From a virus: a DNA stretch of 37,662 nucleotides. Under the pieces are notes generated by a model. The model saw only the letters and a list, made by a program, of their open reading frames with translations, did not search any database and was not told where the DNA came from. The translations under genes and the position numbers were made by a program. The stretch covers positions 1 to 37,662 of the IMG/VR virus record IMGVR_UViG_3300044638_003973; one strand, written 5' to 3'. How positions within the stretch are numbered: the stretch's first letter is position 1; every line of letters begins with the position of its first letter. Of the stretch, positions 1-37,662 are shown one piece after another.

Positions 1-37
1 TGCGCAACGTCAGGGCAACCTTTTCGACGCAGCGTGA
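1..37 (+). CDS. 3' end of amino-methyltransferase (duplicate of 36904-37572)
   Basis: The first 37 bases encode the last residues (ending GNLFDAA) of the DNA methyltransferase found whole at the other end of the window. On the circle it is the same gene, not a second copy. Confidence 0.85.
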   Translation, partial: AQRQGNLFDAA

Positions 38-127
38 AAGGAACCCACATGACCGACCCAAACACCTTCACCCTATCCGACACATTGGAAGCCCGTGAGC
101 TAGTCAAGACCATGCTGCCCCCGTCAT
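1..127. repeat. Terminal direct repeat, left copy
   Basis: Identical to 37536-37662 over all 127 bases. It contains the last codons of the methyltransferase that is complete at 36904-37572 and the start of the next small gene. A perfect 127-base overlap at contig ends is typical of a k-mer assembler closing a circle, so it is more likely an assembly overlap than a biological terminal repeat. The unique circle would be 37,535 bp. Confidence 0.95.
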
Positions 128-234
128 TCCGCAAGGCAATCGACGCTGGTGAGCTTGACGGGTGGGGATTGTATCAGCGCGCCGAGGCCATGCTGATCCA
201 GCGGCGGAAAGATGAGGAGGCGGTCGATGGTTGA
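49..234 (+). CDS. Small hypothetical protein between two methyltransferases
   Basis: 61 aa, unrecognised. The chosen ATG lies 11 bases after the methyltransferase stop on the circle and follows a GAAAGGA ribosome binding site; a GTG 15 bases upstream is possible but overlaps the preceding stop codon. The protein is mostly helical by appearance, with a central PPSFRKAI segment and a charged C-terminus (QRRKDEE). Its 3' end overlaps the start of the next methyltransferase by 8 bases. The two are therefore probably translated together, but no role can be assigned from sequence. Confidence 0.7.
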   Translation: MTDPNTFTLSDTLEARELVKTMLPPSFRKAIDAGELDGWGLYQRAEAMLIQRRKDEEAVDG

Positions 235-979
235 GCCTGTGACTATCGGCACCGCCACGCTTTACCTAGGCGACTGCTTGGAATTGATGCCTGCCGCTAT
301 TCCAGCGATGACCGCTAGAGCGTGCATCACCGACCCGCCTTACGGCATTAACACAAAGTCTGACGGCACAGGAAAACTCTCGCCGTGGGGCGACCTTTGC
401 AATTCGGCGTTCTGGTATGCCGAGTGGATTAAGGTCGCTAGATCAAGATTAAGCGGTGACGGGTGTTTGTGGTCATGCCTGAATTGGCGTTCGCTGGTGA
501 CGTTTCAGAAGGCGGCTTGCGACATTCGCTGGTCAATCGAAAGCCTAATGATTTGGGATAAGCAGTGGATTGGGCCGGGTGGCCCGCGAGGGCTTAGGCC
601 ATCATATGAGATGGTCGCGCTTTTTGCCAACGCGGACTTCACCATTGAAGACAGGGGCATCCCCGACATTCAAGCCTTCAAATGGTCAAGCCAAAAGCCG
701 CACGGCCACCCCGCTGAAAAGCCGGAAGCGTTGATGGATTTTCTGGTTCGCAACTCCACAAACGAGGGCGAACTTGTGTTTGATCCATTCATGGGAAGCG
801 GGACGACCGGAGCCGCAGCAGTGCGCGCCAATCGGCGGTTTGTTGGATTTGAGCAAGACCCCGATTGGTTCGACATCGCCTGCCGCCGCATCGAGGAAGC
901 GCAGAAACAATCCGACCTGTTCATCGAGGCACCCAAGCCCAAGCCGGTGCAACCTGACTTTCTGAAAGGTGCAGCATGA
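227..979 (+). CDS. DNA amino-methyltransferase (N6-adenine/N4-cytosine type)
   Basis: 250 aa. It transfers a methyl group from S-adenosylmethionine to an exocyclic amino group in DNA. The catalytic motif DPPY is at residues 36-39 and the AdoMet-binding motif FDPFMGSGTTG at about 185-195. This order (catalytic first, AdoMet pocket last) is that of beta-class enzymes (N6_N4_Mtase family). The ATG at 227 is chosen because AGGAGG sits six bases upstream; an in-frame ATG at 212 is less well placed. No restriction endonuclease is adjacent, so it probably protects phage DNA from host restriction. A second enzyme of the same class lies just upstream on the circle (36904-37572). The last codons encode LKGAA and double as the ribosome binding site of the next gene. 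Confidence 0.93.
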   Translation: MVEPVTIGTATLYLGDCLELMPAAIPAMTARACITDPPYGINTKSDGTGKLSPWGDLCNSAFWYAEWIKVARSRLSGDGCLWSCLNWRSLVTFQKAACDIRWSIESLMIWDKQWIGPGGPRGLRPSYEMVALFANADFTIEDRGIPDIQAFKWSSQKPHGHPAEKPEALMDFLVRNSTNEGELVFDPFMGSGTTGAAAVRANRRFVGFEQDPDWFDIACRRIEEAQKQSDLFIEAPKPKPVQPDFLKGAA

Positions 980-980
980 C
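963..980 (+). repeat. 18-bp coupling repeat, copy 1
   Basis: TGAAAGGTGCAGCATGAC spans the end of the methyltransferase gene and the start of the next. It supplies the ribosome binding site (GAAAGG) and an ATGA stop/start overlap. The same 18 bases occur at 1196-1213. Confidence 0.8.
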
Positions 981-1212
981 TGACCGCATGGAAAAGATAA
1001 TCGCAGCCGGTGAGGCGGATCACGAAGCCGTCCGCCTGCGAGAGCGCGCAAAGATCGTGGCATGGCTGCTGCAAGACGCGGCGAAACTGAAATCCGATAT
1101 TGCAGACGGGTATTGGGACGGCGACGAATATTGGGGCGAGCGCATCGTCGAAACCATCATTGATTGCGCCAACACCATTGAGCGCGGCGAACACTTGAAA
1201 GGTGCAGCATGA
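976..1212 (+). CDS. Hypothetical 78-aa protein
   Basis: Not recognised. It starts with an ATGA overlap to the methyltransferase stop, with GAAAGG as ribosome binding site. The protein is acidic and largely helical, with an aromatic YWDGDEYWGE patch in the middle. It ends LKGAA, the same five residues that end the preceding methyltransferase, because both gene ends share an 18-bp repeat. It overlaps the next gene by 4 bases. Probably part of the early operon; role unknown. Confidence 0.72.
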   Translation: MTDRMEKIIAAGEADHEAVRLRERAKIVAWLLQDAAKLKSDIADGYWDGDEYWGERIVETIIDCANTIERGEHLKGAA

Positions 1213-1213
1213 C
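1196..1213 (+). repeat. 18-bp coupling repeat, copy 2
   Basis: Exact second copy of TGAAAGGTGCAGCATGAC (see 963-980), again bridging a gene end (LKGAA) and the next ATG. Confidence 0.8.
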
Positions 1214-1751
1214 CCGAGCCAAGCGTAAAGCCCGCAAGCCAATCGCCGCCGAGCCAATGGACTTGCCGACCCCTGAGCAGATCCGCAACGGCGACTTTGA
1301 GCGCGTGTTCACCAACCACGTTGACAGCAACACCAAGGCCATGACCTACAGGCGCACGGATAGCTTTATCCTGCTCAAGTGGATGTCAGAGCATGACGCG
1401 GGCAGGCTGTTCCCTATCCAGGCGCAGCGGTTCATTGGCGATTGCATCGTGCTATGGTTCAAGTGCGGCTCACCCAACGTAACCGCCAACTATGGCGAGC
1501 GCATTCACAGCGGGCGATATGACGCGGGCTTTGATAAGTTGGCAGCACTGGAAGAGATACGGCGCTTCCGTTCCCTACTAGGCCCGTATCAGCGCCACAT
1601 GTGGCCCGTGTTTGAGAACGTGGTGCGGCACAATATGCCCGCAGGTGTCGCCGGGTCAGACTACGCCAACAACCCAGCGCAGAGCATCCAAGCGGCCAAG
1701 ATGATAACGAGCGCAGTGGCCTGTGAATTGGCGGGGAAATTGAAGTATTGA
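1209..1751 (+). CDS. Hypothetical 180-aa protein, last gene of the early block
   Basis: Not recognised. It has a basic N-terminus (TRAKRKARK) followed by a mostly helical body. Motifs visible are FILLKWMSEHDAG, VLWFKCG and LLGPYQRHMWPVFENVV. No cysteine cluster or classical HTH can be picked out with certainty. ATGA-coupled to the gene before it. It is the final gene of the long + strand early operon and lies directly upstream of an intergenic region with a TATAAT box and a strong hairpin. By position it resembles the late-gene regulators of lambdoid phages (Q or gene 23). That is inference from location only. Confidence 0.75.
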   Translation: MTRAKRKARKPIAAEPMDLPTPEQIRNGDFERVFTNHVDSNTKAMTYRRTDSFILLKWMSEHDAGRLFPIQAQRFIGDCIVLWFKCGSPNVTANYGERIHSGRYDAGFDKLAALEEIRRFRSLLGPYQRHMWPVFENVVRHNMPAGVAGSDYANNPAQSIQAAKMITSAVACELAGKLKY

Positions 1752-1756
1752 CGTTT

Positions 1757-1785
1757 TAATTGAAAGCGTGTATGGCGGCTATAAT
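1757..1785 (+). promoter_or_regulatory. Candidate + strand promoter with perfect TATAAT box
   Basis: TATAAT at 1780-1785 matches the sigma70 -10 consensus fully; the hexamer 17 bases upstream is TAATTG (1757-1762), a weak -35. TTGACG at 1748-1753 is too far away to pair with it. A transcript from here would start near 1792, immediately before the hairpin at 1796-1823. It could be the late promoter or produce a short RNA; neither is proven. Confidence 0.4.
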
Positions 1786-1795
1786 TCTACACACG

Positions 1796-1823
1796 CGCCC
1801 GCAGGTCACAAGCCTAGCGGGCG
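1796..1823 (+). other. Strong intergenic RNA hairpin
   Basis: CGCCCGC-AGG (1796-1805) pairs with CCT-A-GCGGGCG (1813-1823), giving ten base pairs with one bulged A and a 7-base loop. No U-tract follows, so it is not a standard intrinsic terminator. A second imperfect palindrome follows at 1827-1844 (GCGTTAGG / CCTAGCGC). Apart from these and the promoter candidate I see nothing in 1752-1925. Confidence 0.5.
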
Positions 1824-1925
1824 TTCGCGTTAGGGGCCTAGCGCTCCTGCCCAACATCCTGTGCCGGACAATCCAAGATAGCGGCGTGGTGCGGGCAAAC
1901 ACACGGAGGCTGGCCGGAAACGCCC

Positions 1926-2111
1926 CTAGGATCGCACGGCGGGCTTTTGGCGGGCGTAGTGACCCCGTTGCCTGACACGCGACAGGATGGCGGCTTTCTC
2001 GGCCTTGAGGGGTGCGGCTTGATCGGCCAGAACGGCAAGCGCCGCCTCGATCTGGTCAAGGCGGGCTTGTTCGGTGGGGGTGGGGTTAGGCACGATAGCG
2101 GAACCTCGCAT
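1926..2111 (-). CDS. Small coiled-coil hypothetical protein
   Basis: 61 aa on the minus strand, second gene of a two-gene cassette. From residue 15 on it reads as an amphipathic helix rich in Ala, Leu, Glu and Gln (EQARLDQIEAALAVLADQ), likely a coiled coil, ending in a basic tail. The start is the ATG at 2111, preceded by GGGGG at suitable spacing. A longer in-frame start at 2147 would overlap the upstream gene more. It overlaps the end of the 2086-2346 gene by 26 bases. No function assigned. Confidence 0.6.
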   Translation of the reverse strand: MRGSAIVPNPTPTEQARLDQIEAALAVLADQAAPLKAEKAAILSRVRQRGHYARQKPAVRS

Positions 2112-2346
2112 TATTGGCCCCCACAGGTGCGCCAAGCGAACCGTCATCGTTCAGGCGGTGAAAGATTGCCGTAATGATCGTGAGGTTTACGCCTTGCTCT
2201 GCAAAGCGGATCACTCCGTCTACGGGGTAAGTGAGGAAAGAATTATCCGACGCTTCAAGCGTCACCGGCAGGCTAAACCAGCTAGTGCCAGCGCACTTGA
2301 TTTGATGAGCCTTGAGGCTGTCGTGAAACTTGGGGTTATAGGTCAT
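2086..2346 (-). CDS. Hypothetical 86-aa protein of the minus-strand cassette
   Basis: Not recognised; no family motif seen. The start is supported by a GAGGAG ribosome binding site nine bases before the ATG and by a near-consensus promoter just upstream (2373-2401). The gene stands opposite to both flanking + strand blocks and has its own promoter and possible operator, which is the layout of a phage moron. Residues alternate polar and hydrophobic, suggesting a small mixed alpha/beta fold. Confidence 0.72.
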   Translation of the reverse strand: MTYNPKFHDSLKAHQIKCAGTSWFSLPVTLEASDNSFLTYPVDGVIRFAEQGVNLTIITAIFHRLNDDGSLGAPVGANNARFRYRA

Positions 2347-2372
2347 TTCGTATCTCCTCGGTTGATGCCCCC

Positions 2373-2401
2373 TTATAACGCTACATCGCGTTAGGTGTCA
2401 A
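2373..2401 (-). promoter_or_regulatory. Minus-strand promoter TTGACA-N17-TTATAA
   Basis: Read on the minus strand, TTGACA (2401-2396) is a perfect -35 box and TTATAA (2378-2373) lies 17 bases on. The transcript leader down to the ATG at 2346 is shared with the promoter at 29847-29875: both read AAGGGGGCATCAAC, then a GGAGA-type ribosome binding site, then ACGAAATGAC. Confidence 0.8.
2376..2393. promoter_or_regulatory. Operator-like inverted repeat within the minus promoter
   Basis: TAACGC-TACATC-GCGTTA: 6-bp perfect arms around a 6-bp spacer, lying between the -35 box and overlapping the -10 box of the minus promoter. The half-site GCGTTAGG recurs at 2412-2419 (24 bp away, same orientation) and at 1827-1834. 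This looks like a repressor site; the repressor is not identified. Confidence 0.5.
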
Positions 2402-2445
2402 ACGGAAAAATGCGTTAGGGTGAAAATAATTCAGGAGGCCAGTCA

Positions 2446-2559
2446 ATGCGCCTCGCAGCCCTGCTACTCTGCCTCGCCATCGCCCTATTTCTGGTTGGCA
2501 GTCTTGCAGGCATAGCGGTTCTGATGATCGGCGCAGGCATTGGTAAGCTGTGGCGGTGA
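2446..2559 (+). CDS. 37-aa single-span membrane protein
   Basis: Very short gene preceded by a perfect AGGAGG seven bases before the ATG. The product is almost entirely hydrophobic (Leu, Ala, Ile, Val, Gly) from residue 2 to 32 and ends GKLWR, so it is one membrane span with a basic end. It is the first gene of the late + strand block, ahead of the terminase genes. It could be a small holin-like or regulatory membrane peptide; the lysis cassette is elsewhere (23474-25284), so a holin role is only a possibility. Confidence 0.62.
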   Translation: MRLAALLLCLAIALFLVGSLAGIAVLMIGAGIGKLWR

Positions 2560-2572
2560 GGCGCACTACGGG

Positions 2573-2791
2573 ATGAGCGCGATGGACGATGATCTGTTCG
2601 ATCCTGACTGTGCAATTCGCGTGGAAGCGCTGCACGCTGCAATCTGGCGGCTAAATACCAACGGCGAAAGCTCAGTGGCACTCGACAGCCTGCTAGGTGA
2701 TGCAAACGCTATCTTGCATTTCCTCACCGATGGCGAGGGTGTCGAGTTCAGTGGGCCTGAAAGCCTGCGCAAGTTTGTGAGGGGCGAGTGA
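2573..2791 (+). CDS. Hypothetical acidic 72-aa protein upstream of terminase
   Basis: Not recognised. Strongly acidic N-terminus (DDDLFDPD), helical middle (VEALHAAIWRL) and a short acidic C-terminus. Start uncertain: ATG at 2573 or 2582; ribosome binding site weak. The stop overlaps the ATG of the terminase small subunit (TGATG), so translation is probably coupled. The position before terS is one where small packaging-accessory proteins are common in phages, but no motif confirms this. Confidence 0.65.
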   Translation: MSAMDDDLFDPDCAIRVEALHAAIWRLNTNGESSVALDSLLGDANAILHFLTDGEGVEFSGPESLRKFVRGE

Positions 2792-3186
2792 TGGGCAGAC
2801 CCTCCCTTGAAACGCCAGAGACCAAAGCAATCATCCTAGAGCGCATCGCTAACGGCGAGCCTTTGGCGCAGATATGCCGCGACACTGATATGCCTTGCAT
2901 GAGCGCGGTAAATAACTGGCGGCGTTCGGATGCTGGGTTTGATGGCGACTTCGCGCGTGCGCGCGAGGCTGGCCACGATGTCATTGCGGCAGGCACCCGC
3001 GACGTTGCGCGCGGCGGCGCTGGTAGTAGCGGTGACGTGCAGCGGGATCGGCTAATCGTCGAGACTGACCTGAAGCTTCTAGCGAAGTGGGACAAGCGAT
3101 ACAGCGACAAGGTAAAGCACGTTGGTGGAGACGAAGGTGACAACCCCATCGCCTTCACTGGCTTCAAGCGCCAGTTCATCGACTGA
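2791..3186 (+). CDS. terS: Terminase small subunit (Sf6/P22-like)
   Basis: 131 aa. It recognises phage DNA for packaging and presents it to the large subunit. It begins GRPSLETPE followed by an HTH-type segment at residues 15-45 (ERIANGEPLAQICRDTDM, then AVNNWRRSD), the pattern of Sf6-type terminase small subunits. A helical region toward the C-terminus (VETDLKLLAKWDKRYSDKV) fits the oligomerisation part. The ATG overlaps the upstream stop. The 3' end overlaps the large subunit gene by about 50 bases in another frame, the usual arrangement for a terminase pair. Confidence 0.85.
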   Translation: MGRPSLETPETKAIILERIANGEPLAQICRDTDMPCMSAVNNWRRSDAGFDGDFARAREAGHDVIAAGTRDVARGGAGSSGDVQRDRLIVETDLKLLAKWDKRYSDKVKHVGGDEGDNPIAFTGFKRQFID

Positions 3187-4441
3187 CGTAATCCGCACGC
3201 CTCGCAAGCTAGCCCCGTTGCTGCGGCCTGCGCGCTACAAGGGGCTGCATGGTGGACGCGGTTCGGGCAAGTCGCACTTCTTCGCTGAGTTGCTGGTTGA
3301 AGAGGCGACGATCCGGTCGGGCTTTCGCGCTGTTTGTGTGCGCGAGGTGCAAAAGTCGCTTAAGCAGTCGGTCAAGCTGCTGGTCGAGGACAAGATACGC
3401 AGCATGGGCGTTGCGCACCTGTTCGAGGTGCTCGAGGCCGAGATACGCACACCAGGCGGCGGGGTTATCATCTTTCAGGGGATGCAGAACCACACGGCGG
3501 ACAGCATCAAGTCGCTTGAAGGCTTCGACATCGCATGGTGCGAGGAAGCGCAAAGCCTGAGCCAACGCTCTCTTGACCTGTTGCGCCCGACGATCCGCAA
3601 GTCTGGCAGTGAATTGTGGTTCAGTTGGAACCCGAACGCGCCGGATGATCCGGTTGATAGCTTGTTGCGTGGTGACCAGCCTCCGACCGATGCTGTAGTG
3701 CTAGAGATTAACTGGAACGACAATCCTTGGTTGCCTGCTGAATTGCGGCAGGAGCAAGAGGACGACAAGCGCCGCGACCCGGACAAGTGGGCGCACGTTT
3801 GGGGCGGTCATTATTCGCTGAACAGCGAAGCGCGGGTGTTTCGCAATTGGACGATTGAAGAGTTCGACACGCCTAGCGATGCGATCCACCGCTTCGGCGC
3901 GGATTGGGGCTTTGCGGTTGACCCGACCGTGCTGGTTCGCTCCCATGTGCAGGGCCGCAAGCTGTTTGTTGACCAAGAAGCTTGGCAGGTTGGTTGTGAG
4001 ATTGACCACCTGCCGAAGCTGTTTGACACCATCGAGGGCAGTCGCAAGTTCCTGATCCGAGCGGATAGCGCGCGGCCTGAAACTGTTAGCTACATGGTGC
4101 GGCAGGGGTTCAAGATCATACCGGCTATCAAGGGGCCGGGTTCGATTGAGGACGGCGTGGAGTTCCTGCGCAGCTTTGACATTGTGGTTCATCCGCGCTG
4201 CGCCAAGGTCATTAACGAGCTAACGCTTTACGCATACAAGGTTGACGAACACACGGGCGACATTCTGCCGGTGCTGGACGACAAAAACAACCACACCATC
4301 GACGCGCTGCGCTACGCCTTGGAAGAGCTGCGCAAGTCTGGTTACAAACCGGCGGCGCAAACAAACGAACACACGTGGAACGGGCCGCACCGCCCGTCTT
4401 GGCGCAAACCTAGAGAGGACAGCAGTTGGAAAACAGCGTGA
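3137..4441 (+). CDS. terL: Terminase large subunit (ATPase and nuclease)
   Basis: 434 aa from the GTG at 3137, chosen because GGAG stands six bases before it; GTG 3125 or TTG 3122 would add 4-5 residues. It pumps DNA into the prohead and cuts it. Walker A GGRGSGKS is at residues 39-46 and the Walker B region FDIAWCEEA at about 130-138 with its catalytic glutamate. The C-terminal RNase H-like nuclease shows FGADWGFAVDPT, an acidic IRADSARPE strand and DKNNHTIDALRYAL near the end. Domain order matches Terminase_3 (PBSX/P22-type) proteins. The circularly closing genome agrees with a headful-cutting enzyme. It overlaps the portal gene by 16 bases. Confidence 0.95.
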   Translation: MTTPSPSLASSASSSTDVIRTPRKLAPLLRPARYKGLHGGRGSGKSHFFAELLVEEATIRSGFRAVCVREVQKSLKQSVKLLVEDKIRSMGVAHLFEVLEAEIRTPGGGVIIFQGMQNHTADSIKSLEGFDIAWCEEAQSLSQRSLDLLRPTIRKSGSELWFSWNPNAPDDPVDSLLRGDQPPTDAVVLEINWNDNPWLPAELRQEQEDDKRRDPDKWAHVWGGHYSLNSEARVFRNWTIEEFDTPSDAIHRFGADWGFAVDPTVLVRSHVQGRKLFVDQEAWQVGCEIDHLPKLFDTIEGSRKFLIRADSARPETVSYMVRQGFKIIPAIKGPGSIEDGVEFLRSFDIVVHPRCAKVINELTLYAYKVDEHTGDILPVLDDKNNHTIDALRYALEELRKSGYKPAAQTNEHTWNGPHRPSWRKPREDSSWKTA

Positions 4442-6240
4442 CAGCCTCTCAAGACAGCCTCACCCAATACAAGCGTTATTTTGAGGACGCGCGGGACGCT
4501 AACGACAAGCAGCGTTCGGAAGCCCTGATTGATCGCGACTATTTCGACGGCTATCAATGGACGGAAGAAGAGCGCCGTATCCTTGCCGAGCGCAAACAGC
4601 CGCCGCTTTACTTCAATGAGGTGAAGGTTGCCATTCGCGGGCTGATCGGCGTTTGGGAGCAGGGTGAGACTGACCCGCGTGCATGGCCGCGCAACCCCGA
4701 TGATGAACAGGCTGCGGACGTTGCGACCAAGGTTCTGCGGTATATTAAAGACCAGACCGAATGGACTGACAAGCGCACTTATTGCGCGCTCAACTACTTC
4801 GTGGAAGGCACGACTGCGGTTATCGTCGGTGCCGATCCTGAGACGGGTCGCCCGACTGTTGAGCAGATCAAATACGAGGAGTTTTTCCACGACCCGCGCT
4901 CGCGTGCATTAGACTTCAGCGATGCGCGTTTCATGGGCATTGGCAAGTGGATGTTCGCCGAGGATGCGGCGGCGATGTATCCTGAACAGCGGGACGACAT
5001 TCTGGCATCGCTTGATGCAGGCACCACGATGGGCGTTGCCGGTGACACGTTCGAGGACAGGCCATCGGGTGAGCATCTTTCAACGGATTGGCTGGACGGT
5101 AAGCTTCGGCGTGTGTTCGTGGCTGAAATGTATCACCGCGAGGGCGGTCAGTGGATGCGTTGCGTCTTTTGGGGGCGCGGTGTTCTTGAGGCTGGCCCGT
5201 CGCCTTACGTTGACAAGAACGGCAAACCTTCGTGCGCAATCAAGGCGCGCTCGTGCTACATTGACCGCGACAACCGCCGCTATAGCGAGGTGCGCGACCT
5301 TCGCAGCCCGCAGGACGCGATCAACAAGCGCGAAAGCAAACTGCTGCATCTGGTGAACAATCGCCAGATACAGGCGACTGACGTTAGCATGGCGATGGCG
5401 GTTAATCCCGACGAAGCCCGCCGCGAAGCCGCTCGGCCTGATGGTGTTATCCCGCCAGGCTATCAGATTGTCACCACGGGCGACATGGCGACCGGGCAGG
5501 CGCTGCTTTTGGATAGCGCCCGCAACTTCATCCAGCGCATCGGGCAGAACCCCGGCGTGCTGGCGGCGCAGTCGGCATCATCGAGTGGTCGCGCGCAGAT
5601 CGCCCGCCAACAGGCTGGCATGACCGATAGCGCGATGACGCTTAACGGGCTGCGCAAGTTTGAACACGCGGTTTATTCGGCGTGCTGGGATCGTGCGCGC
5701 CAGTTTTGGAAGCAGCCCGATTGGATCAGGGTAACGGACGACGAACAGGCTGCGCAATTCGTGGGCATCAATCAGCCCATCCAAGGCTCAGCGCAGGTGA
5801 TGCTTGACCCGGCGACGGGAATGCCCACGATCATGCGTCCGGTGCTGGGTTACGATAACCCGATTGCCGAGCTTGACGTTGACATCACGATTGACAGCGT
5901 GCCGAACACGGCGACCTTGGCGATGGAGCAATTTGAGACGCTGGCGCAGTTGGCGCAGTCTGGCGTTGCTATCCCGCCGCAAGCTTTGATTATGGCCTCG
6001 TCGCTGCCTGACAAGGCTAAGCTGATGGAGATGATGCAGCCTGCCGAGCCTGACCCGATGATGCAGATGCAGCAACAGCTTGCGGTGCGCGGGGCGGTTG
6101 CCGAGGTGAGCAAGTCGGAGGCCGAGGTCGAGAACACGCAAGCCGACACGCAGTTGAAGCTGGCCAAGGCTGGCGAGGCGGCAATCAAGCCGCAACTGTC
6201 CGCGCTTGAAGCCGGGGCGCGTCTTGGCGGGTTCGCTTGA
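4426..6240 (+). CDS. Portal protein (P22-like)
   Basis: 604 aa. It forms the dodecameric ring through which DNA enters and leaves the capsid. The TTG start at 4426 is preceded by AGAGAGGA at seven bases. The N-terminal part (YKRYFEDARDANDKQRSEAL, then DYFDGYQWTEEER and YFNEVK) is the hallmark opening of P22-type portals. The middle holds the stem/wing region, and the last ~70 residues are Met/Gln-rich helix (MMQMQQQLAVRG), comparable with the barrel region of P22 portal. Length is shorter than P22 gp1 (725 aa). It lies directly after terL, as expected. Confidence 0.93.
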   Translation: MENSVTASQDSLTQYKRYFEDARDANDKQRSEALIDRDYFDGYQWTEEERRILAERKQPPLYFNEVKVAIRGLIGVWEQGETDPRAWPRNPDDEQAADVATKVLRYIKDQTEWTDKRTYCALNYFVEGTTAVIVGADPETGRPTVEQIKYEEFFHDPRSRALDFSDARFMGIGKWMFAEDAAAMYPEQRDDILASLDAGTTMGVAGDTFEDRPSGEHLSTDWLDGKLRRVFVAEMYHREGGQWMRCVFWGRGVLEAGPSPYVDKNGKPSCAIKARSCYIDRDNRRYSEVRDLRSPQDAINKRESKLLHLVNNRQIQATDVSMAMAVNPDEARREAARPDGVIPPGYQIVTTGDMATGQALLLDSARNFIQRIGQNPGVLAAQSASSSGRAQIARQQAGMTDSAMTLNGLRKFEHAVYSACWDRARQFWKQPDWIRVTDDEQAAQFVGINQPIQGSAQVMLDPATGMPTIMRPVLGYDNPIAELDVDITIDSVPNTATLAMEQFETLAQLAQSGVAIPPQALIMASSLPDKAKLMEMMQPAEPDPMMQMQQQLAVRGAVAEVSKSEAEVENTQADTQLKLAKAGEAAIKPQLSALEAGARLGGFA

Positions 6241-6415
6241 AGCCTACGCCAACGGGCTAAGGAACGAATTTCTGATTTTGGACAACCTGCCGCGTGAGTG
6301 GCGCGCGTTAGTCCACGAGTTCGGCAGCAATAACACGGTGCAGTTGTTTCGTGCGGGCTTCGGCCCTGCGGACGCTGAAGCCATGCTTGCTGCCCAAAGG
6401 TGCCGCCGACCTTAA
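6224..6415 (+). CDS. Small hypothetical protein between portal and scaffold
   Basis: 63 aa if begun at TTG 6224; TTG 6206 is an alternative. Both overlap the portal gene and have weak ribosome binding sites. The product has a helical, hydrophobic-periodic sequence (EFLILDNLPREWRALVHEFG) and ends with a short basic tail. It fills the space between the portal and scaffolding genes with no other good reading frame. Function unknown. Confidence 0.5.
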   Translation: MAGSLEAYANGLRNEFLILDNLPREWRALVHEFGSNNTVQLFRAGFGPADAEAMLAAQRCRRP

Positions 6416-6501
6416 AAGGGCGCTTTCGTCACATTGAACGCATCAATGAACGGGCCGCCGCCGTCCGGGCGCATCGCCATGCCAGCGTAAGGGCAAACCA
6501 C

Positions 6502-7200
6502 ATGACTGACGAAGATATTTTCGGAGAAGCACCGATTGCCGAGGAACAGGTTGAGGCCACGCCGGAAACGGTAACGCTTGAGCCTGAAGCGGAACAGCCT
6601 GCGGAAACTCCCGCAGAGCCGCCTGTCGCTACGCCTGAGCCTGCCAAGCCTGAGCCGGGACACGTTCCGATCAGCGCGATGCTGGATGAGCGCGAGCGCC
6701 GCCAAAAGCTAGAGGCCGAGCTTGCACGCGTTCAAGCGCAGCAAACCCCGCCCGAGCCGCTCGATGTTTATGACCCTGAGCAAATGGCTGCATTTCAGCA
6801 GCAACAGGTCATCAACACGAAGCTTGATATCTCCGAGGATATGACCCGCGACAAGTTCGGCGACGAATTGGTTGACCAAGCCCGTGATTGGGCCTTGCAG
6901 CGGTTTAATGCCAACCCGACCTATCAGGCCGAGGTGCTACGTCAGCGCAACCCGTGGAAGTATGTTGTTGAGCAATACCAGCGCGACCAGATCGCGTCAC
7001 AGGTTAGCCTTGATGACTTCCAGCAATTCCAGGCGTGGAAGGCCGCACAAGGCCAGCTCGCGCAGCAAACCGCCGCACCTTTAGCGGCTGATCCCCCTTC
7101 CGTTCAGCCTCCCCGCTCATTGGCGAGCGCGCCGTCTGCTGGTTCATCCACGCAGCCGAAGCCTGACCCTGTGACGGAAAAGCTGAACGCCATGTTCTAG
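6502..7200 (+). CDS. Scaffolding protein
   Basis: 232 aa. Start ATG at 6502, with TAAGGG eight bases upstream; the frame is open further 5' but lacks a better start. Composition is typical of phage scaffolds: a very acidic, Glu/Pro-rich N-terminal half (residues 5-60), a central Glu/Arg/Gln-rich helix (DERERRQKLEAELARVQAQQ), a folded middle and a Pro/Ser/Ala-rich end with a short basic-hydrophobic finish (EKLNAMF). It sits between portal and major capsid genes, where scaffolds are found. The assignment rests on composition and position rather than a signature motif. Confidence 0.8.
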   Translation: MTDEDIFGEAPIAEEQVEATPETVTLEPEAEQPAETPAEPPVATPEPAKPEPGHVPISAMLDERERRQKLEAELARVQAQQTPPEPLDVYDPEQMAAFQQQQVINTKLDISEDMTRDKFGDELVDQARDWALQRFNANPTYQAEVLRQRNPWKYVVEQYQRDQIASQVSLDDFQQFQAWKAAQGQLAQQTAAPLAADPPSVQPPRSLASAPSAGSSTQPKPDPVTEKLNAMF

Positions 7201-7210
7201 GACAATCAAG

Positions 7211-8320
7211 ATGGCTGATTTTACCCTCGCAACCGCCTCGCAGCGGAAAGAATGGTCGAACAAAGCGCACATGGAATACGTGCGCCGCTCGCGTTTCGCC
7301 AAGTTCATTAACAACAGCACCAACGCTATTTTTCAGGGTTACAGCGACCTTGAGAAGCGCGCTGGTGATACTCTGAATATCCCGCTGTTCTACAAGCTGG
7401 GCGGCGCTCCGGTGACTGGAGAAACCCCGATTGTCGGTAACGAAACCCCGCTGGACAACTACAACTGCGGCGTTCCTGTTGCCCTGCGCGGCAAGGGCGT
7501 TGCCATCACCAAGAACCAGTCGTTCCGCACTGAGATGGACGTGATGAACGCGGCCAAGGAAAGCCTCACCCGTTATTTCGGTGAGCTTCTGCGGGATGAC
7601 ATCATCGAAGCCCTTGGCTCGGTTGTTACCACTGGCGACACGACCGTCAACTACGGCGCGGCGACGACTGCCAACCGTAACGCCTACTCGGCTGCTAACC
7701 AAGACCGTCTGTTCTTCGGCACTGTCGCCGGTTACAGCGCGACTTGGGCAACCGCGCTTGGCAACGTGGATGCAGGCGAAACCTGCACCGCTGCGCGCAT
7801 GAGCGTGGTCAAGCGTCTGGCACTTGCCGCTTCGCCTGCGATCAACCCCTACCAGGTCAATGACGACATGGGTCAGGAGTATTTCATCGCGTTCCACGGC
7901 TCGCGCACCTTCCGCGATCTGACCAACGACACGGCGGTTCTCAATGCCAACCGTGAAGCCCGCGCCCGTGAAGGCAACGGGATGGACAGCAACCCGATTT
8001 TCCAGTCGGGCGACATCATCTATGACGGTGTTATCCATCGCGAAGTGCCGGAAATTGACGCTTGGGCGGCTGCTAACGGCCTCAACACTGCTGGCGGCTC
8101 GTCGGCTCCGATCCGCCCGGTTTACCTGTGCGGCACGCAGTCGGTGTTTATCGCTTACTCGCAGCGTCCGCAGGCTGGCACGGAAAAGTCGGACATCCCG
8201 ACCCTGAACCGTCGCATGACTGTCGGCATGGACGAAATCATTGGCGTCAAGAAGGCTGCTTTCAACGGCAAGGCTCACGGCGTTGTGACTGCGTTCTTCG
8301 GCGCTGCGGCTGACGCTTAA
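7211..8320 (+). CDS. Major capsid protein (N4-gp56/DUF4043-like)
   Basis: 369 aa, forms the icosahedral shell. The N-terminal region has the pattern of the N4-gp56-like capsid family: KAHMEYVRRSRFAKFINNST, then AGDTLNIPLFYKLGG, then an N-arm/E-loop segment and KNQSFRTEMDVMNAAKESLT followed by ELLRDDIIEALGSV. AGGA eight bases before the ATG. It is followed directly by a hairpin with a T-run (8327-8355), which may make this the most abundant late product. Codon choice looks more GC-biased and regular than in its neighbours, as expected for a highly expressed gene. Confidence 0.9.
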   Translation: MADFTLATASQRKEWSNKAHMEYVRRSRFAKFINNSTNAIFQGYSDLEKRAGDTLNIPLFYKLGGAPVTGETPIVGNETPLDNYNCGVPVALRGKGVAITKNQSFRTEMDVMNAAKESLTRYFGELLRDDIIEALGSVVTTGDTTVNYGAATTANRNAYSAANQDRLFFGTVAGYSATWATALGNVDAGETCTAARMSVVKRLALAASPAINPYQVNDDMGQEYFIAFHGSRTFRDLTNDTAVLNANREARAREGNGMDSNPIFQSGDIIYDGVIHREVPEIDAWAAANGLNTAGGSSAPIRPVYLCGTQSVFIAYSQRPQAGTEKSDIPTLNRRMTVGMDEIIGVKKAAFNGKAHGVVTAFFGAAADA

Positions 8321-8326
8321 CCTTTT

Positions 8327-8355
8327 GGGGCGGGCTGTAATGGCTCGCCCCTTTT
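8327..8355 (+). terminator. Rho-independent terminator/attenuator after the capsid gene
   Basis: GGGGCGGGC pairs with GCTCGCCCC (one G-U pair) around a short loop and runs into TTTT at 8352-8355. Seven bases after the capsid stop. As the same operon continues, partial termination is likely. Confidence 0.8.
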
Positions 8356-8373
8356 CATTCTGGAGTATTTCCA

Positions 8374-8796
8374 ATGCCTGCTTCCAACTCTACTCAGTCG
8401 CGGCTTGCCGCACCGGGCCACGGCTTCGGTGGTAACGTCAAGGTATCGTATGGCGAAGTCGCCTTTACCGGCACCATTACTACTGCGGACTCCGCCGCGA
8501 TGTTCAACTTGCCCGTGGGCGCTATTGTGCTTCATGCCACGATTGAGGCTGATGACCTCGACACGGGTGGCTCGCCGACCATTACCCTTAATCTGGGCGA
8601 TGCTGGTGATGCTGACCGTTACTTCGCGGCTTCGACCGTGGCGCAGGCTGGCACTCAGTCCAGCGCATCGGCTGTAGCCGGGATGTTCTTCACGGTGACT
8701 GAAGGCAACACGGCAGTTCGGCTTGCTGTAGCGGCCAACGCGGCCACTTCGGCTGCGGGTTCGGTTCGCGCTGCGATCCTCTACTACTTGCCCTAA
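8374..8796 (+). CDS. Head decoration-like structural protein
   Basis: 140 aa, Ala/Thr/Gly-rich with alternating beta-strand pattern and almost no Lys, as in small capsid decoration or head fibre proteins. The central part (SPTITLNLGDAGDADRYF ... LAVAANAATSAAGS) reads as a jelly-roll-like beta domain. Ribosome binding site TGGAG upstream of the ATG. It lies directly after the major capsid gene and between two hairpins, so it may be produced at a level different from the capsid. Function inferred from position and composition. Confidence 0.65.
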   Translation: MPASNSTQSRLAAPGHGFGGNVKVSYGEVAFTGTITTADSAAMFNLPVGAIVLHATIEADDLDTGGSPTITLNLGDAGDADRYFAASTVAQAGTQSSASAVAGMFFTVTEGNTAVRLAVAANAATSAAGSVRAAILYYLP

Positions 8797-8803
8797 TCCG
8801 AGC

Positions 8804-8825
8804 GGGGCGGGCTTCAGCCCGCCCC
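8804..8825 (+). other. Perfect 9-bp GC hairpin after the decoration gene
   Basis: GGGGCGGGC (8804-8812), TTCA tetraloop, GCCCGCCCC (8817-8825). The left arm is identical to that of the terminator at 8327. No T-run follows (CAAAA), so it may stabilise the upstream mRNA or pause transcription rather than end it. Confidence 0.7.
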
Positions 8826-8839
8826 CAAAAGGCGCGGCC

Positions 8840-9046
8840 ATGCTGTTTCGCTTTATCGGCCAATACACGCATGGCCGCACCACCATCAACGCGGGCGTTG
8901 ATTTTGAGGGGCGCGAGCCGTCCGAAGTTACGGATGCAGAATTGATCCGGCGCTTGTCCGCAAATGTCGAGTTTGAGGCTGTCTCGGATGAGGCACCCGT
9001 TGAAGCGCCCAAGAAGCGCGGTCGCCCTAAGAAGGTATCTGAATAA
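8840..9046 (+). CDS. Small protein with basic AT-hook-like tail
   Basis: 68 aa. It has an N-terminal beta-rich part (MLFRFIGQYTHG), an acidic middle (SDEAPVEAP) and a C-terminal KKRGRPKK motif resembling an AT-hook, a DNA minor-groove binder. Ribosome binding site AAAAGG. The stop overlaps the next ATG (TAATG). Similar short proteins with RGRPKK tails are found near head genes of several phages; a role in head completion or in contacting packaged DNA is possible but unproven. Confidence 0.68.
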   Translation: MLFRFIGQYTHGRTTINAGVDFEGREPSEVTDAELIRRLSANVEFEAVSDEAPVEAPKKRGRPKKVSE

Positions 9047-9462
9047 TGGCCAACGCAATTTACCCCCTCTACAAGCAGGCGCTTCTCGCTGGCGATGCTA
9101 ACGCCGATTTGGACAACAACACCACGACCGATGGTGTGTATGTCGCTCTCATCGACACCGGCACTTACACCTACTCGGCGGCGCACCAGTTTTATTCCTC
9201 GCTTTCGGGGATCGTTGGCACGCCGCAGCGCATTACCAGCCCGACCGTTGTGAACGGGGTGTTGGACGGCTCCGATGTGACCTATACCGCTGTGACCGGT
9301 AACAGCGCCGAGGCGCTGGCGATCTATCGTCAGAACAGCGGCGCGAACACCACTTGGCGGCTTGTGGCCTACATCGACACGAGCGTGACTGGCTTGCCGG
9401 TTACTCCGAACGGCGGCGACATTACCATTACTTGGAATGCCTCGGGCATCTTTGCGCTCTAA
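9046..9462 (+). CDS. Structural protein, paralogue-like to 15307-15714
   Basis: 138 aa, beta-rich. The sequence pattern (N-terminal helix AIYPLYKQALLAG, then VYVALIDTGTYTYSAAH, later VVNGVLDGSDVTYTAV and a closing ITITWNASGIFAL) matches the architecture of the 135-aa protein at 15307-15714, which has LKVALTNTAPSKS and WTASGGDIAA in equivalent places. Such proteins occur as minor structural components in podovirus-like genomes. The shared pattern suggests duplication of one fold within the virion gene set. Confidence 0.68.
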   Translation: MANAIYPLYKQALLAGDANADLDNNTTTDGVYVALIDTGTYTYSAAHQFYSSLSGIVGTPQRITSPTVVNGVLDGSDVTYTAVTGNSAEALAIYRQNSGANTTWRLVAYIDTSVTGLPVTPNGGDITITWNASGIFAL

Positions 9463-9472
9463 GGAATAGAAC

Positions 9473-9940
9473 ATGGCTGACAATGTAGGCTACACAGCAG
9501 GATCGGGGACGCAGATTGCATCCCGCGAAATCACTTATTCCGGTGATCTCGCAAAGATGCAGGTCGTGGGTTTGGCGACCCTCTCGGGGGCTGACGATGC
9601 CAAGGTGCCAACAGACATTTCCCCGACTGCACCGATGCCGGTGGCGGCTTACGGCGAACTGATCGAGGCCATCGAGGCCATGCGGATGGCGGTCAACGCG
9701 CTGACAAAGAGCATCGGCTATGCGCTGCCGAACGCACAGGGCTTTCCGATTATGGAGGTGCGGCAGGCGACGCAAAGTAACTTGAACGTCAATGCCAGCC
9801 AAGCCGGCACATGGAACCTTGGCACTATTACTTCGATCACGAACCAAGCGCAGATCGGGGGCTTTGCGGCCAACGACCAAATCCCTGCTCTTATGCACCT
9901 TCAGGCGGACAATCTCCGCCGCAATATCGGAGTAAGCTAA
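9473..9940 (+). CDS. Hypothetical virion protein
   Basis: 155 aa. It starts with a beta-rich segment, then a central helix (GELIEAIEAMRMAVNALTKS) and a C-terminal Asn/Gln/Thr-rich stretch (NLNVNASQAGTWNLGTITSI) similar in style to linker or fibre-type repeats. Located among head-proximal and tail genes; ribosome binding site AGGAAT. No family recognised with confidence. Confidence 0.65.
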   Translation: MADNVGYTAGSGTQIASREITYSGDLAKMQVVGLATLSGADDAKVPTDISPTAPMPVAAYGELIEAIEAMRMAVNALTKSIGYALPNAQGFPIMEVRQATQSNLNVNASQAGTWNLGTITSITNQAQIGGFAANDQIPALMHLQADNLRRNIGVS

Positions 9941-9941
9941 T

Positions 9942-11372
9942 ATGGCAACTACAAACGGAAACCGGAAACTTCTCGATCTTAAGCGTTGGGAGTTTTGCGC
10001 GCCGTCACCGCACGTTTCGGCGGCGGGTTCGTTTATCGTATCCTCGCGGCACTTCCGCCAGCAGCAGATGTTCGTCGTCAGCAACTCGGTTGCGGCGATC
10101 TACAACCCTCTGGAGGATGGCTGGATCAACATCCCCACCCCCGGCCTTGCTGGCACGTTTGGCGCAGGCGCAAGCGGGACTGCGGGCGGATGGTCAACCG
10201 GCTCGACCGTTGGCGCAGGTTCGCTGACGGCGACCGCTGGCACCGTTTCCTCAATCACGACGAACCAGAACCTTCAGCGCGATCTGCGCGGTTACAAGAT
10301 CCACATCCTTTCCGGCCCAAACAACGGCGCGGTGCTGGACATTGAGCGCAACACGACCGGCGCGAGCTCGGTTATCACGGTGGCCACGCAAGGCACTGCC
10401 TTCAGCGCCTCGACGGTCTATCGCTTGCTGACCCCGCGCTACTATGTCGTCGGCGCAGGCACGTTGGCATCCGCCAGCTTCCGCGTCTATGATTACGCCA
10501 CGAACACTTGGACGACGCTCTCTCAGACCAACCTGCCCGCGACCATTGGCACGGACGGCAAGCTGATCGCCACCCCTTCGATCATTGATGGCGACTTCAA
10601 GACGTTTGCCACCGGCACCGCGACCAGCGCCACCAGCACCACGCTGGTGCAGACGGGCAAGACTTGGACGGCCTCGCAGTGGATCAACTCGCAGGTTCGC
10701 ATCACGGGCGGAACGGGCGCGGGCCAAATCCGCACCATCACCGCGAACACTGCCGACACGCTGACCGTAGCAACGTGGACGACCACCCCTGACGCGACCT
10801 CGACCTATGCCATCGAGGGGAACGACAACTTCCTCTATTACATGGGAAACAACGCGGTCACGATGTATCGCTACGACATCACCGCGAATACATGGTCAAC
10901 GCTCTCTCCGGTTGCCGCTCGCGGCGGCGCTCCTACCACGGGCATGTCGGGCCACTGGGTGCATTCGGCCACTGAAGCGGATTGGACAAACGAAAGCGCA
11001 ATCTTGAACGGGCGCTATATCTACTCCTTCCGTGGGGCTGCTGGCGCTCTGCTCGACCGTTACGACATTGCGGGCAACACTTGGGCAGCGGTCGCTTACG
11101 GCCCTGCGACCGAGACGTTCACCACTGGCACCAAGTATGTTCTGCACGGCGGCAGGCTCAACATTCAAAAGGAAGCGACGGGCCGCTGGTTCGCCTACGA
11201 TTTTGCGCGTTCTGAAATGTTCCCGTGGGGTACCATGCTTTACCCGCAGGGCGCGGCGGTGCTGGGGGATACGGCTTTCGATGCGGTCTACAAGGACGGC
11301 GCAACCGAAATCTACTACGTCTATATGCTGCTCAACACCTCCAACATCCTCCTGCGGCAAATGGTGATCTGA
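9942..11372 (+). CDS. Virion protein with Kelch-like beta-propeller repeats
   Basis: 476 aa. At least three Kelch-style strands are visible, of the form Y-x-Y-x-x-x-T-W: VYDYATNTWTTLS, YRYDITANTWSTLS and DRYDIAGNTWAAV, each followed by a turn with Pro or Gly. Between them are immunoglobulin-like beta segments (TATSATSTTLVQTGKTWTA, GTGAGQIRTITANTADTL). Together they suggest a beta-propeller with inserted beta domains, probably on the virion exterior as a minor capsid or tail component. It starts one base after the preceding stop. The stop overlaps the next start (TGATG). Confidence 0.72.
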   Translation: MATTNGNRKLLDLKRWEFCAPSPHVSAAGSFIVSSRHFRQQQMFVVSNSVAAIYNPLEDGWINIPTPGLAGTFGAGASGTAGGWSTGSTVGAGSLTATAGTVSSITTNQNLQRDLRGYKIHILSGPNNGAVLDIERNTTGASSVITVATQGTAFSASTVYRLLTPRYYVVGAGTLASASFRVYDYATNTWTTLSQTNLPATIGTDGKLIATPSIIDGDFKTFATGTATSATSTTLVQTGKTWTASQWINSQVRITGGTGAGQIRTITANTADTLTVATWTTTPDATSTYAIEGNDNFLYYMGNNAVTMYRYDITANTWSTLSPVAARGGAPTTGMSGHWVHSATEADWTNESAILNGRYIYSFRGAAGALLDRYDIAGNTWAAVAYGPATETFTTGTKYVLHGGRLNIQKEATGRWFAYDFARSEMFPWGTMLYPQGAAVLGDTAFDAVYKDGATEIYYVYMLLNTSNILLRQMVI

Positions 11373-11539
11373 TGGACATCCCCGAACTCATCGCAATGTG
11401 TGAGCGGCGGCTGGCAAGCCTCGAAAGCGTGCGCGGTTCTGCCGTCACGCTTGGCGATCTGCAACAAGTGGGAGAGATTGAAGCCAGCATCTTTGAGACA
11501 CAGGCCACGCTAAACCAGCTCCGAACTCTGGAGGTTTAA
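11372..11539 (+). CDS. 55-aa helical protein
   Basis: Short gene overlapping the previous stop by one base. The product is almost entirely two amphipathic helices (IPELIAMCERRLASLESV and LQQVGEIEASIFETQATL), suggesting a helical hairpin or coiled coil. It may be a chaperone or cap for the large adhesin encoded next. No family recognised. Confidence 0.62.
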   Translation: MDIPELIAMCERRLASLESVRGSAVTLGDLQQVGEIEASIFETQATLNQLRTLEV

Positions 11540-11592
11540 CATCCTCCTGTGTCAGATGATTATTTGACACCTAACTCAGAGGAGCTCAAGTA

Positions 11593-13341
11593 ATGCTTTT
11601 GACGCTCCTTTCCCCCGCACCCACGTCTGGCGCGGTTGATGTAGATTACCTGATCGTCGCTGGCGGTGGGGCGGGTGGCCGGGGTGACTTCGGGATTGCG
11701 TCTGGCGGTGGCGGGGCGGGTGGCTTACTCACCGGCACTTCATCCATCACGGCGACGGGTTCTTACACAATCACGGTTGGCGCAGGCGGCGTTCCTGCGA
11801 GTTCGGGCTACACTGACCGTGGCGGCAACGGCGGCAACTCGTCGTTCAATAGCCTGATCGCTATTGGCGGTGGCGGCGGTAACGCACTGGATACGCCTGA
11901 CGGCGCTTCGGGCGGTTCGGGCGGCGGCGGGGGGCGCACAACCGGCGTTGGCGGTTCCGGCACATCCGGGCAAGGTAACGCGGGCGGCGATCTTGGCACC
12001 GGAGATGAAAACTTCACCGCAGGAGGCGGGGGCGGTGCCGGGGCGGTTGGCGGCGACGGTATCGCGGGAAGCATTGCGCCTCTCGGCGGTGACGGCGGCG
12101 CGGGTGTTAGTTCATCAATCAGTGGTTCGGCTGTTACCTATGCAGGCGGGGGCGGCGCTGGGCGTTCTGGCCTAGGTGGCAGCGGCGGTGGTGGTGCTGG
12201 CGCGGACAACGCAACTGGTGGCGCTGGCACAGCCAACACGGGCGGGGGTGGCGGCGGCGCAAGACAAGGGTTTGGCGGCGCAGGCGGCTCTGGCGTAGTC
12301 ATCCTCCGCTACGCCACGGCTGAGATGACCGCGACGGGCGGGACAATCACGACCGTTGGCTCTGACACGGTTCACACGTTCAACAGCAGTGGCACGTTGA
12401 CGGTTACGGCGATTGGCGGCGGTGGTGGAGCACAAACTCTCACTCCGGCGCGCTTCGACAACAGCCAGACCTTCTACGCCGCTACAGTTTCGGTCGGCGC
12501 GGTCACGCTCACGCCTGCGCTCTTCACTAACGACAATACCTTCTACGCTGCCACAGTTTCGCAGGCTGGCGGCGCACAAACCTTAACGCCTGCGCGCTTC
12601 GACAATAGCCAGACCTTCTACCCGCCTACGGTAACGGTCGGCGCGGTTACGCTTACTCCGGCGCTTTTCACCAACACAAACACCTTCTACGCTGCTACAG
12701 TTTCGCAGGCTGGCGGCGCGCAAACACTAACGCCCGACCTGTTTACAGATGGCGACACCTTCTTCGCTGCCACCGTTGGGCGGGGCGCGGTCACTCTCGC
12801 ACCCGCGCTATTTACTGACGGCGACACGTTCTACGCGGCGACTGTTTCGCTAGGCTCTGGGCCGCAAACCCTAACGCCCGACCTGTTCACCGATGGCGAC
12901 ACTTTCTACGCCGCAACAGTGACGCGCGGCACCGTAACGCTTAGCGTTACACGGTTCGACAATGCCAACACGTTCTACGGCCCGACTTTAACTTCACAGC
13001 GCACACTAACGCCTGCACTGTTCACCAATACCAACACGTTTTTCGGGCCTACGGTTACACAGGGCGCGGGCGCTCAAACACTAACGCCGAACCTGTTCAC
13101 GAATGCCAACCAGTTCTTCGGGCCGGTTGTATTTAACCAAACGCAAATAATCTTGCCGCCCCTGGTGGCAAACGATAACGGGTTTTTCGTCGCTGTCGTG
13201 AGTTCAAGCAACGTAACCGTTCTGCGGGGCGTTAGCCGGTCTGGGCGATCTGCACCACTACGCGATGCTCGATCCGCAACTGTCGCGCGCAACGTATCAA
13301 GCGCACGCGGCGCACGCACAGCAAGGTCAAGGGGGCGATAA
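11593..13341 (+). CDS. Glycine-rich adhesin/tail fibre with tandem repeats
   Basis: 582 aa, two parts. Residues 15-240 form a glycine-rich domain opening with VDYLIVAGGGAGG and continuing with long GGGG runs, the pattern of phage tail-tip glycine-rich domains (polyglycine-II type receptor-binding adhesins). Residues about 282-520 are ten tandem units of 22-25 residues of the form TLTPALFTNxNTFYAATV, plus a degenerate eleventh. The last 40 residues are Arg/Ser-rich and basic. It probably binds the host surface. AGAGGAG precedes the ATG; the 53-base upstream gap holds only weak hairpins (11530-11547 and 11549-11570). The stop overlaps the next ATG. Confidence 0.8.
   Translation: MLLTLLSPAPTSGAVDVDYLIVAGGGAGGRGDFGIASGGGGAGGLLTGTSSITATGSYTITVGAGGVPASSGYTDRGGNGGNSSFNSLIAIGGGGGNALDTPDGASGGSGGGGGRTTGVGGSGTSGQGNAGGDLGTGDENFTAGGGGGAGAVGGDGIAGSIAPLGGDGGAGVSSSISGSAVTYAGGGGAGRSGLGGSGGGGAGADNATGGAGTANTGGGGGGARQGFGGAGGSGVVILRYATAEMTATGGTITTVGSDTVHTFNSSGTLTVTAIGGGGGAQTLTPARFDNSQTFYAATVSVGAVTLTPALFTNDNTFYAATVSQAGGAQTLTPARFDNSQTFYPPTVTVGAVTLTPALFTNTNTFYAATVSQAGGAQTLTPDLFTDGDTFFAATVGRGAVTLAPALFTDGDTFYAATVSLGSGPQTLTPDLFTDGDTFYAATVTRGTVTLSVTRFDNANTFYGPTLTSQRTLTPALFTNTNTFFGPTVTQGAGAQTLTPNLFTNANQFFGPVVFNQTQIILPPLVANDNGFFVAVVSSSNVTVLRGVSRSGRSAPLRDARSATVARNVSSARGARTARSRGR
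12436..13146 (+). repeat. Tandem coding repeats in the adhesin gene
   Basis: About ten units of 66-75 bp, encoding TLTPxLFTNxNTF(Y/F)AATV followed by an alternating short (VGAV) or long (SQAGGAQ) linker. The first four units form two pairs that are closely alike at DNA level. Repeats of this kind expand and contract by recombination. Confidence 0.85.
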
Positions 13342-13964
13342 TGGCTATTTTCTGGTCTGCCAAAACGCCGACGCAGGTTATCCGCTATAATTGGTTGCCT
13401 GATTTGTTGGCTGGTGACACGCTGGCATCGGTAACAATTACGGCGACCGGCGCAACGATTGATCTCAGCTCGTTCGATCTGGATAGCGTCTCCGTCCTAA
13501 TATCGGGCGGGACGGCGGGGGAAACCGCTAGTTTCGCTGCGTCGGCAACCACTGCTGAGGGCGAAACGCTTACCGAAACGATCTACCTGCCGATTATCGC
13601 CAGCGCGGCACAGATCGCACACACGGCGCGAGAATATGCGACTTTCGCCCTGCGGCGCGTGATCGGCAACGGCGAAACGCCAAGCGCGGATGAGATGACC
13701 GACGCGCTGGAGCGGCTAAACGCAATGGTGGCAGAATGGCGCGTGCGAGGCGCTGACATTGGCGCAGCGTTCCCGATTGTCGCGGAAACGGTGATCTATT
13801 GCCCCGACTATGCGGCCTCGGCTTTGCGTTACAACCTGCTGATGGACGTTGCCAGCCTTTACGGCGAGCAGGTATCGCAACACGAGGCACTAATGGCGCG
13901 CAATGGTCTGGTGCAAATTCAGCATCGGAATATGCCTGAAACCCGCACCACCGAGTATTTTTAA
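13341..13964 (+). CDS. Head-tail connector, P22 gp4-like, with extra N-terminal beta domain
   Basis: 207 aa. Residues ~90-205 carry the helical pattern of P22 gp4-type tail accessory factors (ALRRVIGNGETPSADEMTDA, LNAMVAEWRVRGADIG, then a Tyr/Leu helix region and AALR-type helix ending EALMARNGLVQIQHRN). These proteins cap the portal and stabilise packaged DNA. Residues 1-85 form a separate beta-sandwich-like segment (VIRYNWLPDLLAGDTL ... ISGGTAGETASFAA) resembling small Ig-like phage modules, so the gene looks like a fusion. The ATG overlaps the adhesin stop, and the next gene is gp10-like, the same order as in P22. Confidence 0.78.
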   Translation: MAIFWSAKTPTQVIRYNWLPDLLAGDTLASVTITATGATIDLSSFDLDSVSVLISGGTAGETASFAASATTAEGETLTETIYLPIIASAAQIAHTAREYATFALRRVIGNGETPSADEMTDALERLNAMVAEWRVRGADIGAAFPIVAETVIYCPDYAASALRYNLLMDVASLYGEQVSQHEALMARNGLVQIQHRNMPETRTTEYF

Positions 13965-15307
13965 TGCCTGCCCTTAGCTTTGGCCTGTCCTCATACGAAC
14001 GGGCCGAGGGCGACCTTCCGGGGTTGCCTGCTGTCAACATGTATGCCGAGGAAACCGCATCGGAAGGCGTTGTGCTGCAATCGCGGCGCGGGCTTGCCGA
14101 TCTGGCGGCGAATATGGGCGCAGGGCCGGTGCGGGCGCTGTTCAAGCGTGACGGGGTGGTCGCTGGCTCGCAGTTCGGCGTGAGCGGTTTGGCGCTGTAT
14201 CAGGCGACAACTAGCCGGGGGACGGTGACAGGTTCGGGGCCGGTTTCGATTGCCGGGAATGAAACGGGCATTCTGGTTTGTGCTGGCGCATCGCTGCACA
14301 GCTACAACGGGACGACCTTTGCGACGGTTTCGCTGCCCGATAGCTTTAACGCAATCAAGGTGGTGGAAGGCGCATCGCGGTTTGTCGTGATCCGCGCCAA
14401 TAGCGGGCGGTTCTACTTCACGCCGCCGCTTGCGCAGACGTTTGACGCATTGGACTTTGCCACGGCGGAAAGCGAGGCTGACCAGCTTCTTGACGCGCTG
14501 TTTCTTGACGACATCCTGATCCTGTTCGGCAAGGAAACGGTCGAGTTCTGGCCAAACACGACTGACAATAACCTGCCGTTTCAGGCGTTGGAAGTGCGCG
14601 TTCTTGAGCGCGGCATCAGGGCGACCGGCTGCGCAACAACGCTAGGTTCAAGTTTCGCGTGGATCACTGACCAGAACACGGTTTGTTTGAACGACGAAAA
14701 CGGCGTTATTTCCAATCCTGGCATTCAAGAGCGCCTGTCCGCTTCGACGACCGCCAGCCTGTTCAATTTCTTCATCGACGGCACTGAGTTCCTTGCCTGC
14801 CGGATGGATGACGAAACTCAAGTGTATAACACGCGCACAGGCACTTGGAGCCAATTCGAGACTAACGGCGGCAATTGGGCCGCAACCTGTCACGCGGCGG
14901 GCGTGTTCGGTTCTGCGGACGGCAAGACGCTGGCCTTTGGTGATGACTACCTTGAATTGGGAGGGGTTCTGGAACGGCGTTTCAGAGGCGGGCTGCCTAT
15001 CAATGGCGGCGGGGTGCCGATTTACAACCTTAGGCTGCGGTGCAACCCCGGCCAGACAGGTTTCTTAAGCGGGGCATATGCCGACCCGATTATTGAAATG
15101 CGCATATCACGCGATGCGGGCCAGACTTGGGGGCTTTGGAAAGGCACTCAATTGGGCTTGCAAGGCGAGTATCGCAAGCGGGTGGAATGGCGAGCCTTGG
15201 GGATGGCATCGGCCCCCGGCTTTATGTGTGACATCAGATTGACTGACCCGGTGCCGCTTCGTGCATCTGCCATTTTCGTCAATGAGCCGTTCGGCGGGAG
15301 AGTTTAA
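13964..15307 (+). CDS. Packaged DNA stabilisation protein, P22 gp10-like
   Basis: 447 aa, close to P22 gp10 (472 aa). It plugs the head-tail junction after packaging. Diagnostic segments are the N-terminal VNMYAEE followed by GLADLA, the central LFLDDILILFGKETVEFW and the C-terminal IIEMRISRDAGQTWGLWKG with RRVEW-like KRVEWRALG, all in the order seen in Phage_stabilise family proteins. Starts with an ATG overlapping the gp4-like stop and ends overlapping the next ATG, so the group is translated as a unit. Confidence 0.88.
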   Translation: MPALSFGLSSYERAEGDLPGLPAVNMYAEETASEGVVLQSRRGLADLAANMGAGPVRALFKRDGVVAGSQFGVSGLALYQATTSRGTVTGSGPVSIAGNETGILVCAGASLHSYNGTTFATVSLPDSFNAIKVVEGASRFVVIRANSGRFYFTPPLAQTFDALDFATAESEADQLLDALFLDDILILFGKETVEFWPNTTDNNLPFQALEVRVLERGIRATGCATTLGSSFAWITDQNTVCLNDENGVISNPGIQERLSASTTASLFNFFIDGTEFLACRMDDETQVYNTRTGTWSQFETNGGNWAATCHAAGVFGSADGKTLAFGDDYLELGGVLERRFRGGLPINGGGVPIYNLRLRCNPGQTGFLSGAYADPIIEMRISRDAGQTWGLWKGTQLGLQGEYRKRVEWRALGMASAPGFMCDIRLTDPVPLRASAIFVNEPFGGRV

Positions 15308-15714
15308 TGGCAACCGTAACGATTTTTGACGCCTTTCCCGAAGCTGCGGCGGAAGGCATCCACAACCTTGCATCAAACACGCTCAAGGTTGCGCTCACCA
15401 ATACCGCGCCGAGCAAGTCGGCCAACACAGTGCTGGCGAACATCACCCAGATCGCGGCGGGCAATGGCTATGTAGCGGGCGGCGTGACGGCCACTGTGGC
15501 TTCGTCCTCGCAGACGGGCGGGGTCTATACCCTAATCCTGTCCGGCGTGTCCTGGACGGCCTCTGGCGGCGACATAGCGGCCAACCGTTATGCGGTGCTG
15601 TATAACGACACGGCGGCGAGCAAGAACCTTATCGCTTATGCCGACTTCGGGGTTTCGGCGGTGATTGCGAACGGCAACACTGAAACCGCTAACGGGACTT
15701 GGATTGGTGCCTGA
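15307..15714 (+). CDS. Minor structural protein, paralogue-like to 9046-9462
   Basis: 135 aa, beta-rich: an N-terminal helix (IFDAFPEAAAEGIHNL), LKVALTNTAPSKS, a central IAAGNGYVAGGVTAT and YTLILSGVSWTASGGDIAA followed by YAVLYNDTAASKNLIAYADFG. This layout recurs in tail-associated proteins of many phages. It lies between the gp10-like gene and a coiled-coil gene, so a tail-tip or tail-needle-proximal role is likely. Start codon overlaps the preceding stop (TAATG). Confidence 0.7.
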   Translation: MATVTIFDAFPEAAAEGIHNLASNTLKVALTNTAPSKSANTVLANITQIAAGNGYVAGGVTATVASSSQTGGVYTLILSGVSWTASGGDIAANRYAVLYNDTAASKNLIAYADFGVSAVIANGNTETANGTWIGA

Positions 15715-16162
15715 TATTACGGTTCCCGGCGCGCTGACATTTAGCGGCGGGATGCTGCGCACGGCGCGCTTGGTTCCGGCGCGGTTGCGCTACACGGCGG
15801 GCAATGTGACATCGGCGCGGGAATCGGCGGTATCGGGCTTGGCTGCGGTTCCGAAGCTTGATCGCTTGCGGCGGTTCGACAAGCTGATGAACGGCGACGA
15901 GGTTGACCTCCGGTTTCAGTTAATCTGGCAGCGCACGATGGAGGGGATCGAGGCCGCGTTTGAAGCGGTGAACCAGCGCGTTGATGACCTGTCGGCTATT
16001 CTGGCGCGGTTGACTGCTGCCGAGGAATTGGCGCAGGCGGCGAACGATACAGCGGTGGCGGCGGTGGCGCAGGTTGAAGTGGTATCGGCTGCGGTTGCCG
16101 AGACATTCACGGAAGTCGATCCGGTGTTCGGTGACAGTTTCACGGATAGGCTAGAGCCATGA
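15707..16162 (+). CDS. Coiled-coil tail protein (needle or fibre-stem candidate)
   Basis: 151 aa from the GTG at 15707, which precedes the upstream stop by a few bases; longer in-frame starts at 15704 (TTG) and 15665 (TTG) exist. The N-terminal third is beta/Pro-rich (DITVPGALTFSGGMLRTAR). From residue ~70 it is a continuous heptad-like helix (IEAAFEAVNQRVDDLSAILA ... AQAANDTAVAAVAQVEVV). After gp4- and gp10-like genes, P22 has its trimeric coiled-coil needle gp26, so a needle-like role is a reasonable guess; no sequence match to gp26 is claimed. Confidence 0.65.
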   Translation: MPDITVPGALTFSGGMLRTARLVPARLRYTAGNVTSARESAVSGLAAVPKLDRLRRFDKLMNGDEVDLRFQLIWQRTMEGIEAAFEAVNQRVDDLSAILARLTAAEELAQAANDTAVAAVAQVEVVSAAVAETFTEVDPVFGDSFTDRLEP

Positions 16163-16578
16163 TCCGCCCTGCAACGCTAGGCGATATTCCGGCGTTGTTG
16201 GAGATGGGCAAGGCTTTCGCTGACGAGGCAGGCGTGACTGCCCGCGTCGGTTGGGATGACGATAGCGTGGCGGAAATGCTTGAAGGGCTGATCCTGTCGG
16301 ATGACGGGATTGTTCTGGTGAGCGAGCGCGGGATGATCGGCGGGTATGTTGCGGCGCACCCGTTCAATCGCAATGCGCGACTGTTCGCGGAATTGTTCTG
16401 GCGCGCCGAGGACGGTCAGGGGTTGGCGCTCCTGAAAGCCGCTGAAGCGCAAGCAGAGGCCCGTGGGGCAACTAAGTCAGTGATGGTGGCAATGGACGGC
16501 ATGGGGCGCACACAGCGGCTCTATGGGCGTTTGGGTTATGCGCCTTGCGAAATGCAATTCATAAAGGATATTGGCTGA
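16159..16578 (+). CDS. GNAT-family N-acetyltransferase
   Basis: 139 aa. It transfers an acetyl group from acetyl-CoA to an amine. The N-terminus IRPATLGDIPALLEMG is the typical first helix of the GNAT fold, GGYVAAHPF the central strands, EDGQGLALLKAAEAQAEARG the acetyl-CoA loop and helix, and RTQRLYGRLGYAPCEMQF the C-terminal helix-strand. Phage-borne GNATs often sit between tail and injection genes as here; the substrate is unknown and could be a phage virion protein or a host factor. 4-base overlap upstream (ATGA), 1-base overlap downstream. Confidence 0.85.
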   Translation: MIRPATLGDIPALLEMGKAFADEAGVTARVGWDDDSVAEMLEGLILSDDGIVLVSERGMIGGYVAAHPFNRNARLFAELFWRAEDGQGLALLKAAEAQAEARGATKSVMVAMDGMGRTQRLYGRLGYAPCEMQFIKDIG

Positions 16579-17396
16579 TGGGATTGGTCACAGGGCTTGC
16601 CCTTGGTGCGGCGGCGCTTGGCGCTGGCGCGTCTGCTATTTCGAGCAACAAGGCATCGAAGCGAGCAGCGCGGACTTCGCAGGACACCACCGCGTCAAAC
16701 AACGCGCTGGCCCGCGACATCTACGGGCAGAACAGGCAAACGCTTTCGCCGTTCGTCAATCGCGGCAACGTGGCGGGCAACCAGATCAACGCGCTGCTCG
16801 GGCTTGGTGGTTCGCAGGAAATGGGCGGGCCTGCGCAGGTTAGCCCGAACGCCATGACACAGTTCGGCGGTTACAGCCCTGCGGGCTATGCGGACGCGGG
16901 TATGCCCTACGGCATCGGTGACGGGTTTGTCAGCACCGGCACAATGGACGGCGGCATGATAAACGCCGCGAACAACACGATGGGGCAAATGCCGACGCAA
17001 ACGAGCCAGCAGGCACAGAACGCAGCCTTTGACAACTTCCGCAATTCGACCGGCTATCAGTTCCGCCTTGGCGAGGGGTTGGACGCGGTTGGCAGCACTT
17101 ACGCGGGGATCGGCGGGCTTCAATCGGGCGCGGCCATGCGCGGAATTACCGATTACGGGCAGAACTTCGCGTCTAACGAGTTCGGGAATTACATCAACGC
17201 GCTCGGCAACCAGCAAGCGGTTGGCGCTGGCGGTGCATCGGCGCTTGCCGGTGTGGGCCAGAACTACGCGGGGACTGTGATTGGCTCGAACAACCTAAAC
17301 GCGCAGAACCAGATGGCCGCGCAGCTAGGTCGGCAAAACCCGCTAGCCAATATGCTAGGCACGGTTGGCGGCGGCTTCTTGGGGATGGGCCGATGA
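16578..17396 (+). CDS. Injection (DNA ejection) protein, glycine/asparagine-rich
   Basis: 272 aa. It has a hydrophobic, small-residue N-terminus (LVTGLALGAAALGAGASAI) with membrane-inserting character, then Ala/Gly/Asn/Gln-rich sequence with NFASNEFGNYINALGNQQAVG and repeated GQN motifs and a glycine-rich end (GTVGGGFLGMGR). This pattern (TGYQFRLGEGLDAV ... GIGGLQSGAAMRG) is common in podovirus proteins placed where P22 carries gp7/gp20/gp16, which are ejected into the periplasm with the DNA. First of four or five such genes in a row. Start TGATG-coupled to the GNAT gene. Confidence 0.75.
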   Translation: MGLVTGLALGAAALGAGASAISSNKASKRAARTSQDTTASNNALARDIYGQNRQTLSPFVNRGNVAGNQINALLGLGGSQEMGGPAQVSPNAMTQFGGYSPAGYADAGMPYGIGDGFVSTGTMDGGMINAANNTMGQMPTQTSQQAQNAAFDNFRNSTGYQFRLGEGLDAVGSTYAGIGGLQSGAAMRGITDYGQNFASNEFGNYINALGNQQAVGAGGASALAGVGQNYAGTVIGSNNLNAQNQMAAQLGRQNPLANMLGTVGGGFLGMGR

Positions 17397-18058
17397 ATTG
17401 GGGGCCAGGAGCAGCAGGCGGGTTTCAGAACGCGCTTTCGACGGGGTTGCAGTTGGGCCAGATGGTTCGGCAGCAAAAGCAAGAAAACGCGCTGATGCAG
17501 CAGCGGCAGCAGCAGATTGATTTGCAGGGGCGGCAGTTTGAGGCAGAGCGGGAGCAAAGGGCAGCGTCCGCGCGCCGTGCAGACCTGCCAACGGTCATAA
17601 GGCTGCTTGAAACGTCAACCGATGAACAGACGTATCAGCGCAACCTGGGGCTTGCTGGGCGTTTTGGAATTGACACAAGCCAGCTTCCGCAGACGTTTGA
17701 CCCCGCATGGCGCGATAACGAACTTAAATCAATGAAGGCGATTGCTACCCCTGAGGGGCAAACTGTGCTTTCGGCTGCTGGCAAGCAGGCGGCAGATGAG
17801 GGCAAGATACCGGGGACGCCTGAGTTCCAAGCGCGCACTAAAGAGATTTATGAGCAAAGCGGCGCAATTCCCTACACCGACGAAAGCGGCGCTACTCGCC
17901 TTTATATCCCCGGCAGGAACGGCGTTCCCACACAGCAGCCGATGGGCGAGGGAACCGTGATTGAGAACGGCGCGGGCGAACAGATGATCCTGCGCAATGG
18001 CCGCTGGGTTGCCATGCCGAAAGGGGGCGCTGGCGGAAACGTCAGCGGCAACTTTTGA
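17393..18058 (+). CDS. Injection protein, possibly frameshift-joined to the following transglycosylase
   Basis: 221 aa. It begins GAAGGFQNALSTGLQLGQM, followed by a Gln/Arg-rich helix (QQRQQQIDLQGRQFEAERE) and a folded region up to residue ~205, ending with a Gly-rich tail (PKGGAGGNVSGNF). It overlaps the injection gene before it (ATGA). Its last 62 bases overlap the next reading frame, and inside the overlap is AAAGGGGGC (18020-18028), where a +1 slip on GGG would join this protein to the lytic transglycosylase domain. Acts with its neighbours in DNA ejection, by inference from position and composition. Confidence 0.75.
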   Translation: MNWGPGAAGGFQNALSTGLQLGQMVRQQKQENALMQQRQQQIDLQGRQFEAEREQRAASARRADLPTVIRLLETSTDEQTYQRNLGLAGRFGIDTSQLPQTFDPAWRDNELKSMKAIATPEGQTVLSAAGKQAADEGKIPGTPEFQARTKEIYEQSGAIPYTDESGATRLYIPGRNGVPTQQPMGEGTVIENGAGEQMILRNGRWVAMPKGGAGGNVSGNF

Positions 18059-18413
18059 CCGTATCGCCGCCATCACAGTGCAATCGGAAAGCGCGGGCAA
18101 CCCAAACGCGGTAAGCCCCAAGGGTGCGCGGGGATTGATGCAAGTCATGCCCGAGACTGCTCGCAATCCGGGTTTTGGCATCCGCCCGTCCAATGGCACG
18201 CAAGCCGATGATGTGCGTGTCGGGCGGGAATACCTCGCTAAGATGCATCAGCAGTTTGGCGGCGACATGGCGAAAGTCTGGGCAGCTTACAACGCTGGGC
18301 CGGGTCGCACACAGGCGGCGATTGCCAAGTATGGCGATGATTGGCTGCGATATATGCCTTCGGAAACACGAAACTACGTCCGCAAGAATATGCGGGCGCT
18401 TGGAGGACGATAA
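17997..18413 (+). CDS. Lytic transglycosylase domain (SLT) protein
   Basis: 138 aa from ATG 17997, but this start has no visible ribosome binding site and its first ~20 codons lie inside the preceding gene. The SLT fold starts at residue ~20: FDRIAAITVQSESAGNP with the catalytic Glu in SES, then KGARGLMQVMPETA, a middle helix region and AAYNAGPGRTQAAI, then PSETRNYVRKN. It cleaves peptidoglycan between MurNAc and GlcNAc. In ejected virion proteins such domains open the cell wall for DNA entry. It is either translated alone or as a +1 frameshift extension of the 17393-18058 product. SD GGAGGA for the next gene lies at its end. Confidence 0.85.
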   Translation: MAAGLPCRKGALAETSAATFDRIAAITVQSESAGNPNAVSPKGARGLMQVMPETARNPGFGIRPSNGTQADDVRVGREYLAKMHQQFGGDMAKVWAAYNAGPGRTQAAIAKYGDDWLRYMPSETRNYVRKNMRALGGR

Positions 18414-19216
18414 TGCAGGAACTCCCCCCCGGCTTTCGTATTGTGGGCGCGCCCCAAAGCGGAGACCCTGTGATCGCACCGCCCAATCCCTACAAGGAAC
18501 GTGAGGCTAACAGGCAAGACCGCGCGCTTGACATCCAAGAGCAAAACGCCGTTGTGCAGTCGCAACTGAACAGCATCGAGTTGAACAAGGCGCGCGCGGA
18601 AGATCAAGAGCGCGAGCAGCGCAAGACTGACATCGCCACCAAGGAGCAGGAAGTCTTGCAAGACACGCTGCGCCGCATCGAGCTTATCGACGAGGTGTAT
18701 GCGGACGCAACCAACCAGGGGACTATGCTCGGAAGCACTGGCGAAGTTGGTTATCTAGGCAACGCGCTTTCCGAGACCGGCGGAACTGCCGCATTTGACC
18801 TTGCAGCCAAAATCTCGACCATCCAAGGCGTAGAGGCAATCGACAAGCTGCTTGAAGTCAAATCCGATCCGCGCAACCCGACCGGCGGTGCGTTTGGCGC
18901 ATTGACTGACCAAGAATTGCGGCTGTTGAAAAACTACACCGCGTCAATCGAGCAGGGGCAGTCCTATGAGGAATTTGCCCGTGGACTTGGCCGGATTAAG
19001 CGGGCCGCGCTAGATATTGTCAAAAAAATGGATCCTGCCGCGTATGAGCAAATCATCAATCGCGGCAGTCCCACGTTTAACGCGGACGGCTCGATTACCT
19101 ATGACAAATTGGGCGAGTCCCTGTTCGGTGTGCCTGCTGCGGCCACCCCTTCCGGCACAGCACCGCAGGGCGGCAGCGACCTTCAAAACCTGATGCAGAA
19201 ATACGGGGGCCGGTAA
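18413..19216 (+). CDS. Injection/internal virion protein
   Basis: 267 aa. Start ATG 18413 overlaps the transglycosylase stop (TAATG) with GGAGGA six bases upstream. Residues ~25-85 are a long charged helix (EQNAVVQSQLNSIELNKARA ... EREQRKTDIATKEQEVL). The middle is a globular segment with FDLAAKISTIQGVEAIDKL and GALTDQELRLLKNYTAS, a pattern I associate with phage proteins encoded beside ejection genes. The C-terminus is Pro/Thr/Ala/Gly-rich. It lies between the SLT gene and the 668-aa protein, in the gp7-gp20-gp16 position of P22-like genomes. Confidence 0.72.
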   Translation: MQELPPGFRIVGAPQSGDPVIAPPNPYKEREANRQDRALDIQEQNAVVQSQLNSIELNKARAEDQEREQRKTDIATKEQEVLQDTLRRIELIDEVYADATNQGTMLGSTGEVGYLGNALSETGGTAAFDLAAKISTIQGVEAIDKLLEVKSDPRNPTGGAFGALTDQELRLLKNYTASIEQGQSYEEFARGLGRIKRAALDIVKKMDPAAYEQIINRGSPTFNADGSITYDKLGESLFGVPAAATPSGTAPQGGSDLQNLMQKYGGR

Positions 19217-21223
19217 ATGGCGCAGCCGGTTTACAGCGACGAAGAGCTTTTTCGCGCCGCCCAAGCCGCCGATGCGGCTGGCGACACGGAAGCTGCACGC
19301 AAACTTACGCAAGCGCTTATCGCGGGCAAAACTCAAGATCAGATTGAAACGCTCGCTGCGAACCTCAACCAGACAATCGACAAGAAGGCGCTTGCCGCAA
19401 ACGTGGCCTCGCGCGATGCAGGCGGGCCGATCAACAGGGTTGTCGAAAAACTTCCCACTGCCGTGCAGCCTGCTGCGACTTCGGCCATCAACACTGCTGT
19501 TGGTTATGGTTCTGGCGCAGCCAAGGCTGTAGTGGATTTGCCGCTGCAAGTGGCATCGGGTGTGCAGACAGGTGCAAACGCGCTGCTTGACACCGTAATT
19601 GGCGGCGGCTTGGACGTAGTTGGAGCGACCGATGCGGCGGATTGGTGGCGCAACACCGGCCAAGTTGAAGAGGCCCGCCGTGGCGCTTTGACCAGCCCTG
19701 TCGGCACTACCGTTAACGCGCTCGCACCTGCACCTGCGGGATACGAGACACAGCGCAATGTTGCCGAGTTTGCTGGCGGTTTCCTTGTCCCCGGCCCCAA
19801 GGGCGCGAAGGCACCGATTAGCGCACCCCGATCGGTCGCGCAGCAGGCAACCCGCACCCGCGTAATCGACAATGCGGCGGAAGTCGTGGCCGAGGGCAAC
19901 CGTCGCGGCGTGCCGGTGATGACCACGGACGTTAAGCCGCCTAAAAGCGCAATGGGGCGTTGGACTAAGCAGACCGTCCCTGAAAAAATCCCTGTTGTGG
20001 GGATGTCAGGCCCGCGCCAAGCACAGCAGGAAGCCCGCATTCAGGCCGTCAAGGACGTTGTGGACGAGTTTGGCGGGAATAGTGGCCGCAACCTTATGGA
20101 CGCGGAAACCGCTGTGCAGGACATTGCGCAGACGCTTGGCAAGGCCCGAACCGACCGGATCACAACGCTGAAAACCGCAAAGGACAGCGTCATCAAAGGT
20201 GTGACCGCCCCGTTCTCCAATGCGCCCAACACCGTGCGCGCGATTGATGATCAGATCGCCAAGCTAAATGGCATTGACAGCGAAATTTACGCGCCGGTGG
20301 TGCAGCGCCTTGAGCGGTTCAAGCAGCAATTGACTTCCGGCAAGTCGCTTGAAGAGGTAGAGGGCCAACGCCGCCTGCTTGGCGAGATGTTCAGCGACCC
20401 GAACCTAGCCGCGATCAAGACGGACGGGCAAAAGGCAATCAATTCCATTTATGACCCGCTTCGCCGCGACATGGGCGACTTTATCGAGGGGCAAGCAGGT
20501 TCGGCGGCTCGGGCCAAGTGGGCCAAGGCAAACGAAGAGCTGGCCGCAATGGCGGGCGAATTGAAGTCGTCGCGCTTTAAGGCTGTTCTGCGAGATACAG
20601 ACACCACCCCCGAGGCCGTAGGGCGCATCCTGTTTAGCGGCGCGGATAACCCTAGCGATGTTCAGCGCCTTGTTGCTAACCTTCCCCCGCCCGGTCGGCG
20701 CAAGGTGCAGGCTGCGCTAATCCAGCGCGCCTTTGACAGCGCAGGCGGTGCCGAAGGCGTTAGCGTTGAACGGTTCCTAAACAACATCAGCCGGAACTCT
20801 AAAACGTTTGGCATCGCCTTTGAGGGGCAGGACAGGCAAACGCTTGAAGGCGTAAAGCGGCTGCTTGAGGCTACCCGCCGAGGCGCTGAGGCCGGTGCCA
20901 ACGTCCGCACTGGCGAGCAAAACCTTCCCGTTGGAGTTGGTATTGCTGCGACACAGATGTTCGGGCTTGGCGGCGGCATCGCATCTCTCGGCGTCGGCGG
21001 GCTGCTTGCGCGGGTTTATGAAAGCCCGATGATGCGCGACAAGTTGTTGCGCCTCGCATCTACCAAGGCGGGCAGCGTGCAGGAAAGCCGTGCGCTTGAA
21101 GTGCTGATGCGCAGCGCCGCGCCTATCGTCAACGCTTGGAAGGAAAACGCCACTCGCGCGGTCAATGATAACGCAGCGGGCGCTCTAGCGGCCTCCGAAC
21201 AAGAGCCAGTAGAACCGCAATAA
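19217..21223 (+). CDS. Large injection protein (P22 gp16/gp20-position)
   Basis: 668 aa, the largest of the ejection group; the ATG directly follows the previous stop. The N-terminal ~75 residues are helical and charged (YSDEELFRAAQAADAAGDTE). A small-residue, mildly hydrophobic stretch around 90-140 (AINTAVGYGSGAAKAVVDL) could insert into membrane. The centre is Ala/Arg-rich helical, and residues ~560-600 hold another hydrophobic Gly-rich segment (GIAATQMFGLGGGIASLG). This mix of amphipathic and membrane-active segments suits a protein threaded through the tail into the cell envelope. Followed by a strong terminator. Confidence 0.75.
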   Translation: MAQPVYSDEELFRAAQAADAAGDTEAARKLTQALIAGKTQDQIETLAANLNQTIDKKALAANVASRDAGGPINRVVEKLPTAVQPAATSAINTAVGYGSGAAKAVVDLPLQVASGVQTGANALLDTVIGGGLDVVGATDAADWWRNTGQVEEARRGALTSPVGTTVNALAPAPAGYETQRNVAEFAGGFLVPGPKGAKAPISAPRSVAQQATRTRVIDNAAEVVAEGNRRGVPVMTTDVKPPKSAMGRWTKQTVPEKIPVVGMSGPRQAQQEARIQAVKDVVDEFGGNSGRNLMDAETAVQDIAQTLGKARTDRITTLKTAKDSVIKGVTAPFSNAPNTVRAIDDQIAKLNGIDSEIYAPVVQRLERFKQQLTSGKSLEEVEGQRRLLGEMFSDPNLAAIKTDGQKAINSIYDPLRRDMGDFIEGQAGSAARAKWAKANEELAAMAGELKSSRFKAVLRDTDTTPEAVGRILFSGADNPSDVQRLVANLPPPGRRKVQAALIQRAFDSAGGAEGVSVERFLNNISRNSKTFGIAFEGQDRQTLEGVKRLLEATRRGAEAGANVRTGEQNLPVGVGIAATQMFGLGGGIASLGVGGLLARVYESPMMRDKLLRLASTKAGSVQESRALEVLMRSAAPIVNAWKENATRAVNDNAAGALAASEQEPVEPQ

Positions 21224-21296
21224 CCACTCGCTCCACCACCATAAGGCGGCGATGCTGCCAATCCTAAAAACCCAAATCACATTCCAACCCTACCAC

Positions 21297-21324
21297 AAAG
21301 CGCCTCGCAAGGGCGCTTTTTTTT
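21297..21324 (+). terminator. Rho-independent terminator before the tailspike
   Basis: AAAGCGCC (21297-21304) pairs perfectly with GGCGCTTT (21312-21319) around a 7-base loop and runs into eight T residues (21317-21324). It ends 12 bases before the tailspike ATG. The remainder of 21224-21335 holds no gene I can support. The tailspike therefore needs read-through or its own promoter, which I cannot identify. Confidence 0.9.
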
Positions 21325-21335
21325 GTGAGCAAAAC

Positions 21336-23318
21336 ATGGCCGCAGAACTTATCACGCTTCCATTCCGCCCTGTCATTAACACGCGGGGCGTGCTGGAACC
21401 GGGCGCATTGCTTGACGTGTTTCAGGCTGGGACGACCACGCGGATCAGCGTGTTCTCCGATAGCGACCTGTCGGCGGCGTTGTCCAATCCCGTTGTCGCC
21501 AATTCGTCAGGCGTTTTCCCCAGCGTGTATTGGGACAACGCGCAGGCTGTCCGCGTGCGTGTGCGCGAGGCTGACGGCACGGTTTTGGGCGATGCTGACC
21601 CGTATTTCTCTGACGGGCTTTCCTCAAGCGATCTGTCGTTTATCCAATCCGGCACTGGTGCTGTAGCTGAAACGGTGCAAGCGGCGTTGCGCCGCACGGT
21701 GCATGCCTCGCAATATTCGTCGCTTCAGGCGGCGATTACAGCCAATCCGGGGCGCGACATCATCTTGTCGCCAGGCGTCACGACCGTTGGCCTTTTAACG
21801 ATTGCAGGCAATGACACGCGGTTGATCGGTTCGCGTGCTTGCACTTTGCAGAGGGCAAACAGCACTGCGGGCAATTTTATCACCATAACAGGCGCGTCTT
21901 GTTCGCTGATCGGCTTCAACATCGACGGCAACCGGGCCAACCAGACTTATGCCTACAACGTGCGAGAGGTGTTTGTCCAAGGGGCGAAGGCTGAAATTCG
22001 CGGGTTGCGAGTTAACAACGCTATTTCGCACGGCATTGGCGCAGTGGGCGGGGCGTTGCAGCCGGTCATCTCCGATAACGAAGTCGAAACCTGCGGGGAC
22101 TTCGGTATCTTTGTAGATAACAACGGCGGCGGCACCGATCCGGCTTACGGCCTTTGCGAGAACAACACGGTTCAAGACTTCGGAATTGCAGGAGGCGGCG
22201 GGGGCGCGACTACTTCGGTTGGCATCGGCGTGCGCTCGCTGCTTGGCGGCTGGCGGATTAGTGGCAACCTTGTGCGCCAAGTAACCGCCCGTGCAAACGA
22301 ACAGCTTGGGATCGAATGCTGGACGAACAGCAACAACATGGTTGTTGAAGGCAACACCATCGACATGATCGGGCATGGCGAGTTTGGACTTTCAATTACT
22401 GGTTACGGCTCTGTCGTGAGCGGCAATCTGGTTCTTGGAACTTCGTCTTATGCCATCGAATTGATTGACCGCGCGGTGACTTGCACGGGCAACGTCATTC
22501 GCTCGCCTTTGGGTTCGGGCGTTTCGATCAACCTCAATTCGGGCCATGCTGATCCGGGCGACGTTATCACGGTGACGGGCAACACGGTGGAGAATACGGT
22601 CAACGTGGTCGGCGCGAATGCTGCTATTACTGTGACGGGCGATGTGGGCGTGACCCCGATTGCCATCACCATTTCGGGCAACACGACGCACGGCCTTTCG
22701 CATGGCATTGTCGTTACTGACCTTGTGACGGGCTGCACCATTACCGGTAACACCTGCTGGAATACCGGATCAGGACAAGCGGGCATTCTGCCGCTCGGCA
22801 CTGACATGACCGTAAGCGGCAATACGATTATTCGCGTAGCTGCGGCCGGCACTGGCAACGGCGGCGGGATTGTGATGGGCGGGTCGGGCCACCTTATTTC
22901 CGGCAACCGCATTTCAGGCAACAGCCGGATTGACAACGCCATCCTGGTTAACGTTGGCGCAACCAATTGCGTCATCGACGGCAACTTCATCACAGGCGCA
23001 AACGCCAACACGGTATTCTGCAACGCGACTGGATCGTCGATTGTCGTCAAGAACAATGTCGGCAACGCTGGCTATGCGCTGCAATCTGGCAACCGGGCAT
23101 TTCAGAACCTCAATACGTCAAACGGAATTAACGTAAGTCAGCAAATGGGCATGGGCCTTGGCGTGTTTACCGTTGCTACCCTGCCCGCAAGCGCGGTTAC
23201 CGGCACGGAAGCCTACGTCACCGATGCAAACGCGACCACCTTCAATAGCGTTGTGGCGGGCGGAGGCTCTAACAAGGTTCCCGTCACCTATGACGGCGCG
23301 GCGTGGAGGATCGGCTGA
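21336..23318 (+). CDS. Tailspike with right-handed beta-helix
   Basis: 660 aa from ATG 21336, chosen because the N-terminal domain begins there and the longer frame crosses the terminator. Residues 1-95 (ITLPFRPVINTRGVLEPGAL ... VFPSVYWDNAQAVRVRVREA) match the capsid-adaptor domain common to podovirus tailspikes. Residues ~140-600 are a parallel beta-helix with many NxI/VxxN turns (ISDNEVE, ISGNLV, VEGNTI, VTGNTV, ISGNRISGN). The last ~60 residues form a small C-terminal module (FTVATLPASAVTGTEAYVTD ... VTYDGAAWRIG) seen at the ends of many tail proteins. Likely binds and perhaps cleaves host surface polysaccharide; a catalytic pair is not identifiable by eye. Confidence 0.9.
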   Translation: MAAELITLPFRPVINTRGVLEPGALLDVFQAGTTTRISVFSDSDLSAALSNPVVANSSGVFPSVYWDNAQAVRVRVREADGTVLGDADPYFSDGLSSSDLSFIQSGTGAVAETVQAALRRTVHASQYSSLQAAITANPGRDIILSPGVTTVGLLTIAGNDTRLIGSRACTLQRANSTAGNFITITGASCSLIGFNIDGNRANQTYAYNVREVFVQGAKAEIRGLRVNNAISHGIGAVGGALQPVISDNEVETCGDFGIFVDNNGGGTDPAYGLCENNTVQDFGIAGGGGGATTSVGIGVRSLLGGWRISGNLVRQVTARANEQLGIECWTNSNNMVVEGNTIDMIGHGEFGLSITGYGSVVSGNLVLGTSSYAIELIDRAVTCTGNVIRSPLGSGVSINLNSGHADPGDVITVTGNTVENTVNVVGANAAITVTGDVGVTPIAITISGNTTHGLSHGIVVTDLVTGCTITGNTCWNTGSGQAGILPLGTDMTVSGNTIIRVAAAGTGNGGGIVMGGSGHLISGNRISGNSRIDNAILVNVGATNCVIDGNFITGANANTVFCNATGSSIVVKNNVGNAGYALQSGNRAFQNLNTSNGINVSQQMGMGLGVFTVATLPASAVTGTEAYVTDANATTFNSVVAGGGSNKVPVTYDGAAWRIG

Positions 23319-23431
23319 TGGAACGCGCAATTCGTGACGTTTCAGCAGGCCGCGCTGGCCGCATCTGCGCACCCGGCCAATGGGTAGTGTGGCGCGAGGG
23401 CGACCGCATTTGCGTGGAGTTGAAGTCATGA
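23318..23431 (+). CDS. 37-aa protein after the tailspike
   Basis: Short gene starting at ATG 23318, overlapping the tailspike stop by one base (TGATG), with GGAGGAT as ribosome binding site. Product: basic N-terminus (ERAIRDVSAGRAGR), then a beta-hairpin-like ICAPGQWVVWREGDRICVEL. Its two cysteines and aromatic strand suggest a small beta fold. Role unknown. A 14-codon frame (23428-23472) follows with an ATGA overlap, too short to call. Confidence 0.5.
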   Translation: MERAIRDVSAGRAGRICAPGQWVVWREGDRICVELKS

Positions 23432-23473
23432 AAATCGGGTTTGGCATCGTCGAGCGCATGGGGGAAGTTTAAG

Positions 23474-23716
23474 ATGAATGGAATTGACTGGCAGGTTCTT
23501 TTCAACATTGCAGTCATGGCTGTCATGGCAATGGGCGGTTGGATCGTGGGCCGCGTAACCAAGACGCTTGACCAGTTGGACACTGACATTCGCGCGCTCC
23601 CCGAAAAGTACGTCAGCAAGGCCGACTACCGCAGCGACATCACCGAGATAAAGGCGCTGCTCACAGGCATCAGGGACAAGCTGGACAGCAAGCAGGACAA
23701 GGACGCTCACCGATGA
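23474..23716 (+). CDS. Membrane-anchored coiled-coil protein of the lysis cassette
   Basis: 80 aa. One hydrophobic span at residues 8-26 (LFNIAVMAVMAMGGWIVG), followed by a helical charged tail with heptads (TLDQLDTDIRAL ... EIKALLTGIRDKLDSKQ). This layout resembles XhlA-type or holin-associated proteins found directly before endolysins. GGGGGAAG lies upstream of the ATG; the stop overlaps the endolysin start (ATGA). It may be a pinholin-like or holin-regulating protein; the two-span protein at 24204 is the better holin candidate. Confidence 0.72.
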   Translation: MNGIDWQVLFNIAVMAVMAMGGWIVGRVTKTLDQLDTDIRALPEKYVSKADYRSDITEIKALLTGIRDKLDSKQDKDAHR

Positions 23717-24204
23717 AAAAGACAAGCGCGGCTGGCATCGCTCTCATGCACTCGTTCGAAGGGCTGGCGAAGAAGCTGCCCGATGGCAGCATTGCTGCCT
23801 ATCCTGATCCGGGCTCTCGCGACGGCCACCCGTGGACAATTGGCTGGGGCAGCACAGGCCGCGATCCGTTTAACGGCGGGCAGATAAAGAAGGGTACTGT
23901 GTGGACGAAGGCGCAATGCGATCAGCGGTTTGTGGAGCATCTTGCGCAGTTTGAGCAGGCGGTCAACGCCGCGATCGGATCCGCGCCCACGACGCAGGCG
24001 CAATTCGATGCACTTGTAAGCTTCACTTACAACCTCGGGCCGGCGAACCTGCGCAATTCCACGCTGTTGAAGCTTCACAAAGCAGAAGATTACGAGGGCG
24101 CTGCCAAGCAGTTTCTCCGTTGGAATAAGAACGATGGCAAGGTCATGAATGGGCTGACGCGCCGCAGGAAGGCCGAGGCTGCACTTTACGGAAAGGCAGA
24201 CTGA
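23713..24204 (+). CDS. Endolysin, T4-type lysozyme (GH24)
   Basis: 163 aa, the length of T4 lysozyme. It hydrolyses the MurNAc-GlcNAc bond of peptidoglycan at the end of infection. The catalytic motif is complete: Glu16 in SFEG, Asp32 in YPDPG and Thr42 in TIGWGST, followed by LVSFTYNLGPANLRNSTLL and the C-terminal GLTRRRKAEAALY. There is no signal peptide or SAR domain at the N-terminus (KKTSAAGIALMHSF), so release should depend on a holin. ATGA/TGATG overlaps tie it to both neighbours. Confidence 0.95.
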   Translation: MKKTSAAGIALMHSFEGLAKKLPDGSIAAYPDPGSRDGHPWTIGWGSTGRDPFNGGQIKKGTVWTKAQCDQRFVEHLAQFEQAVNAAIGSAPTTQAQFDALVSFTYNLGPANLRNSTLLKLHKAEDYEGAAKQFLRWNKNDGKVMNGLTRRRKAEAALYGKAD

Positions 24205-24479
24205 TGAACTTCCCTGACTTCGTTACGCCTGACGGTCGCCGAGCTTGGGCGTTTCTCGCAATTGTTGGCGGCTGCATGGTGTTTACCGCCGTCATCATAG
24301 GCTCGCTTTGGCTTATCAAAGACCACGACGAGTTTGTGTTCTACCTTGCCCTTGCTGCTCATGTCCAAGTTCTAGTTGGCATGACGGCTCTTGGCTGGGC
24401 AATGGGACGCCGGCTGCAAGCAAGCGCAAGTCGTGACGGCGTGACGATTAACGACAGCCAAATCGAAGTTCACTCTTAA
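24204..24479 (+). CDS. Putative holin (two membrane spans)
   Basis: 91 aa with two hydrophobic segments: AFLAIVGGCMVFTAVIIGSL (about residues 15-37) and FYLALAAHVQVLVGMTALGW (about 46-66). A short polar loop (IKDHDEF) separates them and a charged C-terminal tail follows, the layout of class II holins. It would open the inner membrane for the endolysin encoded just before it. Start overlaps the endolysin stop by one base. Confidence 0.75.
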   Translation: MNFPDFVTPDGRRAWAFLAIVGGCMVFTAVIIGSLWLIKDHDEFVFYLALAAHVQVLVGMTALGWAMGRRLQASASRDGVTINDSQIEVHS

Positions 24480-24502
24480 GGAAAGTAACGGAGCCGGTGC
24501 CT

Positions 24503-24649
24503 ATGACCCTCCCTACCCCCGACGATGAGCGCAAGGCCATCGTGGCCTTCACCGCGTTCGCCGTGCTGTCGCTGCTTGGCGCGGGTGCATTGCTGTTCGC
24601 CATCGCAACCGTGCTGGTGAAAGCCGCGCAATGGGTTTGGAGTTTCTGA
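24503..24649 (+). CDS. 48-aa single-span membrane protein
   Basis: Starts at ATG 24503 with GGAG nine to ten bases upstream. The N-terminus is polar (TLPTPDDERK), then one membrane span (AFTAFAVLSLLGAGALLFAI), then a short amphipathic end (AAQWVWSF). The stop overlaps the spanin ATG (TGATG). Placed between holin and spanins, it is probably a lysis accessory such as an antiholin; inferred from position only. Confidence 0.62.
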   Translation: MTLPTPDDERKAIVAFTAFAVLSLLGAGALLFAIATVLVKAAQWVWSF

Positions 24650-25284
24650 TGCTGCCACCTCTCCCGCCGTGGCTCGCGCCGCGATACGCACTTACCGGCA
24701 TCAAGCTGGGGCTGTCTGCCCTGTTGCTGCTTGTCGCCGTTGTCGGCTGTTCAACCCAGACCGTGCGTCTTGAAGGCTTTCGGATCCAGCTTCCGCTGAT
24801 CGGCACCATCGGCCCGCAGGGTTGGAAGCCTTATGCGCAGGAACTGGAAGGCGAGGTTCGCTCGATCCGCATTGACCTGGAGCTTTCCGAAGCCCGCCAC
24901 ATCGCCACTAAGCGCGCTTACGAGGACGCGCAGGCCGAAGCCGCACGGATGGAAGCCGAACGACTGGCCCGCGTTGTCGCCCGCCAAAAGGAGATCACAG
25001 ATGAAGTCCGTCAAGATTACAGCCGCCGCATTGCTGACCTTCGCGCTCGTGCTGCCCGCTTGCAAGCCCAAGCCCGAGCCGGTGCTGGAGGTGCGTCCGG
25101 TGGTTTGCAACTGCCCGAAACCGGCGACCCCGCCAGCGGAATTGATGACCCCGCCGCGTGTCAGGAAATTCCTGCCCGAGACGTAAACACCGACATCGCC
25201 TGCCGCGCAATCGCCGAAGAACAGGCAATCCAGTTGGACGCGCTTATCCAATGGGTGAGCCGCCAGTTAGGCGCAACCGAATAA
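24649..25284 (+). CDS. Inner-membrane spanin (Rz-like)
   Basis: 211 aa. N-terminal hydrophobic segment (residues 18-33, IKLGLSALLLLVAVVG), then a periplasmic domain with a long coiled coil (about 65-140; LSEARHIATKRAYEDAQAEA, ARMEAERLARVV, DYSRRIADLRARAARLQAQ). This is the layout of Rz, which with the outer-membrane partner disrupts the outer membrane at lysis. An outer spanin gene is nested inside it (25001-25186). Oddity: the hydrophobic segment ends VVGC at 31-34, which fits a lipobox, so this subunit could itself be a lipoprotein. C-terminal cysteines are present (AACQE, IACRA). Confidence 0.82.
   Translation: MLPPLPPWLAPRYALTGIKLGLSALLLLVAVVGCSTQTVRLEGFRIQLPLIGTIGPQGWKPYAQELEGEVRSIRIDLELSEARHIATKRAYEDAQAEAARMEAERLARVVARQKEITDEVRQDYSRRIADLRARAARLQAQARAGAGGASGGLQLPETGDPASGIDDPAACQEIPARDVNTDIACRAIAEEQAIQLDALIQWVSRQLGATE
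25001..25186 (+). CDS. Outer-membrane spanin lipoprotein (Rz1-like), nested in Rz
   Basis: 61 aa, read in another frame entirely within the Rz-like gene. ATG 25001 has AAAAGGAG seven bases upstream. It has a lipoprotein signal peptide (KSVKITAAALLTFALVLPAC) with lipobox LPAC, Cys21 being the lipidation site. The mature part is short and proline-rich (KPKPEPVLEVRPVV, KPATPPAELMTPPR), the hallmark of Rz1. It contains a CNC pair that could form disulfides with its partner. Nested Rz1 genes are well known in lambda-like phages. Confidence 0.88.
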   Translation: MKSVKITAAALLTFALVLPACKPKPEPVLEVRPVVCNCPKPATPPAELMTPPRVRKFLPET

Positions 25285-25311
25285 TTCCCGTCAACAGCGC
25301 GAGTAAGCCAT

Positions 25312-26373
25312 GTGCCGACACCTCCCACAACCGAAGCCATGATGCACGAAGCCGTTGCCGCCTTGAGGCAGCACGGATCACAAACCCAAGCAGCACACGC
25401 GCTGGGTATGTCCCGTTCCGCGTTTCAAGACCGCATCCGCAAGGCTCATGAGGCTAGGTTGATCGAAGCAACGCCGCATGAAGCCCCCGAGGTTCCGCAG
25501 GCCGCGCCACTGCCCGACCCTGACCTGCCGATTGAGCAGCTTGTCACGTATCGCAAGAGCGCCTTCGAGCGCAAACACGCGAACGTATTGGCCAAACGCT
25601 GGCGGCGGTTCAACGTGCCGACGCATGGCCCCTATGCGCTGATGTTTGTCGGCGATCCGCACCTCGATGATGACGGCTGCAACCTTCCGCTATGGGAGGA
25701 TCATTGCGAGCTTATGGCTGGTACCGAACACCTGTATGCGGTCAATATAGGCGACGTTACGAACGACTGGGTTGGTCGCTTGGCAAAGCTTTACGCCAAC
25801 CAAGAGATGGGTGCACACAACGCCAAGAGGCTTGTGAAGCACTATCTGGCCGAAAGAGGTATCCCATGGTTCCTTTGGCTTCATGGGAACCACGATATGT
25901 GGGACGGCCCTGTAGGGCGCGACTTTTTTGAAGGCATTCGCCCGAATTACGTGACCATGGAAGATTGGCAGGCGAAGGTCACAATGGTTAGCCCCAACGG
26001 CAAACAAATCCGTCTCTGGGCTGCCCACAACTTCAAGGGCAACAGCATTTGGAACCCGATGCACGGCCCGCTTCGGGCAGCGCAGATGGAAGACTGGGCG
26101 CATCTGTATGTAGCTGGCCACCATCACAACTGCGGGCTGTTCCAGCACGAAAACGCGCACCGCGATTTTGTGGCCAATGGGATGCGTGTTCGTGGTTATA
26201 AATTTATCGATAGCTATGCCGATCTACACCAGTTTGGCTCGCATCAATACGGTGCGTCTGGGATCGCAATAATTGATCCCGATGGCGACAAGCTCAACGC
26301 GGTGACGTGCTTTCTCGATCCGCACGAGGGCGCAGACTTCCTCGCGTGGAAGCGCCGCAAAGCCGCAGCATGA
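25312..26373 (+). CDS. Metallophosphoesterase with N-terminal HTH
   Basis: 353 aa from GTG 25312 (an ATG at 25339 is an alternative). Residues ~10-45 form a Fis-like helix-turn-helix (AVAALRQHGSQTQAAHALGM, SRSAFQDRIRKA). After a Pro-rich linker comes a calcineurin-type phosphoesterase with all metal motifs: GDPHLDD (114-120), GDVTND (147-152), GNHD (192-195) and GHHH (269-272). It could cleave nucleotides or nucleic acid bound through the HTH; the substrate is unknown. It lies after the spanins, near the end of the late block. ATGA overlap with the next gene. Confidence 0.87.
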   Translation: MPTPPTTEAMMHEAVAALRQHGSQTQAAHALGMSRSAFQDRIRKAHEARLIEATPHEAPEVPQAAPLPDPDLPIEQLVTYRKSAFERKHANVLAKRWRRFNVPTHGPYALMFVGDPHLDDDGCNLPLWEDHCELMAGTEHLYAVNIGDVTNDWVGRLAKLYANQEMGAHNAKRLVKHYLAERGIPWFLWLHGNHDMWDGPVGRDFFEGIRPNYVTMEDWQAKVTMVSPNGKQIRLWAAHNFKGNSIWNPMHGPLRAAQMEDWAHLYVAGHHHNCGLFQHENAHRDFVANGMRVRGYKFIDSYADLHQFGSHQYGASGIAIIDPDGDKLNAVTCFLDPHEGADFLAWKRRKAAA

Positions 26374-26540
26374 CAACCGCCGACAAAATCCGCCATGTTG
26401 CTGATGTGGTCGAGCAATCAGCCATGGGTCGGCGCAAGGAGATAGCAATTGAGTTGCTTTGCCTTCACATAGTGCGAGCTTGCGGGTCAGGCGAGAATGC
26501 CGCCGAGGCGCGCTTGCTGCTGGAGTTGCTGGAGGGTTAG
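26370..26540 (+). CDS. 56-aa helical protein, last gene of the late block
   Basis: ATGA-coupled to the phosphoesterase gene. The product is all helical in appearance (TTADKIRHVADVVEQSAMGR, IAIELLCLHIVRAC, EARLLLELLEG). The last 54 bases overlap the end of a minus-strand gene (26487-26609), making this the convergence point of the two transcription units. No terminator is visible between them. Function unknown. Confidence 0.62.
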   Translation: MTTADKIRHVADVVEQSAMGRRKEIAIELLCLHIVRACGSGENAAEARLLLELLEG

Positions 26541-26609
26541 CCCGCGCTCTTGGGCAAGGTTCAGCACCCGCTCAATCTCGACGCTAGGCACTAAGACACG
26601 GCGGGTCAT
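26487..26609 (-). CDS. 40-aa helical microprotein, last gene of the minus operon
   Basis: ATG at 26609, with AAGGAG seven to eight bases upstream, one of the best ribosome binding sites in the operon. Product: TRRVLVPSVEIERVLNLAQE followed by a Gln-rich helix (LTLQQLQQQARL), reminiscent of one half of an HTH. It overlaps the gene upstream by 26 bases and runs antisense to the end of the + strand 26370-26540 gene. Function unknown. Confidence 0.55.
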   Translation of the reverse strand: MTRRVLVPSVEIERVLNLAQERGLTLQQLQQQARLGGILA

Positions 26610-26769
26610 CTTGCTCTCCTTTCCAGACGCTCAAATAATCCGACCCAGCCGGTTCCCGTTCGGGTGCATCTTCTGGGGCTTGGGCGATTTTGTCGGGTTT
26701 AGTTCCCGTTCGGGTGCGCCATAACGTTCGCGCTATCTTGCTTAATGCGCAAGATATGGCGCGGGTCAT
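26584..26769 (-). CDS. Hypothetical 61-aa protein
   Basis: ATG at 26769 overlaps the upstream stop as ATGA, supporting translation. Product has a basic N-terminus (TRAISCALSKIARTLWRTRT) and a Pro/Glu-rich, then acidic C-terminus. The gene contains two copies of a 16-bp repeat (26652-26667 and 26702-26717) read in different frames, and an 8-bp hairpin (26734-26756). It may be coding, or a leader region with DNA-level signals; less certain than its neighbours. Confidence 0.45.
   Translation of the reverse strand: MTRAISCALSKIARTLWRTRTGTKPDKIAQAPEDAPEREPAGSDYLSVWKGEQDDPPCLSA
26652..26667. repeat. 16-bp direct repeat, copy A
   Basis: GTTCCCGTTCGGGTGC, identical to 26702-26717 exactly 50 bp away. 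The core CCCGTTCGGG has inverted CCCG/CGGG arms, suggesting a protein-binding site. The two copies fall in different reading frames of the minus-strand gene, so protein repetition does not explain them. Confidence 0.7.
26702..26717. repeat. 16-bp direct repeat, copy B
   Basis: Second exact copy of GTTCCCGTTCGGGTGC (see 26652-26667), 50 bp downstream on the + strand. A perfect 8-bp inverted repeat (TATCTTGC / GCAAGATA, 26734-26756) lies 16 bp further on. Confidence 0.7.
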
Positions 26770-27233
26770 GGCTTCGGAGCCGCCTGCGCCAACGCATCCT
26801 TGTGCGCTTGAAGCTCGTTCATCAGGTGGCGTTGATGTTCTTCAATCGCCTCATCCACAATCTCGCGCACATTGAGACGCGGTTCGTCACGACCGGCTGA
26901 AACAGCACGGCGACAAGCTCGCAACGCCTTACGCAACCGCTCGACCTCGGCCCGCAGCCCTTCGATCTCCCGCCGCTGTACACACGGCAGGCGCGGGCAG
27001 TCGTCGTGGCAAGTGTGGATGCCGTCGTAGGTCAACCGCTCCACTTTGGCTTGCAGGGCTTCGATAGCGTCGGCGCGGACGTATTCTGTCGCGGGCGTAT
27101 GATCTTCGCAGTCATCGCCCCACACATCGTGTTCACACCACTGCCTGCCGTAATGCGCGTCTGCGCAGCAATTGGGCTGCAAAAAAATGCGCTCGTGGTC
27201 ACCGCGCAACCGCTTAACCAGTTCCTCGGTCAT
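26766..27233 (-). CDS. Cys-rich coiled-coil hypothetical protein
   Basis: 155 aa, ATG 27233 overlapping the upstream stop (ATGA), GGGAGA upstream. The N-terminal third has paired cysteines and histidines (PNCCADAHYG, WCEHDVWGDDCEDH) that may bind zinc. The middle is a coiled coil (AIEALQAKVERL) with a second Cys/His patch (GIHTCHDDCPRLPC), then another coil (EIEGLRAEVERLRKALRACR) and a charged helix. Proteins of this type (Ead/Ea22-like) are common in phage accessory regions; function unknown. Confidence 0.72.
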   Translation of the reverse strand: MTEELVKRLRGDHERIFLQPNCCADAHYGRQWCEHDVWGDDCEDHTPATEYVRADAIEALQAKVERLTYDGIHTCHDDCPRLPCVQRREIEGLRAEVERLRKALRACRRAVSAGRDEPRLNVREIVDEAIEEHQRHLMNELQAHKDALAQAAPKP

Positions 27234-27364
27234 GCCCGTTTCTCCCGTTCGCGATCAGCCATCGGGCGCTCATAAAGCTTAGTGCCGTCAGCGCGGCGTA
27301 GGGGCCATGCGCTGTCCTGTGATGTCCTCCGCGTCGGGTGCGGCTTGCTGATCTGGGCGATCAT
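27230..27364 (-). CDS. 44-aa basic microprotein
   Basis: Fits exactly between its neighbours with ATGA overlaps on both sides; GGGAGAG lies upstream of the ATG at 27364. Product is basic (HPTRRTSQDS, PLRRADGTKLYERP, ADREREKRA). DGTKLYERP looks like a short beta element. Function unknown. Confidence 0.6.
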   Translation of the reverse strand: MIAQISKPHPTRRTSQDSAWPLRRADGTKLYERPMADREREKRA

Positions 27365-27801
27365 GGCTGCTCTCCCTCAATCTTGGCGATGGCGGCGGTG
27401 AGGGCGACAACGCGATTTTCGACGGTCTTTCGACAAGGGCCAGCGACAAACTCGCCGCCAGCCAAGTCGCCAAGGGCTTGCCGCCACAGTCCTGATGCGC
27501 TTGACATCACGTTGCCGTAGCCGTGCCGCTCACAAAGAGCGCGAAGTTCGACCAGAATAGACGGGTCAACGATCTTGTCTTCAGCGCAATCCTGCAAAGC
27601 CTCCCGCGCCTCCCGCATTGCTTCCAGCGCCTCGGATGTGGCTGTGTGGCGAACCTCTTGAGCGAACGCCAAAACGGCGCGAATATCACCCTTGCGTTGC
27701 TCCTGTGTGGCGCAGCCGCAAATGGCTGACGCAAGGCTTTCAGCGGCTTCGTGGCGCTCGCGCAGAGCCAGCGTCACCTGCACCTGCTCTTGTTCGGTCA
27801 T
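27361..27801 (-). CDS. Hypothetical 146-aa protein
   Basis: ATG 27801 with GGGAGA upstream, chosen over the much longer open frame, which overlaps the previous gene. Helical throughout: TEQEQVQVTLALRERHEAAE, then ATSEALEAMREAREALQDCA, ending with a region typical of phage proteins of this sort (VALTAAIAKIEGE). No catalytic motif seen. Starts one base after the stop of the 27803-28156 gene. Confidence 0.68.
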   Translation of the reverse strand: MTEQEQVQVTLALRERHEAAESLASAICGCATQEQRKGDIRAVLAFAQEVRHTATSEALEAMREAREALQDCAEDKIVDPSILVELRALCERHGYGNVMSSASGLWRQALGDLAGGEFVAGPCRKTVENRVVALTAAIAKIEGEQP

Positions 27802-27802
27802 G

Positions 27803-28156
27803 TCATTCTCCCGTCTGATAGGCGCGGATGCGGCGGGCCATTTGCTTCGCGGCTGCATAAAGAGAATTGCACCATTCCGATGACTCGTGAGCCATCTCAT
27901 CCAACTCTGCTTCACTCGGCCACCGTGGCTGGCACTCACCCATCGGCGGGGCTTTGGCGAAGGCTGCGATGAGGCCGCGGATGTTAGCCTTGTCAATTTC
28001 GTCTAACGGGTCGCACGTCAGGTCGAGCTCTCCGTCTCTCATGTAATACGCCTCAAGCGCCGGTCGCCATGCCTCGTAATCCGGCTCGGCGTCGATCTCA
28101 GCAAGTCGGGCCTGTCGCTCGGCAATCTCTGCCAGCAGGGTTTCGCGTTCGGTCAT
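27803..28156 (-). CDS. Hypothetical 117-aa protein
   Basis: ATG 28156 with GGGGGAGA upstream. N-terminal coiled coil (TERETLLAEIAERQARLAEI), then an acidic middle with aromatic residues (YEAWRPALEAYYMRDGEL) and a helical end (WCNSLYAAAKQMARRIRAY). Not recognised. Its ATG overlaps the stop of a 25-codon gene upstream. Confidence 0.68.
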   Translation of the reverse strand: MTERETLLAEIAERQARLAEIDAEPDYEAWRPALEAYYMRDGELDLTCDPLDEIDKANIRGLIAAFAKAPPMGECQPRWPSEAELDEMAHESSEWCNSLYAAAKQMARRIRAYQTGE

Positions 28157-28230
28157 GCTTCGTCTCCCCCACAATGGAAGCATCGTGTTTCATAAACCGC
28201 AGATAGCGGTAAGCGATGTTGCCGCGTCAT
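28153..28230 (-). CDS. 25-aa CxxC microprotein
   Basis: Fits exactly between two genes with ATGA overlaps at both ends, so its frame is kept open although tiny. Product ends YETRCFHCGGDEA, with one CxxC pair, as in small zinc-ribbon fragments. If not coding, this 70-base stretch would be the only sizeable gap in the operon's lower half. Confidence 0.45.
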   Translation of the reverse strand: MTRQHRLPLSAVYETRCFHCGGDEA

Positions 28231-28535
28231 CCGTCGATACGGGCGAGAAGGGCGCGGGCGGTGACTTCAGCACGCTTAAGGTCGCTTTGTGCCCAACCCT
28301 TGAACGCGCCCCGCCCATCCATCGTGGGGTCATAGCGAGCGCTTTCGACAAACCCCCGCAGCGCCTCGACCAGTTCCGGCGCGGCTGCGATCAGGCGGGC
28401 GTTGGCTTCGTTCGGCATTTCCGAATAGCGCGGGATTTTAGCAATGCGCGGAACCCATGTTGACTTGTCGCCAATAATCCAGCGGTCGCCGTTAGGATCG
28501 GTATCCCAAGCCCAAGGCCCATTCGTGTAAGTCAT
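28227..28535 (-). CDS. Hypothetical 102-aa protein with phage-typical motif
   Basis: ATG 28535 with GGAG eight bases upstream, overlapping the stop of the gene before it. N-terminal beta part (TYTNGPWAWDTDPNGDRWII), then NEANARLIAAAPELVEALRG, a motif often seen in small phage proteins of accessory regions, then a helical end (SDLKRAEVTARALLARI). Function unknown. Confidence 0.72.
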   Translation of the reverse strand: MTYTNGPWAWDTDPNGDRWIIGDKSTWVPRIAKIPRYSEMPNEANARLIAAAPELVEALRGFVESARYDPTMDGRGAFKGWAQSDLKRAEVTARALLARIDG

Positions 28536-28636
28536 CGTGCAATCTCCATAATCAAAGCCATCACGATCAGGCCGGAACCTAACAGCATGGTGCCGCCGAA
28601 TATGCGGGCGAGGTTGTAGGCTGCGGTGGGAGTCAT
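28532..28636 (-). CDS. 34-aa single-span membrane microprotein
   Basis: ATG 28636 with GGGAGGG upstream, overlapping both neighbours by 4 bases. Product: short polar N-terminus, then one hydrophobic span (IFGGTMLLGSGLIVMALIME). One of two very small membrane proteins in this operon. Confidence 0.58.
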   Translation of the reverse strand: MTPTAAYNLARIFGGTMLLGSGLIVMALIMEIAR

Positions 28637-28854
28637 GCCGATCCCTCCCGTTTGATAAACCGCTGGCACCTGTCACCATCGTCGGGCTGCATATAGTGCG
28701 GGGTGGGGCGGCGGTTATGGCACTCCGCTACGCTGACCGGCCACACCTCCGTTGACTGCCAAAGGCACTTGCCAGCGCGATTGCGCAGCACAGCACCGGC
28801 CTTGTTCTTGACCGCATCAAGATCATACAGCTTACAGTCGCGGCACTTTGCCAT
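28633..28854 (-). CDS. Cys-rich 73-aa protein, probable zinc binder
   Basis: ATG 28854 overlaps the upstream stop (TGATG). Cysteines sit at AKCRDCKLYD (CxxC), GKCLW, AECHNRR and DRCQRF, a spacing like small zinc-binding phage proteins. Beta-rich between them. Function unknown; may bind nucleic acid or protein. Confidence 0.7.
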   Translation of the reverse strand: MAKCRDCKLYDLDAVKNKAGAVLRNRAGKCLWQSTEVWPVSVAECHNRRPTPHYMQPDDGDRCQRFIKREGSA

Positions 28855-28982
28855 CACATCACCCCCTTCGCCCAAGCCCAGACGCCGCCGAAAGCAGCAA
28901 TCCAGATGCAGGCGCTGATGCACCCGCCAATGACGAGGCCGCGCCAGAAGGCGAGGTCATCGGGTTCCGTGGGGTCGATCAT
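28854..28982 (-). CDS. 42-aa single-span membrane microprotein
   Basis: ATG 28982 with GGAGGG upstream, overlapping the preceding stop. Acidic N-terminus (IDPTEPDDLAFW), then a span rich in Gly, Ile, Ala and Trp (GLVIGGCISACIWIAAFGGV) and a short Lys-containing end. Function unknown. Confidence 0.6.
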   Translation of the reverse strand: MIDPTEPDDLAFWRGLVIGGCISACIWIAAFGGVWAWAKGVM

Positions 28983-29203
28983 GCGTAACCCTCCGAAGCG
29001 CGTTCAATCAGCGCGTCCAGTTTGTCCCTCACCAGCATCGCAATTCCGATGTCGGCAGGCTGCATTGCAACGTCCTCGGCCATCCACATGACGCGCAACA
29101 GGGTGATGTATTCATCCGATACGGGCGGCGTTTCCCGCTCCTTGAATGACCTGATGTCTGCGAGAACGGCGTCCATGACGCGGGCGTTTTGGGCGAGGCT
29201 CAC
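28979..29203 (-). CDS. Hypothetical 74-aa helical protein
   Basis: Starts at GTG 29203, overlapping the upstream stop as GTGA, with GGGAG eight bases before it. Helical product: SLAQNARVMDAVLADIRSFK, a central DEYITLLRVMWMAEDVA and IAMLVRDKLDALIERA. Function unknown. Confidence 0.68.
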   Translation of the reverse strand: MSLAQNARVMDAVLADIRSFKERETPPVSDEYITLLRVMWMAEDVAMQPADIGIAMLVRDKLDALIERASEGYA

Positions 29204-29535
29204 TTGCCGAACTCCCGATCGATCTGCTCATCAAGCAGGCGGTCGCGGCGCTGTTCGTAAAGGTAAGCGGCACGGTCGGCAGCGTCTGCCGCCATGTCTT
29301 CGTAGGCGCGGCCACGGGCCTCCTCGACCAGCTTATCCCATTCGGCATCGGTCAGGGGCGAAGGCATGAAGTGCGCGTTTGAAACAAACACGGCTTCCTC
29401 AACCTCGACCTCGCCACCTTCGGCAGGTTGCCAATAGGTCTGCGCAATGAACGGAGTGCATGTGTAGGTAACGTGAATCTCACGTTCTTCGTCTCCGCGT
29501 TCAATGAACGTGGTGAAGGTGAAGCGGCGGCTCAT
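29200..29535 (-). CDS. Hypothetical 111-aa protein
   Basis: ATG 29535. N-terminal half beta-rich (RRFTFTTFIERGDEEREIHV, TYTCTPFIAQTYW) with an acidic patch, C-terminal half a charged helix (EARGRAYEDMAADAADRA, YLYEQRRDRLLDEQ). Overlaps the first gene of the operon by 4 bases. Not recognised. Confidence 0.7.
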   Translation of the reverse strand: MSRRFTFTTFIERGDEEREIHVTYTCTPFIAQTYWQPAEGGEVEVEEAVFVSNAHFMPSPLTDAEWDKLVEEARGRAYEDMAADAADRAAYLYEQRRDRLLDEQIDREFGK

Positions 29536-29822
29536 GCTGCCACCATGCCGTAAGTGCTGCGAACAGGGGCAAGCAACAAATCGCAGCCATCGGGATCGTC
29601 AAACATCGGAACGATAGTGATTTTGTTGGGCCACTTGCGACCGTGTACCCACTGCGTCCGCGCATTGTGCAGCGCATGGCTCTCGGCCACATTGGGCAGC
29701 GCATAACTGTAGCATTCCCAGCTATACACGGTCGGCTCGGGCAACGCCTTGCCGAAGCAATCCACTTCAAGCGTGATCGTCGCAAGCCACTTCTGGCGAT
29801 AGGTGCGCGGGGTGGTGGTCAT
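29532..29822 (-). CDS. First gene of the minus accessory operon, hypothetical 96 aa
   Basis: ATG 29822 with GGAGA upstream; a longer open frame reaches across the promoter and is rejected. Beta-rich product: QKWLATITLEVDCFG, TVYSWECYSYALPN, then KITIVPMFDDPDGCD. Its leader and first bases (ACGAAATGAC) match those of the 2086-2346 gene, although the proteins differ. Function unknown. Confidence 0.7.
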   Translation of the reverse strand: MTTTPRTYRQKWLATITLEVDCFGKALPEPTVYSWECYSYALPNVAESHALHNARTQWVHGRKWPNKITIVPMFDDPDGCDLLLAPVRSTYGMVAA

Positions 29823-29846
29823 TTCGTTTCTCCGTGTTGATGCCCC

Positions 29847-29875
29847 CTTGTAGGCGCGGCAAAATGTATCGTCAA
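29847..29875 (-). promoter_or_regulatory. Minus-strand promoter TTGACG-N17-TACAAG
   Basis: Read on the minus strand, TTGACG (29875-29870) and TACAAG (29852-29847) are 17 bases apart. From the -10 box to the ATG at 29822 the sequence closely matches the leader of the promoter at 2373-2401, including GGGGGCATCAAC. Drives the fourteen-gene minus operon. Confidence 0.72.
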
Positions 29876-29898
29876 CACAAAAATAAACACCGTTGCGC

Positions 29899-29927
29899 TT
29901 GACTGGCATAAAATGCGCGGCTAGGCG
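29899..29927 (+). promoter_or_regulatory. Weak candidate early promoter, + strand
   Basis: TTGACT (29899-29904) with TAGGCG 17 bases on (29922-29927); the -10 is poor. TAAAAT (29909-29914) is an alternative -10 without a good -35. An early + strand promoter is expected in the 29823-29933 gap; the exact site is unclear. Confidence 0.25.
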
Positions 29928-29933
29928 TTGGCT

Positions 29934-30122
29934 ATGGAAAACGCAATCACCCCCGAACAAGTGCGCCAGGCTGCGCTTGATGCGCGGCTTACGCTGGCCG
30001 ATTTTCTGAACGGCGCGGGCGTATCGCGTTCGACGTTCTACACATGGGAGCGCACAAAGCAGCCGCCCAAGCGCCCCCTTACGCTCGCCAAGCTGGCGGA
30101 TGCTGTGCAGGCCGTGGCATGA
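29934..30122 (+). CDS. Small HTH DNA-binding protein (Cro/CI-like)
   Basis: 62 aa. Residues ~8-45 read as a helix-turn-helix: QVRQAALDARLTLADFLNGA, then VSRSTFYTWERTK, the recognition-helix pattern of XRE-type regulators, then LTLAKLADAVQA. First gene of the early + strand block, divergent from the minus operon promoter, so it may control one or both. Ribosome binding site weak (AGG). Its stop overlaps the start of a methyltransferase N-terminal stub (ATGA). Confidence 0.78.
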   Translation: MENAITPEQVRQAALDARLTLADFLNGAGVSRSTFYTWERTKQPPKRPLTLAKLADAVQAVA

Positions 30123-30172
30123 CTAAGCTGCGCGTCCTCGATCTTTTCTCTGAGGAGGCCCGCTATGCCTAG
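30119..30172 (+). pseudogene. N-terminal stub of a C5 methyltransferase
   Basis: A 17-codon frame opening TKLRVLDLFS, nine of eleven residues identical (counting Met) to PKLNVLDLFS that opens the full methyltransferase at 30598. It stops soon after motif I would begin (SEEARYA). It is ATGA-coupled to the HTH gene. The HNH gene starts inside it. At DNA level 11 of 33 bases differ from the intact copy, mostly at wobble positions, so it is an old or foreign remnant rather than a fresh duplication. Confidence 0.72.
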
Positions 30173-30605
30173 TGGTGCCAAGCCCAAGCAGTATGATCCT
30201 GCGCTCGTTGCTGAGGTTGCCCGCTTATACGAAAACGGCCTTACGCAGCAAGAAGTTGCGGCAAGCGTCGGCCTTTCACAAAAGGTCGTTTGGAACATCA
30301 TGCGGCGGCACTTCATCGCTGCCCGCGTTGCAGCGAAGCGCGACCAATCTGGCGAACGCAATGCAAGCTGGAAAGGTGATGAGGCAAGTTACGCAGCCTT
30401 TCACCGCCGCCTTTACGCCTTGCACGGCAAGCCTTCGGAATGTTCGCAATGCGGCACGACTGAGGCATCGCATTACGACTACGCAAGCCTGTCCGGTCAA
30501 TATCATGACCTGTCAGACTACGCGCCGATGTGCCGCAGTTGCCACGCAAAATACGACGACAAGGTTTTGAACATCGCTCACATGAGGGATGCGGCAAATG
30601 CCTAA
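30165..30605 (+). CDS. HNH homing-type endonuclease
   Basis: 146 aa, ATG 30165 with GAGGAGG six bases upstream. The N-terminal half is a resolvase-like HTH (VAEVARLYENGLTQQEVAA, SVGLSQKVVWNIMRRH). The C-terminal half is an HNH nuclease with a treble-clef zinc site: ECSQCGTT, HYDYASLSG and MCRSCHAKYDDK. It cuts DNA near its own integration site in related phages and so spreads. It lies between the stub and the intact copy of the same methyltransferase N-terminus and overlaps the downstream methyltransferase start by 8 bases. Confidence 0.88.
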   Translation: MPSGAKPKQYDPALVAEVARLYENGLTQQEVAASVGLSQKVVWNIMRRHFIAARVAAKRDQSGERNASWKGDEASYAAFHRRLYALHGKPSECSQCGTTEASHYDYASLSGQYHDLSDYAPMCRSCHAKYDDKVLNIAHMRDAANA

Positions 30606-31722
30606 ACTCAACGTGCTCGATTTGTTTTCGGGAATAGGTGGCTTCTCCTTGGGTTTGGAGCGCGCCACCCTTGAAGGGGCTTACATTGATGGCTTTACCA
30701 CGACAGCCTGCTGTGAAATCGAAGCGTTCCCGCGCAAAGTCCTCGCCAAGCACTGGCCCGATGTCCCCTGCTACGATGATGTCCGCACCCTTACCGCAGA
30801 GCGACTTGCTGCCGATGGAATTGCCGTCGATGTCATCTGCGGCGGGTTCCCCTGTCAGGACATCAGCTTCGCCGGAAAGGGCGCTGGCCTCGCAGGCGAA
30901 CGCAGCGGTTTGTTCTATGAGGTCGCCCGTCTTGTTGGCGAACTGGCACCCCGATTTGTTATCCTGGAGAACGTCGGCGCGCTGCTTTCTAGAGGGCTGG
31001 ATGCCGTTCTCGGAACCTTGGCCTCGCTCGGGTATGATGCGGAATGGCATTGCATACCAGCTTCCTACCTTGGCGCACCTCACAGACGCGATAGAGTCTG
31101 GATTATTGCCTACACCACGGGCGCAGGACGGGCCGCGGGGTGCGGGGCCGGAAACCAAAACGGAAACGCTGTTGAGGTGTGCGCAATCGGGTTGGGGGCT
31201 AAACCTTGCAGAGGTTGCGCAGCTATCGGTGAGGGGCTTTTGGCCGACGCCAACAGCACACTTCAACACAACGAACACGGGGGATGCATTAACCCGACGG
31301 GCAGCGCAACGGGGAACGCCATCAAATCTGGCGGAAGCTGTGATTTGGCCGACGCCGAACGCCAGCGACAACAGGGACAGAGGCAACCTATCCTCTCCTT
31401 CGGTGCAGCGCAGGGCGCGGATTGGCAAGCAGCTTGGCCTCTCGCAAGTGGTCTCGGAGACATCTGGCGCACTGAACCCGACGTGGGTCGAGTGGCTAAT
31501 GGGGTTCCCGACCGGGCACACCGACTTAAAGGACTCGGAAACGCCGTAGTCCCTCAAATCCCTGAACTGATTGGCCGCGCAATCCTCGCTGCCCTTCAAG
31601 ACAGCCGCACCGCGCGCCCCTCCCGAGCGTGTGCGGCGGGGGAGGCGTTTGATCCCCGCGTCTCCCCCAACCCTTTGCAGAACGTGTCTCATGACGCGCC
31701 CTATACGGGAGATCGCGCGTGA
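30598..31722 (+). CDS. DNA cytosine-5 methyltransferase
   Basis: 374 aa from ATG 30598 (GAGGG nine bases upstream; ATG 30589 is possible). It methylates cytosine C5 using S-adenosylmethionine. Motif I DLFSGIGGF is at 8-16, motif IV GGFPCQDIS with the catalytic Cys86, motif VI ENV at 124-126, motif VIII RRDRVWII at about 163-170 and motif X GNAVVPQI from 314. Residues ~175-300 form the target-recognition region, with LLADA/DLADA repeats. Another frame is open for 303 codons across it (30638-31549). The last ~40 residues after motif X are not conserved. It overlaps the resolvase gene (GTGA). No cognate restriction enzyme is seen. Confidence 0.93.
   Translation: MPKLNVLDLFSGIGGFSLGLERATLEGAYIDGFTTTACCEIEAFPRKVLAKHWPDVPCYDDVRTLTAERLAADGIAVDVICGGFPCQDISFAGKGAGLAGERSGLFYEVARLVGELAPRFVILENVGALLSRGLDAVLGTLASLGYDAEWHCIPASYLGAPHRRDRVWIIAYTTGAGRAAGCGAGNQNGNAVEVCAIGLGAKPCRGCAAIGEGLLADANSTLQHNEHGGCINPTGSATGNAIKSGGSCDLADAERQRQQGQRQPILSFGAAQGADWQAAWPLASGLGDIWRTEPDVGRVANGVPDRAHRLKGLGNAVVPQIPELIGRAILAALQDSRTARPSRACAAGEAFDPRVSPNPLQNVSHDAPYTGDRA
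30638..31549 (+). CDS. Overprinted reading frame within the C5 methyltransferase gene
   Basis: 303 codons in the +1 frame relative to the methyltransferase, from GTG 30638 (ATGs at 30815 and 30830 are also possible). The second half is not random: GFWPTPTAHFN and IWPTPNASDN repeats, NLAEV/NLAEAV, and LNPTWVEWLMGFPTGHTDL at the end. From memory, this phrase set recurs in phage proteins annotated beside or as cytosine methyltransferases. The same DNA gives LADA repeats and the region before motif X in the main frame. It may be a real second protein or the shadow of strong amino-acid constraints. No good ribosome binding site. Confidence 0.35.
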   Translation: MASPWVWSAPPLKGLTLMALPRQPAVKSKRSRAKSSPSTGPMSPATMMSAPLPQSDLLPMELPSMSSAAGSPVRTSASPERALASQANAAVCSMRSPVLLANWHPDLLSWRTSARCFLEGWMPFSEPWPRSGMMRNGIAYQLPTLAHLTDAIESGLLPTPRAQDGPRGAGPETKTETLLRCAQSGWGLNLAEVAQLSVRGFWPTPTAHFNTTNTGDALTRRAAQRGTPSNLAEAVIWPTPNASDNRDRGNLSSPSVQRRARIGKQLGLSQVVSETSGALNPTWVEWLMGFPTGHTDLKDSETP

Positions 31723-32135
31723 ACGCGCCCGCATTCCTAGGCCAGTCCCGCGATGGGGCGTTAACCGAGGGCGGCGTTAAGCGCGGCGGCATTATCCTCC
31801 CGTTTCCTCCGAAGGTGCTTTGGCCGAACGGTCGCACCCTTAACCACAAGTTCAAGGCGGCGGCGTTCAAGAAGGCCCGCGAGCAAGCGGCATGGGCTGC
31901 AAAGGCCGCGAACGTGCGCGTCGGCAACAGCCCGATCCCCGTTCACCTGATCGTCAAGCCGAAGGCCAAGGGGCCTGCGCCAGACGCGGACAACTGTGTT
32001 TCGGCCGCAAAGGCGTACTTGGACGGCATCGCCGCAGCCATCGGAATTAACGACCGCCACTTCGCCGCGCCCACGGTGGAGATTGATGGCGAACGCTCTG
32101 GGCAATTCGTGATTTGCATAGGAGAAACGCAATGA
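31719..32135 (+). CDS. RusA-like Holliday junction resolvase
   Basis: 138 aa, GTG 31719 overlapping the methyltransferase stop, GGGAGA upstream. It resolves four-way junctions during recombination-dependent replication and before packaging. The core PDADNCVSAAKAYLDGIAAA followed by INDRHF has the acidic DxDN...DG...D pattern of RusA active sites. The N-terminal PPKVLWPNGRTLNHK matches the usual opening strand. It precedes an Erf annealing gene, a common recombination pairing. Confidence 0.85.
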   Translation: MNAPAFLGQSRDGALTEGGVKRGGIILPFPPKVLWPNGRTLNHKFKAAAFKKAREQAAWAAKAANVRVGNSPIPVHLIVKPKAKGPAPDADNCVSAAKAYLDGIAAAIGINDRHFAAPTVEIDGERSGQFVICIGETQ

Positions 32136-32821
32136 CGACCGCAACTGACAAGCTGGAAACCGCCCTAGCGGTTGCTCTGGCAAAGCTTGAAGGCGCAAAG
32201 AAGAAAAGCGCCAACCCGCACTTTAAGTCGAAGTATGCCGACCTTGGCAGCGTGATTGATGCGATCCGCCCGATTGCCGAACATGGCATCTGGTTTCGCC
32301 AATCGACGCACCCCGACGATAACGGCGTGACGGTGGAGACGTTCTACATCGGCCACGGCGCTTCGATTAGCGCAGGTGTGCTGCATATGCCGGCCGACAA
32401 GCGCAACCCCCAGGGCTTCGGATCTGCGCTGACGTATGCGCGTCGTTATGCGCTGCAAACGGCCTTCGGGCTGGCGAGCGAGGATGATGACGGCAACGCG
32501 GCCAGCAATGGCGAGGTCGCCCGCAAGGCGGCACCTGAGGCCAAGCGCGCACCGGCACACAGCAAGCTTAAAACCGAACTGCGGCAGTTTGTCCATGAGA
32601 TGCACGGCTGCGGCGATGCGGACGAATTGGGCGCATTTCTCAAGACCGCCGAGGCGCTGCGGATCATCCGCGAAACCCGTGAAAAGCTGCCTCACCTTTG
32701 GGACGGCGAGGACTGGCCGGAAGGGCAGGATCGGCCTGGCGAGTTCGTCCCGCTGTGTGACCTGATCGACAAGCGCCAGCGCGAATGTGCGCAGGCAACC
32801 GCACAATATCTGAACGCATAA
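32132..32821 (+). CDS. Erf-family single-strand annealing protein
   Basis: 229 aa. ATG 32132 with GGAGAAACG upstream, overlapping the resolvase stop. It anneals complementary single strands in phage recombination and genome circularisation. The signature FKSKYADLGSVIDAIRPIAE followed by GIWFRQ, and FGSALTYARRYALQTAFGL, is that of Erf proteins. The C-terminal ~90 residues are charged, helical and variable, as usual in the family. In P22, Erf circularises headful-packaged DNA; the closed, permuted assembly here agrees with such a need. Confidence 0.92.
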   Translation: MTTATDKLETALAVALAKLEGAKKKSANPHFKSKYADLGSVIDAIRPIAEHGIWFRQSTHPDDNGVTVETFYIGHGASISAGVLHMPADKRNPQGFGSALTYARRYALQTAFGLASEDDDGNAASNGEVARKAAPEAKRAPAHSKLKTELRQFVHEMHGCGDADELGAFLKTAEALRIIRETREKLPHLWDGEDWPEGQDRPGEFVPLCDLIDKRQRECAQATAQYLNA

Positions 32822-32831
32822 GGAAACGAGA

Positions 32832-33113
32832 ATGGCTTACGAGCAAAAGGATAACAGCGGTTCGCTGTTCGGGAACGAAAAGCGCGAGAGCGAAAAGCAC
32901 CCCCACGCCAAGGGGACGGCGATGATCGACGGGCGCGAGTATTGGGTGGACGCTTGGACGAACACCGCAGCCAACGGCAAGCGCTACCAGTCGCTCAAGT
33001 TCAAGCTGAAGGATCAGCAGAGCGCACCGGCTGGCGGCGCATACCGTGACACCACCCCGCCTCCCGCTGACGATCTGGACGACGAGATTCCGTGTTGGCC
33101 TTGGCCCTTTTAA
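32832..33113 (+). CDS. SSB-like protein with acidic tail
   Basis: 93 aa. N-terminal MAYEQKDNSGSLFGNEKRES, then HAKGTAMIDGREYWVDAWTN and KRYQSLKFKLKD, the pattern of small phage proteins (DUF736-like) thought to bind single-stranded DNA. The tail DDLDDEIP would normally finish as in SSB acidic tips (DDEIPF); here it is extended to CWPWPF. It lies directly after Erf. Ribosome binding site AAGGAAACGAGA. Confidence 0.78.
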   Translation: MAYEQKDNSGSLFGNEKRESEKHPHAKGTAMIDGREYWVDAWTNTAANGKRYQSLKFKLKDQQSAPAGGAYRDTTPPPADDLDDEIPCWPWPF

Positions 33114-33134
33114 TCAAAGGCAAGGAGAAAGCCA

Positions 33135-33956
33135 ATGCTGACTGAAGTGAACGCCTTCGGGCAAGATAAGGTTGCCCGTTATGGGTGGACGGTAACAAGC
33201 GACAAGGGGCGATTCCGAGAACTGGATAAGCGCCTGTTGCAGGTCAATCCCGAATATCAGCGCGAAGCTTTTAAAGCTAAGCAGTTAGAACTTGCAAGTA
33301 ACTGGTCTTGGATTGCTTGCGGTGTTCTGACTGTGGCACATCGTGATGGCCTGTATTGGGTTGTTGACGGGCAGCATCGCAAGCTTGCCGCAGATCGGCG
33401 GTCTGACATCCAAGCATTGCCGTGTTTGGTGTTTGATGTCTCAGACGTAAAAGATGAGGCTAGGGCATTTCTTGCCACCAACACCAACCGCAAGCCGGTC
33501 ACTGCTATGGGCAAGTTTAAGGCTCTAACCATTGCAGGCGATGAGGCAGCAAGACTTGTGGATGATGTCATCAAGTCGTGCGGGCTGCGTCTTGCAACTG
33601 CCAGCAAAGAGGTTGGCGATTTTAAGGCCGTCGCATGGGCACTCTCAGCTGCGAAAGACGACCCGCAGACCTTCGTGAGCGTGATGCGCTTAGCTAGCGA
33701 CTTGGCATTAGCTGAGCGCACGCCGGTTCACCACCACATCGTTAAGGGCCTGCAATACATCAACAGCCGCATTGATGGCGGCATTGATGCGAAGCGGTTC
33801 AATGATCGTGCCATGAAGGTTGGCATGGCAGCATTGCATCGCGGGGCGATCAGTGCGGGCGAATATTATTCGGCGGGCGGCTCTAGGGTTTACGCGCTTG
33901 GAATGATGGAAGTCCTGAACAAGGGCCTGCAAAATAAAATCGTCATCGACATCTAA
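33135..33956 (+). CDS. ParB-like DGQHR-domain protein
   Basis: 273 aa. ATG 33135 with AAGGAGAA upstream. The N-terminal ParB/Srx-type fold shows LLQVNPEYQREAFKAKQLEL, WVVDGQHRKLAADRR and ARAFLATNTNRKPVTA, where DGQHR and the following helix form the nucleotide-handling core in ParB-like proteins. The C-terminal half is helical. No ParA is present, so plasmid-style partition is unlikely; phage members may act in DNA metabolism or counter-defence. Followed by a terminator. Confidence 0.8.
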   Translation: MLTEVNAFGQDKVARYGWTVTSDKGRFRELDKRLLQVNPEYQREAFKAKQLELASNWSWIACGVLTVAHRDGLYWVVDGQHRKLAADRRSDIQALPCLVFDVSDVKDEARAFLATNTNRKPVTAMGKFKALTIAGDEAARLVDDVIKSCGLRLATASKEVGDFKAVAWALSAAKDDPQTFVSVMRLASDLALAERTPVHHHIVKGLQYINSRIDGGIDAKRFNDRAMKVGMAALHRGAISAGEYYSAGGSRVYALGMMEVLNKGLQNKIVIDI

Positions 33957-33988
33957 CGCGGTGGGGCCGGGTCCCCCTCTCCCTCCGC

Positions 33989-34028
33989 TGGCAGACCGGA
34001 GCCGCGTTGGCGTCTGCCACATTTTTTT
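33989..34028 (+). terminator. Rho-independent terminator inside the early operon
   Basis: TGGCAGAC (33989-33996) pairs perfectly with GTCTGCCA (34012-34019), with a GC-rich loop, followed by CATTTTTTT (T-run 34022-34028). It divides the recombination genes from the replication genes. I see no gene in 33957-34069. Confidence 0.85.
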
Positions 34029-34069
34029 CACCGCGACTGTTAACCATCTTCCGAAAGGTTTTGGCAACC

Positions 34070-34405
34070 ATGTTACCGCCGAAACTAGCCCCCGACATTG
34101 TGAAACCCAAGGCGCGGTTGCGCTCGACCGCACATCGCGATTGGGTGCGCAAACACCAGTGCTGTGTCCTCGGCTGTCAGCAAATGCCTATCGAGGTCGC
34201 GCACATCAACCGCGCTGCGCATCGCGGCGTTGGACAAAAGGCAAGCGACGGTTTTTGCGTTTCATTGTGCCGTGACCACCACGCCGAAAGCCATCGGGGC
34301 GAAAAGACCTTTGAGGCCAAGCACGGCCTAGACCTGATGGCGCTGGCGAGAGCGTTTTACCGCGCATCACCGCACAAGGGCAAGCTGGACGATCCTTATG
34401 TCTGA
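34070..34405 (+). CDS. HNH-like nuclease (DUF968/Ref-type)
   Basis: 111 aa from ATG 34070 with GAAAGG upstream. Zinc/HNH pattern: HRDWVRKHQCCVLGCQQ, then VEVAHINRAAHRG-like EVAHINRAAHRGVGQK, then VSLCRDHHAESHRGEKTFE. This Cys-Cys...His...Cys-His-His layout is that of DUF968/Ref-like phage nucleases, found beside Erf/RusA genes. It may process recombination intermediates. The end overlaps the next gene by 8 bases. Confidence 0.8.
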   Translation: MLPPKLAPDIVKPKARLRSTAHRDWVRKHQCCVLGCQQMPIEVAHINRAAHRGVGQKASDGFCVSLCRDHHAESHRGEKTFEAKHGLDLMALARAFYRASPHKGKLDDPYV

Positions 34406-34820
34406 GCGCGCCCTATACCGCCTCACGATGGACGGCTTCCGCCCCTTCAACACGAAGGCGCAGGATGAAACCGCACGGTGCAAGCTGGGCGATGTTGTCG
34501 AACTGAAGCTAACCAAGGTGCGCAACGGCGGCTTCCACCGGCTGTTTTTCGCCATGCTGCGGCTGATCAGCGAAAACAGCAACCCGCACATCACCGAGGA
34601 GCAAGCTCTGTATCTCGCCAAGGTCGGCGCGGGCTGCGGTGCGTGGATCAACACGGGCCGCAAGGAACTGTTTGCTCCTGGCAGCATCAGCTTTGCGGCA
34701 ATGGATCAGACCGCTTTCGACGAGTTTGTGAAGGCTGCGATCCCCCCGCTTGTGTCCCGTTTCATGGCAGGCACGGCACCTGAGGCGGTGATCCGCGAAG
34801 CGATGGAATTGGCCGTATGA
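34398..34820 (+). CDS. DUF1367-like protein
   Basis: 140 aa. It has the DUF1367 layout: an opening strand (ALYRLTMDGFRPFNTKAQD), a basic FHRLFFAMLRLI helix, GAGCGAWINTGRKELFAPGS and SFAAMDQTAFDEFVKAAI. Members occur next to ninB/RusA-type recombination genes in lambdoid phages; the biochemical role is unknown. Stop overlaps a possible ATG (34817), but no supported gene starts there. Confidence 0.78.
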   Translation: MSERALYRLTMDGFRPFNTKAQDETARCKLGDVVELKLTKVRNGGFHRLFFAMLRLISENSNPHITEEQALYLAKVGAGCGAWINTGRKELFAPGSISFAAMDQTAFDEFVKAAIPPLVSRFMAGTAPEAVIREAMELAV

Positions 34821-34957
34821 CTTATCCCCAACTGCATGACTCTGCACGGGTTTCCCCTTTTGTTTCAAGGGGTGTCTGTGATAGAAACGAAGCGGCTCGG
34901 AACAGCGTTTGCACCGCCGAACCGAGCCTGACCTCAACCGCTTTACAGGAGCGACCG
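34821..34957. other. Untranslated stretch with DnaA-box-like site and hairpins
   Basis: TTATCCCCA (34822-34830) differs from the DnaA box TTATCCACA at one position. Hairpin CCCCTT/AAGGGG lies at 34854-34872 and GGCTCGG/CCGAGCC at 34894-34928. It precedes a gene with a DnaA domain IV motif. It could be a replication or regulatory site. A frame starting at 34817 stays open through it, but the ribosome binding site favours ATG 34958. Confidence 0.35.
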
Positions 34958-35140
34958 ATGGCTACGATTCTCCCTACCGCGTGGAGTCCGTCCGCGCAAC
35001 TTACCGACCCCCTTATCGTCAACGCGCGGCTGGTGAACCTTGCCGCCGAGATCGAGCGCAACCTTGCAGCGCGTAGGGCATTGCGTCCTGCCCGCTCCGA
35101 TGCCGCACGCAAAGGCTGGGAGGTGCGCCGTGACCGTTGA
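34958..35140 (+). CDS. Hypothetical 60-aa protein
   Basis: ATG 34958 with AGGAG six bases upstream. It begins ATILPTAWSPSAQLTDPLIV, then a helix (ARLVNLAAEIERNLAARR) and a basic end (PARSDAARKGWEVRRDR). An in-frame ATG at 34817 would make it 107 aa, but the extra part looks non-coding and has hairpins. Overlaps the next gene by 11 bases. Function unknown. Confidence 0.62.
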   Translation: MATILPTAWSPSAQLTDPLIVNARLVNLAAEIERNLAARRALRPARSDAARKGWEVRRDR

Positions 35141-35759
35141 AGAACTCAGCTATCTGCGCTGCCCCGACAAGATCAGGGCCAACCTAATCAACATGGGCGG
35201 GCCGCGTCTTAGCATTGCCGAGATCGAGCGCCGCCTCGCACGGTTGCCGGTCAAGGTTGAAGGCGCGCACATTGGCGAGCCAACCGAAGGCGACGGCATA
35301 GACTTTCGCGTGCGGGGTATCGTCAAGCCGCTCCCGGCGCGGCGCGGCACATCGACCATCACCGCCGAGGAACGCAAGCGCATTGCCGAGTTGGCAAAGG
35401 GCATCCCCGACAAGCCCAAGCAGAAAACAGCGGTGCTTCGCTACAAAGGCCCGCCGCCTGTTTACGGCAGCACCAACTACGCTGACAGCGTGATCGAGCG
35501 CGTCTGCGATGCAATGGATTTGCCGCGTGAAACGTTCTTTAGCGCGTCTCGGCAAAAGTATGTGGTGGCGGCTAGGTCGCTGGTTACGCGTGTCCTGCGC
35601 GACCGCAATACGGCGGTCTATTCCTACCCTCGCATAGCCGAGATTGTGGGCCGGAACGATCACAGCACGATGATTTGGGCGTATGAGCAGTTCGACCATT
35701 ACTGCACGCTCTTTCCGATCCTGCGCCCGATTTATGACGAATTGCGGGGTGGCAAGTGA
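35130..35759 (+). CDS. Replication protein with DnaA domain IV-like HTH
   Basis: 209 aa from GTG 35130 with GGGAGG upstream. Residues ~130-200 resemble the DNA-binding domain IV of DnaA: SVIERVCDAMDLPRETFFSA, RQKYVVAARSLVTRVLRDRN, then YPRIAEIVGRNDHSTMIWAYE, where the NDHSTM element matches the DnaA signature that contacts the DnaA box. No AAA+ ATPase domain. It may direct host replication factors to the phage origin or compete with host DnaA. Start overlaps the gene before, end overlaps the initiator gene (GTGA). Confidence 0.85.
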   Translation: MTVEELSYLRCPDKIRANLINMGGPRLSIAEIERRLARLPVKVEGAHIGEPTEGDGIDFRVRGIVKPLPARRGTSTITAEERKRIAELAKGIPDKPKQKTAVLRYKGPPPVYGSTNYADSVIERVCDAMDLPRETFFSASRQKYVVAARSLVTRVLRDRNTAVYSYPRIAEIVGRNDHSTMIWAYEQFDHYCTLFPILRPIYDELRGGK

Positions 35760-36427
35760 GCATCTATTTGATGTCGCGCGCCTATCGCATCCAAGGTCTG
35801 ACGACTGCACAAAAGGCTGTGCTGGTTGTGCTTTGCGATCATGCGAATGACGAGGGCGCGTCATGCTACCCCTCGATGGGTCGCATTGCCAGCCATGCCA
35901 GCATTAGCGAGCGCACGGCCTACCGCGTGGTCAAGGACTTGGAGCGGATTGGCTATGTTAAGCGTGAGCCTGTCCCTGGACGTTCCACACAGTTCACCAT
36001 TGTCCTAGATTGTCCGCACCCCTGCCAAATTGTCACCCCTGACAAAATGGCAGGGGCCCCTGACATGGTGGCAGGGGCCCCTGACACAGTGTCACCCTAT
36101 CCATCATATAACCATCAAGAACCATCAAATGATATGTCGCCTGATGGCGACGAGACATTCACGTTTGATGATTTTGTCGAAAGCTGGAACGCAGTCGCCA
36201 CCGAAACCGGCCTGCCAGTCCTGAAGGCTATTTCCAAAAGCCGCAGGACGGCATTCCGCCAGCGCCAACGCGAGTTCCCTGCAATTGCCGATTGGCAAGC
36301 AGCCTTCCGGTGCCTTCGCACCAGCAAATTCCTTCGCGGCGAGAACGACCGCGACTGGAAGGCTGATGCGGATTTTTTCTTGCAAGCCAAATCATTCCCG
36401 AAACTGGTGGAGGGTTCTTATGCCTAA
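35756..36427 (+). CDS. Winged-helix replication initiator (O-like) carrying iterons
   Basis: 223 aa, GTG 35756. The N-terminal winged helix (HTH_36-type) shows LTTAQKAVLVVLCDHANDEG, SCYPSMGRIASHASISERTA and RVVKDLERIGYVKREPVPGR. Residues ~88-118 are low-complexity and partly repeated (DKMAGAPDMVAGAPDTV) because the DNA there consists of 21-bp iterons followed by AT-rich sequence. The C-terminal ~85 residues (FVESWNAVATETGLPVLKA, RQREFPAIADWQAAFRC) are typical of phage O-like proteins that recruit the helicase system. The design (initiator binding sites inside its own gene) matches lambda O. Confidence 0.87.
   Translation: MSIYLMSRAYRIQGLTTAQKAVLVVLCDHANDEGASCYPSMGRIASHASISERTAYRVVKDLERIGYVKREPVPGRSTQFTIVLDCPHPCQIVTPDKMAGAPDMVAGAPDTVSPYPSYNHQEPSNDMSPDGDETFTFDDFVESWNAVATETGLPVLKAISKSRRTAFRQRQREFPAIADWQAAFRCLRTSKFLRGENDRDWKADADFFLQAKSFPKLVEGSYA
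36019..36086. repeat. Iterons: candidate replication origin
   Basis: CCCCTGACA occurs at 36036, 36057 and 36078, exactly 21 bp apart, with the variant CCCCTGCCA at 36019. The near-inverse TGGCAGGGG lies at 36048 and 36069. Adjacent arms form TGGCAGGGGCCCCTGACA, an 18-bp near-palindrome. An AT-rich stretch with two ACCATCAA repeats follows (about 36098-36136). This resembles lambda ori within gene O. Confidence 0.8.
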
Positions 36428-36668
36428 GTTAGTAGATCGCAGCCCGCACAACCAAGAGCCGATCGGCAATGACGGCTTGCTGCGGTTTATCGACGACATC
36501 AACGTGATCCGCGCCCGTTCGTATCAGCGCCGCCGGTTTAAGCCAGTCCCGCGCGATGGTGGCGTTCTGACGATGGTGGAGTGGGATGCGATACCGCGTC
36601 CGAACCGCGCCGACACGCCAAGCCCGCGCTACAGCGACGGCCCGCGCCTGATGGCACCTGTCAGATGA
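36420..36668 (+). CDS. Hypothetical basic 82-aa protein
   Basis: ATG 36420 with GGAGGG upstream, overlapping the initiator stop. Product: PKLVDRSPHNQEPIGNDGLL, a helix (RFIDDINVIRARSYQRRRF) and a Pro/Arg-rich end. No family recognised. Its place after the initiator is where helicase loaders or small regulators may be found, but nothing in it supports that. Confidence 0.66.
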   Translation: MPKLVDRSPHNQEPIGNDGLLRFIDDINVIRARSYQRRRFKPVPRDGGVLTMVEWDAIPRPNRADTPSPRYSDGPRLMAPVR

Positions 36669-36907
36669 TCCGCCCAATCCCCGCCCCCGGCTATCGGCTT
36701 ATCAGCGGCAAGCAAAAGCCACCTGCATCATGGGGCGAACGTCTGTTCACGCAACTGCGCATGGGCTGGTGCGATCCGCTGCCTTGGCCAGTTTCGACAA
36801 CCGTATTCATCCACACCGGAAGCGCCGGCGATGTCGTGGCCGTTCGGAAAACCAGCGAAACCATCACGCGGCAGGAAGGTCGCCAAGCAAATGGGGCTTA
36901 CGAATGA
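36665..36907 (+). CDS. Hypothetical 80-aa protein
   Basis: ATGA-coupled to the preceding gene. Product begins IRPIPAPGYRLISGKQKPPA, then WGERLFTQLRMGWCDPLPWP and a beta-rich TTVFIHTGSAGDVVAVRK. Not recognised. Stop overlaps the methyltransferase start (ATGA), so it belongs to the same translated string. Confidence 0.66.
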   Translation: MIRPIPAPGYRLISGKQKPPASWGERLFTQLRMGWCDPLPWPVSTTVFIHTGSAGDVVAVRKTSETITRQEGRQANGAYE

Positions 36908-37572
36908 GGGTCGAGCAAATTGGGCGTGCAACCCTGTATTGCGGGGATAGCCGAGAGCTGGTTGAAAGCCTTGCTGCTGATGTGATGATCTGCGACCCGC
37001 CCTATGGGATTGGCTTTGAATACCTATCCTATCATGACAGCGAAGAGTCGCTTGAGAGGTTGATTGCCGAACTTATTGCGCCCGCAATTGAGCGCTTAGG
37101 GCGAGCGGTCATTACGCCAGGCAACACTAATCTACACAAATACCCCAAGCCGCTTTGGACGGGCGCTTGGACATGGGACACGACGACCGCGCGCGGCTTC
37201 TGCGGCTGGTCGCAATGGCAACCGATCCTGATATACGGTGAAGACCCAGCCAAGGGCTTCGGTAATCACAACGGCTATATGCGTTCCGATCGCATCCACT
37301 TTAGCGGCGGGCAGGCGGACATTCAGGCAAGCGAAGGCGGCATCCACTCTTGCCCCAAGCCGACCCGCTTCATGCAAAGGTTGGTCGCGCGCTTTTCCAA
37401 TGTTGGCGAGACAATCTTTGACCCGTTTCTGGGCAGCGGGACAACTGGGGTCGCCTGCGTCGGCATGGATCGCAACTTTATCGGTTGCGAGATTGAGCCT
37501 GCCTATTTCGACATAGCCTGCAAGCGCATCGAAGATGCGCAACGTCAGGGCAACCTTTTCGACGCAGCGTGA
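36904..37572 (+). CDS. DNA amino-methyltransferase, second of its class
   Basis: 222 aa, ATG 36904. Beta-class order: DPPY at residues 31-34 (MICDPPYGIGF), AdoMet motif FDPFLGSGTTG at about 172-182. GRATLYCGDSRELVESL is the usual opening. It ends RIEDAQRQGNLFDAA. It shares layout with the enzyme at 227-979, but the middle regions differ, so their target sites probably differ. On the circle only a 61-aa gene separates them. The gene crosses the assembly seam. Confidence 0.93.
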   Translation: MRVEQIGRATLYCGDSRELVESLAADVMICDPPYGIGFEYLSYHDSEESLERLIAELIAPAIERLGRAVITPGNTNLHKYPKPLWTGAWTWDTTTARGFCGWSQWQPILIYGEDPAKGFGNHNGYMRSDRIHFSGGQADIQASEGGIHSCPKPTRFMQRLVARFSNVGETIFDPFLGSGTTGVACVGMDRNFIGCEIEPAYFDIACKRIEDAQRQGNLFDAA

Positions 37573-37662
37573 AAGGAACCCACATGACCGACCCAAACAC
37601 CTTCACCCTATCCGACACATTGGAAGCCCGTGAGCTAGTCAAGACCATGCTGCCCCCGTCAT
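37536..37662. repeat. Terminal direct repeat, right copy
   Basis: Identical to 1-127; see there. The unique genome ends at 37535. Confidence 0.95.
37584..37662 (+). CDS. 5' part of the 61-aa hypothetical gene (duplicate of 49-234)
   Basis: First 26 codons of the small gene that is complete at 49-234, repeated because of the circular overlap and cut by the window end. Confidence 0.8.
   Translation, partial: MTDPNTFTLSDTLEARELVKTMLPPS

Follow-up and report, generated by a model that had tools for sequence, protein, structure and literature searches.

In the Bacillus phages SPbeta and phi3T, multispecific C5 methyltransferases combine several recognition modules, about 40 aa long and arranged in tandem, in a single enzyme. 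Other C5 methyltransferases consist of two polypeptides, as in M.EcoHK31I (YGGCCR), or of two subunits, as in M.AquI (CYCGRG). For the former, Lee, Kam and Shaw are said to have described in 1995 a beta polypeptide whose coding sequence overlaps the alpha gene in a different frame, with both polypeptides needed for activity. The smaller polypeptide of M.EcoHK31I holds motif IX alone, its recognition domain having been predicted in alpha, and the small subunit of M.AquI holds motif IX together with motif X (PMC3404938).

The window, the whole stretch of DNA analyzed here, corresponds to an IMG/VR virus record of 37.7 kb. As in M.EcoHK31I, its methyltransferase locus encodes an alpha polypeptide with motifs I-VIII and X and a beta polypeptide with motif IX. 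Beta likewise lies in another frame of the same strand (+1), wholly inside the alpha gene, in keeping with the overlap reported for that enzyme. The natural split after motif VIII and a second polypeptide with the recognition region and motif IX are shared with M.AquI, but motif X of the window locus stays in alpha, in the main frame, and not on the second polypeptide. Whereas the SPbeta and phi3T enzymes hold their modules in one chain and one frame, those of the window lie in the overprinted subunit, and their multispecificity is putative. The locus is a variant of the known split C5 enzymes, from which it differs in that the recognition domain is overprinted too and that the arrangement is much more common than two isolated enzymes would imply. 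A literature search on overlapping phage methyltransferase genes, with thin coverage of subscription journals, found no paper describing the arrangement, and a plasmid tblastn search for M.EcoHK31I returned 5 records, none so named.

The preferred reading, with a probability of about 0.88, is that the locus encodes one DNA (cytosine-5) methyltransferase, naturally split into two mutually overprinted polypeptides. Alpha would form the large catalytic domain, which holds motifs I-VIII, and the helix at its C-terminus would return carrying motif X. Beta would supply the parts that alpha lacks, namely three tandem WPTP recognition modules and motif IX. The two would assemble into an active C5 enzyme in which alpha catalyzes and beta recognizes, both polypeptides presumably being needed.

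Layout of the locus

All features of the locus lie on the plus strand unless stated otherwise. The methyltransferase open reading frame spans 30589-31722 (377 codons). Candidate starts for alpha are ATG 30598, which has GAGGG 9 nt upstream, and ATG 30589; the first of these is likelier and gives alpha the coordinates 30598-31722. The +1 open reading frame lies inside the methyltransferase frame at 30638-31549, with 303 codons and a GTG start, just as the first-pass annotation had placed it, and the three phrases quoted there from this frame (WPTPTA, WPTPNASDN and LNPTWVEWLMGFP) are all found in it.

About 480 bp before the true methyltransferase start, at 30119-30172, lies a truncated copy of it (MTKLRVLDLFSEEARYA followed by a stop). 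After it comes an HTH-HNH endonuclease gene (30165-30605), and the methyltransferase then restarts as MPKLNVLDLFSGIGG, which is alike to the truncated start in 23 of 33 bases. Relatives have a single methyltransferase start, one of them (L176) beginning MTKLRVLDLFS. In the window, an HNH gene seems to have been inserted at motif I, leaving the methyltransferase start in two copies. Elsewhere in the window are an ERF single-strand annealing protein (32114-32821) and, near the end of the record, a second DNA methylase (36730-37572; N6_N4_Mtase, PF01555, 1.2e-21). An Rfam scan of the window gave no match.

Selection on both reading frames

The window on its own gives weak evidence for a coding +1 frame, the length of the +1 run being mildly unusual there: 4% of 5000 synonymous shuffles of the gene give an equally long run. 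This figure is what could be expected if the +1 frame did not code for protein and were a by-product of codon bias and of the conserved methyltransferase, systematically misannotated. The same DNA also carries a long frame that is such a by-product. The antisense open reading frame at 30313-31734 (minus strand, 473 aa) was considered as a gene and rejected as an effect of codon usage because stops are not depleted in the antisense frames of 73 relatives (229 versus 229, 290 versus 268 and 375 versus 318.5). This antisense frame has a weak match to two PHROGs of unknown function, which may hold spurious open reading frames.

Relatives of the locus give a different result for the +1 frame. For the forward test, 80 viral loci were fetched by main-frame peptides only, of which 76 were usable, and the region from the ENV motif to motif IX was compared with synonymous shuffles. 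Stops in the +1 frame number 6 against 145.6 expected, and although the loci are related and the counts are not independent events, the effect size and the clean third-frame control make this caveat minor. The +1 frame is stop-free in 70 of the 76 loci (11 expected), and the motif IX pattern occurs in it in 64 of the 76 loci compared with 0.1% of shuffles. The shuffles preserve only the protein and its codon use, and the control for all else is the third frame, where 560 stops were observed and 557.7 expected. In the reciprocal test, loci were fetched by +1 peptides and shuffled synonymously with respect to beta over the region from PTP to motif IX. The main frame then has no stops where 182.4 are expected, and the third frame has 256 (244.6 expected). 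As stops are scarce in the +1 frame in one test and in the main frame in the other, both frames are held open. Frequent second-frame stops in homologues, which had been proposed in the first-pass annotation as grounds for abandoning the idea, are not what the relatives show.

The synonymous-site check suggested alongside it gave an excess of conservation. Across 73 loci aligned by main-frame codons, fourfold-degenerate sites show an identity of 1.1-1.2x expectation over main codons 1-60, which rises to 2-3.45x over most of codons 70-312 and is down to 1.15x by codon 325. The excess is limited to about codons 70-312 of the methyltransferase, and stops in the +1 frame of the same loci are at zero from main codon 85 and reappear past codon 312. 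The mismatch at main codon positions 1/2/3 is 0.14/0.11/0.50 in the N-terminal part of alpha and 0.45/0.16/0.10 in the WPTP recognition modules; the wobble base in the modules is therefore that of the +1 frame, in the ordinary pattern of a single gene. Stop depletion, fourfold-site conservation and this wobble shift all speak against a by-product, which the clean third-frame control contradicts and which is extremely improbable. Selection acts on both frames, and the second frame is real and coding.

Beta is annotated here at 30815-31549 from the stop depletion, the fourfold-site conservation, its match to phrog_1008 and ribosome-binding signals resembling Shine-Dalgarno (SD) sites. The best start candidates in the window are ATG 30815 (244 aa) and ATG 30830 (239 aa), both with weak SD sites. 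Candidate start ATGs are grouped at main codons 58-81 in relatives, with no single conserved position for the beta start codon. In 44 of 79 loci (56%) an SD-like tetramer lies upstream of the first candidate ATG, compared with 15% of control out-of-frame ATGs (P 1.4e-14). Taken together, the sequences suggest that beta begins internally near 30815, wholly within the gene of alpha, by what would be internal initiation in vivo.

A programmed ribosomal frameshift could instead fuse the N-terminal part of alpha to the C-terminal part of beta, giving one chain and no separate beta. This would suit the M.AquI-like relatives, where alpha stops soon after motif VIII, beta has motifs IX and X, and a fusion would make a whole enzyme. 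In the class to which the window belongs, however, motif X is kept in the main frame and would be missing from the fused chain. Constraint on the +1 frame also starts about 100 codons ahead of motif VIII, which a shift after that motif would not need, and the SD-like sites at internal ATGs are well above the control, so that a frameshift is quite unlikely. The choice between two proteins and an annotation artefact, left undecided in the first-pass annotation, falls in favour of two proteins on the scarcity of stops, the synonymous-site conservation and the SD-like internal starts.

Division of motifs and recognition modules

The catalytic motifs lie on alpha. Pfam family PF00145 matches the main frame (3e-40) over residues 8-177 only, at profile positions 2-163 of 324 (motif I to VIII), and alpha matches phrog_363 among the PHROGs (1.1e-76). 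Motifs I, IV (PCQ), VI (ENV) and VIII share this one chain, as in C5 enzymes. Motif I (LDLFSGIGG) is located at 30616-30642 in the PF00145 alignment, motif IV with the catalytic Cys (GGFPCQDIS) at 30841-30867 in invariant columns of alignment A2, and motif VIII (RRDRVWII) at 31084-31107 in the same alignment. The AF2 model of alpha is confident over residues 1-180 and 320-340, and its core matches M.HhaI over about 185 columns. Motif X (LGNAVVPQIPELIG, 31534-31575) was assigned from alignment A2 and aligns to M.HhaI 293-318. The first-pass annotation held that the main frame keeps all methyltransferase motifs through X. Motif X (LGNAVVPQ) is there, whereas the +1 frame holds motif IX.

Motif IX (LNPTWVEWLMGFPTGHT) occupies 31472-31522 of beta and lies, as expected of a C5 enzyme, between the recognition domain and motif X, though on the other polypeptide. 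Its invariant core is LNPxWVEWLMGFP, with W-V-E-W-L-M-G invariant in 86 betas. The core was identified through L212, a near relative (2811-3800) in which PF00145 matches the main frame over nearly its full length (profile positions 2-319 of 324). The stretch of L212 that matches the beta core aligns to M.HhaI KLHPRECARVMGYPDSY / KLHPRECARVMGYPDSYK, as a weak second segment just before motif X; because of this alignment beside motif X, the core is taken to be motif IX. The location of motif IX in the +1 frame of window-type loci but beside motif X in single-frame L212 supports the split-enzyme reading, as do the M.AquI-like relatives (Andrew gp44, Euratis gp34, L224 and L253) with motifs IX and X in the +1 frame.

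Beta has no Pfam or NCBIfam match, and its N-terminal stretch (SSWRTSQ...FSETWPRSGMMRNG) is unlike any known part of a methyltransferase. These features would suit a separate protein of unrelated function, such as a regulator or an anti-restriction protein, that overlaps the methyltransferase by chance. Yet motif IX is on beta and missing from alpha, motifs IX and X share one chain in the single-frame and AquI-like relatives, and the recognition-type modules are located exactly where C5 enzymes carry theirs, making an unrelated protein very unlikely. Of the two options raised in the first-pass annotation, two proteins are favoured, but they appear to form one split enzyme, whose motif IX and recognition domain come from the second frame.

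Among the PHROGs, beta matches phrog_1008 'DNA methyltransferase' (3.3e-31 in one search and 7e-31 in another), as do all 86 aligned betas, and phrog_1008 is evidently the beta family. It follows from this match that phage annotators had already come across the second-frame protein and named it after the enzyme. The family is named like the alpha family phrog_363, and its annotation does not mark it as an overprinted subunit with recognition modules and motif IX.

In the beta of the window, motif IX is preceded by three WPTP modules in tandem, some 39 aa in length: module 1 (LPTPRAQDGPRG...NLAEV..., 45 aa) at 31106-31240, module 2 (WPTPTAHFNTTN...NLAEAVI, 35 aa) at 31241-31345 and module 3 (WPTPNASDNRDRGNLSSPSVQRRARIGKQLGLSQVV...), assigned by the NRDRG module pattern, at 31346-31471. 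Modules 1 and 2 were delimited in a survey of 182 betas, in which 1-5 WPTP modules with a median of 39 aa lie upstream of motif IX. BLAST clustering chained all modules into one group, and single module types were therefore traced by pattern. The NRDRG module (18 module entries, including duplicate copies of the window locus) is always last or single, the HNAKExGYPAE module is first, single or last, and the RSCSAM module is first or middle. The occurrence of single module types at different positions in different betas is typical of target-recognition modules. The register was kept in 190 of 190 aligned pieces in the comparison of modules.

Amino acid identity in the recognition region is 0.83 for beta, 0.48 for the main frame and 0.49 for the third frame. 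Recognition-type constraint falls on beta, in contrast to the recognition domain predicted in alpha of M.EcoHK31I, and this selection signal points to a recognition domain in beta. The hidden second protein probably decides which DNA sequences get marked. Each module may confer one specificity, in which case the enzyme would methylate one to three short sites. Methylation of the phage DNA would probably serve as protection from host restriction.

With a main-frame identity at the level of the third frame, the middle of alpha is open but otherwise unconstrained; as far as the aligned sequences indicate, the stretch between motifs VIII and X has no detectable constraint of its own besides the open frame. 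Residues 201-312 (31189-31524), which face the beta recognition region, would be a weakly constrained filler, and their AF2 confidence below pLDDT 50 agrees with the weak constraint there. The frame of this stretch would stay open for the sole purpose of letting translation continue to motif X. The AF2 model of beta alone has low confidence (pLDDT 59.6), which would fit a subunit that needs its partner but is not proof of one, and a PDB profile search with beta gave no sequence match.

Distribution, variants and meaning

The first-pass annotation suspected that the two frames have been kept together widely, and the surveys bear this out. Motif IX in the +1 frame with motif X in the main frame was found in 100 of 116 unique loci, mostly viral, although the loci fetched were those that best match the proteins of the window, and the frequencies are not population estimates. 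A beta profile retrieved 70 bacterial loci, which to judge by their record titles come from about fifteen phyla, and 63 of them share this arrangement; beta was present in 11 of 369 genomes in a draw from one class. At least five copies of the methyltransferase locus with equal match scores and spaced positions occur in one Roseovarius chromosome assembly (OX638333.1, L216-L220), perhaps as repeated prophages or as an assembly effect.

Other loci divide the motifs differently. In the M.AquI-like variant (Andrew gp43/44, Euratis gp33/34, L224 and L253), alpha terminates shortly past motif VIII and the +1 frame holds both motif IX and motif X. Both motifs are in the main frame of L212 and L254; the recognition modules of L212 remain in a truncated +1 open reading frame, and this locus may represent a natural intermediate or the result of a frameshift mutation. 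Two actinophage loci from Mycobacterium and Gordonia phages (L008, 2362-3936; L010, 2278-3663) have WPTP modules in both frames. The modules start in the +1 frame and, past its stop, the main frame continues them with motifs IX and X, L010 having a CxxC...CxxC insert at the frame change. A tblastn search with this stretch matched 272 actinophage records, and the frames may be joined by frameshift or each have their own modules.

It is likely that these loci belong to a large phage and prophage C5 family, spread over about fifteen phyla, in which an overprinted internal gene holds motif IX and the entire recognition domain, modular and possibly multispecific, and the facing part of the catalytic gene is frame-preserving filler. 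Motifs IX and X would have moved between frames several times, giving the window, AquI-like, single-frame and mixed actinophage classes, and annotation would mostly record the catalytic half, which would be inactive alone. Both overlapping frames are annotated in Paenibacillus phage Bloom (BLOOM_56/57) and Arthrobacter phage Andrew (gp43/gp44), and a single frame in the Sulfitobacter phiGT1, S-H1 and Acinetobacter ABMM1 records. Mycobacterium phage Peaches (gp77/gp76) is a further annotated relative. As annotation usually records one of the two frames, cloning only the annotated phage methyltransferase would probably yield a dead enzyme.

With about 240 codons of full overlap in highly diverged loci from many phyla, the pair would be one of the more firmly supported cases, in phages and bacteria, of two genes overprinted on the same strand. 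Its functional logic is clear, the second frame giving the missing part of the enzyme encoded by the first. The loci form a natural set for the study of how constraint is shared between frames and how motifs move between overlapping genes, and they prompt a re-examination of where the recognition domain of M.EcoHK31I lies.
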